Assembly: GCF_000521865.1 (NCBI RefSeq)
Contig: NZ_JAME01000036.1
Span: 1-44,392, forward strand
DNA from: Roseivivax isoporae LMG 25204
GTDB taxonomy: Bacteria > Pseudomonadota > Alphaproteobacteria > Rhodobacterales > Rhodobacteraceae
Length of the DNA stretch: 44,392 bases
Reading direction: 5' to 3'
Shown here: positions 1-44,392 of the stretch, in pieces
Layout of the letters: every line of letters begins with the position of its first letter
Position numbering within the stretch: the stretch's first letter is position 1
Translations under genes and position numbers: made by a program
The notes under the pieces: generated by a model
The model's database searches: none
Told to the model about the DNA's origin: nothing
Seen by the model: only the letters and a program-made list of their open reading frames with translations

Positions 1-257
1 GGATTACTCCAAATACCCGCAAGGGAAAAAATCGCCCGGAGGCCGTTTTTTTCGTTTTTCTGTCATGCGGCGGAAAAAGTGCAAGAAAATCAGTCGCTTT
101 CATGAGCGCCCCCGAACGGGGCCCCGGTGGCACCCAGGTTCCCGCCCGCCCCTGCCCCGCGTCGGAGGCGACTCGCCCCCCTGCAGGGACGCGGAATCGG
201 GTGGGACGGTGGCCTGCCCGCCCCTATCGTGGACCCGCCACAGAAAGGGAGATCACC
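1..257. other. Non-coding stretch upstream of the MBL-fold hydrolase gene
   Basis: No convincing gene is seen here. The first 60 bases are A/T-richer than the rest (runs of A and T around 25-60), as expected of a promoter or the tail of an upstream unit. An in-frame ATG at 102 would add 52 residues to the downstream protein. That extension is Arg/Pro-rich, has no ribosome site, and would bury a good twin-arginine signal, so it is not taken as coding. Confidence 0.4.
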
Positions 258-1166
258 ATGTTCACACGCCGCTCGTTCCTGCATGCCGGAAGCGGCACCG
301 TCGCGGGCATGCTGCTCGGCCTGCCGGCGATCGCCGAACGTGCGCTCGGCACCGGCCGCCTGCGCACGGTGTCGGACGGCCATCTCGTCCTGCCCGAGAG
401 CTTCGTGCTGGGGGACCTCCCCGAGGAGGAGGCCCGCGCGATCCTCGCCGCGCGCGGACTGCAGGCCGGCAGCCTCGAGACGCCCTGCAACCTCGCCCTC
501 TGGGAGGACGGCACGCGGCGCGTTCTCTTCGACGCCGGCTCGGGCGGCTCCTTCATGCCGAGCGCGGGACGATTGGCCGACAGCCTCGCCGCGCTCGACC
601 TTGCCCCCGGCGACATCACCCACGTGATCTTCACCCATGGCCATCCGGACCATCTCTGGGGCGTGCTCGACGATTTCGACGAACCGCTCTTCGTCAACGC
701 GCGCCACGTGATGGGTGCCGAGGAAGCCGCCTACTGGCGCGATCCCGCAACTCTCGACGCCCTCGACCCGGCGCGGCAGAGCTTTGCCGCGGGCGCGTCG
801 CGCAGGCTCGAGGTGCTGGGCGCGGGGCTCGACCTTGCGGGTGACGGCGACGAGGTGGCGCCGGGGATCACCTTCACCGCCCTCAACGGCCACACGCCCG
901 GGCACATGGGCGCGCGCGTCGCGTCCGGAGGAGAGAGCGCGCTGATCGTGGGCGACGCGATCGGCAACGGGCACCTCGCGCTGGCGCGGCCCGACTGGCC
1001 GAACCCTGCGGACCACGAGCCGGACGTGGGCATCGAGACGCGCATGGCGCTCCTCGCCACGCTGGCCGAGAGCGGCGAGACCATGGTGGGCTTCCACCTG
1101 CCCGGCGGCGGGATCGGCACCATCGCCGCCGACGGCGACGGCTACGCCTTCACGCCCGCCGGATGA
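258..1166 (+). CDS. Exported metallo-beta-lactamase-fold hydrolase next to sox genes (SoxH-like position)
   Basis: A 302-residue MBL-fold hydrolase. The zinc-binding signature HGHPDH is at residues 127-132, a second ligand region GHTPGH at 211-216, a VGDA aspartate near 233 and a late His at 280, so the dinuclear metal site looks complete. The N-terminus MFTRRSFL followed by a hydrophobic stretch is a twin-arginine signal, suggesting export of the folded enzyme to the periplasm. The ATG at 258 is chosen because a GAAAGGGAG site lies just upstream and it begins at the Tat signal. It converges on soxF across a strong hairpin. Paracoccus sox clusters end with soxH, also an MBL-fold protein, so a role with a sulfur or thioester substrate is plausible. 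The substrate is not known from the sequence. Confidence 0.8.
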   Translation: MFTRRSFLHAGSGTVAGMLLGLPAIAERALGTGRLRTVSDGHLVLPESFVLGDLPEEEARAILAARGLQAGSLETPCNLALWEDGTRRVLFDAGSGGSFMPSAGRLADSLAALDLAPGDITHVIFTHGHPDHLWGVLDDFDEPLFVNARHVMGAEEAAYWRDPATLDALDPARQSFAAGASRRLEVLGAGLDLAGDGDEVAPGITFTALNGHTPGHMGARVASGGESALIVGDAIGNGHLALARPDWPNPADHEPDVGIETRMALLATLAESGETMVGFHLPGGGIGTIAADGDGYAFTPAG

Positions 1167-1170
1167 GGAA

Positions 1171-1198
1171 ACGGCGGCGGGCCCGCGCCCGCCGCCGT
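1171..1198. terminator. Bidirectional hairpin between MBL hydrolase and soxF
   Basis: A perfect 12-bp inverted repeat (1171-1182 with 1187-1198) has a 4-base loop. It lies between the convergent stop codons of the MBL gene (1166) and soxF (1224). It is very GC-rich and lacks a clear T-run, so it may work as a bidirectional stop or with Rho. Confidence 0.6.
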
Positions 1199-1223
1199 CG
1201 TGCCGTCCCCTCCCGGAGGATCG

Positions 1224-2486
1224 TCAGCCGAACATGTCCGCGGTGATCGCCGCGTACCAGCCGATGCTTTCCTGGTAGGTGGCCGCACGCACCTCGGGCT
1301 CCTCGCCGGTCTGGCTGATGAAGCTCTCGGTGCTAGCGATCTTTTCTTCCGTCGGCTCGTAGGTTGCGCCGACCTTCACGCCGTCCTCGGGCGCGATGAG
1401 CGACCAGCACGTGTTCGAGTAGCGGGCCGGGAAGACCCGCGAGTCGGTGAGCGCGCCCAGGACCGCGTTGGCGCAGACCTTGGCCTGGCTGTTCGCGGAG
1501 TAGCCCGATTTCGGCATGTCCCCCTGCTGCGCCGCGTCGCCGAGGACGTAGATGTCCGGATCCGCACGCGAGGACATGTCGGCGGGATTGACCGGCGCCC
1601 AGTCGCCGTCGGTGATCCCCGCGTCATGGGCGATCTTGCCCGCGCGCTGCGCGGGAATGACGTTGCAGACATCCACGCTCTCGACCGCGCCGTCGATGTC
1701 GATGGTCATCGCCGCAGGATCGACCGAGGTGTTCTGCGCCCCGAAATCCGGGCCGATGCGCTCGATCATGCCGCCGTAATGCTTCTGCCAGCCTTCCTCG
1801 AACAGCGCCTGCTTGGAATAGCCGTCCTTCGGGTCGACGATGAGGATCTTGGCGGTGGGATTCACCTCGCTCAGGACGTGCGCGACCATCGAGATGCGCT
1901 CGTAGGGTCCGGGCGGGCAGCGGTAGGGGTTCGGTGGCGCGACCATCGCGTAGGTTCCGCCCTCGCGCATGGCGAGCACCTGCGCCCTGAGGAGCTCGGT
2001 CTGCGATCCGCCCTTGTAGGCATGCGGCATGGCGTTCTGGGCCGAAAGGTCCCAGCCGGGCACCGCGCCCTCCTTGAAGTCGATGCCGGGTGACAGGACC
2101 AGCTTGTCGTAGGGGACGCTGCCGCCGCCGGCCAGCGCCACGGTGCGCGCGTCGCGGTCGACCCCGACCGCCCAGTCGTGCACCACGTTGATCCCGTATT
2201 CCGAGGCCAGCGTGCCGTAATCGTGGCCGAGGCTCTCCATGTCGCGCAGACCGCCGATATAGAGGTTCGAGAAGAAGCAGGTGTAGTAGCGGCGGGTCGG
2301 CTCGATCAGCGTGACGTTCACCGCACCGGATGACTCCCGCGCGATGTAGCGTGCCGCGGTGGCCCCGCCGGCGCCGCCGCCCACGACGACGACACGCGGC
2401 GCCGCCTGCCCCATGACCATCGGCGCGCCGAGCACGGCGGCGCCGGCCGCCAGGCTGCCGAGAACGGCCCGTCTGTTAAGTCGCAT
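1224..2486 (-). CDS. soxF: SoxF, sulfide dehydrogenase flavoprotein (FccB family)
   Basis: A 420-residue FAD-dependent flavoprotein of the flavocytochrome c sulfide dehydrogenase family, which oxidises sulfide in the periplasm and passes electrons to a small cytochrome c. A Tat-type start (NRRAVLG plus hydrophobic core) is followed by the FAD dinucleotide-binding motif GGGAGGATAARY around residues 36-47. The family's conserved cysteine segments are visible as YRCPPGPY and SNTCWSL. Near residues 315-325 is the usual YVLGDAAQ FAD-contact motif. It is the last gene of the soxBCDEF unit, 30 bases after soxE, with a clear GGGAGGAG ribosome site before the ATG. Pairing with SoxE implies an FccAB-like sulfide:cytochrome c activity. 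Confidence 0.93.
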   Translation of the reverse strand: MRLNRRAVLGSLAAGAAVLGAPMVMGQAAPRVVVVGGGAGGATAARYIARESSGAVNVTLIEPTRRYYTCFFSNLYIGGLRDMESLGHDYGTLASEYGINVVHDWAVGVDRDARTVALAGGGSVPYDKLVLSPGIDFKEGAVPGWDLSAQNAMPHAYKGGSQTELLRAQVLAMREGGTYAMVAPPNPYRCPPGPYERISMVAHVLSEVNPTAKILIVDPKDGYSKQALFEEGWQKHYGGMIERIGPDFGAQNTSVDPAAMTIDIDGAVESVDVCNVIPAQRAGKIAHDAGITDGDWAPVNPADMSSRADPDIYVLGDAAQQGDMPKSGYSANSQAKVCANAVLGALTDSRVFPARYSNTCWSLIAPEDGVKVGATYEPTEEKIASTESFISQTGEEPEVRAATYQESIGWYAAITADMFG

Positions 2487-2516
2487 GTCGTCTCCTCCCT
2501 TCGAAAAACGGGCCGT

Positions 2517-2855
2517 TCAATCGGCCTCGCTGAAATAGGCGGCGAGCGCCGCGATCTCCTCCTCGCCGAGTCGCGTCGCGATCGTCTGCATCACTTCATG
2601 CTGCCGCGCCCCGAGACGATAGTCCACAAGGGCCCCGACGATGTAGCCGGCCGGCAGGCCGTGGATCTGGGGAATGCCGCCCTCGGTGCCGACGCCGTGG
2701 CAGCTCGTGCATTCCGAGGCGAGCCAGGCGCCGTAGGCCGTGTCGGCCGGCAGCGCCAGGATGTCGGCGATCTCGTTGTGGACAAGCTCGTGATCGGGAG
2801 CCGCGGCCGCCGGAAGGACGGCGGCCGCGAGAGCGGCGAGGCCGCGCCGGATCAT
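2517..2855 (-). CDS. soxE: SoxE, small monoheme cytochrome c (SoxF partner)
   Basis: A 112-residue exported class I cytochrome c. A hydrophobic Ala-rich signal peptide spans about residues 1-20. There is a single CTSCH heme site at 49-53, and a distal methionine candidate lies in the segment EVMQTIATRLG. Its start codon overlaps the soxD stop (ATGA). Its small size and single heme resemble the FccA cytochrome of flavocytochrome c. As I recall, Paracoccus SoxE is larger and diheme, so this looks like a reduced version. It is likely the electron acceptor of SoxF. Confidence 0.85.
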   Translation of the reverse strand: MIRRGLAALAAAVLPAAAAPDHELVHNEIADILALPADTAYGAWLASECTSCHGVGTEGGIPQIHGLPAGYIVGALVDYRLGARQHEVMQTIATRLGEEEIAALAAYFSEAD

Positions 2856-4102
2856 TCGGCGCCCGCCGACCGGAGGTACGCGACAAGCGCCGCGATCTCG
2901 TCATCCTTGCGCAGGCCGCCGAACGACATCTTGGTGCCGGGATAGGTGCCGCGCGGGTCAGCGAGGAACTCGGCGAGGTGCTCCTCGGTCCAGACATCCC
3001 CGGCCGCCCGCGCTTCCTCGAACACCGCGGAGTAGTTGAAGCCGTCGACGCTCCCGATGGGGCGCCCGACGAGATCGGTCAGATGCGGGCCGACGCGGTT
3101 CGCCGCGTCCTCGCCGACCTCGTGGCAGGCCTGGCACTTGCGGAACACCTGCGCGCCGGTCTCGACGAGTGCCGGGTCGGGCCCGGCGGCCGCCGCTTCC
3201 GTGGCCGGCTCGGGATCGGCGGCCGGTTCGGGGTCGGCGGGCGCGGCCGCCGGTTCGGGCGCGGCATCACCCGGGGACCCCGACGATCCCTCGAGGTCGA
3301 TGCCGCCCCCGTCACCGCCGCCCTCGGGCGTCACGTCGAGCACGCGGGCATGCATGGTGATCTCGACACCGTCCTTGCACGCCTCCATGCACGGCGCCTC
3401 GGAGAAGCGGGCCAGCTCAACCTCCGGACGGTCGTCCATGTAGAAGTTGTCCTCGTTGGGCATGGTCACCTCGGCGAAGCTCTCGCGCGAGAGGACGAAA
3501 TCGTCCTCGACCACCTCGTTGAGGTAGAGGATGTAGGCGGTGATCGCGTAGACCTCGTCCGGCGACAGCGACTGCGCGTTGCCGAAGGGCATGGCGCGGT
3601 GGACGTAGTCCCACACCGTCGAGAGGTACGGCCAGTAGGATCCGACGGTCTTCACCGGGTCCGGACCCTCGAGAGTGCCCTGCCCCATGGCGAGTTGCGG
3701 CCAGCGCCCCGCGCCCTCGCCGAAATCGCCGTGGCACATGGCGCATTGCTCGACGAACAGCTCCTCGCCCGTCCAGACGTCGCCCGAGCCCTCGGGCAGT
3801 CCCTGCCCGTCCGGGCGGATGTCGATGTCCCAGGCCGCGACCTCCTCGGGCAGCGCCGCGCGGCCGAGCCCGAAGTCGCCCTCGCGCGACGGCGACGGCG
3901 CGGTTTCCGTCCCGGCCGACGCGGCCTGCACGGTGGCCTCGGCCGGCACCTCGTCGGCACTCGCCGCCCCGACCAACGGCACGCCGCCCCGCGCCGGGGC
4001 GGGCAGGTCCACCACGAACTGGTCGGCGAGGATGTACGAGGCGCCGAGGACGACGGCGATGCCGCCGAAGGTCAGCCCGAACAGCTCAGGAGATCTCGAC
4101 AT
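2852..4102 (-). CDS. soxD: SoxD, diheme cytochrome c subunit of sulfane dehydrogenase SoxCD
   Basis: A 416-residue cytochrome c with two heme sites: CAMCH at 120-124 and CQACH at 323-327. An uncleaved-looking hydrophobic segment at about 9-28 may act as signal or membrane anchor. The two cytochrome domains are separated by a Gly/Ala/Pro/Glu-rich linker at roughly 255-312. SoxD takes electrons from the molybdenum subunit SoxC during oxidation of the SoxY-bound sulfane sulfur. The gene overlaps soxC by 17 bases and soxE by 4. An extra Cys pair (PCMEAC, about 238-242) lies between the domains. Confidence 0.93.
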   Translation of the reverse strand: MSRSPELFGLTFGGIAVVLGASYILADQFVVDLPAPARGGVPLVGAASADEVPAEATVQAASAGTETAPSPSREGDFGLGRAALPEEVAAWDIDIRPDGQGLPEGSGDVWTGEELFVEQCAMCHGDFGEGAGRWPQLAMGQGTLEGPDPVKTVGSYWPYLSTVWDYVHRAMPFGNAQSLSPDEVYAITAYILYLNEVVEDDFVLSRESFAEVTMPNEDNFYMDDRPEVELARFSEAPCMEACKDGVEITMHARVLDVTPEGGGDGGGIDLEGSSGSPGDAAPEPAAAPADPEPAADPEPATEAAAAGPDPALVETGAQVFRKCQACHEVGEDAANRVGPHLTDLVGRPIGSVDGFNYSAVFEEARAAGDVWTEEHLAEFLADPRGTYPGTKMSFGGLRKDDEIAALVAYLRSAGAE

Positions 4103-5348
4103 TTTCGGCCACCCCGCTCTCGTTCACGGCCCAGGTCTGGATGCCGTTGTTGTGATAGATCGAATTCTCGCCGCGGATCTCGCGCAGCGCGTCCTTGGTC
4201 GGCTGCACGTACCCGGTGGAATCGTGCGCGCGGGACTGCAGCAGCATCGGCCGGCCGTCCCAGACGAAATCGTGGTAGAACCGGTGCAGCGACTTGTCGA
4301 AGGACGGCCCCGACATCCGCGCCTCGGTCCATGTCACGCCGCCGTCGAGGGTCACGTCGACCCGCGGGATGGTGCCGCGACCGGACCAGGCAAGCCCGGT
4401 CAGAACCATGGGCCCTGGCCCATGCGGAATGGGCGCCTGCGGCGAGGGGCTCGTGATGACGGATTTCGCGTCCATTTCCCAGGTGAAGCGGCGGGCGCGG
4501 CCATCTGGCAGGAGGTCGGTGTACTTCGACGTCTCCTCGCGGTGATGCCACGGCTGGTCGCCCACCTCGATCCGGCGCAGCCATTTCACCCACATGTTGC
4601 CTTCCCAGCCCGGGACCACCAGCCGGACGGGATAGCCCTGTTCGGGACGCAGGGCCTCGCCGTTCATCTTGAACGCCACGAGGCAGTCGTCGAGCGCCTT
4701 CTCGAGGGGGATCGACCGCGTCATCCCCGAGGCGTCCGCACCTTCCGCGAGGATCCACGCGGCCGAGGTCCTGACCCCCGCCTCCTCGAGCAGGAGCCGC
4801 AGCGGCACGCCCGTATACATGACGTTGTGGATCATGCCGTGCGTGAACTGGCAGCCGTTCAGCTGCGCGCCGCGCCATTCCATCCCGCTGTTCGCCGCGC
4901 ATTCGAGGAAATGCACCCGGTTCTCGCGCGGGAAGCGCAGGAGGTCCTGCATGGTGAAGACGAGCGGGCTGTCCACGAGCCCGTTGATCATCAGCCGGTA
5001 CGACCCCGGGTCGAGCTCGGCGATGCCGCCATGGTGACGTTCGAAGCAGAGCCCGTTCGGGGTGATGATCCCGTCGAGTTCGTGCAGCGGCGTGAAGTTC
5101 ACGGACGAGGTCGCGTCGGCGGTCAGCCACGGCACGTTGCGGCGCACCACGTGCGCCTCGTGCTCGGACGGAAAGCCGTAGGGCCGGGCGTCGACGCCCT
5201 CGCCCAGGTATTGCTGCCACGGCTGCAGCTCGGTGATCGCGGGATCGGGCGCTGTCTCTGCGCCCGCGCGCGCCGCGACGAACCCGCCGCCGATCGCGAG
5301 CGCGCCGGTCAGGAATCCGCGTCGGGACGGATCTCGGGTGTCGGTCAT
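4086..5348 (-). CDS. soxC: SoxC, molybdenum subunit of sulfane dehydrogenase
   Basis: A 420-residue protein of the sulfite oxidase family. A Tat signal (SRRGFLTGA) is followed by the Mo-pterin domain, with the Mo-ligating Cys at residue 150 in HFLECAANSG, and a C-terminal dimerisation domain from about 300. SoxC with SoxD oxidises the outer (sulfane) sulfur on SoxY and gives the pathway its full eight-electron yield. Presence of soxCD predicts oxidation of thiosulfate to sulfate without sulfur globules, as known for Paracoccus. It lies 19 bases downstream of soxB. Confidence 0.95.
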   Translation of the reverse strand: MTDTRDPSRRGFLTGALAIGGGFVAARAGAETAPDPAITELQPWQQYLGEGVDARPYGFPSEHEAHVVRRNVPWLTADATSSVNFTPLHELDGIITPNGLCFERHHGGIAELDPGSYRLMINGLVDSPLVFTMQDLLRFPRENRVHFLECAANSGMEWRGAQLNGCQFTHGMIHNVMYTGVPLRLLLEEAGVRTSAAWILAEGADASGMTRSIPLEKALDDCLVAFKMNGEALRPEQGYPVRLVVPGWEGNMWVKWLRRIEVGDQPWHHREETSKYTDLLPDGRARRFTWEMDAKSVITSPSPQAPIPHGPGPMVLTGLAWSGRGTIPRVDVTLDGGVTWTEARMSGPSFDKSLHRFYHDFVWDGRPMLLQSRAHDSTGYVQPTKDALREIRGENSIYHNNGIQTWAVNESGVAENVEIS

Positions 5349-5367
5349 CCTTAATGTCCTCCTTGGA

Positions 5368-7062
5368 TCAGCCCGCGATCACGTCGACGCTCTGGTTCGG
5401 ATCGATCGTCACGGTGCCCTGCTTGCGGATGTGCGCCTCGACCACGTCCCAGATGGGCGGGCCTTCGGTGCCCTCGTTGACGCTGGCCCAACCGGACACC
5501 GTGTAGGTCCGGTCGGGGTCGATACGCTCTCCCGTGCGCAGGAGCGTCATCTCGGTGATCCGGCTGCCCTGCGGCTGGGTCACGTCGATGCGGTAGCCCA
5601 TGCCGCCCACGCGGACCATGTCGCCGCCCTGCTGGTAATAGGGGTCGGGGTTGAAGAGGTTGTCGGCCACGTCCTCGAGCACCGTGTGCAGGAACGCGCC
5701 GGTCATCTCGGTCCGGTAGGCCGCCGGATAACTCATGGCGGTGACGTTGAAGACGTCCTCGCGCGTGATCTCCTGCCCGGGCAGGAGCGTGGCACCCCAG
5801 CGGAAACCCGGCGACAAGGCGATGTCCGCCTCGCGCTCGGCCACGAGCGCGTTGCAGATCAGGTCGTCCCACGTGCCGTTGAAATTGCCCCTCCGGTAGA
5901 GCAGCGACCCCGTCGTGCCCAGCACCTCGGACATCTCGTCGGCGAAGGGCGCGCGCGTCTCCTCGACCAGCGCCGTCATCTCGGCATCCGGCGCGATCAC
6001 GTCCGAGAAGATCGGGATCAGCCGGTGGTCGATGCCCTGCACCGCGCCGTCGCGCACGTCGAGGTCCACGCGGCTGACGAACTTGCCGTGGCTGCCGCTG
6101 GCGATGAGGGCGGTCTTGCCCACCATGACGGGCTCGGGGATCGCGTCGTGGGTGTGACCGGTCAGGATCACGTCGATCCCCGGCACGTCCTCCGCCAGCT
6201 TGCGGTCCACGTCGAAGCCGTTGTGCGACAGGAGCACGACCGCCGACGCGCCGGCGTCGCGGGCCGACTGCACGACCTCCGCCATCCGCTCCTGCCGGAT
6301 CCCGAAGGAGAGGTCCGGGAAAAGCCAGCCGGGGTTGGCTATGGGCAGGTAGGGAAAGGCCTGGCCGATCACGGCGATCTGCGCGCCGCCGCGCTCGACC
6401 ATGGTCATGGGCTCGAAGGCCGGCTCGTCCCATTCCGCGTCGAAGATGTTCGCCCCGAGGAACGCCGCCTGCAGGTCGCCCTCGACGATCTCGCGCACGC
6501 GGTCGATGCCGAGCGTGAATTCCCAGTGCGAGGTCATCGCCTCGACGCCCAGCGCGTTGAAGAGGCGCACCATGTCGGCGCCCTCGGTCCGCAGCGCTGG
6601 CAGCGATCCCTGCCAAGTGTCCCCGCCGTCGAGCAGCAGCGCGTCCGGACGGTCGGCCCGGATCGCCTTGACCACCGTGGCGATGCGGTCGAGGCCGCCC
6701 ATCCGGCCATAGGTGCGCGCCAGCGCCACGAAGTCGTCGTGCGTGAGCGCGTAGTCCCGCGGCGATCCCTCGGCGATGCCGAAGGCCTGGCGGAAGGCCG
6801 CGCCGGTCAGGTGCGGCGGCAGCCCGGCCACCGCGCCCACGCCGAGATTGATCTCGGGCTCGCGGAACCAGACGGGCTGCGTCTGGGCGTGGATGTCGGT
6901 GATGTGGATCAGCGTGACGTTCCCGCTGCCCCCACCGCCGATCAGGTCGTCCTGCGTCAGGCTCTGCTGCGCCGCGAGGCGCGACCAGTTGCCGAAGCCC
7001 GACGCGCCCACGAGGGCCGAGGCGGCCAGTCCGGCTTGCAGGAAATGGCGGCGTGCGATCAT
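5368..7062 (-). CDS. soxB: SoxB, dimanganese sulfate thiohydrolase
   Basis: A 564-residue 5'-nucleotidase-like metallophosphoesterase-fold enzyme that hydrolyses sulfonate from the SoxY-cysteine adduct. Metal-site motifs are TDIHAQ (55-60), DGGDTWQG near 145, SHNGFD and GHTHD, followed by SHGKF. The N-terminus (ARRHFLQAG) is a twin-arginine signal. It is the first gene after the soxA-soxB terminator and has its own operator-like site just upstream (7071-7090), so it probably begins a separate transcription unit soxBCDEF. Confidence 0.96.
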   Translation of the reverse strand: MIARRHFLQAGLAASALVGASGFGNWSRLAAQQSLTQDDLIGGGGSGNVTLIHITDIHAQTQPVWFREPEINLGVGAVAGLPPHLTGAAFRQAFGIAEGSPRDYALTHDDFVALARTYGRMGGLDRIATVVKAIRADRPDALLLDGGDTWQGSLPALRTEGADMVRLFNALGVEAMTSHWEFTLGIDRVREIVEGDLQAAFLGANIFDAEWDEPAFEPMTMVERGGAQIAVIGQAFPYLPIANPGWLFPDLSFGIRQERMAEVVQSARDAGASAVVLLSHNGFDVDRKLAEDVPGIDVILTGHTHDAIPEPVMVGKTALIASGSHGKFVSRVDLDVRDGAVQGIDHRLIPIFSDVIAPDAEMTALVEETRAPFADEMSEVLGTTGSLLYRRGNFNGTWDDLICNALVAEREADIALSPGFRWGATLLPGQEITREDVFNVTAMSYPAAYRTEMTGAFLHTVLEDVADNLFNPDPYYQQGGDMVRVGGMGYRIDVTQPQGSRITEMTLLRTGERIDPDRTYTVSGWASVNEGTEGPPIWDVVEAHIRKQGTVTIDPNQSVDVIAG

Positions 7063-7070
7063 CGTTTCAC

Positions 7071-7090
7071 CACATTGCTATCTGTGAATG
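7071..7090 (-). promoter_or_regulatory. Candidate SoxR operator upstream of soxB
   Basis: Read on the minus strand the site is CATTCAC-N7-AATGTG. With two flanking bases it forms a perfect CACATT/AATGTG inverted repeat (7071-7076 with 7087-7092). It aligns without gaps to two other sites, at 9463-9482 and 10880-10899. It lies 9 bases before the soxB start and just after a terminator. That it binds SoxR is inference. Confidence 0.5.
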
Positions 7091-7101
7091 TGTCGGGGCC
7101 G

Positions 7102-7132
7102 AAAAAGCCCCGCGCCGCTGCCGGCACGGGGC
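7102..7132 (-). terminator. Intrinsic terminator between soxA and soxB
   Basis: On the minus strand an 11-bp stem (one G-U pair; 7122-7132 with 7107-7117) closes a 4-base loop and is followed by five T (7102-7106). It sits 8 bases after the soxA stop and 40 bases before the soxB start. It would end or attenuate transcripts that carry soxXYZA. Confidence 0.8.
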
Positions 7133-7140
7133 CGTTCCGG

Positions 7141-7998
7141 TCAGTTCCGGACTGCGGGTCCCTCGACCGACAGACCGTTGCCGCGCGAGGCGACATAGAG
7201 CTCGAGCGCGACGAATTCCGGGCTGCCCGGCGAGAACGTCTGCGCCATGGTGTCCCGGATGCAGCCCTTGAAGCGGTTGTGCACCGAGTTCAGCTTCGTG
7301 TTCTTCAGCCGGTACGTGGGAAAGCCGTTGACCATGCCCTGGCTCAGGTGGTCGGCCCGGATCATGTTGTCGTAGTTGTCCTCGTGGCAGTTCGCGCAGG
7401 ACAGCTCGAGCTGGCCGTAGCGGGTGTAGTACATGTCCTTTCCCTGCTGCCACGTCTCGGCCGCCGGGCCGTCGATCGCGACGTTCACGATCTCGCCCCG
7501 GGACACGAAGGACATCAGCGCCGACATGTTCACCATGCGCGACGCGTCATAGGGCCACGCCTCGGCGCCCATGCGCTCGGTCACGCATTCGTTGACCTGC
7601 ATCTCGATGGTCTGCACCTCGCCCGCGGCGTCGTCCCACTTGGGGTAGACCGCGCGCACGCCGGCGAGGTCCTCCGGGCTCTCGTGGCAGGACGCGCAGC
7701 TTTCGCCGTTCGCCCCGAGGGACGCGTCGAAATCGTCGCGCGCGGCCTCGACGCCCAGGATCGCCGGGTTGTCGAAGTCGTCCATTTCCATCGCCTGCGT
7801 CTCGGGCGACCGGAAGGTCCAGCCCGACCGGATCACCGAGAACGCCTCGACGTGCTCGGGCGCCGGCGCCTGGGTCACGATCGGGATCTCCCCGTTGATC
7901 ACCAGTTCGTCGTCGATGACCTCGTCCGCGCCCGCGAGCGGCGCGGCGAGGACAAGGGCCAGCGCGGCTGCGCCGCCCGACCGAAAGCCCCTCGCCAT
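7141..7998 (-). CDS. soxA: SoxA, diheme subunit of SoxXA
   Basis: A 285-residue exported cytochrome c with CASCH at 101-105 and CANCH at 201-205, i.e. the diheme type. Cys246 in FKGCIRDT is the family's catalytic Cys, carrying a persulfide and ligating heme. A signal peptide covers about residues 1-24. SoxXA forms the disulfide bond between thiosulfate and the SoxY cysteine. The start has a GGGAGGAG ribosome site, and the gene follows soxZ by 38 bases. Its transcript probably ends at the hairpin immediately downstream. Confidence 0.96.
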   Translation of the reverse strand: MARGFRSGGAAALALVLAAPLAGADEVIDDELVINGEIPIVTQAPAPEHVEAFSVIRSGWTFRSPETQAMEMDDFDNPAILGVEAARDDFDASLGANGESCASCHESPEDLAGVRAVYPKWDDAAGEVQTIEMQVNECVTERMGAEAWPYDASRMVNMSALMSFVSRGEIVNVAIDGPAAETWQQGKDMYYTRYGQLELSCANCHEDNYDNMIRADHLSQGMVNGFPTYRLKNTKLNSVHNRFKGCIRDTMAQTFSPGSPEFVALELYVASRGNGLSVEGPAVRN

Positions 7999-8036
7999 GA
8001 GTGTCTCCTCCCTTTTCTTTTCCTTGGATCCGGCGA

Positions 8037-8366
8037 TCAGCCGACGGTGATCTCCTGGGAGTCCTCGTAGACCGAGCCGTCGTCGTCATACCAGGTGAAG
8101 GTCATCGTCCCGCTTTCGGGGATCTTCGCCTGGAACTCGAAATAGGGGTTGGTCGAGATCGCGGGTTCGAGCGTCACGTCGATCACCGTCTCGCCGTTGT
8201 AGGCGGCGACGAAGCGGTTGATGATCGAGCGCGGAATGACGTTTCCGGCATCGTCCTTGCGCTGGCCGCTCTCCATCTGGTGCGAGATGAGCGTCTTGAT
8301 GGTGACCACCTCGCCCGCCGTCGCGGAGGACGGCACGCGCACGCGGGGTTTCACATTGTCTGCCAT
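8037..8366 (-). CDS. soxZ: SoxZ, partner subunit of the SoxYZ carrier
   Basis: A 109-residue immunoglobulin-fold protein with no signal peptide. It is expected to be co-exported with the Tat-targeted SoxY. The family's opening RVRVPSSATAGEVVTIKTLI and its closing TWYDDDG region are clear. SoxZ stabilises SoxY and helps docking to SoxB, SoxCD and SoxXA. There is a 76-base spacer from soxY with no obvious terminator. Confidence 0.95.
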   Translation of the reverse strand: MADNVKPRVRVPSSATAGEVVTIKTLISHQMESGQRKDDAGNVIPRSIINRFVAAYNGETVIDVTLEPAISTNPYFEFQAKIPESGTMTFTWYDDDGSVYEDSQEITVG

Positions 8367-8442
8367 GACCTTGCTCCTGGTCCTGATACGGGTCGTGCTG
8401 CAAAGCGTCGGGGCGCGGTCACCTGGATGCCGCGCGCCGCGC

Positions 8443-8865
8443 TCAGCCGCCGCACCCGCCGATGGTGACCTTCACTTCCTGGCGCGCCTCGACGAACGAG
8501 CCGTCGCCCATGCGCGCGATCGCCACGACGTCCTGCGTCTCTGCGAGGCGGATCCGCGTGGAAGCGGACTGCGCCCCCGAGAGCGGGCCGAAATTGAAGG
8601 TGGCGACGTCGGGATTGGGGTTGCCGGCGGCCAGCACCATGATCGCCTCGGCGCCCGGTGCGGACACCTCAATGGGCACCGTGTTGCCGTTCTCGGCGAT
8701 CTCCGGCGCGGTCAGCGTGATGCCGCCCTGCCCCACCGACGCGCCGCCGGTGAAGGCCGCGATCGCGTCGTCGGTCGCGGCCACCGCGACCTTCGGCAGG
8801 ACGAACGCCGCGGCAAGGGCCCCGAGGCCCAGCGCCATGGTGTCTCTGCGGGACAATGTCGTCAT
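8443..8865 (-). CDS. soxY: SoxY, sulfur-carrier subunit of SoxYZ
   Basis: A 140-residue carrier protein. It ends in the diagnostic GGCGG swinging arm, with the sulfur-binding Cys at about residue 138. It starts with a twin-arginine signal (SRRDTMALG). The ATG at 8865 is preferred because AAGGAG lies 10 bases upstream. An ATG at 8892 that overlaps the soxX stop (ATGA) would add nine residues and cannot be excluded. All pathway intermediates ride on the C-terminal Cys. Confidence 0.95.
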   Translation of the reverse strand: MTTLSRRDTMALGLGALAAAFVLPKVAVAATDDAIAAFTGGASVGQGGITLTAPEIAENGNTVPIEVSAPGAEAIMVLAAGNPNPDVATFNFGPLSGAQSASTRIRLAETQDVVAIARMGDGSFVEARQEVKVTIGGCGG

Positions 8866-8888
8866 GAGGTCTCGCTCCTTGTTCGGTT

Positions 8889-9386
8889 TCATTCGGGATA
8901 GGTGTCGAGCGTCATCAGGTAGGCGACGACGTTCTCGACGTCCTGCGCGCTCAGCAGCGGCGCGACATCGCCCTTGGCCGCGTCCCCGGTGAACGCGTCG
9001 CCCGGGCGGACATAGGGACCGGTGTGGTAGAAGGCGGGCATGATCGTGCCCGGGAACGTCTTCTTGGCGTTGGCCACGATGCCGCGCAGCTGCGCCTCGT
9101 CCCAGCGGGTCGCGACGCCGTCGAGCGGCGGGCCGATCTCGCCGTGGAAAGGCAGGTCGGAAAGCGCCGTGACCTTGTGGCAGGCGATGCAGTTGCCCGA
9201 CCCCTTGTTCATGAGCTCCGCACCCGCGGCGACGTCGCCCGGCGTTCCGGTCAGCGAGGTCTCGATGCCCCCCATGTCGGTGAAGCTGACGGCGGATGGC
9301 GCGACGACCTCCTGCGCGTGCAGCGGCGCAAGGCCCGACACGATCAGAAACGCGGCACAGGCGACGGGTTTGGCGAACATGGTCAT
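8889..9386 (-). CDS. soxX: SoxX, monoheme subunit of SoxXA
   Basis: A 165-residue exported cytochrome c with one CIACH site at residues 66-70 and a signal peptide ending near residue 25. A distal Met ligand candidate lies in the TIMPAFYH segment. SoxX pairs with SoxA. The start at 9386 has GGAGGAAAG directly upstream; ATG at 9380 is possible. It is the first gene after a 99-base intergenic region that carries a TATATAA-like -10 and a candidate SoxR site, so it probably heads soxXYZA. Confidence 0.94.
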   Translation of the reverse strand: MTMFAKPVACAAFLIVSGLAPLHAQEVVAPSAVSFTDMGGIETSLTGTPGDVAAGAELMNKGSGNCIACHKVTALSDLPFHGEIGPPLDGVATRWDEAQLRGIVANAKKTFPGTIMPAFYHTGPYVRPGDAFTGDAAKGDVAPLLSAQDVENVVAYLMTLDTYPE

Positions 9387-9462
9387 CTTTCCTCCCTCTC
9401 CGGCTCTGGCGGCCGGTGCTTCCCTACACATTAGTCTCGGTGACGCACCGGATGCAAGCTTT

Positions 9463-9482
9463 TATATAGACGTTTGCGAATA
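9463..9482 (-). promoter_or_regulatory. Candidate SoxR operator and promoter in the soxW-soxX gap
   Basis: On the minus strand the site reads TATTCGC-N7-TATATA. It has the same length and spacing as the sites upstream of soxB and soxV/soxS. The TATATA half overlaps a likely -10 element for soxX. In Pseudaminobacter the SoxR repressor is reported to bind the soxS-V and soxW-X intergenic regions, which fits this position. Confidence 0.5.
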
Positions 9483-9485
9483 TCT

Positions 9486-10085
9486 TCATTCGATGATCCC
9501 CTCCTCCTGCAGACGCCGCGCGTGGTATTTCTGGAAGGGCTCGTCGGTCTCGTAGACCTTGTCGGACACGTAGGTCAGCAGGTTCAGCGTCGTGTGCTTG
9601 CCAAACGCGCCGGGCATCGTCGCAACCGAGGCCTCGGCCGCCGAAGCGGCGTCTCCGGGCTCCTCGGGAAGGAACATCAGCGTCGGCGTGAAGAGCAGGC
9701 CCCAGCGGCGCACCATCTCCTTCTCGGGCAAGGCAGTGCCGTCGAGGTCGACCACCTCGACGTCGCCGAACATGTTGATCTGCACGACAAAGAAATCCTC
9801 GCGGATCGCCGCGTCCACGGCGGGGTCGGGGAACACCTCCTCGTGCATGCGCTTGCAGTAGATGCAGCCACGCTGTTCCACCAGGACCATCAGGCGCTTG
9901 CCCTCGGCGGTCGCCTCGGCGAGGTCCTCGCGCAGGTCGAGGAAGGTCTCGCGCAGCCAGTCGGGCTTGTGCAGGCCGTCGTCGCCCACCGGCGCGGCGC
10001 CGGCTGGCAGGGCGAGGGCCGCGACGGCGAGCAGCCCCGTCAAGGCGCGGCGGAGCGACGGATGCGGCATCGTGCGGAGGAACAT
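9486..10085 (-). CDS. soxW: SoxW, periplasmic thioredoxin
   Basis: A 199-residue thioredoxin-fold protein with redox motif CIYC (Cys74, Cys77) and a signal peptide of about 30 residues. SoxW is reduced by the membrane protein SoxV and is thought to keep SoxYZ or cytochrome partners reduced in the periplasm. The start ATG lies 24 bases after soxV. The cis-Pro segment FTPTLMF is visible. Its 3' end overlaps a CGAAT-N6-ATTCG palindrome (9477-9492). Confidence 0.9.
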   Translation of the reverse strand: MFLRTMPHPSLRRALTGLLAVAALALPAGAAPVGDDGLHKPDWLRETFLDLREDLAEATAEGKRLMVLVEQRGCIYCKRMHEEVFPDPAVDAAIREDFFVVQINMFGDVEVVDLDGTALPEKEMVRRWGLLFTPTLMFLPEEPGDAASAAEASVATMPGAFGKHTTLNLLTYVSDKVYETDEPFQKYHARRLQEEGIIE

Positions 10086-10109
10086 GCGGTGTCTCCTTTA
10101 CCGAAGGTT

Positions 10110-10847
10110 TCAGCCGTAGCGCGAGAAGACCGGAAAGGTGTCGATCATCCACTGCGCGATGAGGTTCACGGAATTCGTCGCGATGAGCAGCCCGAACACG
10201 ACCAGCATGCCGCCGGTGACCTTCTCGACCGTGCCGAGGTGCCGGCGGAAACGGGCCATGAATCGCTGGAAGGGCCCGACGAAAGCCGCCGCCATCACGA
10301 AGGGCGCCGTCATCCCGATCCCGTAGGCAAGGAGCAGCCAGGCGCCCTGCCCGGCGGTCTCGGTGCCCGCGGCGGTGAACAGGATCGCGGCCAGCACGGG
10401 CCCCACGCAGGGCGTCCAGCCGAACGCAAAGGCGAGCCCCAGCACGTAGGCCATGGGCAGCGAAAGCTTGTGCACGTCGCCCGGTTCGGCCCGCATCTGC
10501 CGATAAAGGATGCCGATCCGCAGGATGCCGAGGAAATGCAGGCCCATGACGATGATGATCCCGGCCGCGATCCAGCGCAGCACGTCGAACCAGTCGCGCA
10601 GCACCTGTCCGGCAAGCGAGGCCGAGGCGCCGAGCGCGACGAAGACCGTCACGATCCCCAGAGAGAAGACGATGGCGGGAATCACCGCCGCGCGGCTCGC
10701 ATTGGCCTGCGGCGCCCCGCCCGCGACCCGTTCGGCTCCCGCGCCCGCGAGATAGCCGATGTAGAACGGCACGATCGGCAGGATGCATGGCGAAAGAAAG
10801 CTCAGAAGACCGGCAAGCAAGGCACCGCCGAGCGTCACGTCGAACAT
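10110..10847 (-). CDS. soxV: SoxV, CcdA/DsbD-type membrane thiol transporter
   Basis: A 245-residue integral membrane protein with about six hydrophobic segments. The two conserved membrane cysteines of the CcdA family are present: Cys21 in SPCILPIVPFY and Cys147 in TPCVGPV. It carries reducing power from cytoplasmic thioredoxin to periplasmic SoxW. It is the first gene of the minus-strand sox block, divergent from soxS, with the regulatory region 10848-11030 between them. Confidence 0.92.
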   Translation of the reverse strand: MFDVTLGGALLAGLLSFLSPCILPIVPFYIGYLAGAGAERVAGGAPQANASRAAVIPAIVFSLGIVTVFVALGASASLAGQVLRDWFDVLRWIAAGIIIVMGLHFLGILRIGILYRQMRAEPGDVHKLSLPMAYVLGLAFAFGWTPCVGPVLAAILFTAAGTETAGQGAWLLLAYGIGMTAPFVMAAAFVGPFQRFMARFRRHLGTVEKVTGGMLVVFGLLIATNSVNLIAQWMIDTFPVFSRYG

Positions 10848-10879
10848 TTGCGGCCGCCTCCCTTGCGATTTAGCATTGA

Positions 10880-10899
10880 CATATTATCATTCGTGAATG
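10880..10899 (-). promoter_or_regulatory. Candidate SoxR operator between soxV and soxS
   Basis: On the minus strand the site reads CATTCAC-N7-AATATG. An inner perfect palindrome CATTC-AC-GAATG adds symmetry. It lies 33 bases before soxV and about 130 before the chosen soxS start, so one bound repressor could control both directions. The motif matches the sites at 7071-7090 and 9463-9482. Confidence 0.55.
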
Positions 10900-11030
10900 A
10901 AAGCGCGGCATCGTGCAAGGGTCTTTGTCGGCCCCCTGCGCGGGGCCGATCCGGCAAACAGGATGGATCACGCGCCATGATGCGCACGGACCGAACCGCA
11001 GGGTACCCGCACTCTCCCGCCACGGGTCGC

Positions 11031-11420
11031 ATGGCACGCCTCCGCAGGGGCGCGCTTGCCGTCCTCGCGGCGTGCGCGCTGTCCGGTCCCGCGGCAGCCG
11101 ACACCGCCCTGGTCATGGTCGAGGAAGACGGCTGCGTCTGGTGCGCCCGCTGGGACGCCGAGATCGCCCCCGCCTATCCCAACACCGCCGAGGGCCGCGC
11201 TGCGCCCCTGCGCCGCATCGACCTGCGCGCGCCGCTGCCCGAGGACCTGAGCCTCGACAGCAGGCCGCGGATCACCCCGACCTTCATCCTCGTGCGCGAC
11301 GGCGTCGAGCTCGACCGGATCGAGGGCTATCCCGGCGCGGACTTCTTCTGGCCGATGCTCGGTGCCATGCTCGAGCGGTCGGACGTCGCGCCGGCCAACC
11401 CCGACCTTCCGTCGAACTGA
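11031..11420 (+). CDS. soxS: SoxS, periplasmic thiol-disulfide oxidoreductase
   Basis: A thioredoxin-like exported protein of 129 residues from this start. The redox motif CVWC is Cys35/Cys38 and the cis-Pro region TPTFILV is present. The ATG at 11031 gives a compact signal peptide ending in AAAD. Upstream in-frame ATGs at 10977 and 10980 would add about 18 residues and have a slightly better (AGGA) but distant ribosome site, so the start is uncertain. SoxS in Paracoccus reactivates SoxYZ. The gene is followed 20 bases later by soxR. Confidence 0.82.
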   Translation: MARLRRGALAVLAACALSGPAAADTALVMVEEDGCVWCARWDAEIAPAYPNTAEGRAAPLRRIDLRAPLPEDLSLDSRPRITPTFILVRDGVELDRIEGYPGADFFWPMLGAMLERSDVAPANPDLPSN

Positions 11421-11440
11421 CCGAAGACAGGACATCACAG

Positions 11441-11809
11441 ATGGACAACACCGCCCCGATGCCGGCCGACCAGGGCAGCCTCCCGGTTTTCGACGAGGAC
11501 CTGCCGGCCGAGGACATGGACCGGATGATGGCGCAGGCCTGCGCCGCGGCGGACTTCCTCAAGACGCTCGGCCACGAGGGCCGGCTGATGATCCTCTGCC
11601 ACCTCGCGACGGGCGAGAAGTCCGTGGGGGAACTCGAGCGCCTCCTGTCCGCGCGGCAGGCCTCGGTGTCGCAGCAGCTGACCCGCCTCCGGCTCGAGGG
11701 CCTTGTCCAGCCGCGGCGCGACGGCAAGACGATCTATTACAGCTTGACCGACGACAAGCCCCGCAAGATCATGGAACTTGTCTACGAGCTCTTCTGCAAG
11801 AAGAGCTGA
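11441..11809 (+). CDS. soxR: SoxR, ArsR-family persulfide-responsive repressor of sox genes
   Basis: A 122-residue winged-helix repressor. The recognition helix region is ARQASVSQQLTRLR. The wing carries RRDGKTIYY. Two cysteines at positions 53 (MILCHL) and 119 (ELFCKK) match the pair that forms a tetrasulfide or disulfide in SqrR/BigR-type sensors; a third Cys34 lies in the longer N-terminal arm. It sits between soxS and soxT, as in soxSRT operons. It should release DNA when reactive sulfur species oxidise the Cys pair. Confidence 0.9.
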   Translation: MDNTAPMPADQGSLPVFDEDLPAEDMDRMMAQACAAADFLKTLGHEGRLMILCHLATGEKSVGELERLLSARQASVSQQLTRLRLEGLVQPRRDGKTIYYSLTDDKPRKIMELVYELFCKKS

Positions 11810-11864
11810 GACCGGCCGGACAGGCGCGCCGTCAGATGCAGCGCTCCGGCCATTGGGAGGAGCC

Positions 11865-12911
11865 ATGCTCGACCTCGTGTCGGAAAGATGGATGCTGGCC
11901 GCCATCGGGTTCGCGGGCGGCGTGATCCTCGGGATCGCGGCGCGGCTCGGACGGTTCTGCACGCTGGGCGCCATCGAGGACTTGCACTATGCCGGATCGT
12001 CCACGCGCATGCGGATGTGGGGCGTGGCGCTTGGCGCGGCGATCCTTGTGGTCTTCGCCGCGCATGCCGCGGGCTGGGTCGACCCGGCGGACAGCTTCTA
12101 CCTGCGCATGGCCCCCGACCTCTCTGCCGCAATCTTCGGCGGGCTGACCTTCGGCATCGGCATGGCGCTTGCCGGCAATTGCGGTTTCGGCGCGCTCGCG
12201 CGCCTCGGCGGCGGCGACATGCGGTCCTTCGTCATCGTCGTGGTGATGGGCCTCGCCGCCATGGCGACGCTCTCGGGGCCGCTCGCGGCGCTACGGGTCG
12301 AGGTCTTTCCCCCGCTCGAGGCCGCGTCCCCGCCCGGGCTCGCGCACCACCTTGCAGACCGCCTCGGCGTGCCGGCCGTGGCCGCGGGCATCGCCATCGG
12401 CGGCGCGATCCTCGCCGGATCCGTGCTGGGCCACCGCGATCGCGCGGTGTTCTGGGGCCTGCCGGTGGGGCTTGCCATCGCATCGGGCTTCGTCGGCACG
12501 ACATGGGTCGCCACCCACGGCTTCGAGGCAGTCACCGTCACCTCGCACAGCTTCGCGGCACCCCTCGGCGAATCCCTTCTCTTCGTCATGCTGTCGAGCG
12601 GGCTGTCCCCGAGCTTCGGCATCGGGTCGGTGGCGGGCGTGCTGGCCGGAGCGCTCGCCGGCAGCGCCTGGCGCGGCGTCTTCCGGTGGGAGGCCTGCGA
12701 CGACCCGCGCGAGCTGCACCGCCAGCTTCTCGGAGCCGCGATGATGGGCGTGGGCGCGGTGATCGCGGCAGGTTGCAGCGTGGGACAGGGCCTGTCCGCC
12801 TTCGCCGTGCTGGCCGTCACCGCCCCCGTGACTCTGGCCTGCATCTGGCTCGGCGGTTTTCTCGGGCTCAAGCTGATGATCGAGGGGCGCGCGGCCTTCT
12901 TCCGCGCCTGA
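11865..12911 (+). CDS. soxT: SoxT, full-length YeeE/YedE-type sulfur-compound transporter
   Basis: A 348-residue polytopic membrane protein made of two YeeE/YedE halves. Cysteines typical of the family's ion path are Cys32 (RFCTLGA), Cys106 (GNCGFGA) and Cys304 (AGCSVGQG). Relatives of this fold import thiosulfate (TsuA/YeeE). Its place after soxSR suggests import of a sulfur ligand sensed by SoxR, or of sulfur for biosynthesis. ATG at 11865 has GGGAGGAG upstream. The gene ends only 8 bases from the convergent ArsR gene. Confidence 0.87.
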   Translation: MLDLVSERWMLAAIGFAGGVILGIAARLGRFCTLGAIEDLHYAGSSTRMRMWGVALGAAILVVFAAHAAGWVDPADSFYLRMAPDLSAAIFGGLTFGIGMALAGNCGFGALARLGGGDMRSFVIVVVMGLAAMATLSGPLAALRVEVFPPLEAASPPGLAHHLADRLGVPAVAAGIAIGGAILAGSVLGHRDRAVFWGLPVGLAIASGFVGTTWVATHGFEAVTVTSHSFAAPLGESLLFVMLSSGLSPSFGIGSVAGVLAGALAGSAWRGVFRWEACDDPRELHRQLLGAAMMGVGAVIAAGCSVGQGLSAFAVLAVTAPVTLACIWLGGFLGLKLMIEGRAAFFRA

Positions 12912-12919
12912 CACGGGCC

Positions 12920-13246
12920 TCAGGCCGCGGACTCGGGGCCGCAGAACACGTCGTGAAGCGCCATCATGACCTTGGCCGTTTCCGGATCGGCGATGCGATA
13001 ATGCACGCTGGTGCCGTCCCGCCGCGTCGCGACCATGCCCGCAGACCGCAGCCGTGCCAGGTGCTGGCTCAGCGCGGACTGGCCAAGTCCCAGCGCATCC
13101 TGCAACGCCCCGACCGACCGCTCGCCCTCGGCCAGGAGGCAGAGGATCATCAGCCGGCGCGGGTTCGACAGCTCGGTCAGCACGGCCGCGACCTGTTCGG
13201 CCCGCGCCCCCAGCGCGGCGGCTCCCTGCGGATCGGCAAGTGCCAT
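12920..13246 (-). CDS. Second ArsR-family repressor, SqrR/BigR-like
   Basis: A 108-residue winged-helix repressor with the sensing pair Cys36 (MILCLL) and Cys102 (DVFCGP), the DNA-reading helix GQSALSQHLARLR and the wing RRDGTSVHY. It lacks the N-terminal arm of the neighbouring SoxR. It is divergent from a pair of half-size YeeE/YedE permeases, the same neighbourhood as BigR in Xylella/Agrobacterium and PigS in Serratia. It is therefore likely a second, separate persulfide sensor controlling those permeases. Confidence 0.88.
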   Translation of the reverse strand: MALADPQGAAALGARAEQVAAVLTELSNPRRLMILCLLAEGERSVGALQDALGLGQSALSQHLARLRSAGMVATRRDGTSVHYRIADPETAKVMMALHDVFCGPESAA

Positions 13247-13261
13247 CTATATCACCTATTG

Positions 13262-13280
13262 CTAATTTAGTTAGGACTAA
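13262..13280. promoter_or_regulatory. Operator-like array between SqrR/BigR-like gene and permease pair
   Basis: Four 4-base arms CTAA-T-TTAG and TTAG-GA-CTAA stand side by side, giving two palindromes in 19 bases. They begin 15 bases from the repressor start, in an AT-rich patch (TATATAG follows). The sequence differs from the CATTCAC-N7 motif at the sox promoters, so this repressor probably has its own operator. Confidence 0.5.
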
Positions 13281-13346
13281 TATATAGCGGTCACCGCGGC
13301 AGATGCAATCCGCCGCCACCCACACGCCACAGGAGCCGGTCCCGCC

Positions 13347-13790
13347 ATGGAGCTTTCCGTCGTCACTCCCTTCACGCCCCTCGCGTCGCTTGCAGGCGGC
13401 GTCCTCATCGGGCTGAGCGCCGTGCTGCTGATGGCGCTCTACGGCCGCATCGCCGGCATCTCGGGAATCACCGCGGGGGGCCTGCTGCCCGCCGGGACCC
13501 CCGCCCCCGACCGGGGATGGCGCGTGGCCTTCGTCGCGGGCATCGTGCTCGCCCCGCTCGCCTTCGGAGCGGTCACGGGCGCCCTGCCCACCCAGACCGT
13601 GCCCAGCGCCCCTCTCGCGATGGCGCTCGCGGGCCTGGCCGTGGGTCTCGGCACCGCGCTCGGCTCGGGGTGCACGTCCGGGCACGGCGTCTGCGGGCTG
13701 GCGCGGCTCTCGCCCCGGTCGCTCGTCGCGGTCCTGACCTTCATGGTCACGGCCGGCGTCACCGTCTTTGTCCTGCGCCACCTGATCTGA
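13347..13790 (+). CDS. Half-size YeeE/YedE permease, first of pair (PmpA-like)
   Basis: A 147-residue membrane protein with about four hydrophobic segments. The family motif GSGCTSGHGVCGLAR holds Cys109 and Cys116. Together with the next gene it would rebuild one full YeeE/YedE pseudo-dimer. It is the first gene after the SqrR/BigR-like operator. A sulfur-anion transport or detoxification role is inferred from family and context. Confidence 0.88.
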   Translation: MELSVVTPFTPLASLAGGVLIGLSAVLLMALYGRIAGISGITAGGLLPAGTPAPDRGWRVAFVAGIVLAPLAFGAVTGALPTQTVPSAPLAMALAGLAVGLGTALGSGCTSGHGVCGLARLSPRSLVAVLTFMVTAGVTVFVLRHLI

Positions 13791-13803
13791 GGAGACCCAA
13801 CGC

Positions 13804-14253
13804 ATGAATATTCTCTGGGGACTGATCTGCGGCTTCGTCTTCGGCCTCGGGCTCGTAATCTCGGGCATGGCCGATCCGGCCAAGGTCCTGAACTTCCTCG
13901 ACATCGCGGGCACCTGGGATCCGAGCCTGATCTTCGTGATGGGCGGCGCGATGGTCACGACCTTCGTGGGCTACCGGCTGGTGTGGAAACGCGGCACGCC
14001 GCTCCTGTCCCACGCCTTCCACCTGCCGACGGCCAGCGACATCGACGCGCGGCTCGTGGGCGGCGCCGCGCTCTTCGGTCTCGGCTGGGGGATCGGCGGG
14101 TTCTGCCCCGGCCCGGCCTGGGCGGCGCTGCCGCTTCTCGCTCCGGGCACGCTGGTCTTCCTGCCCGCCATGCTCGCGGGCCTCTGGCTCGGCGGATCGA
14201 TGAAGGGCGGCGTGGGACGCCGCACGGCCATGCCTGCCGCCTCCGGCCGCTGA
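13804..14253 (+). CDS. Half-size YeeE/YedE (DUF6691-type) permease, second of pair (PmpB-like)
   Basis: A 149-residue membrane protein that begins 13 bases after its partner. It has the typical GMADPAKVLNFLD segment (21-33) and a single Cys101 in GGFCPGPAW. A strong intrinsic terminator follows the stop, so the two-gene unit ends here. It is expected to work with the preceding half as one channel for sulfur species. Confidence 0.88.
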   Translation: MNILWGLICGFVFGLGLVISGMADPAKVLNFLDIAGTWDPSLIFVMGGAMVTTFVGYRLVWKRGTPLLSHAFHLPTASDIDARLVGGAALFGLGWGIGGFCPGPAWAALPLLAPGTLVFLPAMLAGLWLGGSMKGGVGRRTAMPAASGR

Positions 14254-14279
14254 CGCACGACGCCGCCGGCGCGCACGCG

Positions 14280-14307
14280 AAGGGCCCCGGACCACCGGGG
14301 CCCTTTT
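14280..14307 (+). terminator. Intrinsic terminator after the permease pair
   Basis: A perfect 11-bp stem (AAGGGCCCCGG with its complement) and ACCA loop are followed by TTTT. It lies 26 bases after the stop of the second permease gene. Confidence 0.88.
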
Positions 14308-14628
14308 CACGTTCGCGTGTCGCCTTGACGTCACATCGCATGGCGTCGGCTCAACTTAACCTATCAAGGTATTGTATCATTTAGGTTTCTCCCGGGGTCA
14401 GCTTCGGCGCAGTCGCGCGGGTAAGGTGTTCCCGACTGTGCCGCACCTGCACAGCGATGCTACCCAAGGTGGTATCAGCCCCCGGTCTTCCGCGGAATTT
14501 CACCACGCGGGAACGTCCCCCGGCCACGGCCCGCCGCGCCCCGCGCGGCGCGACCGGACACGGTCGGGCGCCACCCGAGGTCTGCGCCTCAAGTCATTCA
14601 AGAAATGCATTTATTGCGGAGCCTCCCC
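14308..14628. other. Long intergenic region before the DoxX-like gene
   Basis: About 320 bases without a supported gene. An AT-rich patch at 14353-14390 carries an AACCTA/TAGGTT inverted repeat (14358-14363 with 14382-14387) and two TATCA copies, and may be a promoter. The middle is GC-rich and could fold, but matches no riboswitch I know (cobalamin, TPP, SAM-II and SAM/SAH cores were looked for by eye on both strands). The last 35 bases are A/T-rich and hold the palindrome listed next. Confidence 0.4.
14603..14612. promoter_or_regulatory. Palindrome AAATGCATTT upstream of DoxX-like gene
   Basis: A perfect 10-base palindrome 17 bases before the start codon. The core ATGCATTT resembles a half-site of the nitric-oxide sensor NsrR (Rrf2 family). 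The second half-site is not clear, so regulator assignment is only a suggestion. Confidence 0.3.
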
Positions 14629-15696
14629 ATGACCGAACATGTCCTTGTCTCGCCCCGATTGCGCGCAGCCGCCCTGTCCGCCGCCGCGCTCCTTCTCCTC
14701 CCCGCGACCGCGGCCGCGCACGAGGCCTGGCTGCTGACCCCGGCCGAAATCGAAGCGCTTGCGGTCGCGCCGATCCCAGCCCTGTTCCAGAGCCGCCTCT
14801 GGCTCGGCCTGTCCGCCATGGCCGGGGCCGCGGGCGTCATGGCGGCCATCACCGCCGACCTGCGCCTTGCGTCGCTCGAGACGCGGCTCGCGGCACCGCT
14901 CGCCCGCCGCGCCGCGGATGTCGGGCCGCTCGTCCTGCGGCTCGGCCTCGCCGCCATGCTCGCACTCGCCGCGACCGGCGGCCTGCCCCGGCACGGTACC
15001 GCGCTCTGGACGCAGCCGACCTTCCTCGTGCCCGACATGCAGCTTGCGCTGGTGCCCGGCTGGGACGCCCTCGCGCCGCTGCAGTTCGTCCTGGCAGCGC
15101 TTCTCGCCGCGGGGCTGGCCACCAGGGCCGCGGGACTGGTCCTCGTCGCGCTTGCGGTTCTGGGCTTCGGCCTCTTCGGAGCCGCCTTCGCCAGCTACGC
15201 CCCGCATTTCGCCGCGCCGGGCCTGATGCTCGTGCTGTGCGGCGCGGGTGCCGGGTCGCTCGACCGATCCCTCGGCATCGACGGCATCGGCGCGCCGTCC
15301 CCGGCGGCCACCGCGGCGCTCTGGCGCGCGGCCTGCATCCTCGTGGGCGGCGGCTTCGTCTACCTGGCGCTCGCCTACAAGCTGACGCAGCCCACGCTGC
15401 TGATCGCGATCCTCGACCACGGGGACTTCCCGCGCTTCGGGCTTTCCTACCCGGTCGTCGCGCTGGTCATGACCTGGGTCGAGATCGTCTGCGGCACGCT
15501 CCTCGTCCTCGGCCGCGCGGTCCGCCCCGTCGCCCTCACCATCGCCGGCGCGATCACGTTCCTCGCGCTCACGCTGGGCGAGACGCCGCTCTTCCACGCG
15601 AATCTCTACGGCTGCATGGCGCTCCTGGCGCTGGCGGGACGCGACCTGGCCTTGCCCGTGCCCCTGCGGTGGAGCGGGCGGAGGGCTGCGGCATGA
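14629..15696 (+). CDS. DoxX-like integral membrane protein
   Basis: A 355-residue membrane protein. A signal or first segment (about 10-32) ends in AAAHEAW. Roughly eight more hydrophobic segments follow, and the C-terminal half has the spacing of the DoxX/DoxD family. DoxD is the membrane subunit of thiosulfate:quinone oxidoreductase in archaea, but many DoxX proteins have no known role. The ATG at 14629 is chosen over 14605 because GCGGAG lies correctly upstream. It overlaps the next gene (ATGA). Context between sulfur genes and a protease operon makes a redox or respiratory role possible, not shown. Confidence 0.75.
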   Translation: MTEHVLVSPRLRAAALSAAALLLLPATAAAHEAWLLTPAEIEALAVAPIPALFQSRLWLGLSAMAGAAGVMAAITADLRLASLETRLAAPLARRAADVGPLVLRLGLAAMLALAATGGLPRHGTALWTQPTFLVPDMQLALVPGWDALAPLQFVLAALLAAGLATRAAGLVLVALAVLGFGLFGAAFASYAPHFAAPGLMLVLCGAGAGSLDRSLGIDGIGAPSPAATAALWRAACILVGGGFVYLALAYKLTQPTLLIAILDHGDFPRFGLSYPVVALVMTWVEIVCGTLLVLGRAVRPVALTIAGAITFLALTLGETPLFHANLYGCMALLALAGRDLALPVPLRWSGRRAAA

Positions 15697-16154
15697 CCCT
15701 GCCCCCGCTCCGGCGGCTCGCCGCCATGGCGCTCGCGACGAGCCTTTTCGCGGGCATCGCGCTCGCCGGACCCGTCATCAACGGCCATGCCGGGCCGCCA
15801 CGCACGGTCTTCCTCGCGCTGCCGCCCGACAGGCCGGCGCCCGACGTCGCGCTGCGGGTGACCCCGCTGCCCGGCGGCGGCTGGCGCGTGGCGCTCGACA
15901 CGACGGGCTTCGTCTTCACGGATGTCTGCGTGCAGACCGCCGAGGCGCGCCCGATGGGCCACGCGCACCTGATCGTCGACGGGGTCAAGGTCGCCTCGGC
16001 CTACGCGCCCACGGTCGACCTCGCGCCCCTGCCGCCCGGTGTCCACAGGATCGAGGCCATCCTGCGCGGCCAGGACCACCGCGCGCTCCTTGGCCCCATG
16101 GGCCTCATCAAGGCGACGGCATTCCTCACGGTGCCCGCGCCCGGCGGGCGGTAA
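15693..16154 (+). CDS. Small exported protein with GHAHL motif, coupled to DoxX-like gene
   Basis: A 153-residue protein with a signal peptide (about 1-26). The body is beta-rich and contains MGHAHLIVDG (His at 90 and 92), followed by a PPGVHRIEAIL stretch. The His pair and an upstream Cys (TDVCVQ) could bind a metal, as in cupredoxin-like or copper-handling folds, but this is a guess. Its start overlaps the stop of the DoxX-like gene by four bases, implying translational coupling and a shared task. Confidence 0.75.
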   Translation: MTLPPLRRLAAMALATSLFAGIALAGPVINGHAGPPRTVFLALPPDRPAPDVALRVTPLPGGGWRVALDTTGFVFTDVCVQTAEARPMGHAHLIVDGVKVASAYAPTVDLAPLPPGVHRIEAILRGQDHRALLGPMGLIKATAFLTVPAPGGR

Positions 16155-16185
16155 GCGGCGCGCGGCAGGTCAGCGGCCGCGCGTC

Positions 16186-17379
16186 TCAGCCGATCCAGCG
16201 GAGCGGCAGACCCGCGAGCAGGTCGCGCACGCGGCCGAGCGGGTGGGCGTAGTTCTCCTCCTCGAAGAAGCCGCCGTAATGCAGGCCAAGCGCACGGTCG
16301 GGCGCATCGAGAAGGTCGAGGAGCGGCGAGCCCGAATTGCCCCCGAGGGTCGCCGCGTCGTGGGTCATCACGCGGCGCAGGTCGCGGTCGTCGGGCAGGC
16401 TACCCGGCCCGAGAACGATGAGCCCCGGCGCCCAGCGCTTCACGCCGAAGACGGAGCCGAACACCACCTCGCGGATGCGCTCGAACTCGGGCTGCGCGAG
16501 GGCACCGAAGCCCGAGGGCTTCATCGGGTGGCCGATCACGTGGATGCGCGGCTCGGCGCCGCCCATGGGCAGCGTGCCCGCGACCGCGAGCGGCGGCGGC
16601 CCCTCGGCGTCTAGCTCCAGAATCGCGACATCGAGATTCGCGAGGTTCAGCGCGTGGCGGATCTCGGTATCGCTGGCCCATGTGACACCGCGCACCCCGA
16701 TCCTGGCGGCCGGGTCCGGATCACGGCCCGCCTCGACGCCGAAGTCGAGGGTCACCGGCCCGCCGAACTTCTCGATCCACACACCGCCGTGCTGTTCCCA
16801 GATCGCCTCGACCACGTGGCGGGCGGTGGCGGCGAGCCCCGGCGCGATCATCCACGCGGTGCCGAAGACGCGCGTGTCCGAAAGGTCTCCCCCGCGCAGG
16901 ACCCGTCCGGTGGCGGCGATGGCGCGCCGAACCGCGTCCGGGTCGGTCCCGAGATCGTCCGCCCAGTCGCCGAGACGCGGGTCGGCCATGTCCACGAACC
17001 CGTCGCGGATCAGCGCCGAGGGGCGCGAGCCGTCGGTGGCGATGACCGCCTCGAGGCCCATCTCCTCCATCCGGTCGAGATCCGCCTCGGGACCCTCGGC
17101 CGCAAGCTTTTCCATCGCGCGGGTGGCGAGGCCCACCACGCGCTCGGTCTCGTCGGGGTCCACCGGGGGCGCGCCGGGTTCGGCCGCGCCGCGGGAGATC
17201 GCCTGGCGCAGCGCCTCCTCGGAGCGGCGGCGGCGGTCGACCGACAGGTCGGTCTCTGGCGTCGCCGCCGCGCTTTCGAGGCCCTCGAGCGCGGGATCGG
17301 CCGGCGCGGCCGCCGCGCGCCCGCAAAGCTGGCGCAGGCGGTCGCGCGCCGCGCCCGGCCGGTGGTCAGCCGGCCGCAT
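16186..17379 (-). CDS. Trypsin-like serine protease, second gene of SGNH-protease operon
   Basis: A 397-residue protein. Residues 1-165 are a helical, charged region (Glu/Arg/Ala-rich) of unknown fold. A chymotrypsin-fold domain follows: FGTAWMIAPGLAATARHVV has His188, the NLDVAILEL strand has Asp250, and GGNSGSP has the nucleophile Ser349. The full triad is kept. No signal peptide or membrane segment is seen, which is unusual for this fold and suggests a cytoplasmic, regulated protease. The gene starts 14 bases inside the end of the SGNH gene, so the two are translationally coupled. Target and trigger are unknown. Confidence 0.85.
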   Translation of the reverse strand: MRPADHRPGAARDRLRQLCGRAAAAPADPALEGLESAAATPETDLSVDRRRRSEEALRQAISRGAAEPGAPPVDPDETERVVGLATRAMEKLAAEGPEADLDRMEEMGLEAVIATDGSRPSALIRDGFVDMADPRLGDWADDLGTDPDAVRRAIAATGRVLRGGDLSDTRVFGTAWMIAPGLAATARHVVEAIWEQHGGVWIEKFGGPVTLDFGVEAGRDPDPAARIGVRGVTWASDTEIRHALNLANLDVAILELDAEGPPPLAVAGTLPMGGAEPRIHVIGHPMKPSGFGALAQPEFERIREVVFGSVFGVKRWAPGLIVLGPGSLPDDRDLRRVMTHDAATLGGNSGSPLLDLLDAPDRALGLHYGGFFEEENYAHPLGRVRDLLAGLPLRWIG

Positions 17380-18844
17380 TCAGCCGCTCTCCCCACAGCG
17401 TGCAGATCTCCTCGACCGCGCTGCCGCCGACCCGCTTGACGAGGAGCGCCGCCAGCACGCCCGCGAGCAGCGCCGAGACGCCGAGCGGCCCCGAGACGAG
17501 CCAGGCCGCGATCGCACCGACAAGCGCATCCTGCCCTGCACCCAGCGCTTCGCGCAGCTTCGTGCGCTCGGCCGCGTCCGCCGCGGCGTCACCGCAGATC
17601 AGGTCGTAGAGCTCGCGTTCCCAGCGTCGCAGGAGCCGCCGCGCGAGCGGCCCCACCGTCGTGGCGATCCCGCCCTCGAGCCCGCCCGTGGAGAGCGACA
17701 GGAGCGGCGCCGACGGCAGGTCCGCGGTCGCGGGATCGCGGTCGATGAGGTCGAGCCGTTCCTGCAGCTCGCAGAGCAGCGCATGCTCGTCGAGCGCGGA
17801 GAGCGCGGCGGCATGCGCCGCGACCGCCGCGACCGGCGCGCCCGCGGGTTCCGGCACCTCGGCGATCCCGGCCTCGAGGCCGCCGGCGGCCGGCAGGTGC
17901 CGCCGCAGCGCGTCGGCGAACAGGTCTGCCGCGGCGCGGTTCTGGGACGACGACATGTGGATCTCGTCGTACCATTGCCCGGGTTCGCGCCCTAGCCCCG
18001 TCAGGTCCACGTGCACGAGCTTGCCGTGAAAGGCGGGCTCGGCCGCGAGCCGCTTCTGCGCGGCGTTGAACCGAGCCAGCATCACCTCGACGACGCGGTT
18101 CTGCACCGCGACGGGCATGACGCCCGCCTCCTTGAGCGGGCGGCCCACCCAGCGGTCCATGCGGCTGAACGCGGCCGAATAGCCGTGGATCAGCATGACC
18201 ACGTGCGGAAAGGCCGAATGCACCCGCTGCAGGAGCCCGCGATAGAGGCCGATCACCTCCGACAGGAACGCGTCGAAGCGCGCGCCGACGAGGTCGTTCG
18301 CACTCATGCCCGGACGGACGTCCTCGATCAGGCGGGCGATGTTGCCGTTCTCGAAAAGGTCGTTGCCGCCCGCCGACAGCATCAGCGCCGCGGCTCGCTC
18401 GCGCGAGATCGCGGCGAGGATCTCGTTCTGGCGGAGCATCTGCGCGAGGGTGTGGCCCGCGCCCGAGAGCGAGAGCACCGCGTGATCGCGCATCATGTGG
18501 TCGACGATGTCCTCGAGCAGGAGGGGATACTGGAACCAGCTGTCCCCCTCCTCGACGATGCGCGGGCCGGACCAGCCCGCGGCGATCCGGTCGCGATAGG
18601 CGCGCTGGCGTTTGCGCCGCTCGCGGTTGTTGAGCGACTGCACGATCAGCCCGCCCTCGAGACCGGTGACCAGCCCCGTGACCCGCGACGGGTTCGGCTG
18701 GAAGCCCGGCTCGATGCCGCCGTCGGGCGAGGGCACCGGGATCAGGTAGGGCGCGATCTGGGCGTCTGGCACGGACGGATCGTCCATCCGGCGCATCAGT
18801 TCCGACAGGTCGATCGGGGGGGCGGACTCGTCGGCCATGGTCAA
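17366..18844 (-). CDS. SGNH/GDSL-hydrolase-like protein with C-terminal hydrophobic segment
   Basis: A 492-residue protein. Residues about 95-315 carry the four SGNH blocks: EEGDSWFQYP (nucleophile Ser102), SGAGHT (Gly130 area), SAGGNDLF (Asn161) and YDEIHMS (Asp293, His296). A GIEPGFQPNPSRVTG-like lead of about 95 residues precedes it. The C-terminal part is helical and ends with a hydrophobic stretch (about 441-470) that could sit in or on a membrane. No signal peptide is present. It would act as an esterase or lipase-like hydrolase. Overlap with a protease gene marks a two-component module of unknown role. Confidence 0.82.
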   Translation of the reverse strand: MTMADESAPPIDLSELMRRMDDPSVPDAQIAPYLIPVPSPDGGIEPGFQPNPSRVTGLVTGLEGGLIVQSLNNRERRKRQRAYRDRIAAGWSGPRIVEEGDSWFQYPLLLEDIVDHMMRDHAVLSLSGAGHTLAQMLRQNEILAAISRERAAALMLSAGGNDLFENGNIARLIEDVRPGMSANDLVGARFDAFLSEVIGLYRGLLQRVHSAFPHVVMLIHGYSAAFSRMDRWVGRPLKEAGVMPVAVQNRVVEVMLARFNAAQKRLAAEPAFHGKLVHVDLTGLGREPGQWYDEIHMSSSQNRAAADLFADALRRHLPAAGGLEAGIAEVPEPAGAPVAAVAAHAAALSALDEHALLCELQERLDLIDRDPATADLPSAPLLSLSTGGLEGGIATTVGPLARRLLRRWERELYDLICGDAAADAAERTKLREALGAGQDALVGAIAAWLVSGPLGVSALLAGVLAALLVKRVGGSAVEEICTLWGERLNAAG

Positions 18845-18864
18845 ATCCTCGGTGAATCTATGCG

Positions 18865-18883
18865 AATGGAACGAAATGGAACG
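18865..18883. repeat. Tandem 9-base repeats upstream of SGNH-protease operon
   Basis: AATGGAACG occurs at 18865-18873 and again at 18875-18883, a 10-base period close to one helical turn. The repeats lie 21-39 bases before the SGNH start, where an operator or activator site would be expected. Confidence 0.5.
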
Positions 18884-18963
18884 TCTTCAATCGCGAGAAA
18901 CGTAACCCGGGGACGACGAGTCGGGCAAGCGGTACAACCGTGGCGTGATGGACGTGGCATGAC

Positions 18964-18984
18964 GGGCCGGCACGCGGCCGGCCC
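18964..18984 (-). terminator. GC-rich hairpin after hflX
   Basis: A perfect 8-bp stem (18964-18971 with 18977-18984), 5-base loop, two bases after the hflX stop. No T-run follows, so it may need Rho or act only to protect the mRNA end. Confidence 0.45.
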
Positions 18985-18986
18985 GG

Positions 18987-20261
18987 TCAGACCTTCTCGA
19001 ACTGCGCGGCCTCGCGCGCGGTCCAGCGCACGGTCAGGTCGTAACCGTCGTCGGTCTGCACCTCCTCCTCGACCAGGCCGCGGTCGAAGAGCCACGCACG
19101 CTTGCGCCCGTCGGAGAAGTCGAGGTGCAGCGCCTCCTCGCGCTTGTCGCCCTCCACGCTCTCGGCGATGGCGTCGAGCAGCGGCGCCATGCCCTCGCCC
19201 GTCCAGGCCGACAGGGCGAGAATGCCGCGCGTGCGCTCGGCGCGGGTCAGCGCGGCCTCGCGCGACTCAGGCGGCAGTCGGTCGATCTTGTTCCAGACCT
19301 CGATCTGCGGCGTCGATTGCGCGACGCCCAGCGAGGCCAGGATCGCGTGCACGTCGTCCGCCTGTTCCTGCGCGTTCGGATGCGAGATGTCGCGCACGTG
19401 CACGATGAGATCGGCCTCGAGAACCTCCTCGAGCGTGGCGCGGAAGGCGGCGACCAGTTCCGTCGGCAGGTCCGAGATGAAGCCCACGGTGTCCGACAGG
19501 ATCACGTCGACGCCGTTCTCGAGCCGCACCGCGCGCATGGTCGGGTCGAGCGTGGCGAACAGCATGTCCTTCGCCATCACCTCGGCGCCGGTGAGCCGGT
19601 TGAACAGCGTGGACTTGCCCGCGTTCGTGTAGCCCACGAGCGCGACGATCGGATAGGGCACCTTGGCGCGCGCCTTGCGGTGCAGCGCACGGGTCTTGAC
19701 CACCTTGTCGAGCTGGCGGCGCAGCCGCACCAGCTGTTCGTCGATGGCGCGGCGGTCGGCCTCGATCTGCGTCTCGCCGGGGCCGCCGACGAAGCCCAGC
19801 CCGCCCCGCTGGCGTTCGAGGTGGGTCCAGGCCCGCACCAGGCGCGTGCGCTGGTAGGACAGGTGCGCCATCTCGACCTGCAGCACGCCCTCCCGCGTCG
19901 CCGCGCGGTCCGAGAAGATCTCGAGGATGAGCCCGGTCCGGTCGAGCAGCTTGACCTTCCACGCCTTCTCGAGATTGCGCTGCTGCACGGGCGTCACCGG
20001 ACCGTCGACCAGCACCAGCTCGACCTCGGCCTCCTTCAGCCGCTCGCCGAGCTCCGCGATCTTGCCGGTGCCGAACAGCGCGTTGGCGTGCGGCTGGGGC
20101 AGCGGCACGATTTCGGACCCGACCACCTCGAGGTCGGGCAGCGCCACGGCCAAGGCCACGGCCTCGTCCAGCGCCATGTGCGCGTCGCGGCGCTCACGGT
20201 CGCTCTTGATGTCGGGATGCAGGACCCACGCGCGGGTCACATGCGGGGAATGTTCCCTCAA
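18987..20261 (-). CDS. hflX: HflX, ribosome-associated GTPase
   Basis: A 424-residue TRAFAC-class GTPase. The N-terminal HflX domain is followed by the [15 protein letters not shown] linker motif. The G domain has G1 [10 protein letters not shown]3 DTVGF and G4 NKID. It splits or rescues stalled 70S ribosomes, mainly in stress. The start is taken as TTG at 20261, which overlaps the hfq stop (TTGA) with GAGG just upstream. A GTG a few codons later is the alternative. The hfq-hflX pairing is widespread in Proteobacteria. Confidence 0.93.
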
Positions 20262-20497
20262 TTCGCCTCGTCGCCGTCGTAGAGATTGATGGGCTGCGCC
20301 GGCATGATCGTCGAGATCGCATGCTTGTAGACAAGCTGCGACTGTCCGTCGCGGCGCAGAAGCACGCAGAAATTGTCGAACCAGGTGATGACGCCCTGCA
20401 GCTTCACCCCGTTGATCAGGAAAACGGTCACCGGAACCTTGGTCTTCCGGACATGATTGAGAAACGCGTCCTGAAGGTTCTGTCTGTCGGAAGCCAT
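20258..20497 (-). CDS. hfq: Hfq RNA chaperone
   Basis: A 79-residue Sm-like protein with the Sm1 block [16 protein letters not shown] and the Sm2 block YKHAISTI. It has the short C-terminal tail typical of alphaproteobacteria. It forms a hexamer that pairs small RNAs with mRNAs. An A-rich leader (minus strand) lies directly before the ATG. Confidence 0.97.
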
Positions 20498-20565
20498 TGA
20501 AAAAGCCTTTTTTTCTTGTAAGCGCCGCAGCGCGGCACCCTCGTGTCCGACCCGAGTATGTCGAA

Positions 20566-20620
20566 GGGACGGCGCGACTTCCAGAGGAAATCTGGAAGCG
20601 GGGCCCGCAGGACCCGTCCC
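20566..20620. repeat. Nested inverted repeat between hfq and trkH
   Basis: An inner perfect hairpin (8-bp stem 20578-20585 with 20591-20598, loop GGAAA) is enclosed by an outer 7-bp pair (20566-20572 with 20614-20620). It begins 4 bases after the trkH stop. There is no T-run. It may be a REP-like extragenic palindrome or a 3' end structure. Confidence 0.55.
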
Positions 20621-20624
20621 GGGG

Positions 20625-22139
20625 TCAGTCCCGCCACGGATCGGGGGTCAGCATCACGACGAGCGCCAGCACCTCGAGCCGTCCGAGCACCGTCCCGGCG
20701 GCGAAGACGAGCTTGGTCGCGGCCGCGCTCTGGGCGAGGTTGATGGGCGTTTCCATGCCGAAGGCCACGAGCGGCCCCGCATTGGTGAGTGAGGCGATGG
20801 CGAGCACGAAGGCCGGTTCGAACCGGATGCCGGTCAGCGCGAGCGCGAGGACCGTGGCGGTCAGCGTCAGCGCGAACATCATGAAGAACACCCAGGCGAT
20901 GAACGCGCCCTCGCGCCGCGTGCGCCGCGACAGGAGCCCCGAGCGGCCGACGGAGTTCGGGTGGATCAGCCGCTCCAGCTCGCGCTTGCCGTTGAGGTAG
21001 AGAATGAACACGCGCAGGAGCTTGACCCCGCCGGCGGTCGTGGCGACGCCCCCACCGACGATTGCGAGCCCCATGAGGATGAGGCCCGGCGTCTCGATCC
21101 CCGACCAGCTCTGCGCGCGCGTCCACTCCCCGCTCTCGAACCCCGTCGTGGTGAGGAAGGACAGCGTCGTGAACGCCCCGCCCCAGAGCGACAGGAGCGC
21201 CGCGCGCAGGTTCTGCTCGTCGCCCACGTCGAAGGCGGCGACCCAGTGGCGCAGGAACAGGAGCGAAGGCACGGCGAGCGCGATCAGGCAGCCGAGCCGG
21301 AACTCGGGATCGTACCAGAGCCCGGTGCGCCGCGCGGCGCTCGTGTCGTTCGAGAAGGTCAGCCGCGAGAGCGCGAAGAACAGGAAGGCGAAGACCACCG
21401 CCTCGCCGGCGAGCCCGCTCGGCGCATCGGACAGGCCGCCGAGCGGCGAGATGCCCGAGGTCGAGAGCGTCGCCATGGCATGGCAGAGCGCGAGAAGCGG
21501 CGGATCGCCCGCGATGAGAAGGAGGAGCCACACCGCCCCGGTGAGGCCCACATAGACCGGCACCAGCGCCGAGACCGCCCGCGCCAGACGTGCGCCCGGA
21601 TCGGCGCGGTCGCGGTGCGCCGCACCCGGCGCGGGCGTCTGGCCGGGCTCGGACACCGCCGTCACCTCGAACCCGCCGAGCGTCAGCGGCGCGAGGATCG
21701 CCGCCGCCGCGATCCAGAGTAGCCCGCCGCCCATCCAGCCGACCAGCGCGCGCCACAGGTGCTCGGAATCCGACAGGCGCTCGGACGCGAAGAGCGTGGC
21801 GCCCGTCGTGGTGAAGCTCGACACCATCTCGACATAGGCGTTGAGGAAGGTCGTGTTCCGCACCGCCTCGTAGAACGGCACGGCCAGCACCGCGGGCAGC
21901 AGCACGAAGGCCGCGAGCAGCGCCACGAGCTGCCGGATCGGGTTCGACTGGTGCGGCCGGCCCGATTGCGCCACGACGATCATCGCGGTCAGGATCAGCC
22001 CGATCAGACCCGAATAGAAGAAGCTTCGCGCATCGTGGTGGTCCTCCTGCGCGAGCGCCAGCACCGCCGGCGCGAGCATGGCAAGGCACACCACGCCGGA
22101 CAGCAGCAGCAGGAGCGGCAGCTGGACGAGGCGGGCCAT
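20625..22139 (-). CDS. trkH: TrkH/KtrB-family potassium channel subunit
   Basis: A 504-residue membrane protein with four pore-loop repeats. Filter-like segments are [30 protein letters not shown] and SLTNAGPL. With TrkA it imports K+. A GTG codon directly precedes the ATG, so the start could be 22142. It lies immediately after the trkA stop (TGA-GTG-ATG), giving tight coupling. Confidence 0.95.
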
Positions 22140-22142
22140 CAC

Positions 22143-23519
22143 TCAGAAGAAGTCGATGGAGACCTGCAGGAGCCGCTCGACCTCCGGCACGTCCTTGGTC
22201 ATGGCGAAGAGCACGATCAGGTCGCCCTCCTCGATCCGGAGCGAGCCCGAGATCTTCTGCACCTTGTCGCCGCGCAGCACCGCCCCCACAAGCACGCCTT
22301 CGGGGAAGTCGATGTCGCGGATGCGCTGGCCCGAGATCGGCGAGGTCGACAGGACCTCGGCCTCGATCACCTCGGCCTCGGCATCGCCGATGGAATAGAC
22401 CGCGCGGACCCGGCCGTGGCGGATGTGGCGCAGGATCGAGCTGACCGTCGTCGCGCGGGGGTTGATGAAGGCGTCGATGCCGAGCGGCTCCATCAGGTTC
22501 ACCAGCGTCGGGTCGTTGATGAGCGCGATCGACATGCGCGCGCCCGCTGCCTTGGCCCGGACCGCCGCCAGCATGTTGGTCTTGTCGTCGTCGGTGACGC
22601 ACAGCACAGCGTCCGCGCGCTCGATATTGGCCTCGGCCAGAAGGCCCGCGTCGAGCCCGTCGCCGTTCAGGACGATGGTCTTCTCCAGCGCCTCGGCCGC
22701 GCGTTCGGCCATCTTGCGGTTGCGCTCGATGATCTTGGCGCGGACCCGTTCCTCGCGGCTCTCGAGCTCGCGCGCGACCATGAGGCCGACATTGCCGCCG
22801 CCCACCAGCACGACCCGTTCCTGCCGCCGGTGCGGCTTGCCGAGGATCTCGAGCAGACGCCGGACGTCATCGCGGTGGCATACGAAATAGGCCGAATCCC
22901 CGGCGAAGAGCTGGTCGCGCGCCTCGGGCGCGAAGAGACGCCCGTCGCGGCGCACGCCGACCACCACCGCGCGCAGGGTCGAGAAGAGGTCGGTGAGCTG
23001 CCTCAGGGGCGTGTTCACGATCGGGCAGCCCTCGTCGATGGTCAGCCCCAGAAGCCGCGCCTGCCCCTGCAGGAACGTCTCGGTGTCGAAGGCCGCCGGC
23101 AGCGCGAGCCGCTGGAGCGCGGCATCCGCGACCTCGCGCTCGGGGCTGATGACCACGTCGATCGGCATGTGGTCGCGGCGGTAGAGGTCCGAGTAGATCG
23201 CCGTCAGGTAGGACTGCGCCCGCAGCCGCGCGATCTTGCGCGGGATCGAGAACACCGAATGGGCCACCTGGCAGGTGACCATGTTGACCTCGTCGGAATG
23301 GGTCGCGGCGATGATCATGTCGGCGTCGCGCGCGCCCGCTCGGTCCAGCACGTCGGGATAGGAGGCGAAGCCCGCGATGCCCTGCACGTCCAGCGTGTCG
23401 GTGGCGCGGCGGACGAGATCGGCGTTGCTGTCCACCACCGTCACGTCGTTGCGTTCACCCGACAGGTGGCGGGCGATCTGCCAGCCCACCTGGCCCGCGC
23501 CGCAGATGATGACCTTCAT
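22143..23519 (-). CDS. trkA: TrkA, NAD-binding regulatory subunit of potassium uptake
   Basis: A 458-residue cytoplasmic protein, the same length as E. coli TrkA. It has two RCK_N/RCK_C units, each with a Rossmann glycine motif (ICGAGQVGW at the N-terminus and LVGGGNVGL near 233). It gates TrkH in response to NAD(H)/nucleotides. The ATG at 23519 begins the Rossmann strand exactly; an upstream in-frame ATG would add only a charged tail. A GC hairpin (23570-23591) lies between ntrX and trkA. Confidence 0.95.
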   Translation of the reverse strand: MKVIICGAGQVGWQIARHLSGERNDVTVVDSNADLVRRATDTLDVQGIAGFASYPDVLDRAGARDADMIIAATHSDEVNMVTCQVAHSVFSIPRKIARLRAQSYLTAIYSDLYRRDHMPIDVVISPEREVADAALQRLALPAAFDTETFLQGQARLLGLTIDEGCPIVNTPLRQLTDLFSTLRAVVVGVRRDGRLFAPEARDQLFAGDSAYFVCHRDDVRRLLEILGKPHRRQERVVLVGGGNVGLMVARELESREERVRAKIIERNRKMAERAAEALEKTIVLNGDGLDAGLLAEANIERADAVLCVTDDDKTNMLAAVRAKAAGARMSIALINDPTLVNLMEPLGIDAFINPRATTVSSILRHIRHGRVRAVYSIGDAEAEVIEAEVLSTSPISGQRIRDIDFPEGVLVGAVLRGDKVQKISGSLRIEEGDLIVLFAMTKDVPEVERLLQVSIDFF

Positions 23520-23627
23520 GAAGCGATGTCTCGCGCTGTCCTCGGCATCCCGGTCTGACACGCGGCGAAGCGGGGGTCAATCTGGCCCCGCCGCCGTGCC
23601 GTCGCGGAACGGCTTCCCCTGCCCGCC

Positions 23628-25067
23628 TCAGCCGACGCGACGCGCCTCGGCCGGCTCGTCCTCGTCGTCGACATCGTCGACATGGGCGATGCGCGCCCCG
23701 CCCTTGGCCGAGGTCACGACGCCGAGGCTCTTGAGCTTGCGGTGCAGCGCCGAGCGTTCCATCCCGACGAAGCTTGCCGTGCGCGAGATGTTTCCGCCGA
23801 ACCGGTTGATCTGCGTCAGCAGGTACTCGCGCTCGAACGCCTCCCGCGCCTCGCGCAGCGGCATCGTTGCGAGCGTGCCCGACAGCACCACGCGGTCGCC
23901 GCCGTCATCGTCGCGCGGCGCCTCCTGCGGCAGCTCGCGCGCCTCGATCGGGCCGGAGCCGTCGCCGAGGATCAGCACGCGCTCGACGAGGTTCTTGAGC
24001 TGGCGCACGTTGCCCGGCCAGACCATCGTCTGCAGCAGCGCCACGGCCTCGTCGCTCAGGTCGCGCTGGGGCAGGCCCTGCGACTTGTGGCAGGCCTCGA
24101 TGAAGTGGCGGGCGAGGCGCGGGATGTCCTCGCGCCGGTCCTCGAGCGAGGGCACGGCGATCGGCACCACGTTCAGCCGGTGAAAAAGCTCCTGCCGGAA
24201 CCGGCCCGCAGCGATCTCGGTCTCGAGGTCGCGGTTGGTGGAGGAGATCACGCGCAGGTCGACGCGCACCCGGTCGGTGCCGCCCACGCGGGTGAACTGC
24301 TGGTCGACGAGCACGCGCAGGATCTTGGACTGGGTACCGGACGGCATGTCCGCCACCTCGTCGAAGTAGACGACGCCGCCATGCGCCTGCTCGAGAAGGC
24401 CGGGCTCGACGCCCCGGTCCGCGGTTTCGCGGCCGAACAGCGTCTCTTCCATCGTTTCGGGCGCGACGCCCGCGCAGTTGACCGTCACGAAGGGCGCCGT
24501 CGCGCGGTTCGACTTGGCGTGGATGTAGCGTGCGGCCACCTCCTTGCCCGACCCGGCGGGCCCGGTCAGCATCACCCGGCCGTTCGATTTCGTCACCTTG
24601 TCGAGCTGCGCCGCCAGCGTGCGGAAGGCCGGGCTTTCGCCGATCATCTCGGCCGCCTGCACCTCGCGCCGCTTCAGGGACTGGTTCTCGCGGCGCAGGC
24701 GCGAGGTCTCCATCGCGCGGCGGATCACCACCAGGAGCTGGTCGATGTTGAACGGCTTCTCGATGAAGTCGTAGGCGCCCTGCTTGATCGCCGCGACCGC
24801 GATCTCGATGTTGCCGTGACCCGAGATGATGACGACGGGGATGTCGGGATTGTCCCGCTTCACCGTCTTCAGGATGTCGATCCCGTCCATCTTGCTGTCC
24901 TTCAGCCAGATGTCGAGGATCATGAGCGCCGGCGGCTCGCCGTTGATCTCGGCCATCGCCTCGTTGGAATTTCCGGCCAGGCGGGTGGTGTAGCCCTCGT
25001 CCTCGAGGATGTCGCCGATCAGTTCCCGGATATCGCGCTCGTCGTCTACGATCAGGATGTCGCCCAT
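23628..25067 (-). CDS. ntrX: NtrX, response regulator with AAA+ domain
   Basis: A 479-residue regulator with three parts: a receiver domain (phospho-acceptor Asp52 in MILDIWL), an AAA+ domain (Walker A GPAGSGKE) and a Fis-type HTH (ISRTASFVGMERSALHRKL). In the L1 loop the GAFTGA motif of sigma-54 activators is replaced (LFGRETADRGVEPG), so it is unlikely to activate sigma-54 polymerase. ATG 25067 has AAGGGA nine bases upstream; ATG 25085, which overlaps the ntrY stop (ATGA), would add six residues. Partner kinase is NtrY. Known roles include nitrogen, redox and envelope control. Confidence 0.95.
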   Translation of the reverse strand: MGDILIVDDERDIRELIGDILEDEGYTTRLAGNSNEAMAEINGEPPALMILDIWLKDSKMDGIDILKTVKRDNPDIPVVIISGHGNIEIAVAAIKQGAYDFIEKPFNIDQLLVVIRRAMETSRLRRENQSLKRREVQAAEMIGESPAFRTLAAQLDKVTKSNGRVMLTGPAGSGKEVAARYIHAKSNRATAPFVTVNCAGVAPETMEETLFGRETADRGVEPGLLEQAHGGVVYFDEVADMPSGTQSKILRVLVDQQFTRVGGTDRVRVDLRVISSTNRDLETEIAAGRFRQELFHRLNVVPIAVPSLEDRREDIPRLARHFIEACHKSQGLPQRDLSDEAVALLQTMVWPGNVRQLKNLVERVLILGDGSGPIEARELPQEAPRDDDGGDRVVLSGTLATMPLREAREAFEREYLLTQINRFGGNISRTASFVGMERSALHRKLKSLGVVTSAKGGARIAHVDDVDDEDEPAEARRVG

Positions 25068-25081
25068 ATCTGCCAGTCCCT

Positions 25082-27349
25082 TCATGTCGTTTCTTGTTCA
25101 AGCGGCCGCGCCGCCGGGTGGAGGTCGCCCCCGGCCGGCAGACGGACGACCGCCATGGCCCCCGGTCTGGCCGCTCCTCCCATGGGTGGAGCATCCTCCA
25201 GAGCGAGGGTGCCGCCGTGTTCCTCGATGATCTTCTTGACGATGGGCAGGCCGAGCCCGGTCCCCTTGTCGCGGGTCGTCACGTAGGGTTCGAAGAGCCG
25301 CGCGCGGTCCTCGGGCAGCCCGATGCCGTTGTCCATGATGCGGATCTCGGCCCAGCCCTCCGTCGTTCCCAGCGTCACGCGGATCGTCGGGCGATGCCCC
25401 TCGGGCGCGCCACGCTCGGTCAGCGTCTCGATGGCCTCGCCCGCGTTCTTGATGAGGTTCGTCAGCGCCTGGCTGATCATCGTCGCGTCGAGCTCGGCAC
25501 CCACGGGCAGGTTCGGCAGCACCGTCTCGAACCGCACGCCGGGCTGGCCGGTCTCCTGCAGCAGGACCGCGCCGCGCAGGAGCTCCGCCAGGTCCTCGGG
25601 CCGGCGCTCGGGTTCGGGCATGCGCGCGAACTTCGAGAACTCGTCGACGATCCGGCGCAGGTCGTTCGTCTGCCGCACGATCACGTCGGTCAGCTGGTCG
25701 AGCCGCTGCGCGTCCTCCTCGTCGAGCCCCTTGCGGTAGCGCCGCTTGATGCGCTCGGCCGAGAGCTGGATGGGCGTCAGCGGGTTCTTGATCTCGTGCG
25801 CGATGCGGCGCGCCACGTCGCCCCAGGCCGCCATGCGCTGCGCCGAGACGAGGTCGGTCACGTCGTCGAAGGCGACCACGTATCCCTCGAGGCTGCCGTC
25901 GTCGCGCCGCCGCGGCGACATGCGCACCAGCAGGTGCTCGAGCCGGCCCTCGCGGCTGACCTTGATCTCCTCCTGCGCGACCTCGGTGCCGCTGTCGCGC
26001 AGCCGGTCGAAGAGCGCGCCGAATTCCGGCACCGCCACGTGCAAGGGCAGCGTCGCGTTCTCTTCCTGCCAGTCGAGGAGCCGCTCGGCCGATCGGTTCA
26101 CGAAGGTCACCCGGCCGTCGGGATCGAGCCCCGCGACCCCCGACGTGACCGAGGTCAGCACGGAGTCGAACAGCCGCTGGCGCCGCTCGATCTGGCGCGT
26201 GTTCTCGAGGAGCCGCTCGCGCTGGCGCTTGAGCTGCCGGGTCATCTGGTTGAAGTAGCGCCCGAGCATGGCGATCTCGTCGTCGCCCGCCTCTTCCTTG
26301 ACCTGCACGTCGAGATCGCCCGCGCCGACCCGTTGCGCCGCGCCGGTGAGCCGCCCCACGGGCTGCGACAGGCGCTCGGCGAACCACAGGCCCAGCCAGA
26401 CCGCGGCGAGGATCAGCAGCACCGCGAACCCGAGGTAGAGCAGCGCGAAGTCGAAGAGCCGCCGGCCCCGCTCGCTTTCCTGCTGCTGGTAGAAGCGCGC
26501 GGTCTCCTGCGTGTCGTCGAGCAGGTTCAGGATGTCGCCGTCCACCTCGCGCGTGACATAGAGGTAGCGGTCGACGAAGGCCTCGAGCGGCACGAGCGCG
26601 CGGAACTCGTTGTTGTCCCAGTCGCCGATCAGCGACACGCCCTGCGCCTCGGCCTCGTCGAAGAAGATCGCGGCCGGGCGCTCGTAGTCGAAGAGGTACG
26701 AGCGTTCGCCGCGCGCGCGGATGTCGGCCTGCCCGTCGATCACGTAGGCCTCGCGCAGGCCGCGCTGGATCTGCGACTGCCCGGTGGACAGGAGCTGGCG
26801 CAGTTCGCCGTCGTCCATGAACGGTGCCGCGCGCCGGTTCGCGTCGAGGAAGTTGGCCAGCACCCGCGCGTCCTGTTCGAGGTCGGCGCGGTGTTCGGCC
26901 TCGTAGGCCTCCGCCGCCTCGAGCGACGCGCCCACCACGTTCTGCACGCGGGTCGAGAACCAGGTCTCGAGGCCGATGTTGATGGTGAGGACGGCGAAGA
27001 CCGCAACCGTCACAGTCGGCAGGAACGCCATCAGCGCGAAGACGCCGGTCAGCCGCAGGTGCAGCCGCGATCCGGCCGATTGCGCCCGGCGTGCCGCGAC
27101 CATCTTGGCGACCCGGCTCAGCACCAGCGCCGCGAGCAGCAGCACGTAGACCAGGTCCGCCAGCAGGACGAGCCTGAGCGTCATGCTTTGCCCCGACCCG
27201 CTCTCGAGCGGGCCGAGCACGAGATACGTGAAGACGGCCAGCACCGGGCCGAGGATCACCAGCCCCAGGGTGCCAGCGTTCTGCACACGCCGCTGCCGTC
27301 TCAGACGGTCGAGCCGCGACCAGTCCAGTTTCCGTGCCCGAGTGGCCAC
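25082..27349 (-). CDS. ntrY: NtrY, membrane sensor histidine kinase
   Basis: About 755 residues: membrane segments near the N-terminus, a long periplasmic loop, another membrane segment, HAMP, a PAS domain, then HisKA with [14 protein letters not shown] and a catalytic domain with N-box NLIKNAGEA and G-box KGTGLGLPIV. The GTG at 27349 is preferred (GAGGGG five bases upstream, protein starts ATRARKLDW); an ATG at 27430 would add 27 residues. It phosphorylates NtrX and may cross-talk with NtrC. It begins 121 bases after ntrC. Confidence 0.93.
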   Translation of the reverse strand: MATRARKLDWSRLDRLRRQRRVQNAGTLGLVILGPVLAVFTYLVLGPLESGSGQSMTLRLVLLADLVYVLLLAALVLSRVAKMVAARRAQSAGSRLHLRLTGVFALMAFLPTVTVAVFAVLTINIGLETWFSTRVQNVVGASLEAAEAYEAEHRADLEQDARVLANFLDANRRAAPFMDDGELRQLLSTGQSQIQRGLREAYVIDGQADIRARGERSYLFDYERPAAIFFDEAEAQGVSLIGDWDNNEFRALVPLEAFVDRYLYVTREVDGDILNLLDDTQETARFYQQQESERGRRLFDFALLYLGFAVLLILAAVWLGLWFAERLSQPVGRLTGAAQRVGAGDLDVQVKEEAGDDEIAMLGRYFNQMTRQLKRQRERLLENTRQIERRQRLFDSVLTSVTSGVAGLDPDGRVTFVNRSAERLLDWQEENATLPLHVAVPEFGALFDRLRDSGTEVAQEEIKVSREGRLEHLLVRMSPRRRDDGSLEGYVVAFDDVTDLVSAQRMAAWGDVARRIAHEIKNPLTPIQLSAERIKRRYRKGLDEEDAQRLDQLTDVIVRQTNDLRRIVDEFSKFARMPEPERRPEDLAELLRGAVLLQETGQPGVRFETVLPNLPVGAELDATMISQALTNLIKNAGEAIETLTERGAPEGHRPTIRVTLGTTEGWAEIRIMDNGIGLPEDRARLFEPYVTTRDKGTGLGLPIVKKIIEEHGGTLALEDAPPMGGAARPGAMAVVRLPAGGDLHPAARPLEQETT

Positions 27350-27470
27350 AACCACCCCTCGCCTTGATGGACCGCGCGACGCGGCCAACCGCCATATCTT
27401 GTGGTCTCTCTGCCACTGCGAAGACGCCATCGGCGCGACGCGGCGGCAGGGCCACGGTTCTGTTGCGGTT

Positions 27471-28841
27471 TTACATCAACTTGCGGCGCCGTGTCACGCG
27501 AATATCGAGGTCGGTGATCTTCTTCCGCAACGTATTGCGGTTGATCCCGAGGAGGTCGGCACATTTCGCCTGGTTTCCGCCCGTCGCGTCGAGCGCGATC
27601 TCGATCAAAGGCGCCTCCACCTCGCGCAGGATGCGCGCGTAGAGCCCCGGCGGCGGCAGCATGTTGCCGTGCAGGTCGAAATAGCGCCGCAGGTGCCGCG
27701 CGACCGAGGTGCCGAGCTTCTCCGAATCGCCGCCCTTCAGGATCGGGCCGGTCTCGGGCTGGTTGCCGAGCACCGTCTCGACCTCGGTGCGGGTGATCTC
27801 GTCGGCGCGGCTCGTCAGCGACAGCCGCCGCACCGCATTCTCGAGCTGGCGCACGTTGCCGGGCCAGGAATAGGCGCGGAAGAGGTCCGAGGCCTGTTCC
27901 GACAGCCAGCGCTTGGGCCCGCCCTCCCGTTCGATCCGGGCCAGGAAGTGGTCGGTCAGGAGGGCGATGTCCTCGACCCGCTCTCGCAGCGACGGCACGT
28001 TGATCGTCGCGCCCGACAGCCGGTAGTAGAGGTCGCGGCGCACCCGCCCCTCCTCCATCGCGTGGGTCAGGTCGATCTGCGAGGTCGCCATGAAGCGTGG
28101 CACGTGGTCGCCCGGCACGTCGATCATGCGCACGATGCGCGCCTGGATCTCGTCGTCGATGTCCGAGATCTCGTCGAAGAGAAGCGTGCCGCCCCGCACG
28201 CGCGCAAGCACGCGCGCCGGCCCCTCGAGATCCGACAGATCCCCCGCCGTGACCGTCACGAAGGGCAGCGTCCGGCGGTCCGAGAAGTCGTGGATCGCCT
28301 TGGCGATCAGCGACTTGCCCGTGCCGCTCTCGCCGCAGATCAGGACCGGCAGGTCGGTGTTCATGACCTTGGCCACCAGCCGGTAGAGCGCCTGCATCGC
28401 CGGCGTCTTGCCCACGAGCGGCAGCTCGTCCGGGCTGTCGGCGCCCGTCACCGGCACTTCCGAGCGCGGCACGCGGTTGCGGTTCTCGAGCGCGCGGGCC
28501 GTGCGCTTCATGAGGTCCGGCAGGTCGAAGGGCTTGGGCAGGTAGTCGTAGGCCTCGGCCTCGGCGGCCTGGATCGCGGTCATGATCGTGTTCTGCGCCG
28601 AGATGACGATCACCGGCAGGTCCGGGCGGTCGTGGTGGATCTTCGGCAGCATCTCGAGCCCGTTGCCGTCCGGCATGACCACGTCCGAGATCACCACGTC
28701 GCCCTTGCCCTCGCCGACCCAGCGCATGAGCGTGGTGAGCGAGGAGGTCGCGTGCACCTTGCAGCCCGCGCGGGTCAGCGCCTGCGTCAGCACCGTGCGG
28801 ATCGTGCGGTCGTCGTCGGCGACCAGTACCGTGCCATCCAT
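27471..28841 (-). CDS. ntrC: NtrC, nitrogen regulator lacking the GAFTGA loop
   Basis: A 456-residue response regulator: receiver domain with Asp53, AAA+ domain with Walker A GESGTGKS and FDEISD, and a C-terminal Fis-type HTH ([20 protein letters not shown]). The whole GAFTGA segment is deleted ([16 protein letters not shown] runs straight to RGGTLLFDE). This is the Rhodobacter-type NtrC, which in R. capsulatus activates sigma-70 promoters instead of sigma-54 ones. The start overlaps the ntrB stop by one base (TGATG). Confidence 0.95.
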
Positions 28842-29926
28842 CAGTCTCTCTCCTTGGCATCGCGCGGGGCGCGCGGCAGCGAAATGCGAAACAATGTCCG
28901 GCCGGGCACGCTGTCGACCGAGATCCAGCCGTCGTGGTCCGACACGATCTTGGACACGAGCGCGAGGCCGAGCCCGGTGCCGTTCTCCTTGCCCGACACG
29001 AACGGGTCGAAGATGTCGCCCTTGATGTCGGGGGGCAGGCCCGGGCCGTCGTCGATCACCTCGACCTGCAGGGGCAGCGACTGGCCGCTGCCGTCGGCGC
29101 GCCGGAGGCGGAAGCTGTGCTCGTAGAACGTGTGGAGCCGGATCGTGCCGCCCGAGGACGGATCGGCCGCCTCGGAGGCGTTCTTGAGGAGGTTCAGCAG
29201 CACCTGCAGCAGCTGGTCGGGATCGCCCCAGGCGAGCGGCAGCGAGGGATCGTAGTCCTCGACGATCTTCATGTGCCCGCCGAAGCCCAGCAGCGCCGAC
29301 CGCCGCGCGCGATCGAGCACGTCGTGGATGTTGACCGCGCGCCGGTCGGGCGCGGACAGGTTGCCGAACTGCTCGACCTGCTCCAGCAGCTTCACGATGC
29401 GCCGCGTCTCGGCCACGATGAGGTCGGTGAGCTCGAGGTCGTCGGCCTTGAGGTTCATCGACAGAAGCTGCGCCGCCCCGGTGATGCCCGCGAGCGGGTT
29501 CTTGATCTCGTGGGCCAGCATCTCGGCCATGCCGATGGCGGACTTCGCGGCGGACTTCACCGAATGGCTCTGCGTCATGCGGCCGGCGAGTTCCCGCGGC
29601 GAGATCAGCATGACCATCCAGCCCGGCTGGCCGGCAAGCGGCGCGATGTGCAGCGAGCAGACGAGCGGCGGGCGGGCGCCGGTGCCCACGTCCACGTCGT
29701 TCACGAAGAGCGGCGTGCCCTGCTCGCGCGCCCGGGCAAAGCTTTCCTCGAGCGGCGCGTCGACGGCGAGCCGGTCCCAGATCGGCTGGCCGATCAGCCA
29801 CTTGGCCGAGTTGTTCATGAACCCTTCGGCGGCCGGGTTCATGTCGGCGATCCGGTCGTCGGAATCGAGCAGCACCGCCGGCACCGGCAGCGACGACCAG
29901 ATCGACAGCTCGCGCGCGGCGTTCAT
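28841..29926 (-). CDS. ntrB: NtrB, nitrogen-sensing histidine kinase
   Basis: A 361-residue soluble kinase: N-terminal PAS (about 10-115), HisKA with phospho-His in [13 protein letters not shown], and HATPase with NLLKNASEA and GTGLGLAL. It is controlled by PII protein in the family and phosphorylates NtrC. The ATG overlaps the dusB stop (ATGA). The order dusB-ntrB-ntrC matches nifR3-ntrB-ntrC of Rhodobacter. Confidence 0.96.
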
Positions 29927-30912
29927 GCGGCCTGCCTCGCCCCGGCCGGCGCCGAGAGCGCGCCCGGAAGCGCGCGCAGCACGTCGGACGGCGCACCCAG
30001 GGTCAGGATCTCGCGCCGGAGCGCGGCGTCCACGCGGACCCCGTCCAAGTACCAGCCGAGATGCTTGCGCGCGACGCGCAGACCAAGATCGGTCCCGTAG
30101 AAGTCGAGCATCGCCTCGTAGTGCCGCGCCACGAGATCGGCGAGCGCCGCGCCCTCGGGCGGAGCCGGGACCGGCCGGCCCGCAAGCTCTGCCGCGATCC
30201 GGGCCAGCTGCCAGGGCCGCCCCTGCGCGCCGCGCCCGACCATGACGCCGTCGGCGCCCGACAGCCTGAGCGCGGTGCGCGCGCTCTCCGCGTCGACGAT
30301 GTCTCCGTTTGCGACGACCGGAACCTTCACCGCGTCCTTCACGCGGCGGATCGCGGCCCAGTCGGCCCGGCCCTTGTAGAACTGGCAGCGCGTGCGGCCG
30401 TGGATCACGATCATCGCGACGCCCGCGCCCTCGGCCCGGCGGGCGATGTCCGCGGCATTGAGGCTGTCGTCGTCCCAGCCCAGCCGTGTCTTCAGCGTCA
30501 CCGGCACGTCGACCGCGCCCGCGACCGCCTCGATCAGGCGCAGCGCGTGGTCGGGGTCGCGCATCAGCGCGGACCCCGAATAGCCGCCCACGACCTTCTT
30601 GGCGGGGCAGCCCATGTTGATGTCGATGACCGCCGCGCCGTTCGCGGCGACCATGCGCGCGGCCTCGGCCATCCAGTAGGGATCGCGGCCGGCGAGCTGC
30701 ACCGAGGTGCCGGCGGCGCCGAGGCCCAGCTCCGCCTTCTCGCGCACGGCCCACTTGCCCTGCACCATTTCCTGGCTCGCGATCATCTCGGACACGACGA
30801 GCCCCGCGCCGAACCCCGCCACGAGGTGACGGAACGGCAGGTCCGTGATTCCCGCAAGCGGGGCCAGCAGCACCGGCGATCCGAGAGGCATGTTTCCGAT
30901 GGTAAAGCTCAA
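29923..30912 (-). CDS. dusB: DusB/NifR3, tRNA-dihydrouridine synthase
   Basis: A flavoenzyme that reduces uridines in tRNA. TIM-barrel start [11 protein letters not shown], catalytic Cys in [12 protein letters not shown], and FMN/tRNA-binding GDI and GRGAQGRPW motifs. The start is taken as TTG at 30912 because AAGGAA lies 8 bases upstream, giving MSFTIGN; ATG at 30891 is the alternative and ATG at 30963 has no ribosome site. First gene of the ntrBC operon. Confidence 0.93.
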
Positions 30913-31090
30913 GCGCCTATTCCTTGTGCACCCCTCAGGAGCTATCGCGCAGCGCGGCGCCATTCAATTCTCCGGGCGCATCGCGCGACCGCGGAAACGG
31001 CGGCTGCCGCTTTTTTGGGCAGTGCTCGTCGGGTGATTGCGCGTCGTCGGCGCAGGACCTAGAGATTGGACCGACCCGGAGGATGCCCCC

Positions 31091-31771
31091 ATGCGCACAG
31101 CCGCCCTCATCGTGGCCGCAGGCCGCGGCACGCGCGCCGGAGGCGCGGTGCCCAAGCAGTGGCGCGTGGTGGCGGGACGGACGGTGGCGCGCTGGACGCT
31201 CGAGGTCTTCGAAGGCATGCCCGCGACGCTGGTCGTGCACCCTGACGACATGGACTTCGCGCGCGCCGCCGCCGAGGGGCTCGACGTCAGCGTCGTGGCG
31301 GGCGGGGCGACACGCGCGGCCTCGGTGCGCGCGGGTCTCGAGGCGATGGCTGCGACGCCGCCCGATTGCGTGCTGATCCACGACGTTGCCCGCCCCTGCC
31401 TGCCGCGCGCCGTGCTGGACGCGGTCGTGGCGGCGCTGGGCCATGCCGACGGCGCGGCGCCGGCGCTTGCCGTGACCGACGCGCTCTGGACTGGCGCGGA
31501 CGGGTTCGTGACGGGCACGCGCGACCGTGCCGGTCTCTTCCGCGCGCAGACGCCGCAGGGCTTCCGCTACGACGCGATCCTCGCGGCGCATCGCGGCCAT
31601 GCCGGCAGCGACGCGGCGGACGACGTGGAAATCGCCCGCGCGGCCGGGCTTGCAGTTGCGATCGTGCCGGGATCGGAGCAGAACCTGAAGATCACCGGCC
31701 CCGGCGATTTCGATCGTGCGGCGGCGATCCTGGAGGAGAGGCATGGACGTAAGGCTCGGGAACGGATTTGA
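31091..31771 (+). CDS. ispD: IspD, MEP cytidylyltransferase
   Basis: A 226-residue enzyme of the non-mevalonate isoprenoid pathway, making CDP-methylerythritol. The nucleotide-binding start [15 protein letters not shown] and the later HDVARPC and DDVEIA segments are typical. GGAGG precedes the ATG. Overlaps ispF by 29 bases in another frame; many alphaproteobacteria fuse the two, here they are separate. Confidence 0.95.
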
Positions 31772-32222
31772 CGTGCACCGCTTCCGCGACGGCGACGCGG
31801 TCGTGCTGTGCGGCGTCCAGGTGCCGCACGTGGCGGCGCTCGAAGGCCATTCGGACGCGGACGTGGGCATGCATGCGGCGACGGACGCGATCTACGGCGC
31901 GCTGGCCGAGGGCGACATCGGCACGCATTTCCCGCCCTCCGATCCGCAATGGAAGGGGGCCGAGAGCCGCATCTTCCTGCGCCACGCGGCAGAGCTTGCC
32001 CGCAGCCGCGGTTTCCGCATCGCGAACCTCGACATCACGCTGATCTGCGAGGCGCCCAAGGTCGGCCCGCACGCCGCGCGCATGCGCAAGGTGCTGGCCC
32101 AGATCGCGGGCATCGACGTGGACCGCGTGTCGGTCAAGGCGACGACCTCCGAGAGGCTGGGCTTCACCGGCCGCGGCGAAGGGATCGCGGCCATGGCCAC
32201 CGCCGCGCTGGTGTCCGCATGA
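31743..32222 (+). CDS. ispF: IspF, MECDP synthase
   Basis: A 159-residue enzyme that forms 2-C-methylerythritol 2,4-cyclodiphosphate. Zn ligands Asp10 and His12 in GFDVHRF and the GHSDADV block are present, as is the C-terminal [18 protein letters not shown] signature. It overlaps ispD upstream and pgpA downstream (ATGA). Confidence 0.96.
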
Positions 32223-32707
32223 GCCGGGCCATCGCGACGCTCTTCGGCGTGGGCCTCCTGCGCCCGGGCCCCGGGACCTGGGGCTCGCTCGCCGCGCTGC
32301 CGCTCTTCTGGGCGCTGCATGCTGCGGGCGGCATCGCCCTGACGCTGGCCGCTGTGGCCGCGGTGACCGCGATCGGGTTCTGGGCCGTGGACCGCGCCAC
32401 CGAGGGCATGGCCGAGAAGGATCCGGGCGAGATCGTCATCGACGAGGTCGCGGGCCAGTGGATCGCGCTCCTGCCGGTGTCGTGGGGCGCCGCGTTCTCG
32501 GGCGCGGACGTCCTTGCGCTCTGGCCGGGCTGGGTCGCGGGCTTCGTGTTCTTCCGTGCCTTCGACATCTGGAAGCCGTGGCTCGTGGGCCGGGCGGACC
32601 GCATGCCGGGCGCGCTCGGCGTGATGCTCGACGACCTCGTCGCGGGGGCCTTCGCGGCCGGGGCGACGCTGGTCCTCGGCGCGCTGTTCCACGTGGTCCT
32701 GCTGTGA
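32219..32707 (+). CDS. pgpA: PgpA, phosphatidylglycerophosphatase A
   Basis: A 162-residue membrane phosphatase making phosphatidylglycerol. Motifs GPGTWGS (17-23) and IDEVAGQW (74-81) are diagnostic. Three or four hydrophobic segments. Its ATG overlaps the ispF stop and its stop overlaps the next GTG start. Confidence 0.93.
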
Positions 32708-33183
32708 CCGGGGACGTGGCCGCCGCGATCGTCGCCGCCGCCACCGCGCGCGGCGCGACGATCACCACCGCCGAAAGCTGCACGGGCGGCATGGTTGCGG
32801 CGGCGATCACCGACATCGCGGGATCCTCGGCGGTGTTCGAACGCGGCTTCGTCACCTATTCGAACGTCGCCAAGACCGAGATGCTGGGCGTCGCGCCCTC
32901 GACGCTCGACGCGCATGGCGCGGTGTCCGAGGAGGTCTGCCGCGAGATGGCCGAAGGCGCGCGCCAGGAGGCCGGCGCCACCCTGGCGATCGCGATCAGC
33001 GGCATCGCGGGTCCGGGCGGGTCGGAGTACAAGCCCGAGGGCCGCGTGTGCTTCGGCATCGCCACGGCGGCCGGCGTGCACACGGAAACGGTGGAATACG
33101 GCGCCCCCGGCCGGGCCGAGGTGCGCCGGCAGGCGACCCGGCACGCGCTGGACATGGTCCGCGACGCGCTGGATCGCCTCTAG
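32704..33183 (+). CDS. CinA C-terminal-type protein (nicotinamide-nucleotide amidohydrolase)
   Basis: A 159-residue stand-alone CinA C-terminal domain, the PncC type that deamidates NMN in NAD recycling. Motifs TTAESCTGG (22-30), FVTYSN and ISGIAGPGG are present. It starts with GTG overlapping the pgpA stop (GTGA). It is the last gene of the ispD-ispF-pgpA run. Confidence 0.92.
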   Translation: MTGDVAAAIVAAATARGATITTAESCTGGMVAAAITDIAGSSAVFERGFVTYSNVAKTEMLGVAPSTLDAHGAVSEEVCREMAEGARQEAGATLAIAISGIAGPGGSEYKPEGRVCFGIATAAGVHTETVEYGAPGRAEVRRQATRHALDMVRDALDRL

Positions 33184-33203
33184 CTCGGGATGCGGCGCGC
33201 GCG

Positions 33204-33812
33204 TCAGACGACGCGCGACAGTCCGCGCCCGATCTCGGACATCGCGGCATCGGTGTTGGCCGCGACGTAGCCCCTCTGGGCCTCGTCGGTGCGCACCTTG
33301 GCCGCGACCGTCTCGAGCGGGTCGACACGGGTGCCGATGCCCTCGACGAGCCGCGCCGACAGGAACTGCTCCTGCGCCTTGATGGCGAGGCGGCGCGACG
33401 ATTCGATGTCGCCGTCGGCCCCGGCCGGCACGTCGAGCCGCAGCGACGCGGTCGGCGCCGGGGCGCGGAACGCCGCGTAGCTTTCGAGCGTACGCAGCGA
33501 GCCCCCGGATGCCGGCTCTGCGCCAGCGGCCGACTGGCCCGACGCCGCCGCGGCGGCTTCGCCCAGCGCGGCGGTGGCGGCGTTGACCTGCGCGGTCGCG
33601 GCATTGCCGTTCTGGCCGCCGGCGCCGTCCTGGCCCCGGTTGCCCGCGCCCGCGCCGTTCGCGGCGGGTGCGGCCGGCGGCACGGGCGCGACGGCGCCCC
33701 CGCCGGGCTGGGTCTGTGCCTGCGACTGGCCCTGCGAGGATGCGGCGGGCTGCTGGGGGGCCGGGGGCGTGTAGCCGTAGCCCAGGAGTGCGGACAAGAT
33801 CACGATGGTCAC
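33204..33812 (-). CDS. Hypothetical protein with low-complexity N-terminal half
   Basis: A 202-residue protein of no family I recognise. A short hydrophobic start (MTIVILSALLGYGYTPP) is followed by about 90 residues rich in Ala, Gly, Gln, Pro and Asn. The last hundred residues are more ordered (SLRTLESYAAF to the end) with alternating charged helices. GAGAGGTG just before the ATG supports the start. It could be a surface or envelope-associated protein; this is only suggested by composition. Confidence 0.7.
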   Translation of the reverse strand: MTIVILSALLGYGYTPPAPQQPAASSQGQSQAQTQPGGGAVAPVPPAAPAANGAGAGNRGQDGAGGQNGNAATAQVNAATAALGEAAAAASGQSAAGAEPASGGSLRTLESYAAFRAPAPTASLRLDVPAGADGDIESSRRLAIKAQEQFLSARLVEGIGTRVDPLETVAAKVRTDEAQRGYVAANTDAAMSEIGRGLSRVV

Positions 33813-33940
33813 CTCTCAAGAAAACATGAATCTGGTACTGACCATCAAATGCGGCAGAAATTGTCCGAATTTTCCGATAATTAGAGCGTGAACTCACTGT
33901 TTCCGGAAAGGGATGCAGTCCCGCCCTCCGGACGTCCCGC

Positions 33941-34198
33941 TCAGCCCTTGCGCAGCACTGACAGCGGCGCGTCCGGCAGCCCGAGGATCTGCGCCATCCG
34001 GTAGCCGGCGGTGGCGGCCCCCTGCCCCGCGGTCTCGCGGTGCAGCTTCTCGGTCTCGGCCTTCATGCGGTCGGCCTGCGCCATGTTCCGGGCGACGTTT
34101 TCCTTCATCCGCTCCACCACGCCGTTCTCGGCGGGCGGCGGCACGGCGCGGCCCGGGGATGCGGGACCGGCACCGGTCGACGGGGTCAATGGGTCCAT
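33941..34198 (-). CDS. Small helical hypothetical protein
   Basis: An 85-residue protein. The middle (about 26-58) is a charged amphipathic helix with Met, Lys, Glu and Arg (VERMKENVARNMAQAD and onward), possibly a coiled coil. A Pro/Gly-rich lead and a GYRMAQILGLPDAPL tail flank it. The start is supported by GAGGAGA seven bases upstream. The reading frame is open further upstream, but that part lies inside the RatA-like gene and looks like shadow sequence. Function unknown. Confidence 0.65.
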   Translation of the reverse strand: MDPLTPSTGAGPASPGRAVPPPAENGVVERMKENVARNMAQADRMKAETEKLHRETAGQGAATAGYRMAQILGLPDAPLSVLRKG

Positions 34199-34301
34199 CG
34201 TCGGTCTCCTCATGCTGGGTTGCACGGGTTCCGGGATGACGGCGGAATCGGGCGAAACGGCGGCGCGGGAGCCGCCGCGAGCCGTGTTTCCGAGCAGATG
34301 G

Positions 34302-34760
34302 TTAATGATGCGCCGCGGACCCGTAGAGCGCCGCCGCGCGCCGCTCGAAGGCGCGCACGATGCGCTGCATGGCGTCGTTGAACACGACGCCGATGATGCC
34401 CTGCAGCATCGCGTTCCGGAACTCGAAGTCGACATGGAAGGACACGTCGCAGCCGCCCTCGGCATCCTGGAAGGCCCAGTTCGACTCCATGTAGCGGAAC
34501 GGGCCGTCGAGGTATTCGGTGTCGATCTTCTTCTGGTCGGGCCAGAGCGTGACGCGGCTGCCGAAGCGTTCGCGGAAGACGCGGAAGCTGATGACCAGGT
34601 CGGCAAGCATCACCTCGTGGTCGCCTTTGTCCTCGGTCGAGCGGATTCGCGCCGCCGCGCACCAGGGCAGGAATTCGGGGTAGGAAGAGACGTCCGCCAC
34701 GAGGTCGTACATCTGCTGCGCCGTGTAAGGCAGGCGCCGGGTCTCGGAATGGGTCGGCAT
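34302..34760 (-). CDS. RatA/COQ10-like START-domain protein
   Basis: A 152-residue START/polyketide-cyclase-fold protein with the family signature [14 protein letters not shown] near residues 24-37. Members bind coenzyme Q (COQ10) and support respiration; the E. coli homologue is also called RatA. The ATG at 34760 has GGAG upstream and starts next to the first strand. It is divergent from hpt. Confidence 0.9.
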
Positions 34761-34840
34761 GTCGCTCCGTTCGCGGTCGGTGTCGTCTCGACAGTGCCCC
34801 GCGATTTCGTATGGTGCACCCGGAAAATCAAGGGAAAGCC

Positions 34841-35386
34841 ATGACAACGCGACCCTATGTCATCGACGAGATGATCTCGGCCAAGTCCATCGCGGCACGC
34901 ATCGAGGCGCTGTCGCGCGAGATCGCGCAGGAATTCGCGGACACGGAGCAGCTGGTGGTCGTGGGCCTCCTGCGCGGCTCGTTCGTGTTCATCGCGGACC
35001 TCGTGCGCGAGCTGCGCCTGCCGGTCGAGGTCGACTTCCTCGAGGTGTCCTCCTACGGCAACGCGATGGAATCGAGCCGCGAGGTGCGGATCCTCAAGGA
35101 CCTGCGCTCGGCCATCGAGGGGCGCGACGTGCTGGTGGTCGAGGACATCGTCGATACCGGCCACACGCTGAGCCACGTGGTCCGGCTTCTGACCTCGCGC
35201 AATCCGCGCAAGCTCCGGACCATCGCGCTGCTCGACAAGCCGTCGCGGCGCGAGGCGGACATCAAGGCCGACTGGACCGGGTTCGAGATCCCCGACGAGT
35301 TCGTCGTGGGCTACGGCATCGACTACGCGCAGGCCAACCGCAACCTGCCGCATATCGGCAAGGTGCGGTTCACGGACGGGGGCTGA
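34841..35386 (+). CDS. hpt: Hypoxanthine phosphoribosyltransferase
   Basis: A 181-residue purine salvage enzyme that converts hypoxanthine (and guanine) with PRPP to the nucleotide. The PRPP loop [12 protein letters not shown] lies at 99-110 and the flexible loop [10 protein letters not shown] at 70-79. AAGGGAAA precedes the ATG. It is followed closely by a small membrane protein gene and then converges on adenine deaminase, another purine salvage enzyme. Confidence 0.94.
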
Positions 35387-35390
35387 GGCG

Positions 35391-35579
35391 ATGCTGCCGG
35401 TGCACTGGCTGATGCGGATGCGCCGCTGGGCGCAGCACCCGCCGAGCCCGGCGCGCGTCAAGCTGGTCCTCGCCGTCGTGGCGATCTGCACGGCGCTCTT
35501 CGTGGTCGAACGCTATGTGGGCCTGCCCGACTGGATGGCCGTCGACCGCATCGACCGCGGCGTGCCGATGGTGCGCTGA
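35391..35579 (+). CDS. Small single-pass membrane protein downstream of hpt
   Basis: A 62-residue protein. A basic, Trp-containing N-terminus (WLMRMRRWAQHPP) is followed by one hydrophobic segment (about 24-46). It starts 4 bases after hpt and is probably co-transcribed. No function is known to me. The start has GAGG close by. Confidence 0.65.
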   Translation: MLPVHWLMRMRRWAQHPPSPARVKLVLAVVAICTALFVVERYVGLPDWMAVDRIDRGVPMVR

Positions 35580-35584
35580 GGCGC

Positions 35585-37279
35585 TCAGCCGATGATCTCG
35601 AACCGCGTGACGTCGACCATGCCGCGGTCCGTGATCTTGAGCGCGGGAATGACCGGCAGCGCGAGGAAGGACAGCTGCAGGAACGGCTCGTGCAGCGTCA
35701 CCCCCAGATCGCGCGCCGCGGCGCGCAGGTCGCGCAGCCGGTCGCGCACCGTCTCGAAGCTCTCGAGGCTCATGAGGCCCGCGACCGGCAGCGCGAGCTC
35801 GGCGCGCACCCTGCCCCCGCGCACCACCACGAAGCCGCCCTCGATCTCGCCCAGCCGGTTCGCGGCCACGGCCATGTCGTCGTAGTCCGCGCCCACCGCC
35901 ACGATGTTGTGGTGGTCGTGGCAAAGCGTCGAGGCGATGGCGCCGGCCTGCATGCCGAACCCGCGCACGAACCCTGTGGCGATGTTGCCGTTCCGGCCGT
36001 GCCGTTCGATCACCGCGACGCGCATCAGGTCGCGCGCGGGATCGGGGCGCTTGTCGCCGTCCTCGATCGCGATGTCCTCGTGCAGGTGGTCGGTCAGGAT
36101 GCGCCCCTCGCGGACGCCGATCACGTCGGTCTCCTGACGGTTGCCGGTGCTGCGGAAATCGGCCGCCGCGACGCGCGGCGCACGGACCGATTCCCGCCCG
36201 ACCGGCGGCAGGTCCCCCCGCGCGGCGAAGGCCGCGTCGTCGGCCACGACGCCGCCCGCGATCACGAAGGCCACGTCGCAGCTGTCGACGTCGTTCAGCG
36301 CCACGATGTCGGCCCGGTAGCCCGGCGCGATCAGCCCGCGGTCCCTGAGCCCGAACGCCTCGGCCGCCGAAAGCGACGCCGCCCGATAGGCGGCGAGCGG
36401 CGGCGTGCCGCGCGCGATCAGCGTCCGGATCATGTGGTCGAGGTGGCCCTCTTCGGCGATGTCGAGCGGATTGCGGTCGTCGGTACAGAGGCACATGTAG
36501 GGCGCGGTCCGCTCGGTCAGGACCGGCTGCAGCGCCTCGAGGTCCTTCGACACCGACCCTTCGCGGATCAGGACCCGCATCCCGCGCATGAGCTTCTCCC
36601 GCGCCTCGGCGGCCGAGGTCGCCTCGTGCTCGGTCCGTATCCCGGCGGCGCAGTAGGCGTTGAGGTCGCGCCCCGACAGGAGCGGGCAATGCCCGTCGAC
36701 ATGCCCGCCCTCGAAGAGCGCGAGCTTGGCAAGCGCCGCGGGATCGCGGTGGATCACGCCCGGGTAGTTCATGAACTCGGCCAGCCCGATCCCCGACGGA
36801 TGCCCCCTGAGCGCGGCGAGGTCGTCGGCATCTAGCGCCGCGCCCGCCGTCTCCATGTGCGTCGAGGGCACGCAGGAGGACAGCTGCACGCGCAGGTCCA
36901 TAACCGTGTGCTCGGACGCACGCTGGAAGTAGCGGATGCCCTCGGCGCCGATCACGTTCGCGATCTCGTGCGGGTCGCAGATCGCGGTCGTCACCCCGTG
37001 CGGGGTCACGCAGCGGTCGAACTCGAGCGGCGTCACGAGCGAGCTTTCCACGTGCAGGTGGGTGTCGATGAAGCCCGGCACCAGCGTCAGGCCCGTGGCA
37101 TCGATCACGCGCGCGCCCTCGTAGGCATGCCCCGTGCCCACGATGGTCTTCCCGAGGATCGCCACGTCCCCCTCGAAGGTCTCGCCCGTCACGAGGTCGA
37201 GCACGCGTGCGCCCCGCAGGACGAGATCCGCGGGCGCGTCCCCGCGCGCGGCGGCGATGCGGGAGGCGAGGTCGGTCAT
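35585..37279 (-). CDS. ade: Adenine deaminase
   Basis: A 564-residue metal-dependent amidohydrolase that turns adenine into hypoxanthine. Metal motif DTHLHVESS (His74, His76) and later [15 protein letters not shown] and the C-terminal HDHHNIV block are typical. The ATG at 37279 begins a normal ADE N-terminus; the longer frame upstream is Pro/Arg-rich. With hpt next door it completes adenine to IMP salvage. Confidence 0.94.
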
Positions 37280-37432
37280 GGGTGGCTCCGTGGCTTGCTC
37301 GGTCTCGGTCGGGCTCAGGAGACCGCGTTCCGACCGGACATGCCAGCCCTGCCGATCACGGGATGGGGAATGTGGCTCGGGAGACGGCGAAAGAGGAGGC
37401 GGCACGCCGCCCCCTCTCCGCTGTGCGACGAC

Positions 37433-37585
37433 CTATTGGGAACGGCCGCCCCGGGCCAGGGAGGACGATTGCCGCTCCCGGTCGTCGCGCAGGTTGCGCT
37501 CACGCGGCACCGCAGTGACCACGTAGATCAGTAGTGCGATGAAGGAGAGCGCAGCCAGCCCTGCGATGAAAACATCGGTCGACAT
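37433..37585 (-). CDS. 50-residue membrane protein, likely stress-induced
   Basis: A small protein with one hydrophobic segment (about 6-26, GLAALSFIALLIYVVTAV) and a highly charged tail (RERNLRDDRERQ). AAGGA lies eight bases before the ATG. It is divergent from the PRC-barrel gene across a 104-base gap that has back-to-back GGAAC promoters, so it may belong to the EcfG regulon. Confidence 0.6.
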   Translation of the reverse strand: MSTDVFIAGLAALSFIALLIYVVTAVPRERNLRDDRERQSSSLARGGRSQ

Positions 37586-37616
37586 TTGCTCATTCCTTCT
37601 GCTCGTTTGGCAGAAG

Positions 37617-37642
37617 AACACGCCGCTTGCGCCGAAAGTTCC
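37617..37642 (-). promoter_or_regulatory. Candidate EcfG promoter for 50-residue membrane protein
   Basis: On the minus strand, -35 GGAAC (37638-37642), 17-base spacer, -10 TGTT (37617-37620), about 32 bases from the start codon. The -35 shares the palindrome GTTCCGGAAC (37638-37647) with the opposite promoter. The -10 differs from the CGTT consensus at one base. Confidence 0.4.
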
Positions 37643-37667
37643 GGAACAGTCGGGTGCATGGCGGGTT
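37643..37667 (+). promoter_or_regulatory. Candidate EcfG promoter for PRC-barrel gene
   Basis: -35 GGAAC (37643-37647), 16-base spacer, -10 GGTT (37664-37667), 22 bases before the start codon of the PRC-barrel gene. Spacing fits the alphaproteobacterial general-stress consensus GGAAC-N16/17-CGTT. Confidence 0.55.
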
Positions 37668-37689
37668 TGACGTGCAGGAGGGGCACACC

Positions 37690-38412
37690 ATGCTGATCAG
37701 TCTGGCAGATCTTCTGACCTTTCGAATCCGCGCCGGCGAGGCCCGGCATCCGGTCGGCGACCTGCTGTTCGACGGGGCGACCATGGCGCCGGCCTACCTG
37801 TCCGTGGACATCGGCGGCTGGCTCGAGCGCGAATGCCTGCTGGTTGCCGCCGCACGCATGCGCGACGTCGATCCGGCCGGCGGCGAGGTCATCCTCGACA
37901 CGCGGGAGGACGAGTTGCGCGATGCGCCCCGCTGGCGGGACGACCAGCCGCTCGGCGATTTCCTCGCCGCGATGCCACCGCTCGTCGTCGGGCCCTTCGG
38001 CGCGACCCACGCGCCGCTCGCCATGGCGGCGGAGCTTTCCCCGCAGCGCAGTCCCGACGACGCGGGCGGCGACGCGCGGGCGCTGGAACTGCTCGAACGG
38101 TTCGAGAGCGCCTCGGACTGGATCGGGTCCGAGGTCTTCGGCGCGGACGGCGCGCTCGGCACGCTCGCAAGCCTCGTCCTCGACACCGGGCAGAACCGCC
38201 TCACCCATCTCGTCATCGACAACGAGAAGGTGCTGGCGGGAAAGCTTCTCGCGGTGCCGGCGTCGATCCTGCGGCACCGGGCCAAGGGCGGTCACCTCGT
38301 GCTCGACGTGACGCGCGCGGCACTCAACGCCGCTCCGCAGATGCGGGACCTGGGCGACCTCGACCAGCGCGGGACGACGGCGCTGCACGCGCATTTCGTT
38401 CCGCCGATGTGA
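37690..38412 (+). CDS. PRC-barrel domain protein
   Basis: A 240-residue protein with two PRC-barrel-like units: one at about 1-100 (GEARHPVGDLLFDGATMAPAY) and one at about 145-225 (DWIGSEVFGADGALGTLASL, then LTHLVIDNEKVLAGKLLAVP). GCAGGAGGGG precedes the ATG. PRC-barrel proteins are frequent in alphaproteobacterial stress regulons. It carries an EcfG-like promoter and converges on the GATase-like gene 12 bases away. Molecular role unknown. Confidence 0.82.
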   Translation: MLISLADLLTFRIRAGEARHPVGDLLFDGATMAPAYLSVDIGGWLERECLLVAAARMRDVDPAGGEVILDTREDELRDAPRWRDDQPLGDFLAAMPPLVVGPFGATHAPLAMAAELSPQRSPDDAGGDARALELLERFESASDWIGSEVFGADGALGTLASLVLDTGQNRLTHLVIDNEKVLAGKLLAVPASILRHRAKGGHLVLDVTRAALNAAPQMRDLGDLDQRGTTALHAHFVPPM

Positions 38413-38424
38413 TCGGGGCTTTCC

Positions 38425-39183
38425 TCAGGCCCGCGCCGCCGGTCCCCCCGGCACGCCGTTGAGGCGCGCCTCGGCATCGGCCGCCTCGACCTGGCCGCGG
38501 TCGCCCCGGCGCGCATTGGCCGCCTCGATCAGCGCGCGGAACAGCCGTCGATGGGCACGCCGGTAGAACAGGTGCTCGGGGTGCCACTGGACCCCGAGCG
38601 CGAAGGGATCGCGCACCCGCTCCACCGCCTGGATCATGCCGCCCTCGTCGCGCGCGGCAACCTGCAGGCCGCGGCCGAGATTGCGCACGGCCTGGGTGTG
38701 GAGCGCGTTCACATCGAGGCACGGCACCCCTGTCGTGCGCGCGAGCAGCGTGTCGGGCGCGACGCTCACCCGTTTCTTCGGCAGGATCGTGCGGATGTAG
38801 CGCGAGGGGTAGACCTTGTACGCCTCCTGATGCAGGTCGCCGCCCAGCACCACGTTCAGCATCTGCGCGCCGCGGCAGATGCCGAGGACCGGCAGGCAGC
38901 GGTCGTAGGCCTCGCGCAGGACGCGCGCCTCGAGCGCGTCGCGGTCGGGATCGAGCCGGACGCCCACCCGGATCTCGCCGCCGTAGAGCGTGGGCGCGAT
39001 GTCGTCGCCGCCGCCGATGACCACGCCGTCCACCGCGGCGAGGTCCACGTCCCCGCCGGCGCGCCACTTGACCGCGCGCCCGCCGGCGAGCCGGATCGCA
39101 AGCCACATGAGAGGAAAGATGCGCCAGCCCGAACGGCGCGACACCGTCACGCCGATGACCGGCCGGCCGTCTCCTGTGGTCAT
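38425..39183 (-). CDS. Class I glutamine-amidotransferase-like hydrolase (peptidase C26)
   Basis: A 252-residue protein of the gamma-glutamyl-GABA hydrolase (PuuD-like) family. Catalytic Cys103 in LGICRGAQ and His201/Glu203 in VQWHPEH are intact; an IGGGDDIAP oxyanion-region segment is at 56-64. It would cleave gamma-glutamyl amides or similar isopeptide bonds. Its ATG overlaps the stop of the amidoligase gene (ATGA). Amidoligase plus C26 hydrolase pairs were described by comparative genomics as peptide-bond making and breaking modules. Confidence 0.88.
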   Translation of the reverse strand: MTTGDGRPVIGVTVSRRSGWRIFPLMWLAIRLAGGRAVKWRAGGDVDLAAVDGVVIGGGDDIAPTLYGGEIRVGVRLDPDRDALEARVLREAYDRCLPVLGICRGAQMLNVVLGGDLHQEAYKVYPSRYIRTILPKKRVSVAPDTLLARTTGVPCLDVNALHTQAVRNLGRGLQVAARDEGGMIQAVERVRDPFALGVQWHPEHLFYRRAHRRLFRALIEAANARRGDRGQVEAADAEARLNGVPGGPAARA

Positions 39184-40133
39184 GCGAAGGCCCCGAGCTT
39201 CTCGGTGACGTGCCGGGTCCAGTCGCTGCGCAGGGTTGCAAGCGCGGCGCGGTGCGCCCGCCATTCGCGGCAGAGCGCGCCCACGAGGCCTGCATCCGCG
39301 GCCAGACGCTCGATCCTCACCCAGCGGTTCCACTCGAGCGCGAGCGACCAGTCCGGCTCGTCGATGCGGCAGTCGGGCAGACGGTAATGGTAGGTCGGCC
39401 GCGCCGACACGAGGCCCATGTCCATTCTCGTCGCCACCCGATCACGGTCGAGATGCGCGAAGAGGCACGTCATGTCGAGCCCGTGGTTCCGCGACGGCGC
39501 ACGCTCGAGGTAGAGGTCGATGAGCGCGGTCATGTCGCCCGGCCGCGAGTCGGCCGCGAGCCCGTCGAGGAGCGGGCGCGGATAGGTCTCGATGAAGGGC
39601 AGGACGCGCCGGGCGATGTCGATGCCCATCTCGCGCCGCAGCGCATCCTCGCAGAGCGCGAAGACCGTGACCACGGGCAGGACACGGTCGATCTCGGGCG
39701 CGACGATCTCGGGATTGAAGTGCACGCCGAAGCCGAGGAACAGCCCCGCGCTCGTGCCGGTGGCGCCCGCATCGCGCAGGCGCACCACGAGCCGGTCGAG
39801 ATCGGCGATGCGCGCCGGCTCGATGGGCTGCGTGACGATCTCGACCGGCACGACCGTACGGGCGACGTTGTGCACGCTTTCCGCGAACTTGCCCTCGGGG
39901 CGGCCCAGATAGGCGGTGTCGAGGTAGACCTCCATGTCGCCGAGCTCGCCCCCCTCGACCACGAGCCCCTTGTCCTCGCGGCGGGCGATCTCGCCGCCGA
40001 AGGTGTCGCGCACGATGTCGGCCACCTGCGTCTCGGGCAGGCCGCCGAGCTCGATCTCGACGCCCACGCGGCGCGGCGTGCCCTCGGCGGTGTTCGGCTC
40101 GGGCAGGTCCTGGATGTCGGGCGGTTGGGACAC
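39180..40133 (-). CDS. Putative amidoligase (glutamine-synthetase-like fold)
   Basis: A 317-residue protein of the COOH-NH2 amidoligase family. It has the GVEIELGGL strand (Glu26, Glu28; metal/ATP ligands in the GS fold), a GVHFNPEI block and a late YHYRLPDCRIDEPDW block. Such enzymes are predicted to join amines to carboxylates with ATP. Start is GTG at 40133; GAGGAGG lies about 12 bases upstream. It begins 23 bases after the histidine kinase gene, without a terminator, so it may be co-transcribed with nepR-ecfG-kinase. Substrate unknown. Confidence 0.82.
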   Translation of the reverse strand: MSQPPDIQDLPEPNTAEGTPRRVGVEIELGGLPETQVADIVRDTFGGEIARREDKGLVVEGGELGDMEVYLDTAYLGRPEGKFAESVHNVARTVVPVEIVTQPIEPARIADLDRLVVRLRDAGATGTSAGLFLGFGVHFNPEIVAPEIDRVLPVVTVFALCEDALRREMGIDIARRVLPFIETYPRPLLDGLAADSRPGDMTALIDLYLERAPSRNHGLDMTCLFAHLDRDRVATRMDMGLVSARPTYHYRLPDCRIDEPDWSLALEWNRWVRIERLAADAGLVGALCREWRAHRAALATLRSDWTRHVTEKLGAFA

Positions 40134-40156
40134 GGGACGCGGGTCCTCCTCTGGGC

Positions 40157-41887
40157 TCAGTAATCGACCACTTCGGGCTTGAAGTCGGACAGGTGGAAAC
40201 GCACCGCGACCACGTAGCGGTCGCCCGCCGGCCCCTGTTCCAGCGCGCCGCCGAGCTGCGTCGCGAAGGCCTGGATGAGCCGCGTGCCGAGGCCCGGACG
40301 CGCGCCCGCGGCATCCGCATCAGGTTCGGCGAGATGGCTGTTCGAGATCTCGAGCCGCACCGAGCGGTCGGGCTCGATCCTGAGCTCCACGTGGATGCGG
40401 CACATGCCGTCCGGATCGGGCGCCATGTACTTGCCCGCGTTGGTCAGCGCCTCGGCGGTCAGGAGCGACATGGGCACCGCCTGGTCGGGATAGACCTCCA
40501 CGTCCGCGAGGCTCTTCGTCATCTCGAGCCCGTCGCTGTCCTTGGGCGGCAGGATGGTCATCTGCGCGATCAGGTCCGACAGCAACTCGCTCGCGTTCAC
40601 GTGGCCGAGATCGCCGGTCTGGTAGAGATTGCGGTGGATGGTGGCGAGACCGCGGATCCGCTCCTGCAGCCGCTGCAGCACCAGCCGGGTTTCCTGCGCC
40701 TCGCTCTGGCGGATCTGCATGTTCATGATCGACGAGATGAGCTGCAGGTTGTTCTTCACCCGGTGGTGGACCTCCTTCAGCAGGATGGTCTTTTCCCGGA
40801 GCGTGTTCTCGAGCTGCGCCTCGTCCTGCAGGATCGAATCCGCCATGTGCAGGAAATCGTTCTCCATGTCCCGCAGTTCCAGCGCCATGTCCGCGGCGTT
40901 GCTCTGCGAGGGCACGCGGCGGTCGCGGGCAAAGCTGCGCATCTGCTGGCGCAGGGTCCGGATGTGGCGGATCACCAGGCGGTTGACCGCGAGGTAGGCG
41001 ACGATGACGCTCGCCGCCCACATCACGAGCGGCAACGTCCGCGCGATGCCCGTGCCGCCGAGCGATGTGGCCGCGGAGCTGTCCCGCGGCCACACGCTCA
41101 GGGCGTAGACGAGGTTCGGCACCACGGGCGACAGCGCGAAGATGCGGCTCTCGCCATCCGCGCTCCGCGCGAGGAAGCTGTGCTCGGACGACCCCGCGAG
41201 CGAGGCGAGGTCGATGTCCGCCGGCAGGTGGGCGCGCGTGTCCTCCCAGTCGCTGTTCGCGGTCAGGAGCTGGCCGGTGCGGCTGAAGGTCACGATGTTC
41301 TCGTACTCGGTCTCGCGCCCCGTGTCGCGCGGCCGCATCTGGTCGACCGGGATCGAGATCGCGACATGCCCGTACATGACCCCGTCGACCTCGAACGGCT
41401 CGGACACGACGATCACCGGCGTCGAGCTGACCGCCGGGTTGTCGATGCGCGTGACCGCCGGGAACGGCTCCTGGATCGCGGCCAGCATGCGCGGGTAGTT
41501 CCGCAGGTCGACCGCGGTATCCGTCGACGAACACTTCACCCGCCCGCTTTTCAGCAGGACGCCGACGAAGCTGTAGTTCTGGCTCGATTCGCGGAAGTCG
41601 GAGAGGTAGGCGCTGCATTCCTCGGGATCGACGCCGACGACGCTGCGCGTCGCCCCCATGGCTTCGGCAGCACCGAGCGCGCGCAGGATCAGCGACCGCT
41701 CGGAATTCGCGGCCGCCTCGGTCACGCCGGCGATGCTGAGCTCCGCGCGGGCGCGCGTCTCGCGGTCAAGCTGCGTGGTCTGGAAGTAGGCGACGAGACC
41801 GATCGGAACCAGCGCAATGGTCAGGAACCCGATGATCCGCGCCCCGAGTCCGCTGGGGACCGGCCTCGGTCCGGGGGCGCCGATCAT
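40157..41887 (-). CDS. Membrane HWE/HisKA_2-type histidine kinase, likely PhyR kinase
   Basis: A 576-residue sensor. Membrane segments at about 16-34 and 284-303 enclose a periplasmic Cache/dCache-like sensor. After a coiled-coil linker comes the HisKA_2 motif KEVHHRVKNNLQL (phospho-His374), then an ATPase domain with N-box LTAEALTNAGKYM and G-box GLGTRLI. This kinase class phosphorylates PhyR in the general stress response. The gene is three bases downstream of ecfG. Ligand unknown. Confidence 0.9.
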   Translation of the reverse strand: MIGAPGPRPVPSGLGARIIGFLTIALVPIGLVAYFQTTQLDRETRARAELSIAGVTEAAANSERSLILRALGAAEAMGATRSVVGVDPEECSAYLSDFRESSQNYSFVGVLLKSGRVKCSSTDTAVDLRNYPRMLAAIQEPFPAVTRIDNPAVSSTPVIVVSEPFEVDGVMYGHVAISIPVDQMRPRDTGRETEYENIVTFSRTGQLLTANSDWEDTRAHLPADIDLASLAGSSEHSFLARSADGESRIFALSPVVPNLVYALSVWPRDSSAATSLGGTGIARTLPLVMWAASVIVAYLAVNRLVIRHIRTLRQQMRSFARDRRVPSQSNAADMALELRDMENDFLHMADSILQDEAQLENTLREKTILLKEVHHRVKNNLQLISSIMNMQIRQSEAQETRLVLQRLQERIRGLATIHRNLYQTGDLGHVNASELLSDLIAQMTILPPKDSDGLEMTKSLADVEVYPDQAVPMSLLTAEALTNAGKYMAPDPDGMCRIHVELRIEPDRSVRLEISNSHLAEPDADAAGARPGLGTRLIQAFATQLGGALEQGPAGDRYVVAVRFHLSDFKPEVVDY

Positions 41888-41890
41888 GAC

Positions 41891-42448
41891 TCAGCCCGCT
41901 GCGCTGACTTTGTTGCCCGACACCACCGCCATTGTGGCGCTGTCGGTCATCTCCAGCGCCTCGTTCTCGCTCAGGTGCATGAGCTCGGCAAGACGCGCGC
42001 GCGCCCGGTTCGTCCGGCTCTTGATCGTGCCCACGGCGACCCCGCACATGTTCGCGGCCTCCTCGTAGGAGAAGCCCGACGCGCCCACGAGGATCAGCGC
42101 CTCGCGCTGCTCGTCGTTGAGCTTGGCGAAGGCGCGGCGGAAATCCGCGAGCTGGAGGCGGCCGTCATGGGCCGGCTTCTCCGACAGGCTCTCGGTCATC
42201 ACGCCCTCAGAATCCGAGATCTCGCGACCGGCCTTCCGGCGGTTGGAGTAGTAGGTGTTGCGGAGGATGGTGAACAACCACGCACGCATGTTCGTGCCGG
42301 GTTCGAAGGTGTGGATCTTGGTCCACGCCTTCACCAGACTGTCCTGCACCATGTCGTCCGCCAGCGCGGAGTTCCGCGTCAGGCTGAGCGCAAAGGCACG
42401 CAGCGCAGGGAGGTGTTCGACGATCTCATCGCGAGGATCGGCATTCAT
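41891..42448 (-). CDS. ecfG: EcfG, general-stress ECF sigma factor
   Basis: A 185-residue ECF15-type sigma factor. Region 2 (LPALRAFALSLTRNSALADDMVQD, with WLFTILRNTYYSNRRK) and region 4 (LNDEQREALILVGASGFSYEEAA, then GTIKSRTNRARARL) are clear. The quoted parts match PhyR's sigma-like domain closely, as expected for the partner switch. Its ATG overlaps the nepR stop. It recognises GGAAC-N16/17-CGTT promoters. Confidence 0.95.
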   Translation of the reverse strand: MNADPRDEIVEHLPALRAFALSLTRNSALADDMVQDSLVKAWTKIHTFEPGTNMRAWLFTILRNTYYSNRRKAGREISDSEGVMTESLSEKPAHDGRLQLADFRRAFAKLNDEQREALILVGASGFSYEEAANMCGVAVGTIKSRTNRARARLAELMHLSENEALEMTDSATMAVVSGNKVSAAG

Positions 42449-42612
42449 CGACTGCTCCCGCCCTGCTCCGGCTTCTGCTCCTGCTCCTTCAGCTGAGAGA
42501 GCAGATCCAGAAATCGGTCGGGCACTTTTTGGTCCAGCATGTCCTGATAAACACGCTTGAGATTCTCGTCTATCACTTGCGCCTGCTTTGTATTGTCCCG
42601 GGTCTGAGCCAT
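42445..42612 (-). CDS. nepR: NepR, anti-sigma factor of EcfG
   Basis: A 55-residue protein found by reading the minus strand from ATG at 42612. It carries the NepR core IDENLKRVYQDMLDQKVPDR followed by FLDLLSQL, two helices that clamp EcfG or phosphorylated PhyR. The tail is Gln/Glu-rich. Its stop overlaps the ecfG start (ATGA). GGAACAAG lies upstream as a ribosome site. The gene is easily missed because it is so short. Confidence 0.95.
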   Translation of the reverse strand: MAQTRDNTKQAQVIDENLKRVYQDMLDQKVPDRFLDLLSQLKEQEQKPEQGGSSR

Positions 42613-42657
42613 CTTGTTCCTTGCCCGCGGTTCGGCCGTTTACTCGTCAATGTCACC

Positions 42658-42682
42658 GGAACCAACTGCACCATGGCGCGTT
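42658..42682 (+). promoter_or_regulatory. EcfG promoter of phyR
   Basis: -35 GGAAC (42658-42662), 16-base spacer, -10 CGTT (42679-42682), a perfect consensus match, 34 bases before the phyR ATG. Confidence 0.8.
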
Positions 42683-42689
42683 TGGTTCC
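42664..42689 (-). promoter_or_regulatory. EcfG promoter of nepR-ecfG
   Basis: On the minus strand, -35 GGAAC (42685-42689), 17-base spacer, -10 AGTT (42664-42667), about 52 bases before nepR. It overlaps the phyR promoter almost completely, the two forming a near-palindrome, so the two directions may compete for one polymerase. Confidence 0.65.
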
Positions 42690-42716
42690 CGAAAAAAGAT
42701 CACAAGGGAATCTCAC

Positions 42717-43517
42717 ATGACACAGGCGGACCTCAGCAGCGAGATCGGCACCGCATTGCCCTACCTGCGGCGCTATGCCCGCGCGCTGACCGGCGCCCAG
42801 ACGTCTGGGGACAAGTATGCCGCGGCCACCCTTGAGGCGGTGCTCGCGGACCGCAGCATCTTTTCGGAAGCAAGCTCTGCCAAGGTCGGATTGTTCCGAG
42901 TCTTCCACGGCATCTGGGTCACCACCGGCGCGCCGGTGACGGACGAGGATTCCGGGCCCCGGGCGGCGGCGCAGCGGCATCTCGCGCGGCTGACCACCAA
43001 CAGCCGGGAAGCGCTGCTCCTCCACACGATCGAGGAATTCACCATCCCCGAAGTGGGCGAGATCATGCAGATCGGCTCCGACGAGGCCGACACGCTGGTC
43101 GAGACCGCGCGGCAGGAAATGGCGGACGGGCTTTCGGGGCGGGTGCTCATCATCGAGGACGAGGCGATCATCGCCATGGACCTCGAGAGCATCGTCGCGG
43201 ATCTCGGTCACCGCGTGACGGGCGTCGCGCGGACGCGCGACGGCGCGGTGAAGCTCGGCGCACAGGAGACGCCGGACCTGATCCTCGCGGACATCCAGCT
43301 TGCGGACAACTCGTCGGGGGTCGACGCGGTCAACGACCTCCTGTCCGACCTCGGCCAGCGGCCGGTGATCTTCATCACCGCCTTCCCCGAGCGGCTTCTG
43401 ACCGGGGACAAGCCCGAACCGGCCTTCCTGATCTCGAAGCCCTATTCCGAGGAGCAGGTGCGCTCGGCGATCAGCCAGGCCATGTTCTTCTCCTCGACGG
43501 AGACGCTGCGCGCCTGA
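42717..43517 (+). CDS. phyR: PhyR, anti-anti-sigma response regulator
   Basis: A 266-residue protein: a sigma-like domain (1-138, resembling EcfG regions 2 and 4) fused to a receiver domain (RVLIIEDEAIIAMDLE) with phospho-acceptor Asp192 in LADIQLAD and conserved Lys in LISKPYSEE. When phosphorylated it binds NepR and frees EcfG. AAGGGAA precedes the ATG. Divergent from nepR-ecfG. Confidence 0.96.
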   Translation: MTQADLSSEIGTALPYLRRYARALTGAQTSGDKYAAATLEAVLADRSIFSEASSAKVGLFRVFHGIWVTTGAPVTDEDSGPRAAAQRHLARLTTNSREALLLHTIEEFTIPEVGEIMQIGSDEADTLVETARQEMADGLSGRVLIIEDEAIIAMDLESIVADLGHRVTGVARTRDGAVKLGAQETPDLILADIQLADNSSGVDAVNDLLSDLGQRPVIFITAFPERLLTGDKPEPAFLISKPYSEEQVRSAISQAMFFSSTETLRA

Positions 43518-43783
43518 GCGCGCCGCGCGATCCGGGACCTGCGCGCCGGAGGCACGGCCTTCGGCGCGCGTCGTCTCCCGGGGACCTGGATGCCCTCGGG
43601 GCGTGGCGGCCGCGCCGCCTCACCGATCCTAGGACGCCGTCGCGCCGCGACGGCGCCGGGGACGACGGGATCGCACCGGTGGTGTCCAAGGTATTGTTTC
43701 TCGGACTTGCATCGCCCGTGCGCTCGTCTAATCGGGGATGCGGGGTCCCGTGCGGGACACCCGACCGAAGCCCGGAGTGCCCG
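43518..43783. other. Intergenic region downstream of phyR
   Basis: 266 bases with no supported gene. GC-rich self-complementary runs follow the phyR stop. Near 43708-43735 a TTGCAT-N16-TAATCG arrangement could be a sigma-70 promoter for the small secreted protein. No GGAAC promoter is seen. Confidence 0.35.
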
Positions 43784-44050
43784 ATGACCCGTTCCGCCCT
43801 TGCCGCCCTGCTCGCCGCGCTCTGCCCCGTCCCCGCGTCGGCGCAGCAGGACGCGTCCCGGCCAGAGACCGGGCGCGCCGACATCGTCCGCATCATGGAT
43901 GTCCTCGCCGGCATCCGCTGCGAGATCGCCCCGGACGACATCGAGCCCACGCGCTCGGGCTACGCGCTGCACGACGTTCTGTGCCCGGACGGCCGCTACG
44001 AGATCGTGCTCGACGACAGCCTGCAGATCACCGACCGCCGCCGCCAGTAA
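43784..44050 (+). CDS. Small secreted hypothetical protein with two cysteines
   Basis: An 88-residue protein. The signal peptide is MTRSALAALLAALCPVPASA, predicted to be cut after ASA-Q. The mature part of about 68 residues has two cysteines (GIRCEIAP and DVLCPDGR) that could form a disulfide. The start at 43784 has GGAG seven bases upstream. I do not recognise a family. Confidence 0.7.
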   Translation: MTRSALAALLAALCPVPASAQQDASRPETGRADIVRIMDVLAGIRCEIAPDDIEPTRSGYALHDVLCPDGRYEIVLDDSLQITDRRRQ

Positions 44051-44342
44051 CCGCGGCGCCACCCCCTCACATCCCCGTGGTTGTACGCCCGCACATTGCA
44101 TTGCGCGGGGGGTTGCAACCTGCAACGCTCCTTTCCGGGAGGTGCGTGGTGGCGGTAACGGGCGAGCAATTCGAACGGCTTACGCAAGGGCAGTCAAATG
44201 CGTTTACACACGCACGAGCGAAGTAGAAAAATTTTTACAAAAAAACCCCATCATTTTATGAACTTATTTCTTTCTTTGCTCGATGGCGTATGATCCCCGT
44301 CAACGCGCCCACGGGCGCCGCAGGAGGAGAGGAGGACCTTCG
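44051..44342. other. Regulatory region before the final partial gene
   Basis: 292 bases without a gene. It holds the GTTGCA/TGCAAC palindrome (44112-44126), an AT-rich core with AAAAATTTTT at 44227-44236, possible promoter elements TTTACA and TATGAT, and a strong GGAGGAGAGGAGG ribosome site at the end. It looks like a well-regulated promoter. Confidence 0.45.
44112..44126. promoter_or_regulatory. Operator-like palindrome GTTGCA-ACC-TGCAAC
   Basis: A perfect 6-base inverted repeat with a 3-base spacer; the left part also forms the 8-base palindrome GTTGCAAC. It resembles TTTGCAAA-type sites bound by RamB/PccR/ScfR-family regulators of short-chain acyl-CoA metabolism in alphaproteobacteria. 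The regulator is not identified. Confidence 0.35.
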
Positions 44343-44392
44343 ATGACCGAACACAGCACATCCTTTGCCCCGAGCGATGCGATCCGTGCGCG
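44343..44392 (+). CDS. Start of an unidentified gene, cut by the window end
   Basis: Only 16 codons are visible, beginning MTEHSTSFAPSDAIRA. An unusually strong purine-rich ribosome site lies directly upstream. The fragment is too short to name. The lead is compatible with an acyl-CoA synthetase-type N-terminus, but this is speculation. Confidence 0.55.
   Translation, partial: MTEHSTSFAPSDAIRA

Follow-up and report, generated by a model that had tools for sequence, protein, structure and literature searches.

An amidoligase and C26 hydrolase gene pair as a probable output of the PhyR-NepR-EcfG general stress response in many Rhodobacteraceae

In Roseivivax isoporae LMG 25204, genes for an Amidoligase_2 protein and a Peptidase_C26 protein follow the core genes of the general stress response (GSR). 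Comparison of sequences suggests that this pair is an output of the PhyR-NepR-EcfG system across much of the Rhodobacteraceae, where it would make and recycle a gamma-glutamyl amide; we assign this reading a probability of roughly 0.6. The PhyR-NepR-EcfG partner switch is the established mechanism of the GSR. The window, i.e. the whole stretch of DNA analysed (44,392 nt, contig NZ_JAME01000036.1, assembly GCF_000521865.1), contains the following features:

42717-43517, plus strand: phyR, anti-anti-sigma response regulator, 266 aa (PF22029, PF22233, PF00072)
42658-42682, plus strand: EcfG-type motif of phyR (GGAAC-N17-GTT; motif search)
42664-42689, minus strand: EcfG-type motif of the nepR-ecfG-kinase-amidoligase-C26 gene string (GGAAC-N18-GTT; motif search)
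42445-42612, minus strand: nepR, anti-sigma factor, 55 aa (PF18557, 2.6e-16)
41891-42448, minus strand: ecfG sigma factor, 185 aa (sigma-70 r2/r4; NF009198, 327.5 bits, cut-off 270)
40157-41887, minus strand: HisKA_2 sensor kinase, 576 aa (PF07568, 4.6e-22)
39180-40133, minus strand: Amidoligase_2, putative glutamine-synthetase-like carboxylate-amine ligase, 317 aa, GTG start (PF12224, 2.5e-46)
38425-39183, minus strand: Peptidase_C26, gamma-glutamyl-amide hydrolase-like, 252 aa (PF07722, 5.3e-43)
37690-38412, plus strand: PRC-barrel gene, 240 aa (PF05239, 5.4e-12)
37643-37667, plus strand: EcfG-type motif of the PRC-barrel gene (motif search)
37617-37642, minus strand: EcfG-type motif of the 50-aa gene (motif search)
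37433-37585, minus strand: 50-aa protein with one hydrophobic stretch, without Pfam family

The GSR core is present, with phyR (NF006623, 352.8 bits, cut-off 240) divergent from nepR-ecfG and a family match for each product. Downstream of ecfG, in the same orientation, follow the kinase, the amidoligase and C26. The kinase appears PhyK-like over most of its length, matching the PhyK equivalog NF051872 over residues 22-553 with 199 bits, short of the cut-off of 750. The tight spacing described in the sequence-only reading agrees with the coordinates: nepR and ecfG overlap by 4 bases, 3 bases separate ecfG from the kinase, the amidoligase begins 23 bases past the kinase (gap 40134-40156), and its stop overlaps the C26 start by 4 bases. 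That reading had also placed no terminator before the amidoligase, and none of the four terminator-like stems detected in 37200-43700 lies in the kinase-amidoligase interval; the minus strand has two of them, one within ecfG and one within C26, and a count of four does not exceed chance (shuffles: mean 2.3, sd 1.9).

A motif in phyR orientation was found in 52 of 53 phyR upstream regions and one in nepR orientation in 42 of 53 (duplicates included). For the amidoligase of the window, an EcfG-type promoter of its own was sought by matrix scan and promoter search and rejected (best matrix score 6.0), and no sigma-70-like site was found in 37200-43700. At the far end, the proposed back-to-back GGAAC promoters of the PRC-barrel gene and the 50-residue protein were recovered, with motifs at 37643 (+) and 37642 (-). 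Thus EcfG-type motifs do stand at both ends of the block, as had been claimed, but the far pair cannot serve the amidoligase operon: one motif points towards the block, into a PRC-barrel gene that is convergent with C26 (12 bases between both stops), and the other away from it.

Relatives were compared in three sets. The family sample consisted of 295 same-family genomes, one per genus, of which 50 carried the amidoligase. Forty-nine loci were readable after L049, a divergent match missed by tblastn, had been dropped; L050, cut by a contig end, was kept for position and is absent from the alignment and tree, which have 48 rows. The outside-family set was made of 26 genomes less the window's genome and G075, both of the same family, and the remaining 24 gave 23 other-class loci, as L183 was without a tblastn match. 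A named set of 80 loci was larger and biased towards the window; its NepR status was taken from tblastn for 34 linked loci and from a separate search for the other 46. PF22233 was rejected as a PhyR marker, as it proved unspecific at E 0.001, matching 258 of 295 genomes and Bacillus as well, and NepR was therefore kept. PF22233 scored 3.1e-7 or better in the 44 NepR-positive carriers, and 2.6e-6 or worse, or not at all, in the six NepR-negative ones. The NepR of Rhodobacter sphaeroides is divergent (25% identity, PMC5830050), and an equally divergent NepR could escape the match.

Within the family, 22 of 49 amidoligase loci lay within 10 kb of phyR or ecfG, 10 of them operon-like and 12 in other arrangements, compared with about 0.25 expected from random placement (20 kb/4 Mb x 49, for 4-Mb genomes). 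The contiguous gene order recurred in Roseivivax, Salipiger, Alloyangia, Thalassococcus, Puniceibacterium, Pseudooceanicola, Anianabacter, Mesobaculum and Tranquillimonas. The wiring of the pair into the PhyR-NepR-EcfG operon, for which the sequence-only reading had named a conserved neighbourhood in relatives as its own test, is thereby supported. The PRC barrel, which that reading had placed at the end of the gene order to be sought in Rhodobacteraceae, is a variable member of the neighbourhood: a relative was present in 17 of 154 scanned loci, the window among them. The tree of 48 amidoligase sequences required at least 11 changes of the linked state (shuffled labels: mean 15.9, smallest 11), so linkage is partly inherited and did not arise in one single event.

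In the window an EcfG-type motif precedes the gene string that holds the amidoligase (at 42689, before nepR), and in 24 of 49 family loci one lies upstream of the amidoligase itself; such an own motif is often present where the pair is located away from the core, e.g. in Marivita hallyeonensis and Donghicola tyrosinivorans. The reversed motif was found at 1 of 49 loci, shuffles gave a mean of 0.30, and the same motif occurred before 33 of 607 other genes of these loci and before 0 of 45 C26 genes. A scoring matrix trained on phyR and nepR promoters only gave 22 of 49 for the amidoligase versus 21 of 607 for other genes; in the window-biased named set the motif was rarer (16 of 80). In a comparison covering 118 unique loci in all, 15 of 42 loci far from the GSR core in NepR-positive genomes had the motif versus 2 of 22 in NepR-negative ones (one-sided Fisher p 0.019), and with nearby non-operon loci added the counts were 30 of 65 versus 2 of 22 (p 0.0012). 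One locus in a NepR-negative Primorskyibacter genome (L057, the same locus as L123) scored 17.8 with the matrix, with a spacer of 19 bases, which the strict motif does not allow; this speaks against the control by NepR status, and the locus is counted among the 35 of 49 family loci tied to the GSR by position or promoter.

The pair might be a housekeeping metabolic module that merely came to lie near the GSR locus. Consistent with such hitchhiking are the partial inheritance of linkage, carriers with neither link nor motif (e.g. several Rhodovulum, some without a NepR match) and the recurrence of the pair at another site, next to an rlmN-like gene, in 9 family loci. Yet 7 of these 9 score at least 10 for the motif, adjacency to the core occurs in differing arrangements, and EcfG-type motifs stand at unlinked loci; we regard chance clustering as improbable. 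NepR was matched in 44 of 50 family carriers versus 95 of 245 non-carriers, a comparison that ignores kinship. Some use of the pair independent of the GSR follows from 9 of 43 NepR-positive family loci with neither adjacency nor motif, from the six carriers without a NepR match, and from the loci outside the family, of which 0 of 23 are linked to phyR or ecfG (9 of the 24 genomes there matched NepR). Since in many relatives the pair is next to or within the GSR genes, or is preceded by a promoter motif of their type, it is probably a stress enzyme pair.

The two flanking genes shared the motif in relatives as well, upstream of 14 of 17 PRC-barrel copies and 12 of 13 copies of the 50-aa gene found (window included in both). 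Pup-like tagging through the 50-aa protein was considered and rejected: a C-terminal Gln was present only in the window's copy among 13 copies, a similar tail was shared within Roseivivax and absent from the other copies, and no constant C-terminal Gln/Glu was found across the 13. The lack of a constant acceptor tail in this small neighbour also bears on the idea that the pair acts within GSR signalling, adding an amide-linked group to the kinase or another GSR protein and removing it as feedback. The position inside the core operon and the tight kinase junction (script-called gap -17 to +27 in named Roseivivax, Salipiger, Alloyangia and Puniceibacterium loci) would suit such a role. With 39 of 49 family loci outside that operon arrangement and the pair present in genomes without a NepR match, we consider it very improbable.

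In 44 of 49 family, 76 of 80 named and 20 of 23 other-class loci, C26 starts before the amidoligase stop or no more than 30 bases from it. Clustering of 24 loci outside the family, with neighbours partly identified, revealed no third constant partner near the pair. The triad C103/H201/E203 is conserved in 45 of 45 aligned C26 sequences, and the nearest folds are lin1909, SpuA and PuuD (E 5.6e-20 to 5.2e-16), with the next group from 1.5e-12. Both this near-constant pairing with overlap, which suggests a complex, and membership of C26 in the class-I GATase superfamily (PF00117, 2.3e-14) would fit a glutaminase feeding ammonia to the amidoligase, i.e. an amidotransferase of two subunits that would use glutamine to cap a carboxylate, in place of a make/break pair. 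Such an enzyme is unlikely, as C26 is closest in sequence (search cut at E 1e-10) and fold to stand-alone hydrolases such as SpuA and PuuD, with glutaminase subunits of synthases behind at 1e-12 and weaker, as its VNxLHxQ stretch aligns with lin1909 and SpuA, and as three intact family loci (L039, L056, L079) have the amidoligase without an adjoining C26.

The amidoligase matched PF12224 with 159 bits (cut-off 22) over profile positions 2-244 of 245. The putative catalytic or metal residues E26, E28, D72, E98, N140, R175, R215, R245, H249, R251 and E275 were each conserved in 48 of 48 aligned family sequences. Against PDB sequences no match was obtained up to E 10. The structural model had no fold match at E 0.001 or better; YbdK, of the gamma-glutamylcysteine-ligase-like enzymes and a different sequence family, ranked first (E 2.7e-3, TM 0.27), HMG-CoA reductase, an unrelated fold, ranked third, and glutamine synthetases were among the top matches. 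ATP-dependent ligation of an amine to a carboxylate would be expected of this protein, and together the putatively glutamine-synthetase-like ligase and the hydrolase, which resembles PuuD and SpuA, probably make and break an amide of gamma-glutamyl type. The earlier suggestion that the pair makes and removes an amide-linked modification thus agrees with the active-site residues and the C26 fold, and is less firm on the side of the ligase with its weak fold match.

PuuA-PuuD of Escherichia coli and SpuA of Pseudomonas serve polyamine catabolism by gamma-glutamylation. The window's pair would resemble them in combining a candidate ligase of the glutamine synthetase superfamily with a probable C26 gamma-glutamyl-amide hydrolase whose fold matches PuuD and SpuA, but its ligase belongs to another branch (PF12224) and its C26 stays far below the PuuD equivalog cut-off (NF008471, 83.1 bits versus 266). 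Adjacent Amidoligase_2 and C26 (class-I GAT-like peptidase) genes with a make/break logic were reportedly proposed by Iyer et al. in 2009, in work for which we know of no link to the GSR. Here, the same two families are adjacent with the same proposed logic, and in part of one family they lie in, or are apparently controlled by, the EcfG system. In the main texts of the library searched, no paper joined amidoligase and general stress response, and the sequence-only reading knew of no description of such wiring; PF12224 occurred there in two papers, both on phages. The GSR locus of R. sphaeroides (RSP_1271-1274), with a HisKA_2/HWE kinase, has the same core genes with phyR divergent from nepR-ecfG-kinase, and the window differs from it in the amidoligase-C26 genes past the kinase, which the consulted part of its description does not mention (PMC5830050). 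The pair is widespread and no established function was found for it; a tie to one regulator and one kind of trigger in culturable strains would make its substrate searchable.

In the preferred reading, stress would activate the kinase, PhyR would pull NepR off EcfG, and the operon would be switched on. In this genome the pair would come last in the core regulatory operon, transcribed from the EcfG-type promoter before nepR, and in many relatives it would be transcribed elsewhere from an EcfG-type promoter of its own. The ligase would use ATP to link an amine with a carboxylate, for which the gamma-carboxyl of glutamate or a glutamyl group is the likeliest candidate. C26, translated together with it, would hydrolyse this amide or a gamma-glutamyl amide downstream of it, so that a product presumably built on a small molecule is made under stress and then recycled. 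It seems rather improbable that the GSR operon instead encodes a dedicated and reversible modification for stress, in which the pair would write a glutamyl-type amide onto a protein or a component of the envelope and erase it again. Encoding a synthetase and a hydrolase for one bond on a single transcript would be wasteful of ATP unless substrate or regulation kept the two apart.

The window is a complete contig of 44,392 bases from a 4.9-Mb genome. Gene calls and Pfam matches place nepR, ecfG, a HisKA_2 kinase gene, an Amidoligase_2 (PF12224) gene and a Peptidase_C26 gene in this order on its minus strand; phyR runs away from them on the opposite (plus) strand. The successive junctions are a 4-base overlap, a 3-base gap, a 23-base gap and a 4-base overlap, bearing out the order described in the sequence-only reading. 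That reading saw no terminator between the kinase and amidoligase genes. Motif, matrix and stem scans of the kinase-amidoligase gap detected no EcfG-type motif (GGAAC-N15-18-GTT), no sigma-70-like site and no terminator-like stem. The following features were considered:

39180-40133, minus strand: Amidoligase_2 gene, with the next gene forming the pair
38425-39183, minus strand: Peptidase_C26 gene
42689, minus strand: EcfG-type motif between nepR and phyR, back to back with 42658
42658, plus strand: EcfG-type motif between nepR and phyR, back to back with 42689
37643, plus strand: EcfG-type motif between the PRC-barrel gene and the 50-aa protein gene
37642, minus strand: EcfG-type motif between the same two genes
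37690-38412, plus strand: PRC-barrel protein gene; 14/17 copies found beside the pair have an upstream motif at about -34 to -60
37433-37585, minus strand: gene of a 50-aa protein, from a family of 34-54 aa with one hydrophobic stretch; the window copy is without a Pfam match

The block had been described as framed by EcfG-type promoters. Motif pairs are indeed present at both ends, but the far pair (37643/37642) does not serve the amidoligase: the PRC-barrel gene points at the operon of the pair, with 12 bases between its end and the C26 stop. An 87-aa reading frame (43787-44050) lies downstream of phyR and close to the end of the contig; it has a signal-like start, as judged by eye, and no Pfam match.

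One genome per Rhodobacteraceae genus was searched for PF12224, which was carried by 50 of 295. The surroundings of all 49 other carriers were fetched, giving 49 usable loci including the window. In 10 of these the pair follows the kinase gene or ecfG directly and in the same orientation (script-called gaps from -17 to +196), in 12 further loci phyR or ecfG is found within 10 kb in other arrangements, and in 27 neither is within 10 kb. Label-free clustering of all neighbouring frames gave, after C26, a group of commonest families that included those of phyR, ecfG and the kinase and an ABC-transporter ATPase family. A set of named relatives, the best 80 of 584 named amidoligase matches and therefore biased towards the window, contained 23 operon-like, 11 near and 46 unlinked loci. 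Conservation of the neighbourhood had been proposed as a check, and the pair linked to the general stress response (GSR) does recur, in 22/49 family loci and in named relatives. Among the matches listed, the nearest named amidoligases were from Roseivivax, and the contiguous order phyR / nepR-ecfG-kinase-amidoligase-C26 was found in Roseivivax, Salipiger, Alloyangia, Thalassococcus, Puniceibacterium, Pseudooceanicola, Anianabacter, Mesobaculum and Tranquillimonas. Within the best 80 of 584, the script-called kinase-amidoligase junction was -1 to +10 in five Roseivivax and a 17-base overlap in 5/5 Salipiger and 2/2 Alloyangia. As 11 named loci were identical to family loci, the two sets together comprised 118 unique loci, of which 31 are in the operon class, 23 near and 64 unlinked.

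On a tree of 48 amidoligase sequences, built by a quick method that gave good support to 12/45 inner branches, linkage requires at least 11 changes of state, compared with a mean of 15.9 and a minimum of 11 for shuffled labels. Judged from this tree, GSR linkage therefore shows partial inheritance within clades together with repeated change. The change count is blind to gain versus loss: repeated arrival and an old operon broken up time and again are equally possible.

The strict motif was scored from -150 to +30 of the gene start. It precedes the amidoligase in 24/49 family loci (reversed motif, 1/49), while 500 single-base shuffles of these stretches gave a mean of 0.30 loci and at most 2. 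It was found before 33/607 of the remaining genes called at these loci, several themselves likely stress genes, before C26 in 0/45 family loci, and, as a positive control, before phyR in 52/53 loci (duplicates included). A weight matrix trained on phyR/nepR promoters only (threshold 10 bits) gave sites before the amidoligase in 22/49 family loci, 16/80 named loci (best 80 of 584) and 1/23 loci from other families of the class, against 21/607 other genes and 0.7% of shuffles; 28/39 sites lie 24-52 bases ahead of the inferred start codon.

NepR was found in 139/295 family genomes, 95 of these 139, i.e. most, being without an amidoligase. It was present in 44/50 carriers versus 95/245 non-carriers (odds ratio 11.6, p 6e-11, kinship not corrected for). 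Across all 118 loci, whose named part is the best 80 of 584, the strict motif occurred in 34/96 from NepR-positive versus 2/22 from NepR-negative genomes (p 0.011). The corresponding values were 15/42 versus 2/22 for loci far from the GSR core (one-sided p 0.019) and 30/65 versus 2/22 for far and nearby non-operon loci together (p 0.0012). The two NepR-negative genomes with the motif were an Azospirillum (L157) and a MAG labelled Oceanospirillaceae (L135). The MAG carries an amidoligase-C26 locus that is Rhodobacteraceae-like as a whole, for which mis-binning or transfer is possible. Position or promoter ties the amidoligase to the GSR in 35/49 family loci and in 34/43 from NepR-positive genomes, the other nine having neither tie. 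Wiring of the pair into the GSR, as first proposed for the window, is well supported by comparison.

Outside the family, GSR linkage was found in 0/23 loci with a tblastn-detectable amidoligase (24 loci taken), and a NepR match in only 9/24 genomes. The C26 start lies within 30 bases of, or ahead of, the amidoligase stop in 44/49 family, 76/80 named (best 80 of 584) and 20/23 other-class loci, with a 4-base overlap in 32/49, 52/80 and 6/23, respectively. Kept at almost all loci and GSR-linked at none of the 23 outside the family, the pair thus appears to be an older module of two genes, with a chemistry of its own, that was recruited by the GSR within Rhodobacteraceae.

Amidoligase residues E26, E28, D72, E98, N140, R175, R215, R245, H249, R251 and E275 are kept in 48/48 aligned sequences. 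The protein had no PDB sequence match up to E 10. Its predicted model (pLDDT 89.7) gave weak fold matches throughout, with YbdK first, a predicted glutathione synthase of Salmonella second, an unrelated HMG-CoA reductase third and glutamine synthetases at ranks 4, 6 and below. The model leans towards the glutamine-synthetase-like superfamily, and its fold matches name no substrate. The C26 triad is kept in 45/45 sequences, and the nearest folds to its model (pLDDT 87.5) were lin1909, SpuA and PuuD, ahead of synthase glutaminase subunits. The features of both enzymes therefore suggest gamma-glutamyl-type amides. In Pfam, PF12224 is described with partners that include GAT-type peptidases in proteobacteria and, in fungi, AIG2-type cyclotransferases. 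A ligase family accompanied by two unrelated folds that both cleave gamma-glutamyl bonds would likewise suggest such amides. Among several possible chemical interpretations, the earlier suggestion that the pair could make and remove an amide-linked modification in stress is the best.

In Rhodobacter sphaeroides, where PhyR is important in membrane stress, the locus holds a Crp-Fnr gene besides phyR and, divergent from phyR, genes for a sigma factor and a kinase (PMC5830050). 'Amidoligase' and 'general stress response' were nowhere found together in a literature search for which most subscription papers and supplements were outside scope, so that a mention in a regulon table is possible; 'amidoligase' with 'Roseobacter' matched only work on phages. 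In phages, PF12224 is paired with a PF13522-type glutamine amidotransferase, whereas the partner here is C26 (PMC10580990, PMC3890496). As a module of two enzymes the pair is known already; it stands here in a regulatory context for which no description was found, and does not amount to a new kind of system.

Relatives of the PRC-barrel gene were present in 17/154 loci scanned and of the 50-aa protein in 13/154, with an upstream EcfG-type motif in 14/17 and 12/13, respectively. Further motif-bearing neighbours encode a Dps-like ferritin, a DUF7218/Rho_N protein, a formate/nitrite-transporter-like protein and a phospholipase-D-like protein. Given these motifs, many likely GSR targets surround the pair. 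At one locus (L072:10794-12037) the formate/nitrite-transporter-like and DUF7218/Rho_N genes diverge from one stretch in which either strand can be read as an EcfG-type motif, and members of both families also have motifs at another (L045).

Neighbour clustering revealed a second recurrent place of the pair, next to a gene named by eye as rlmN-like, in nine family loci (L032, L034, L040, L044, L065, L066, L071, L075 and L078). In most of these the vicinity also includes an asparaginase-like gene (by eye) and one of the IalB family, and 7/9 reach an EcfG-type matrix score of at least 10.
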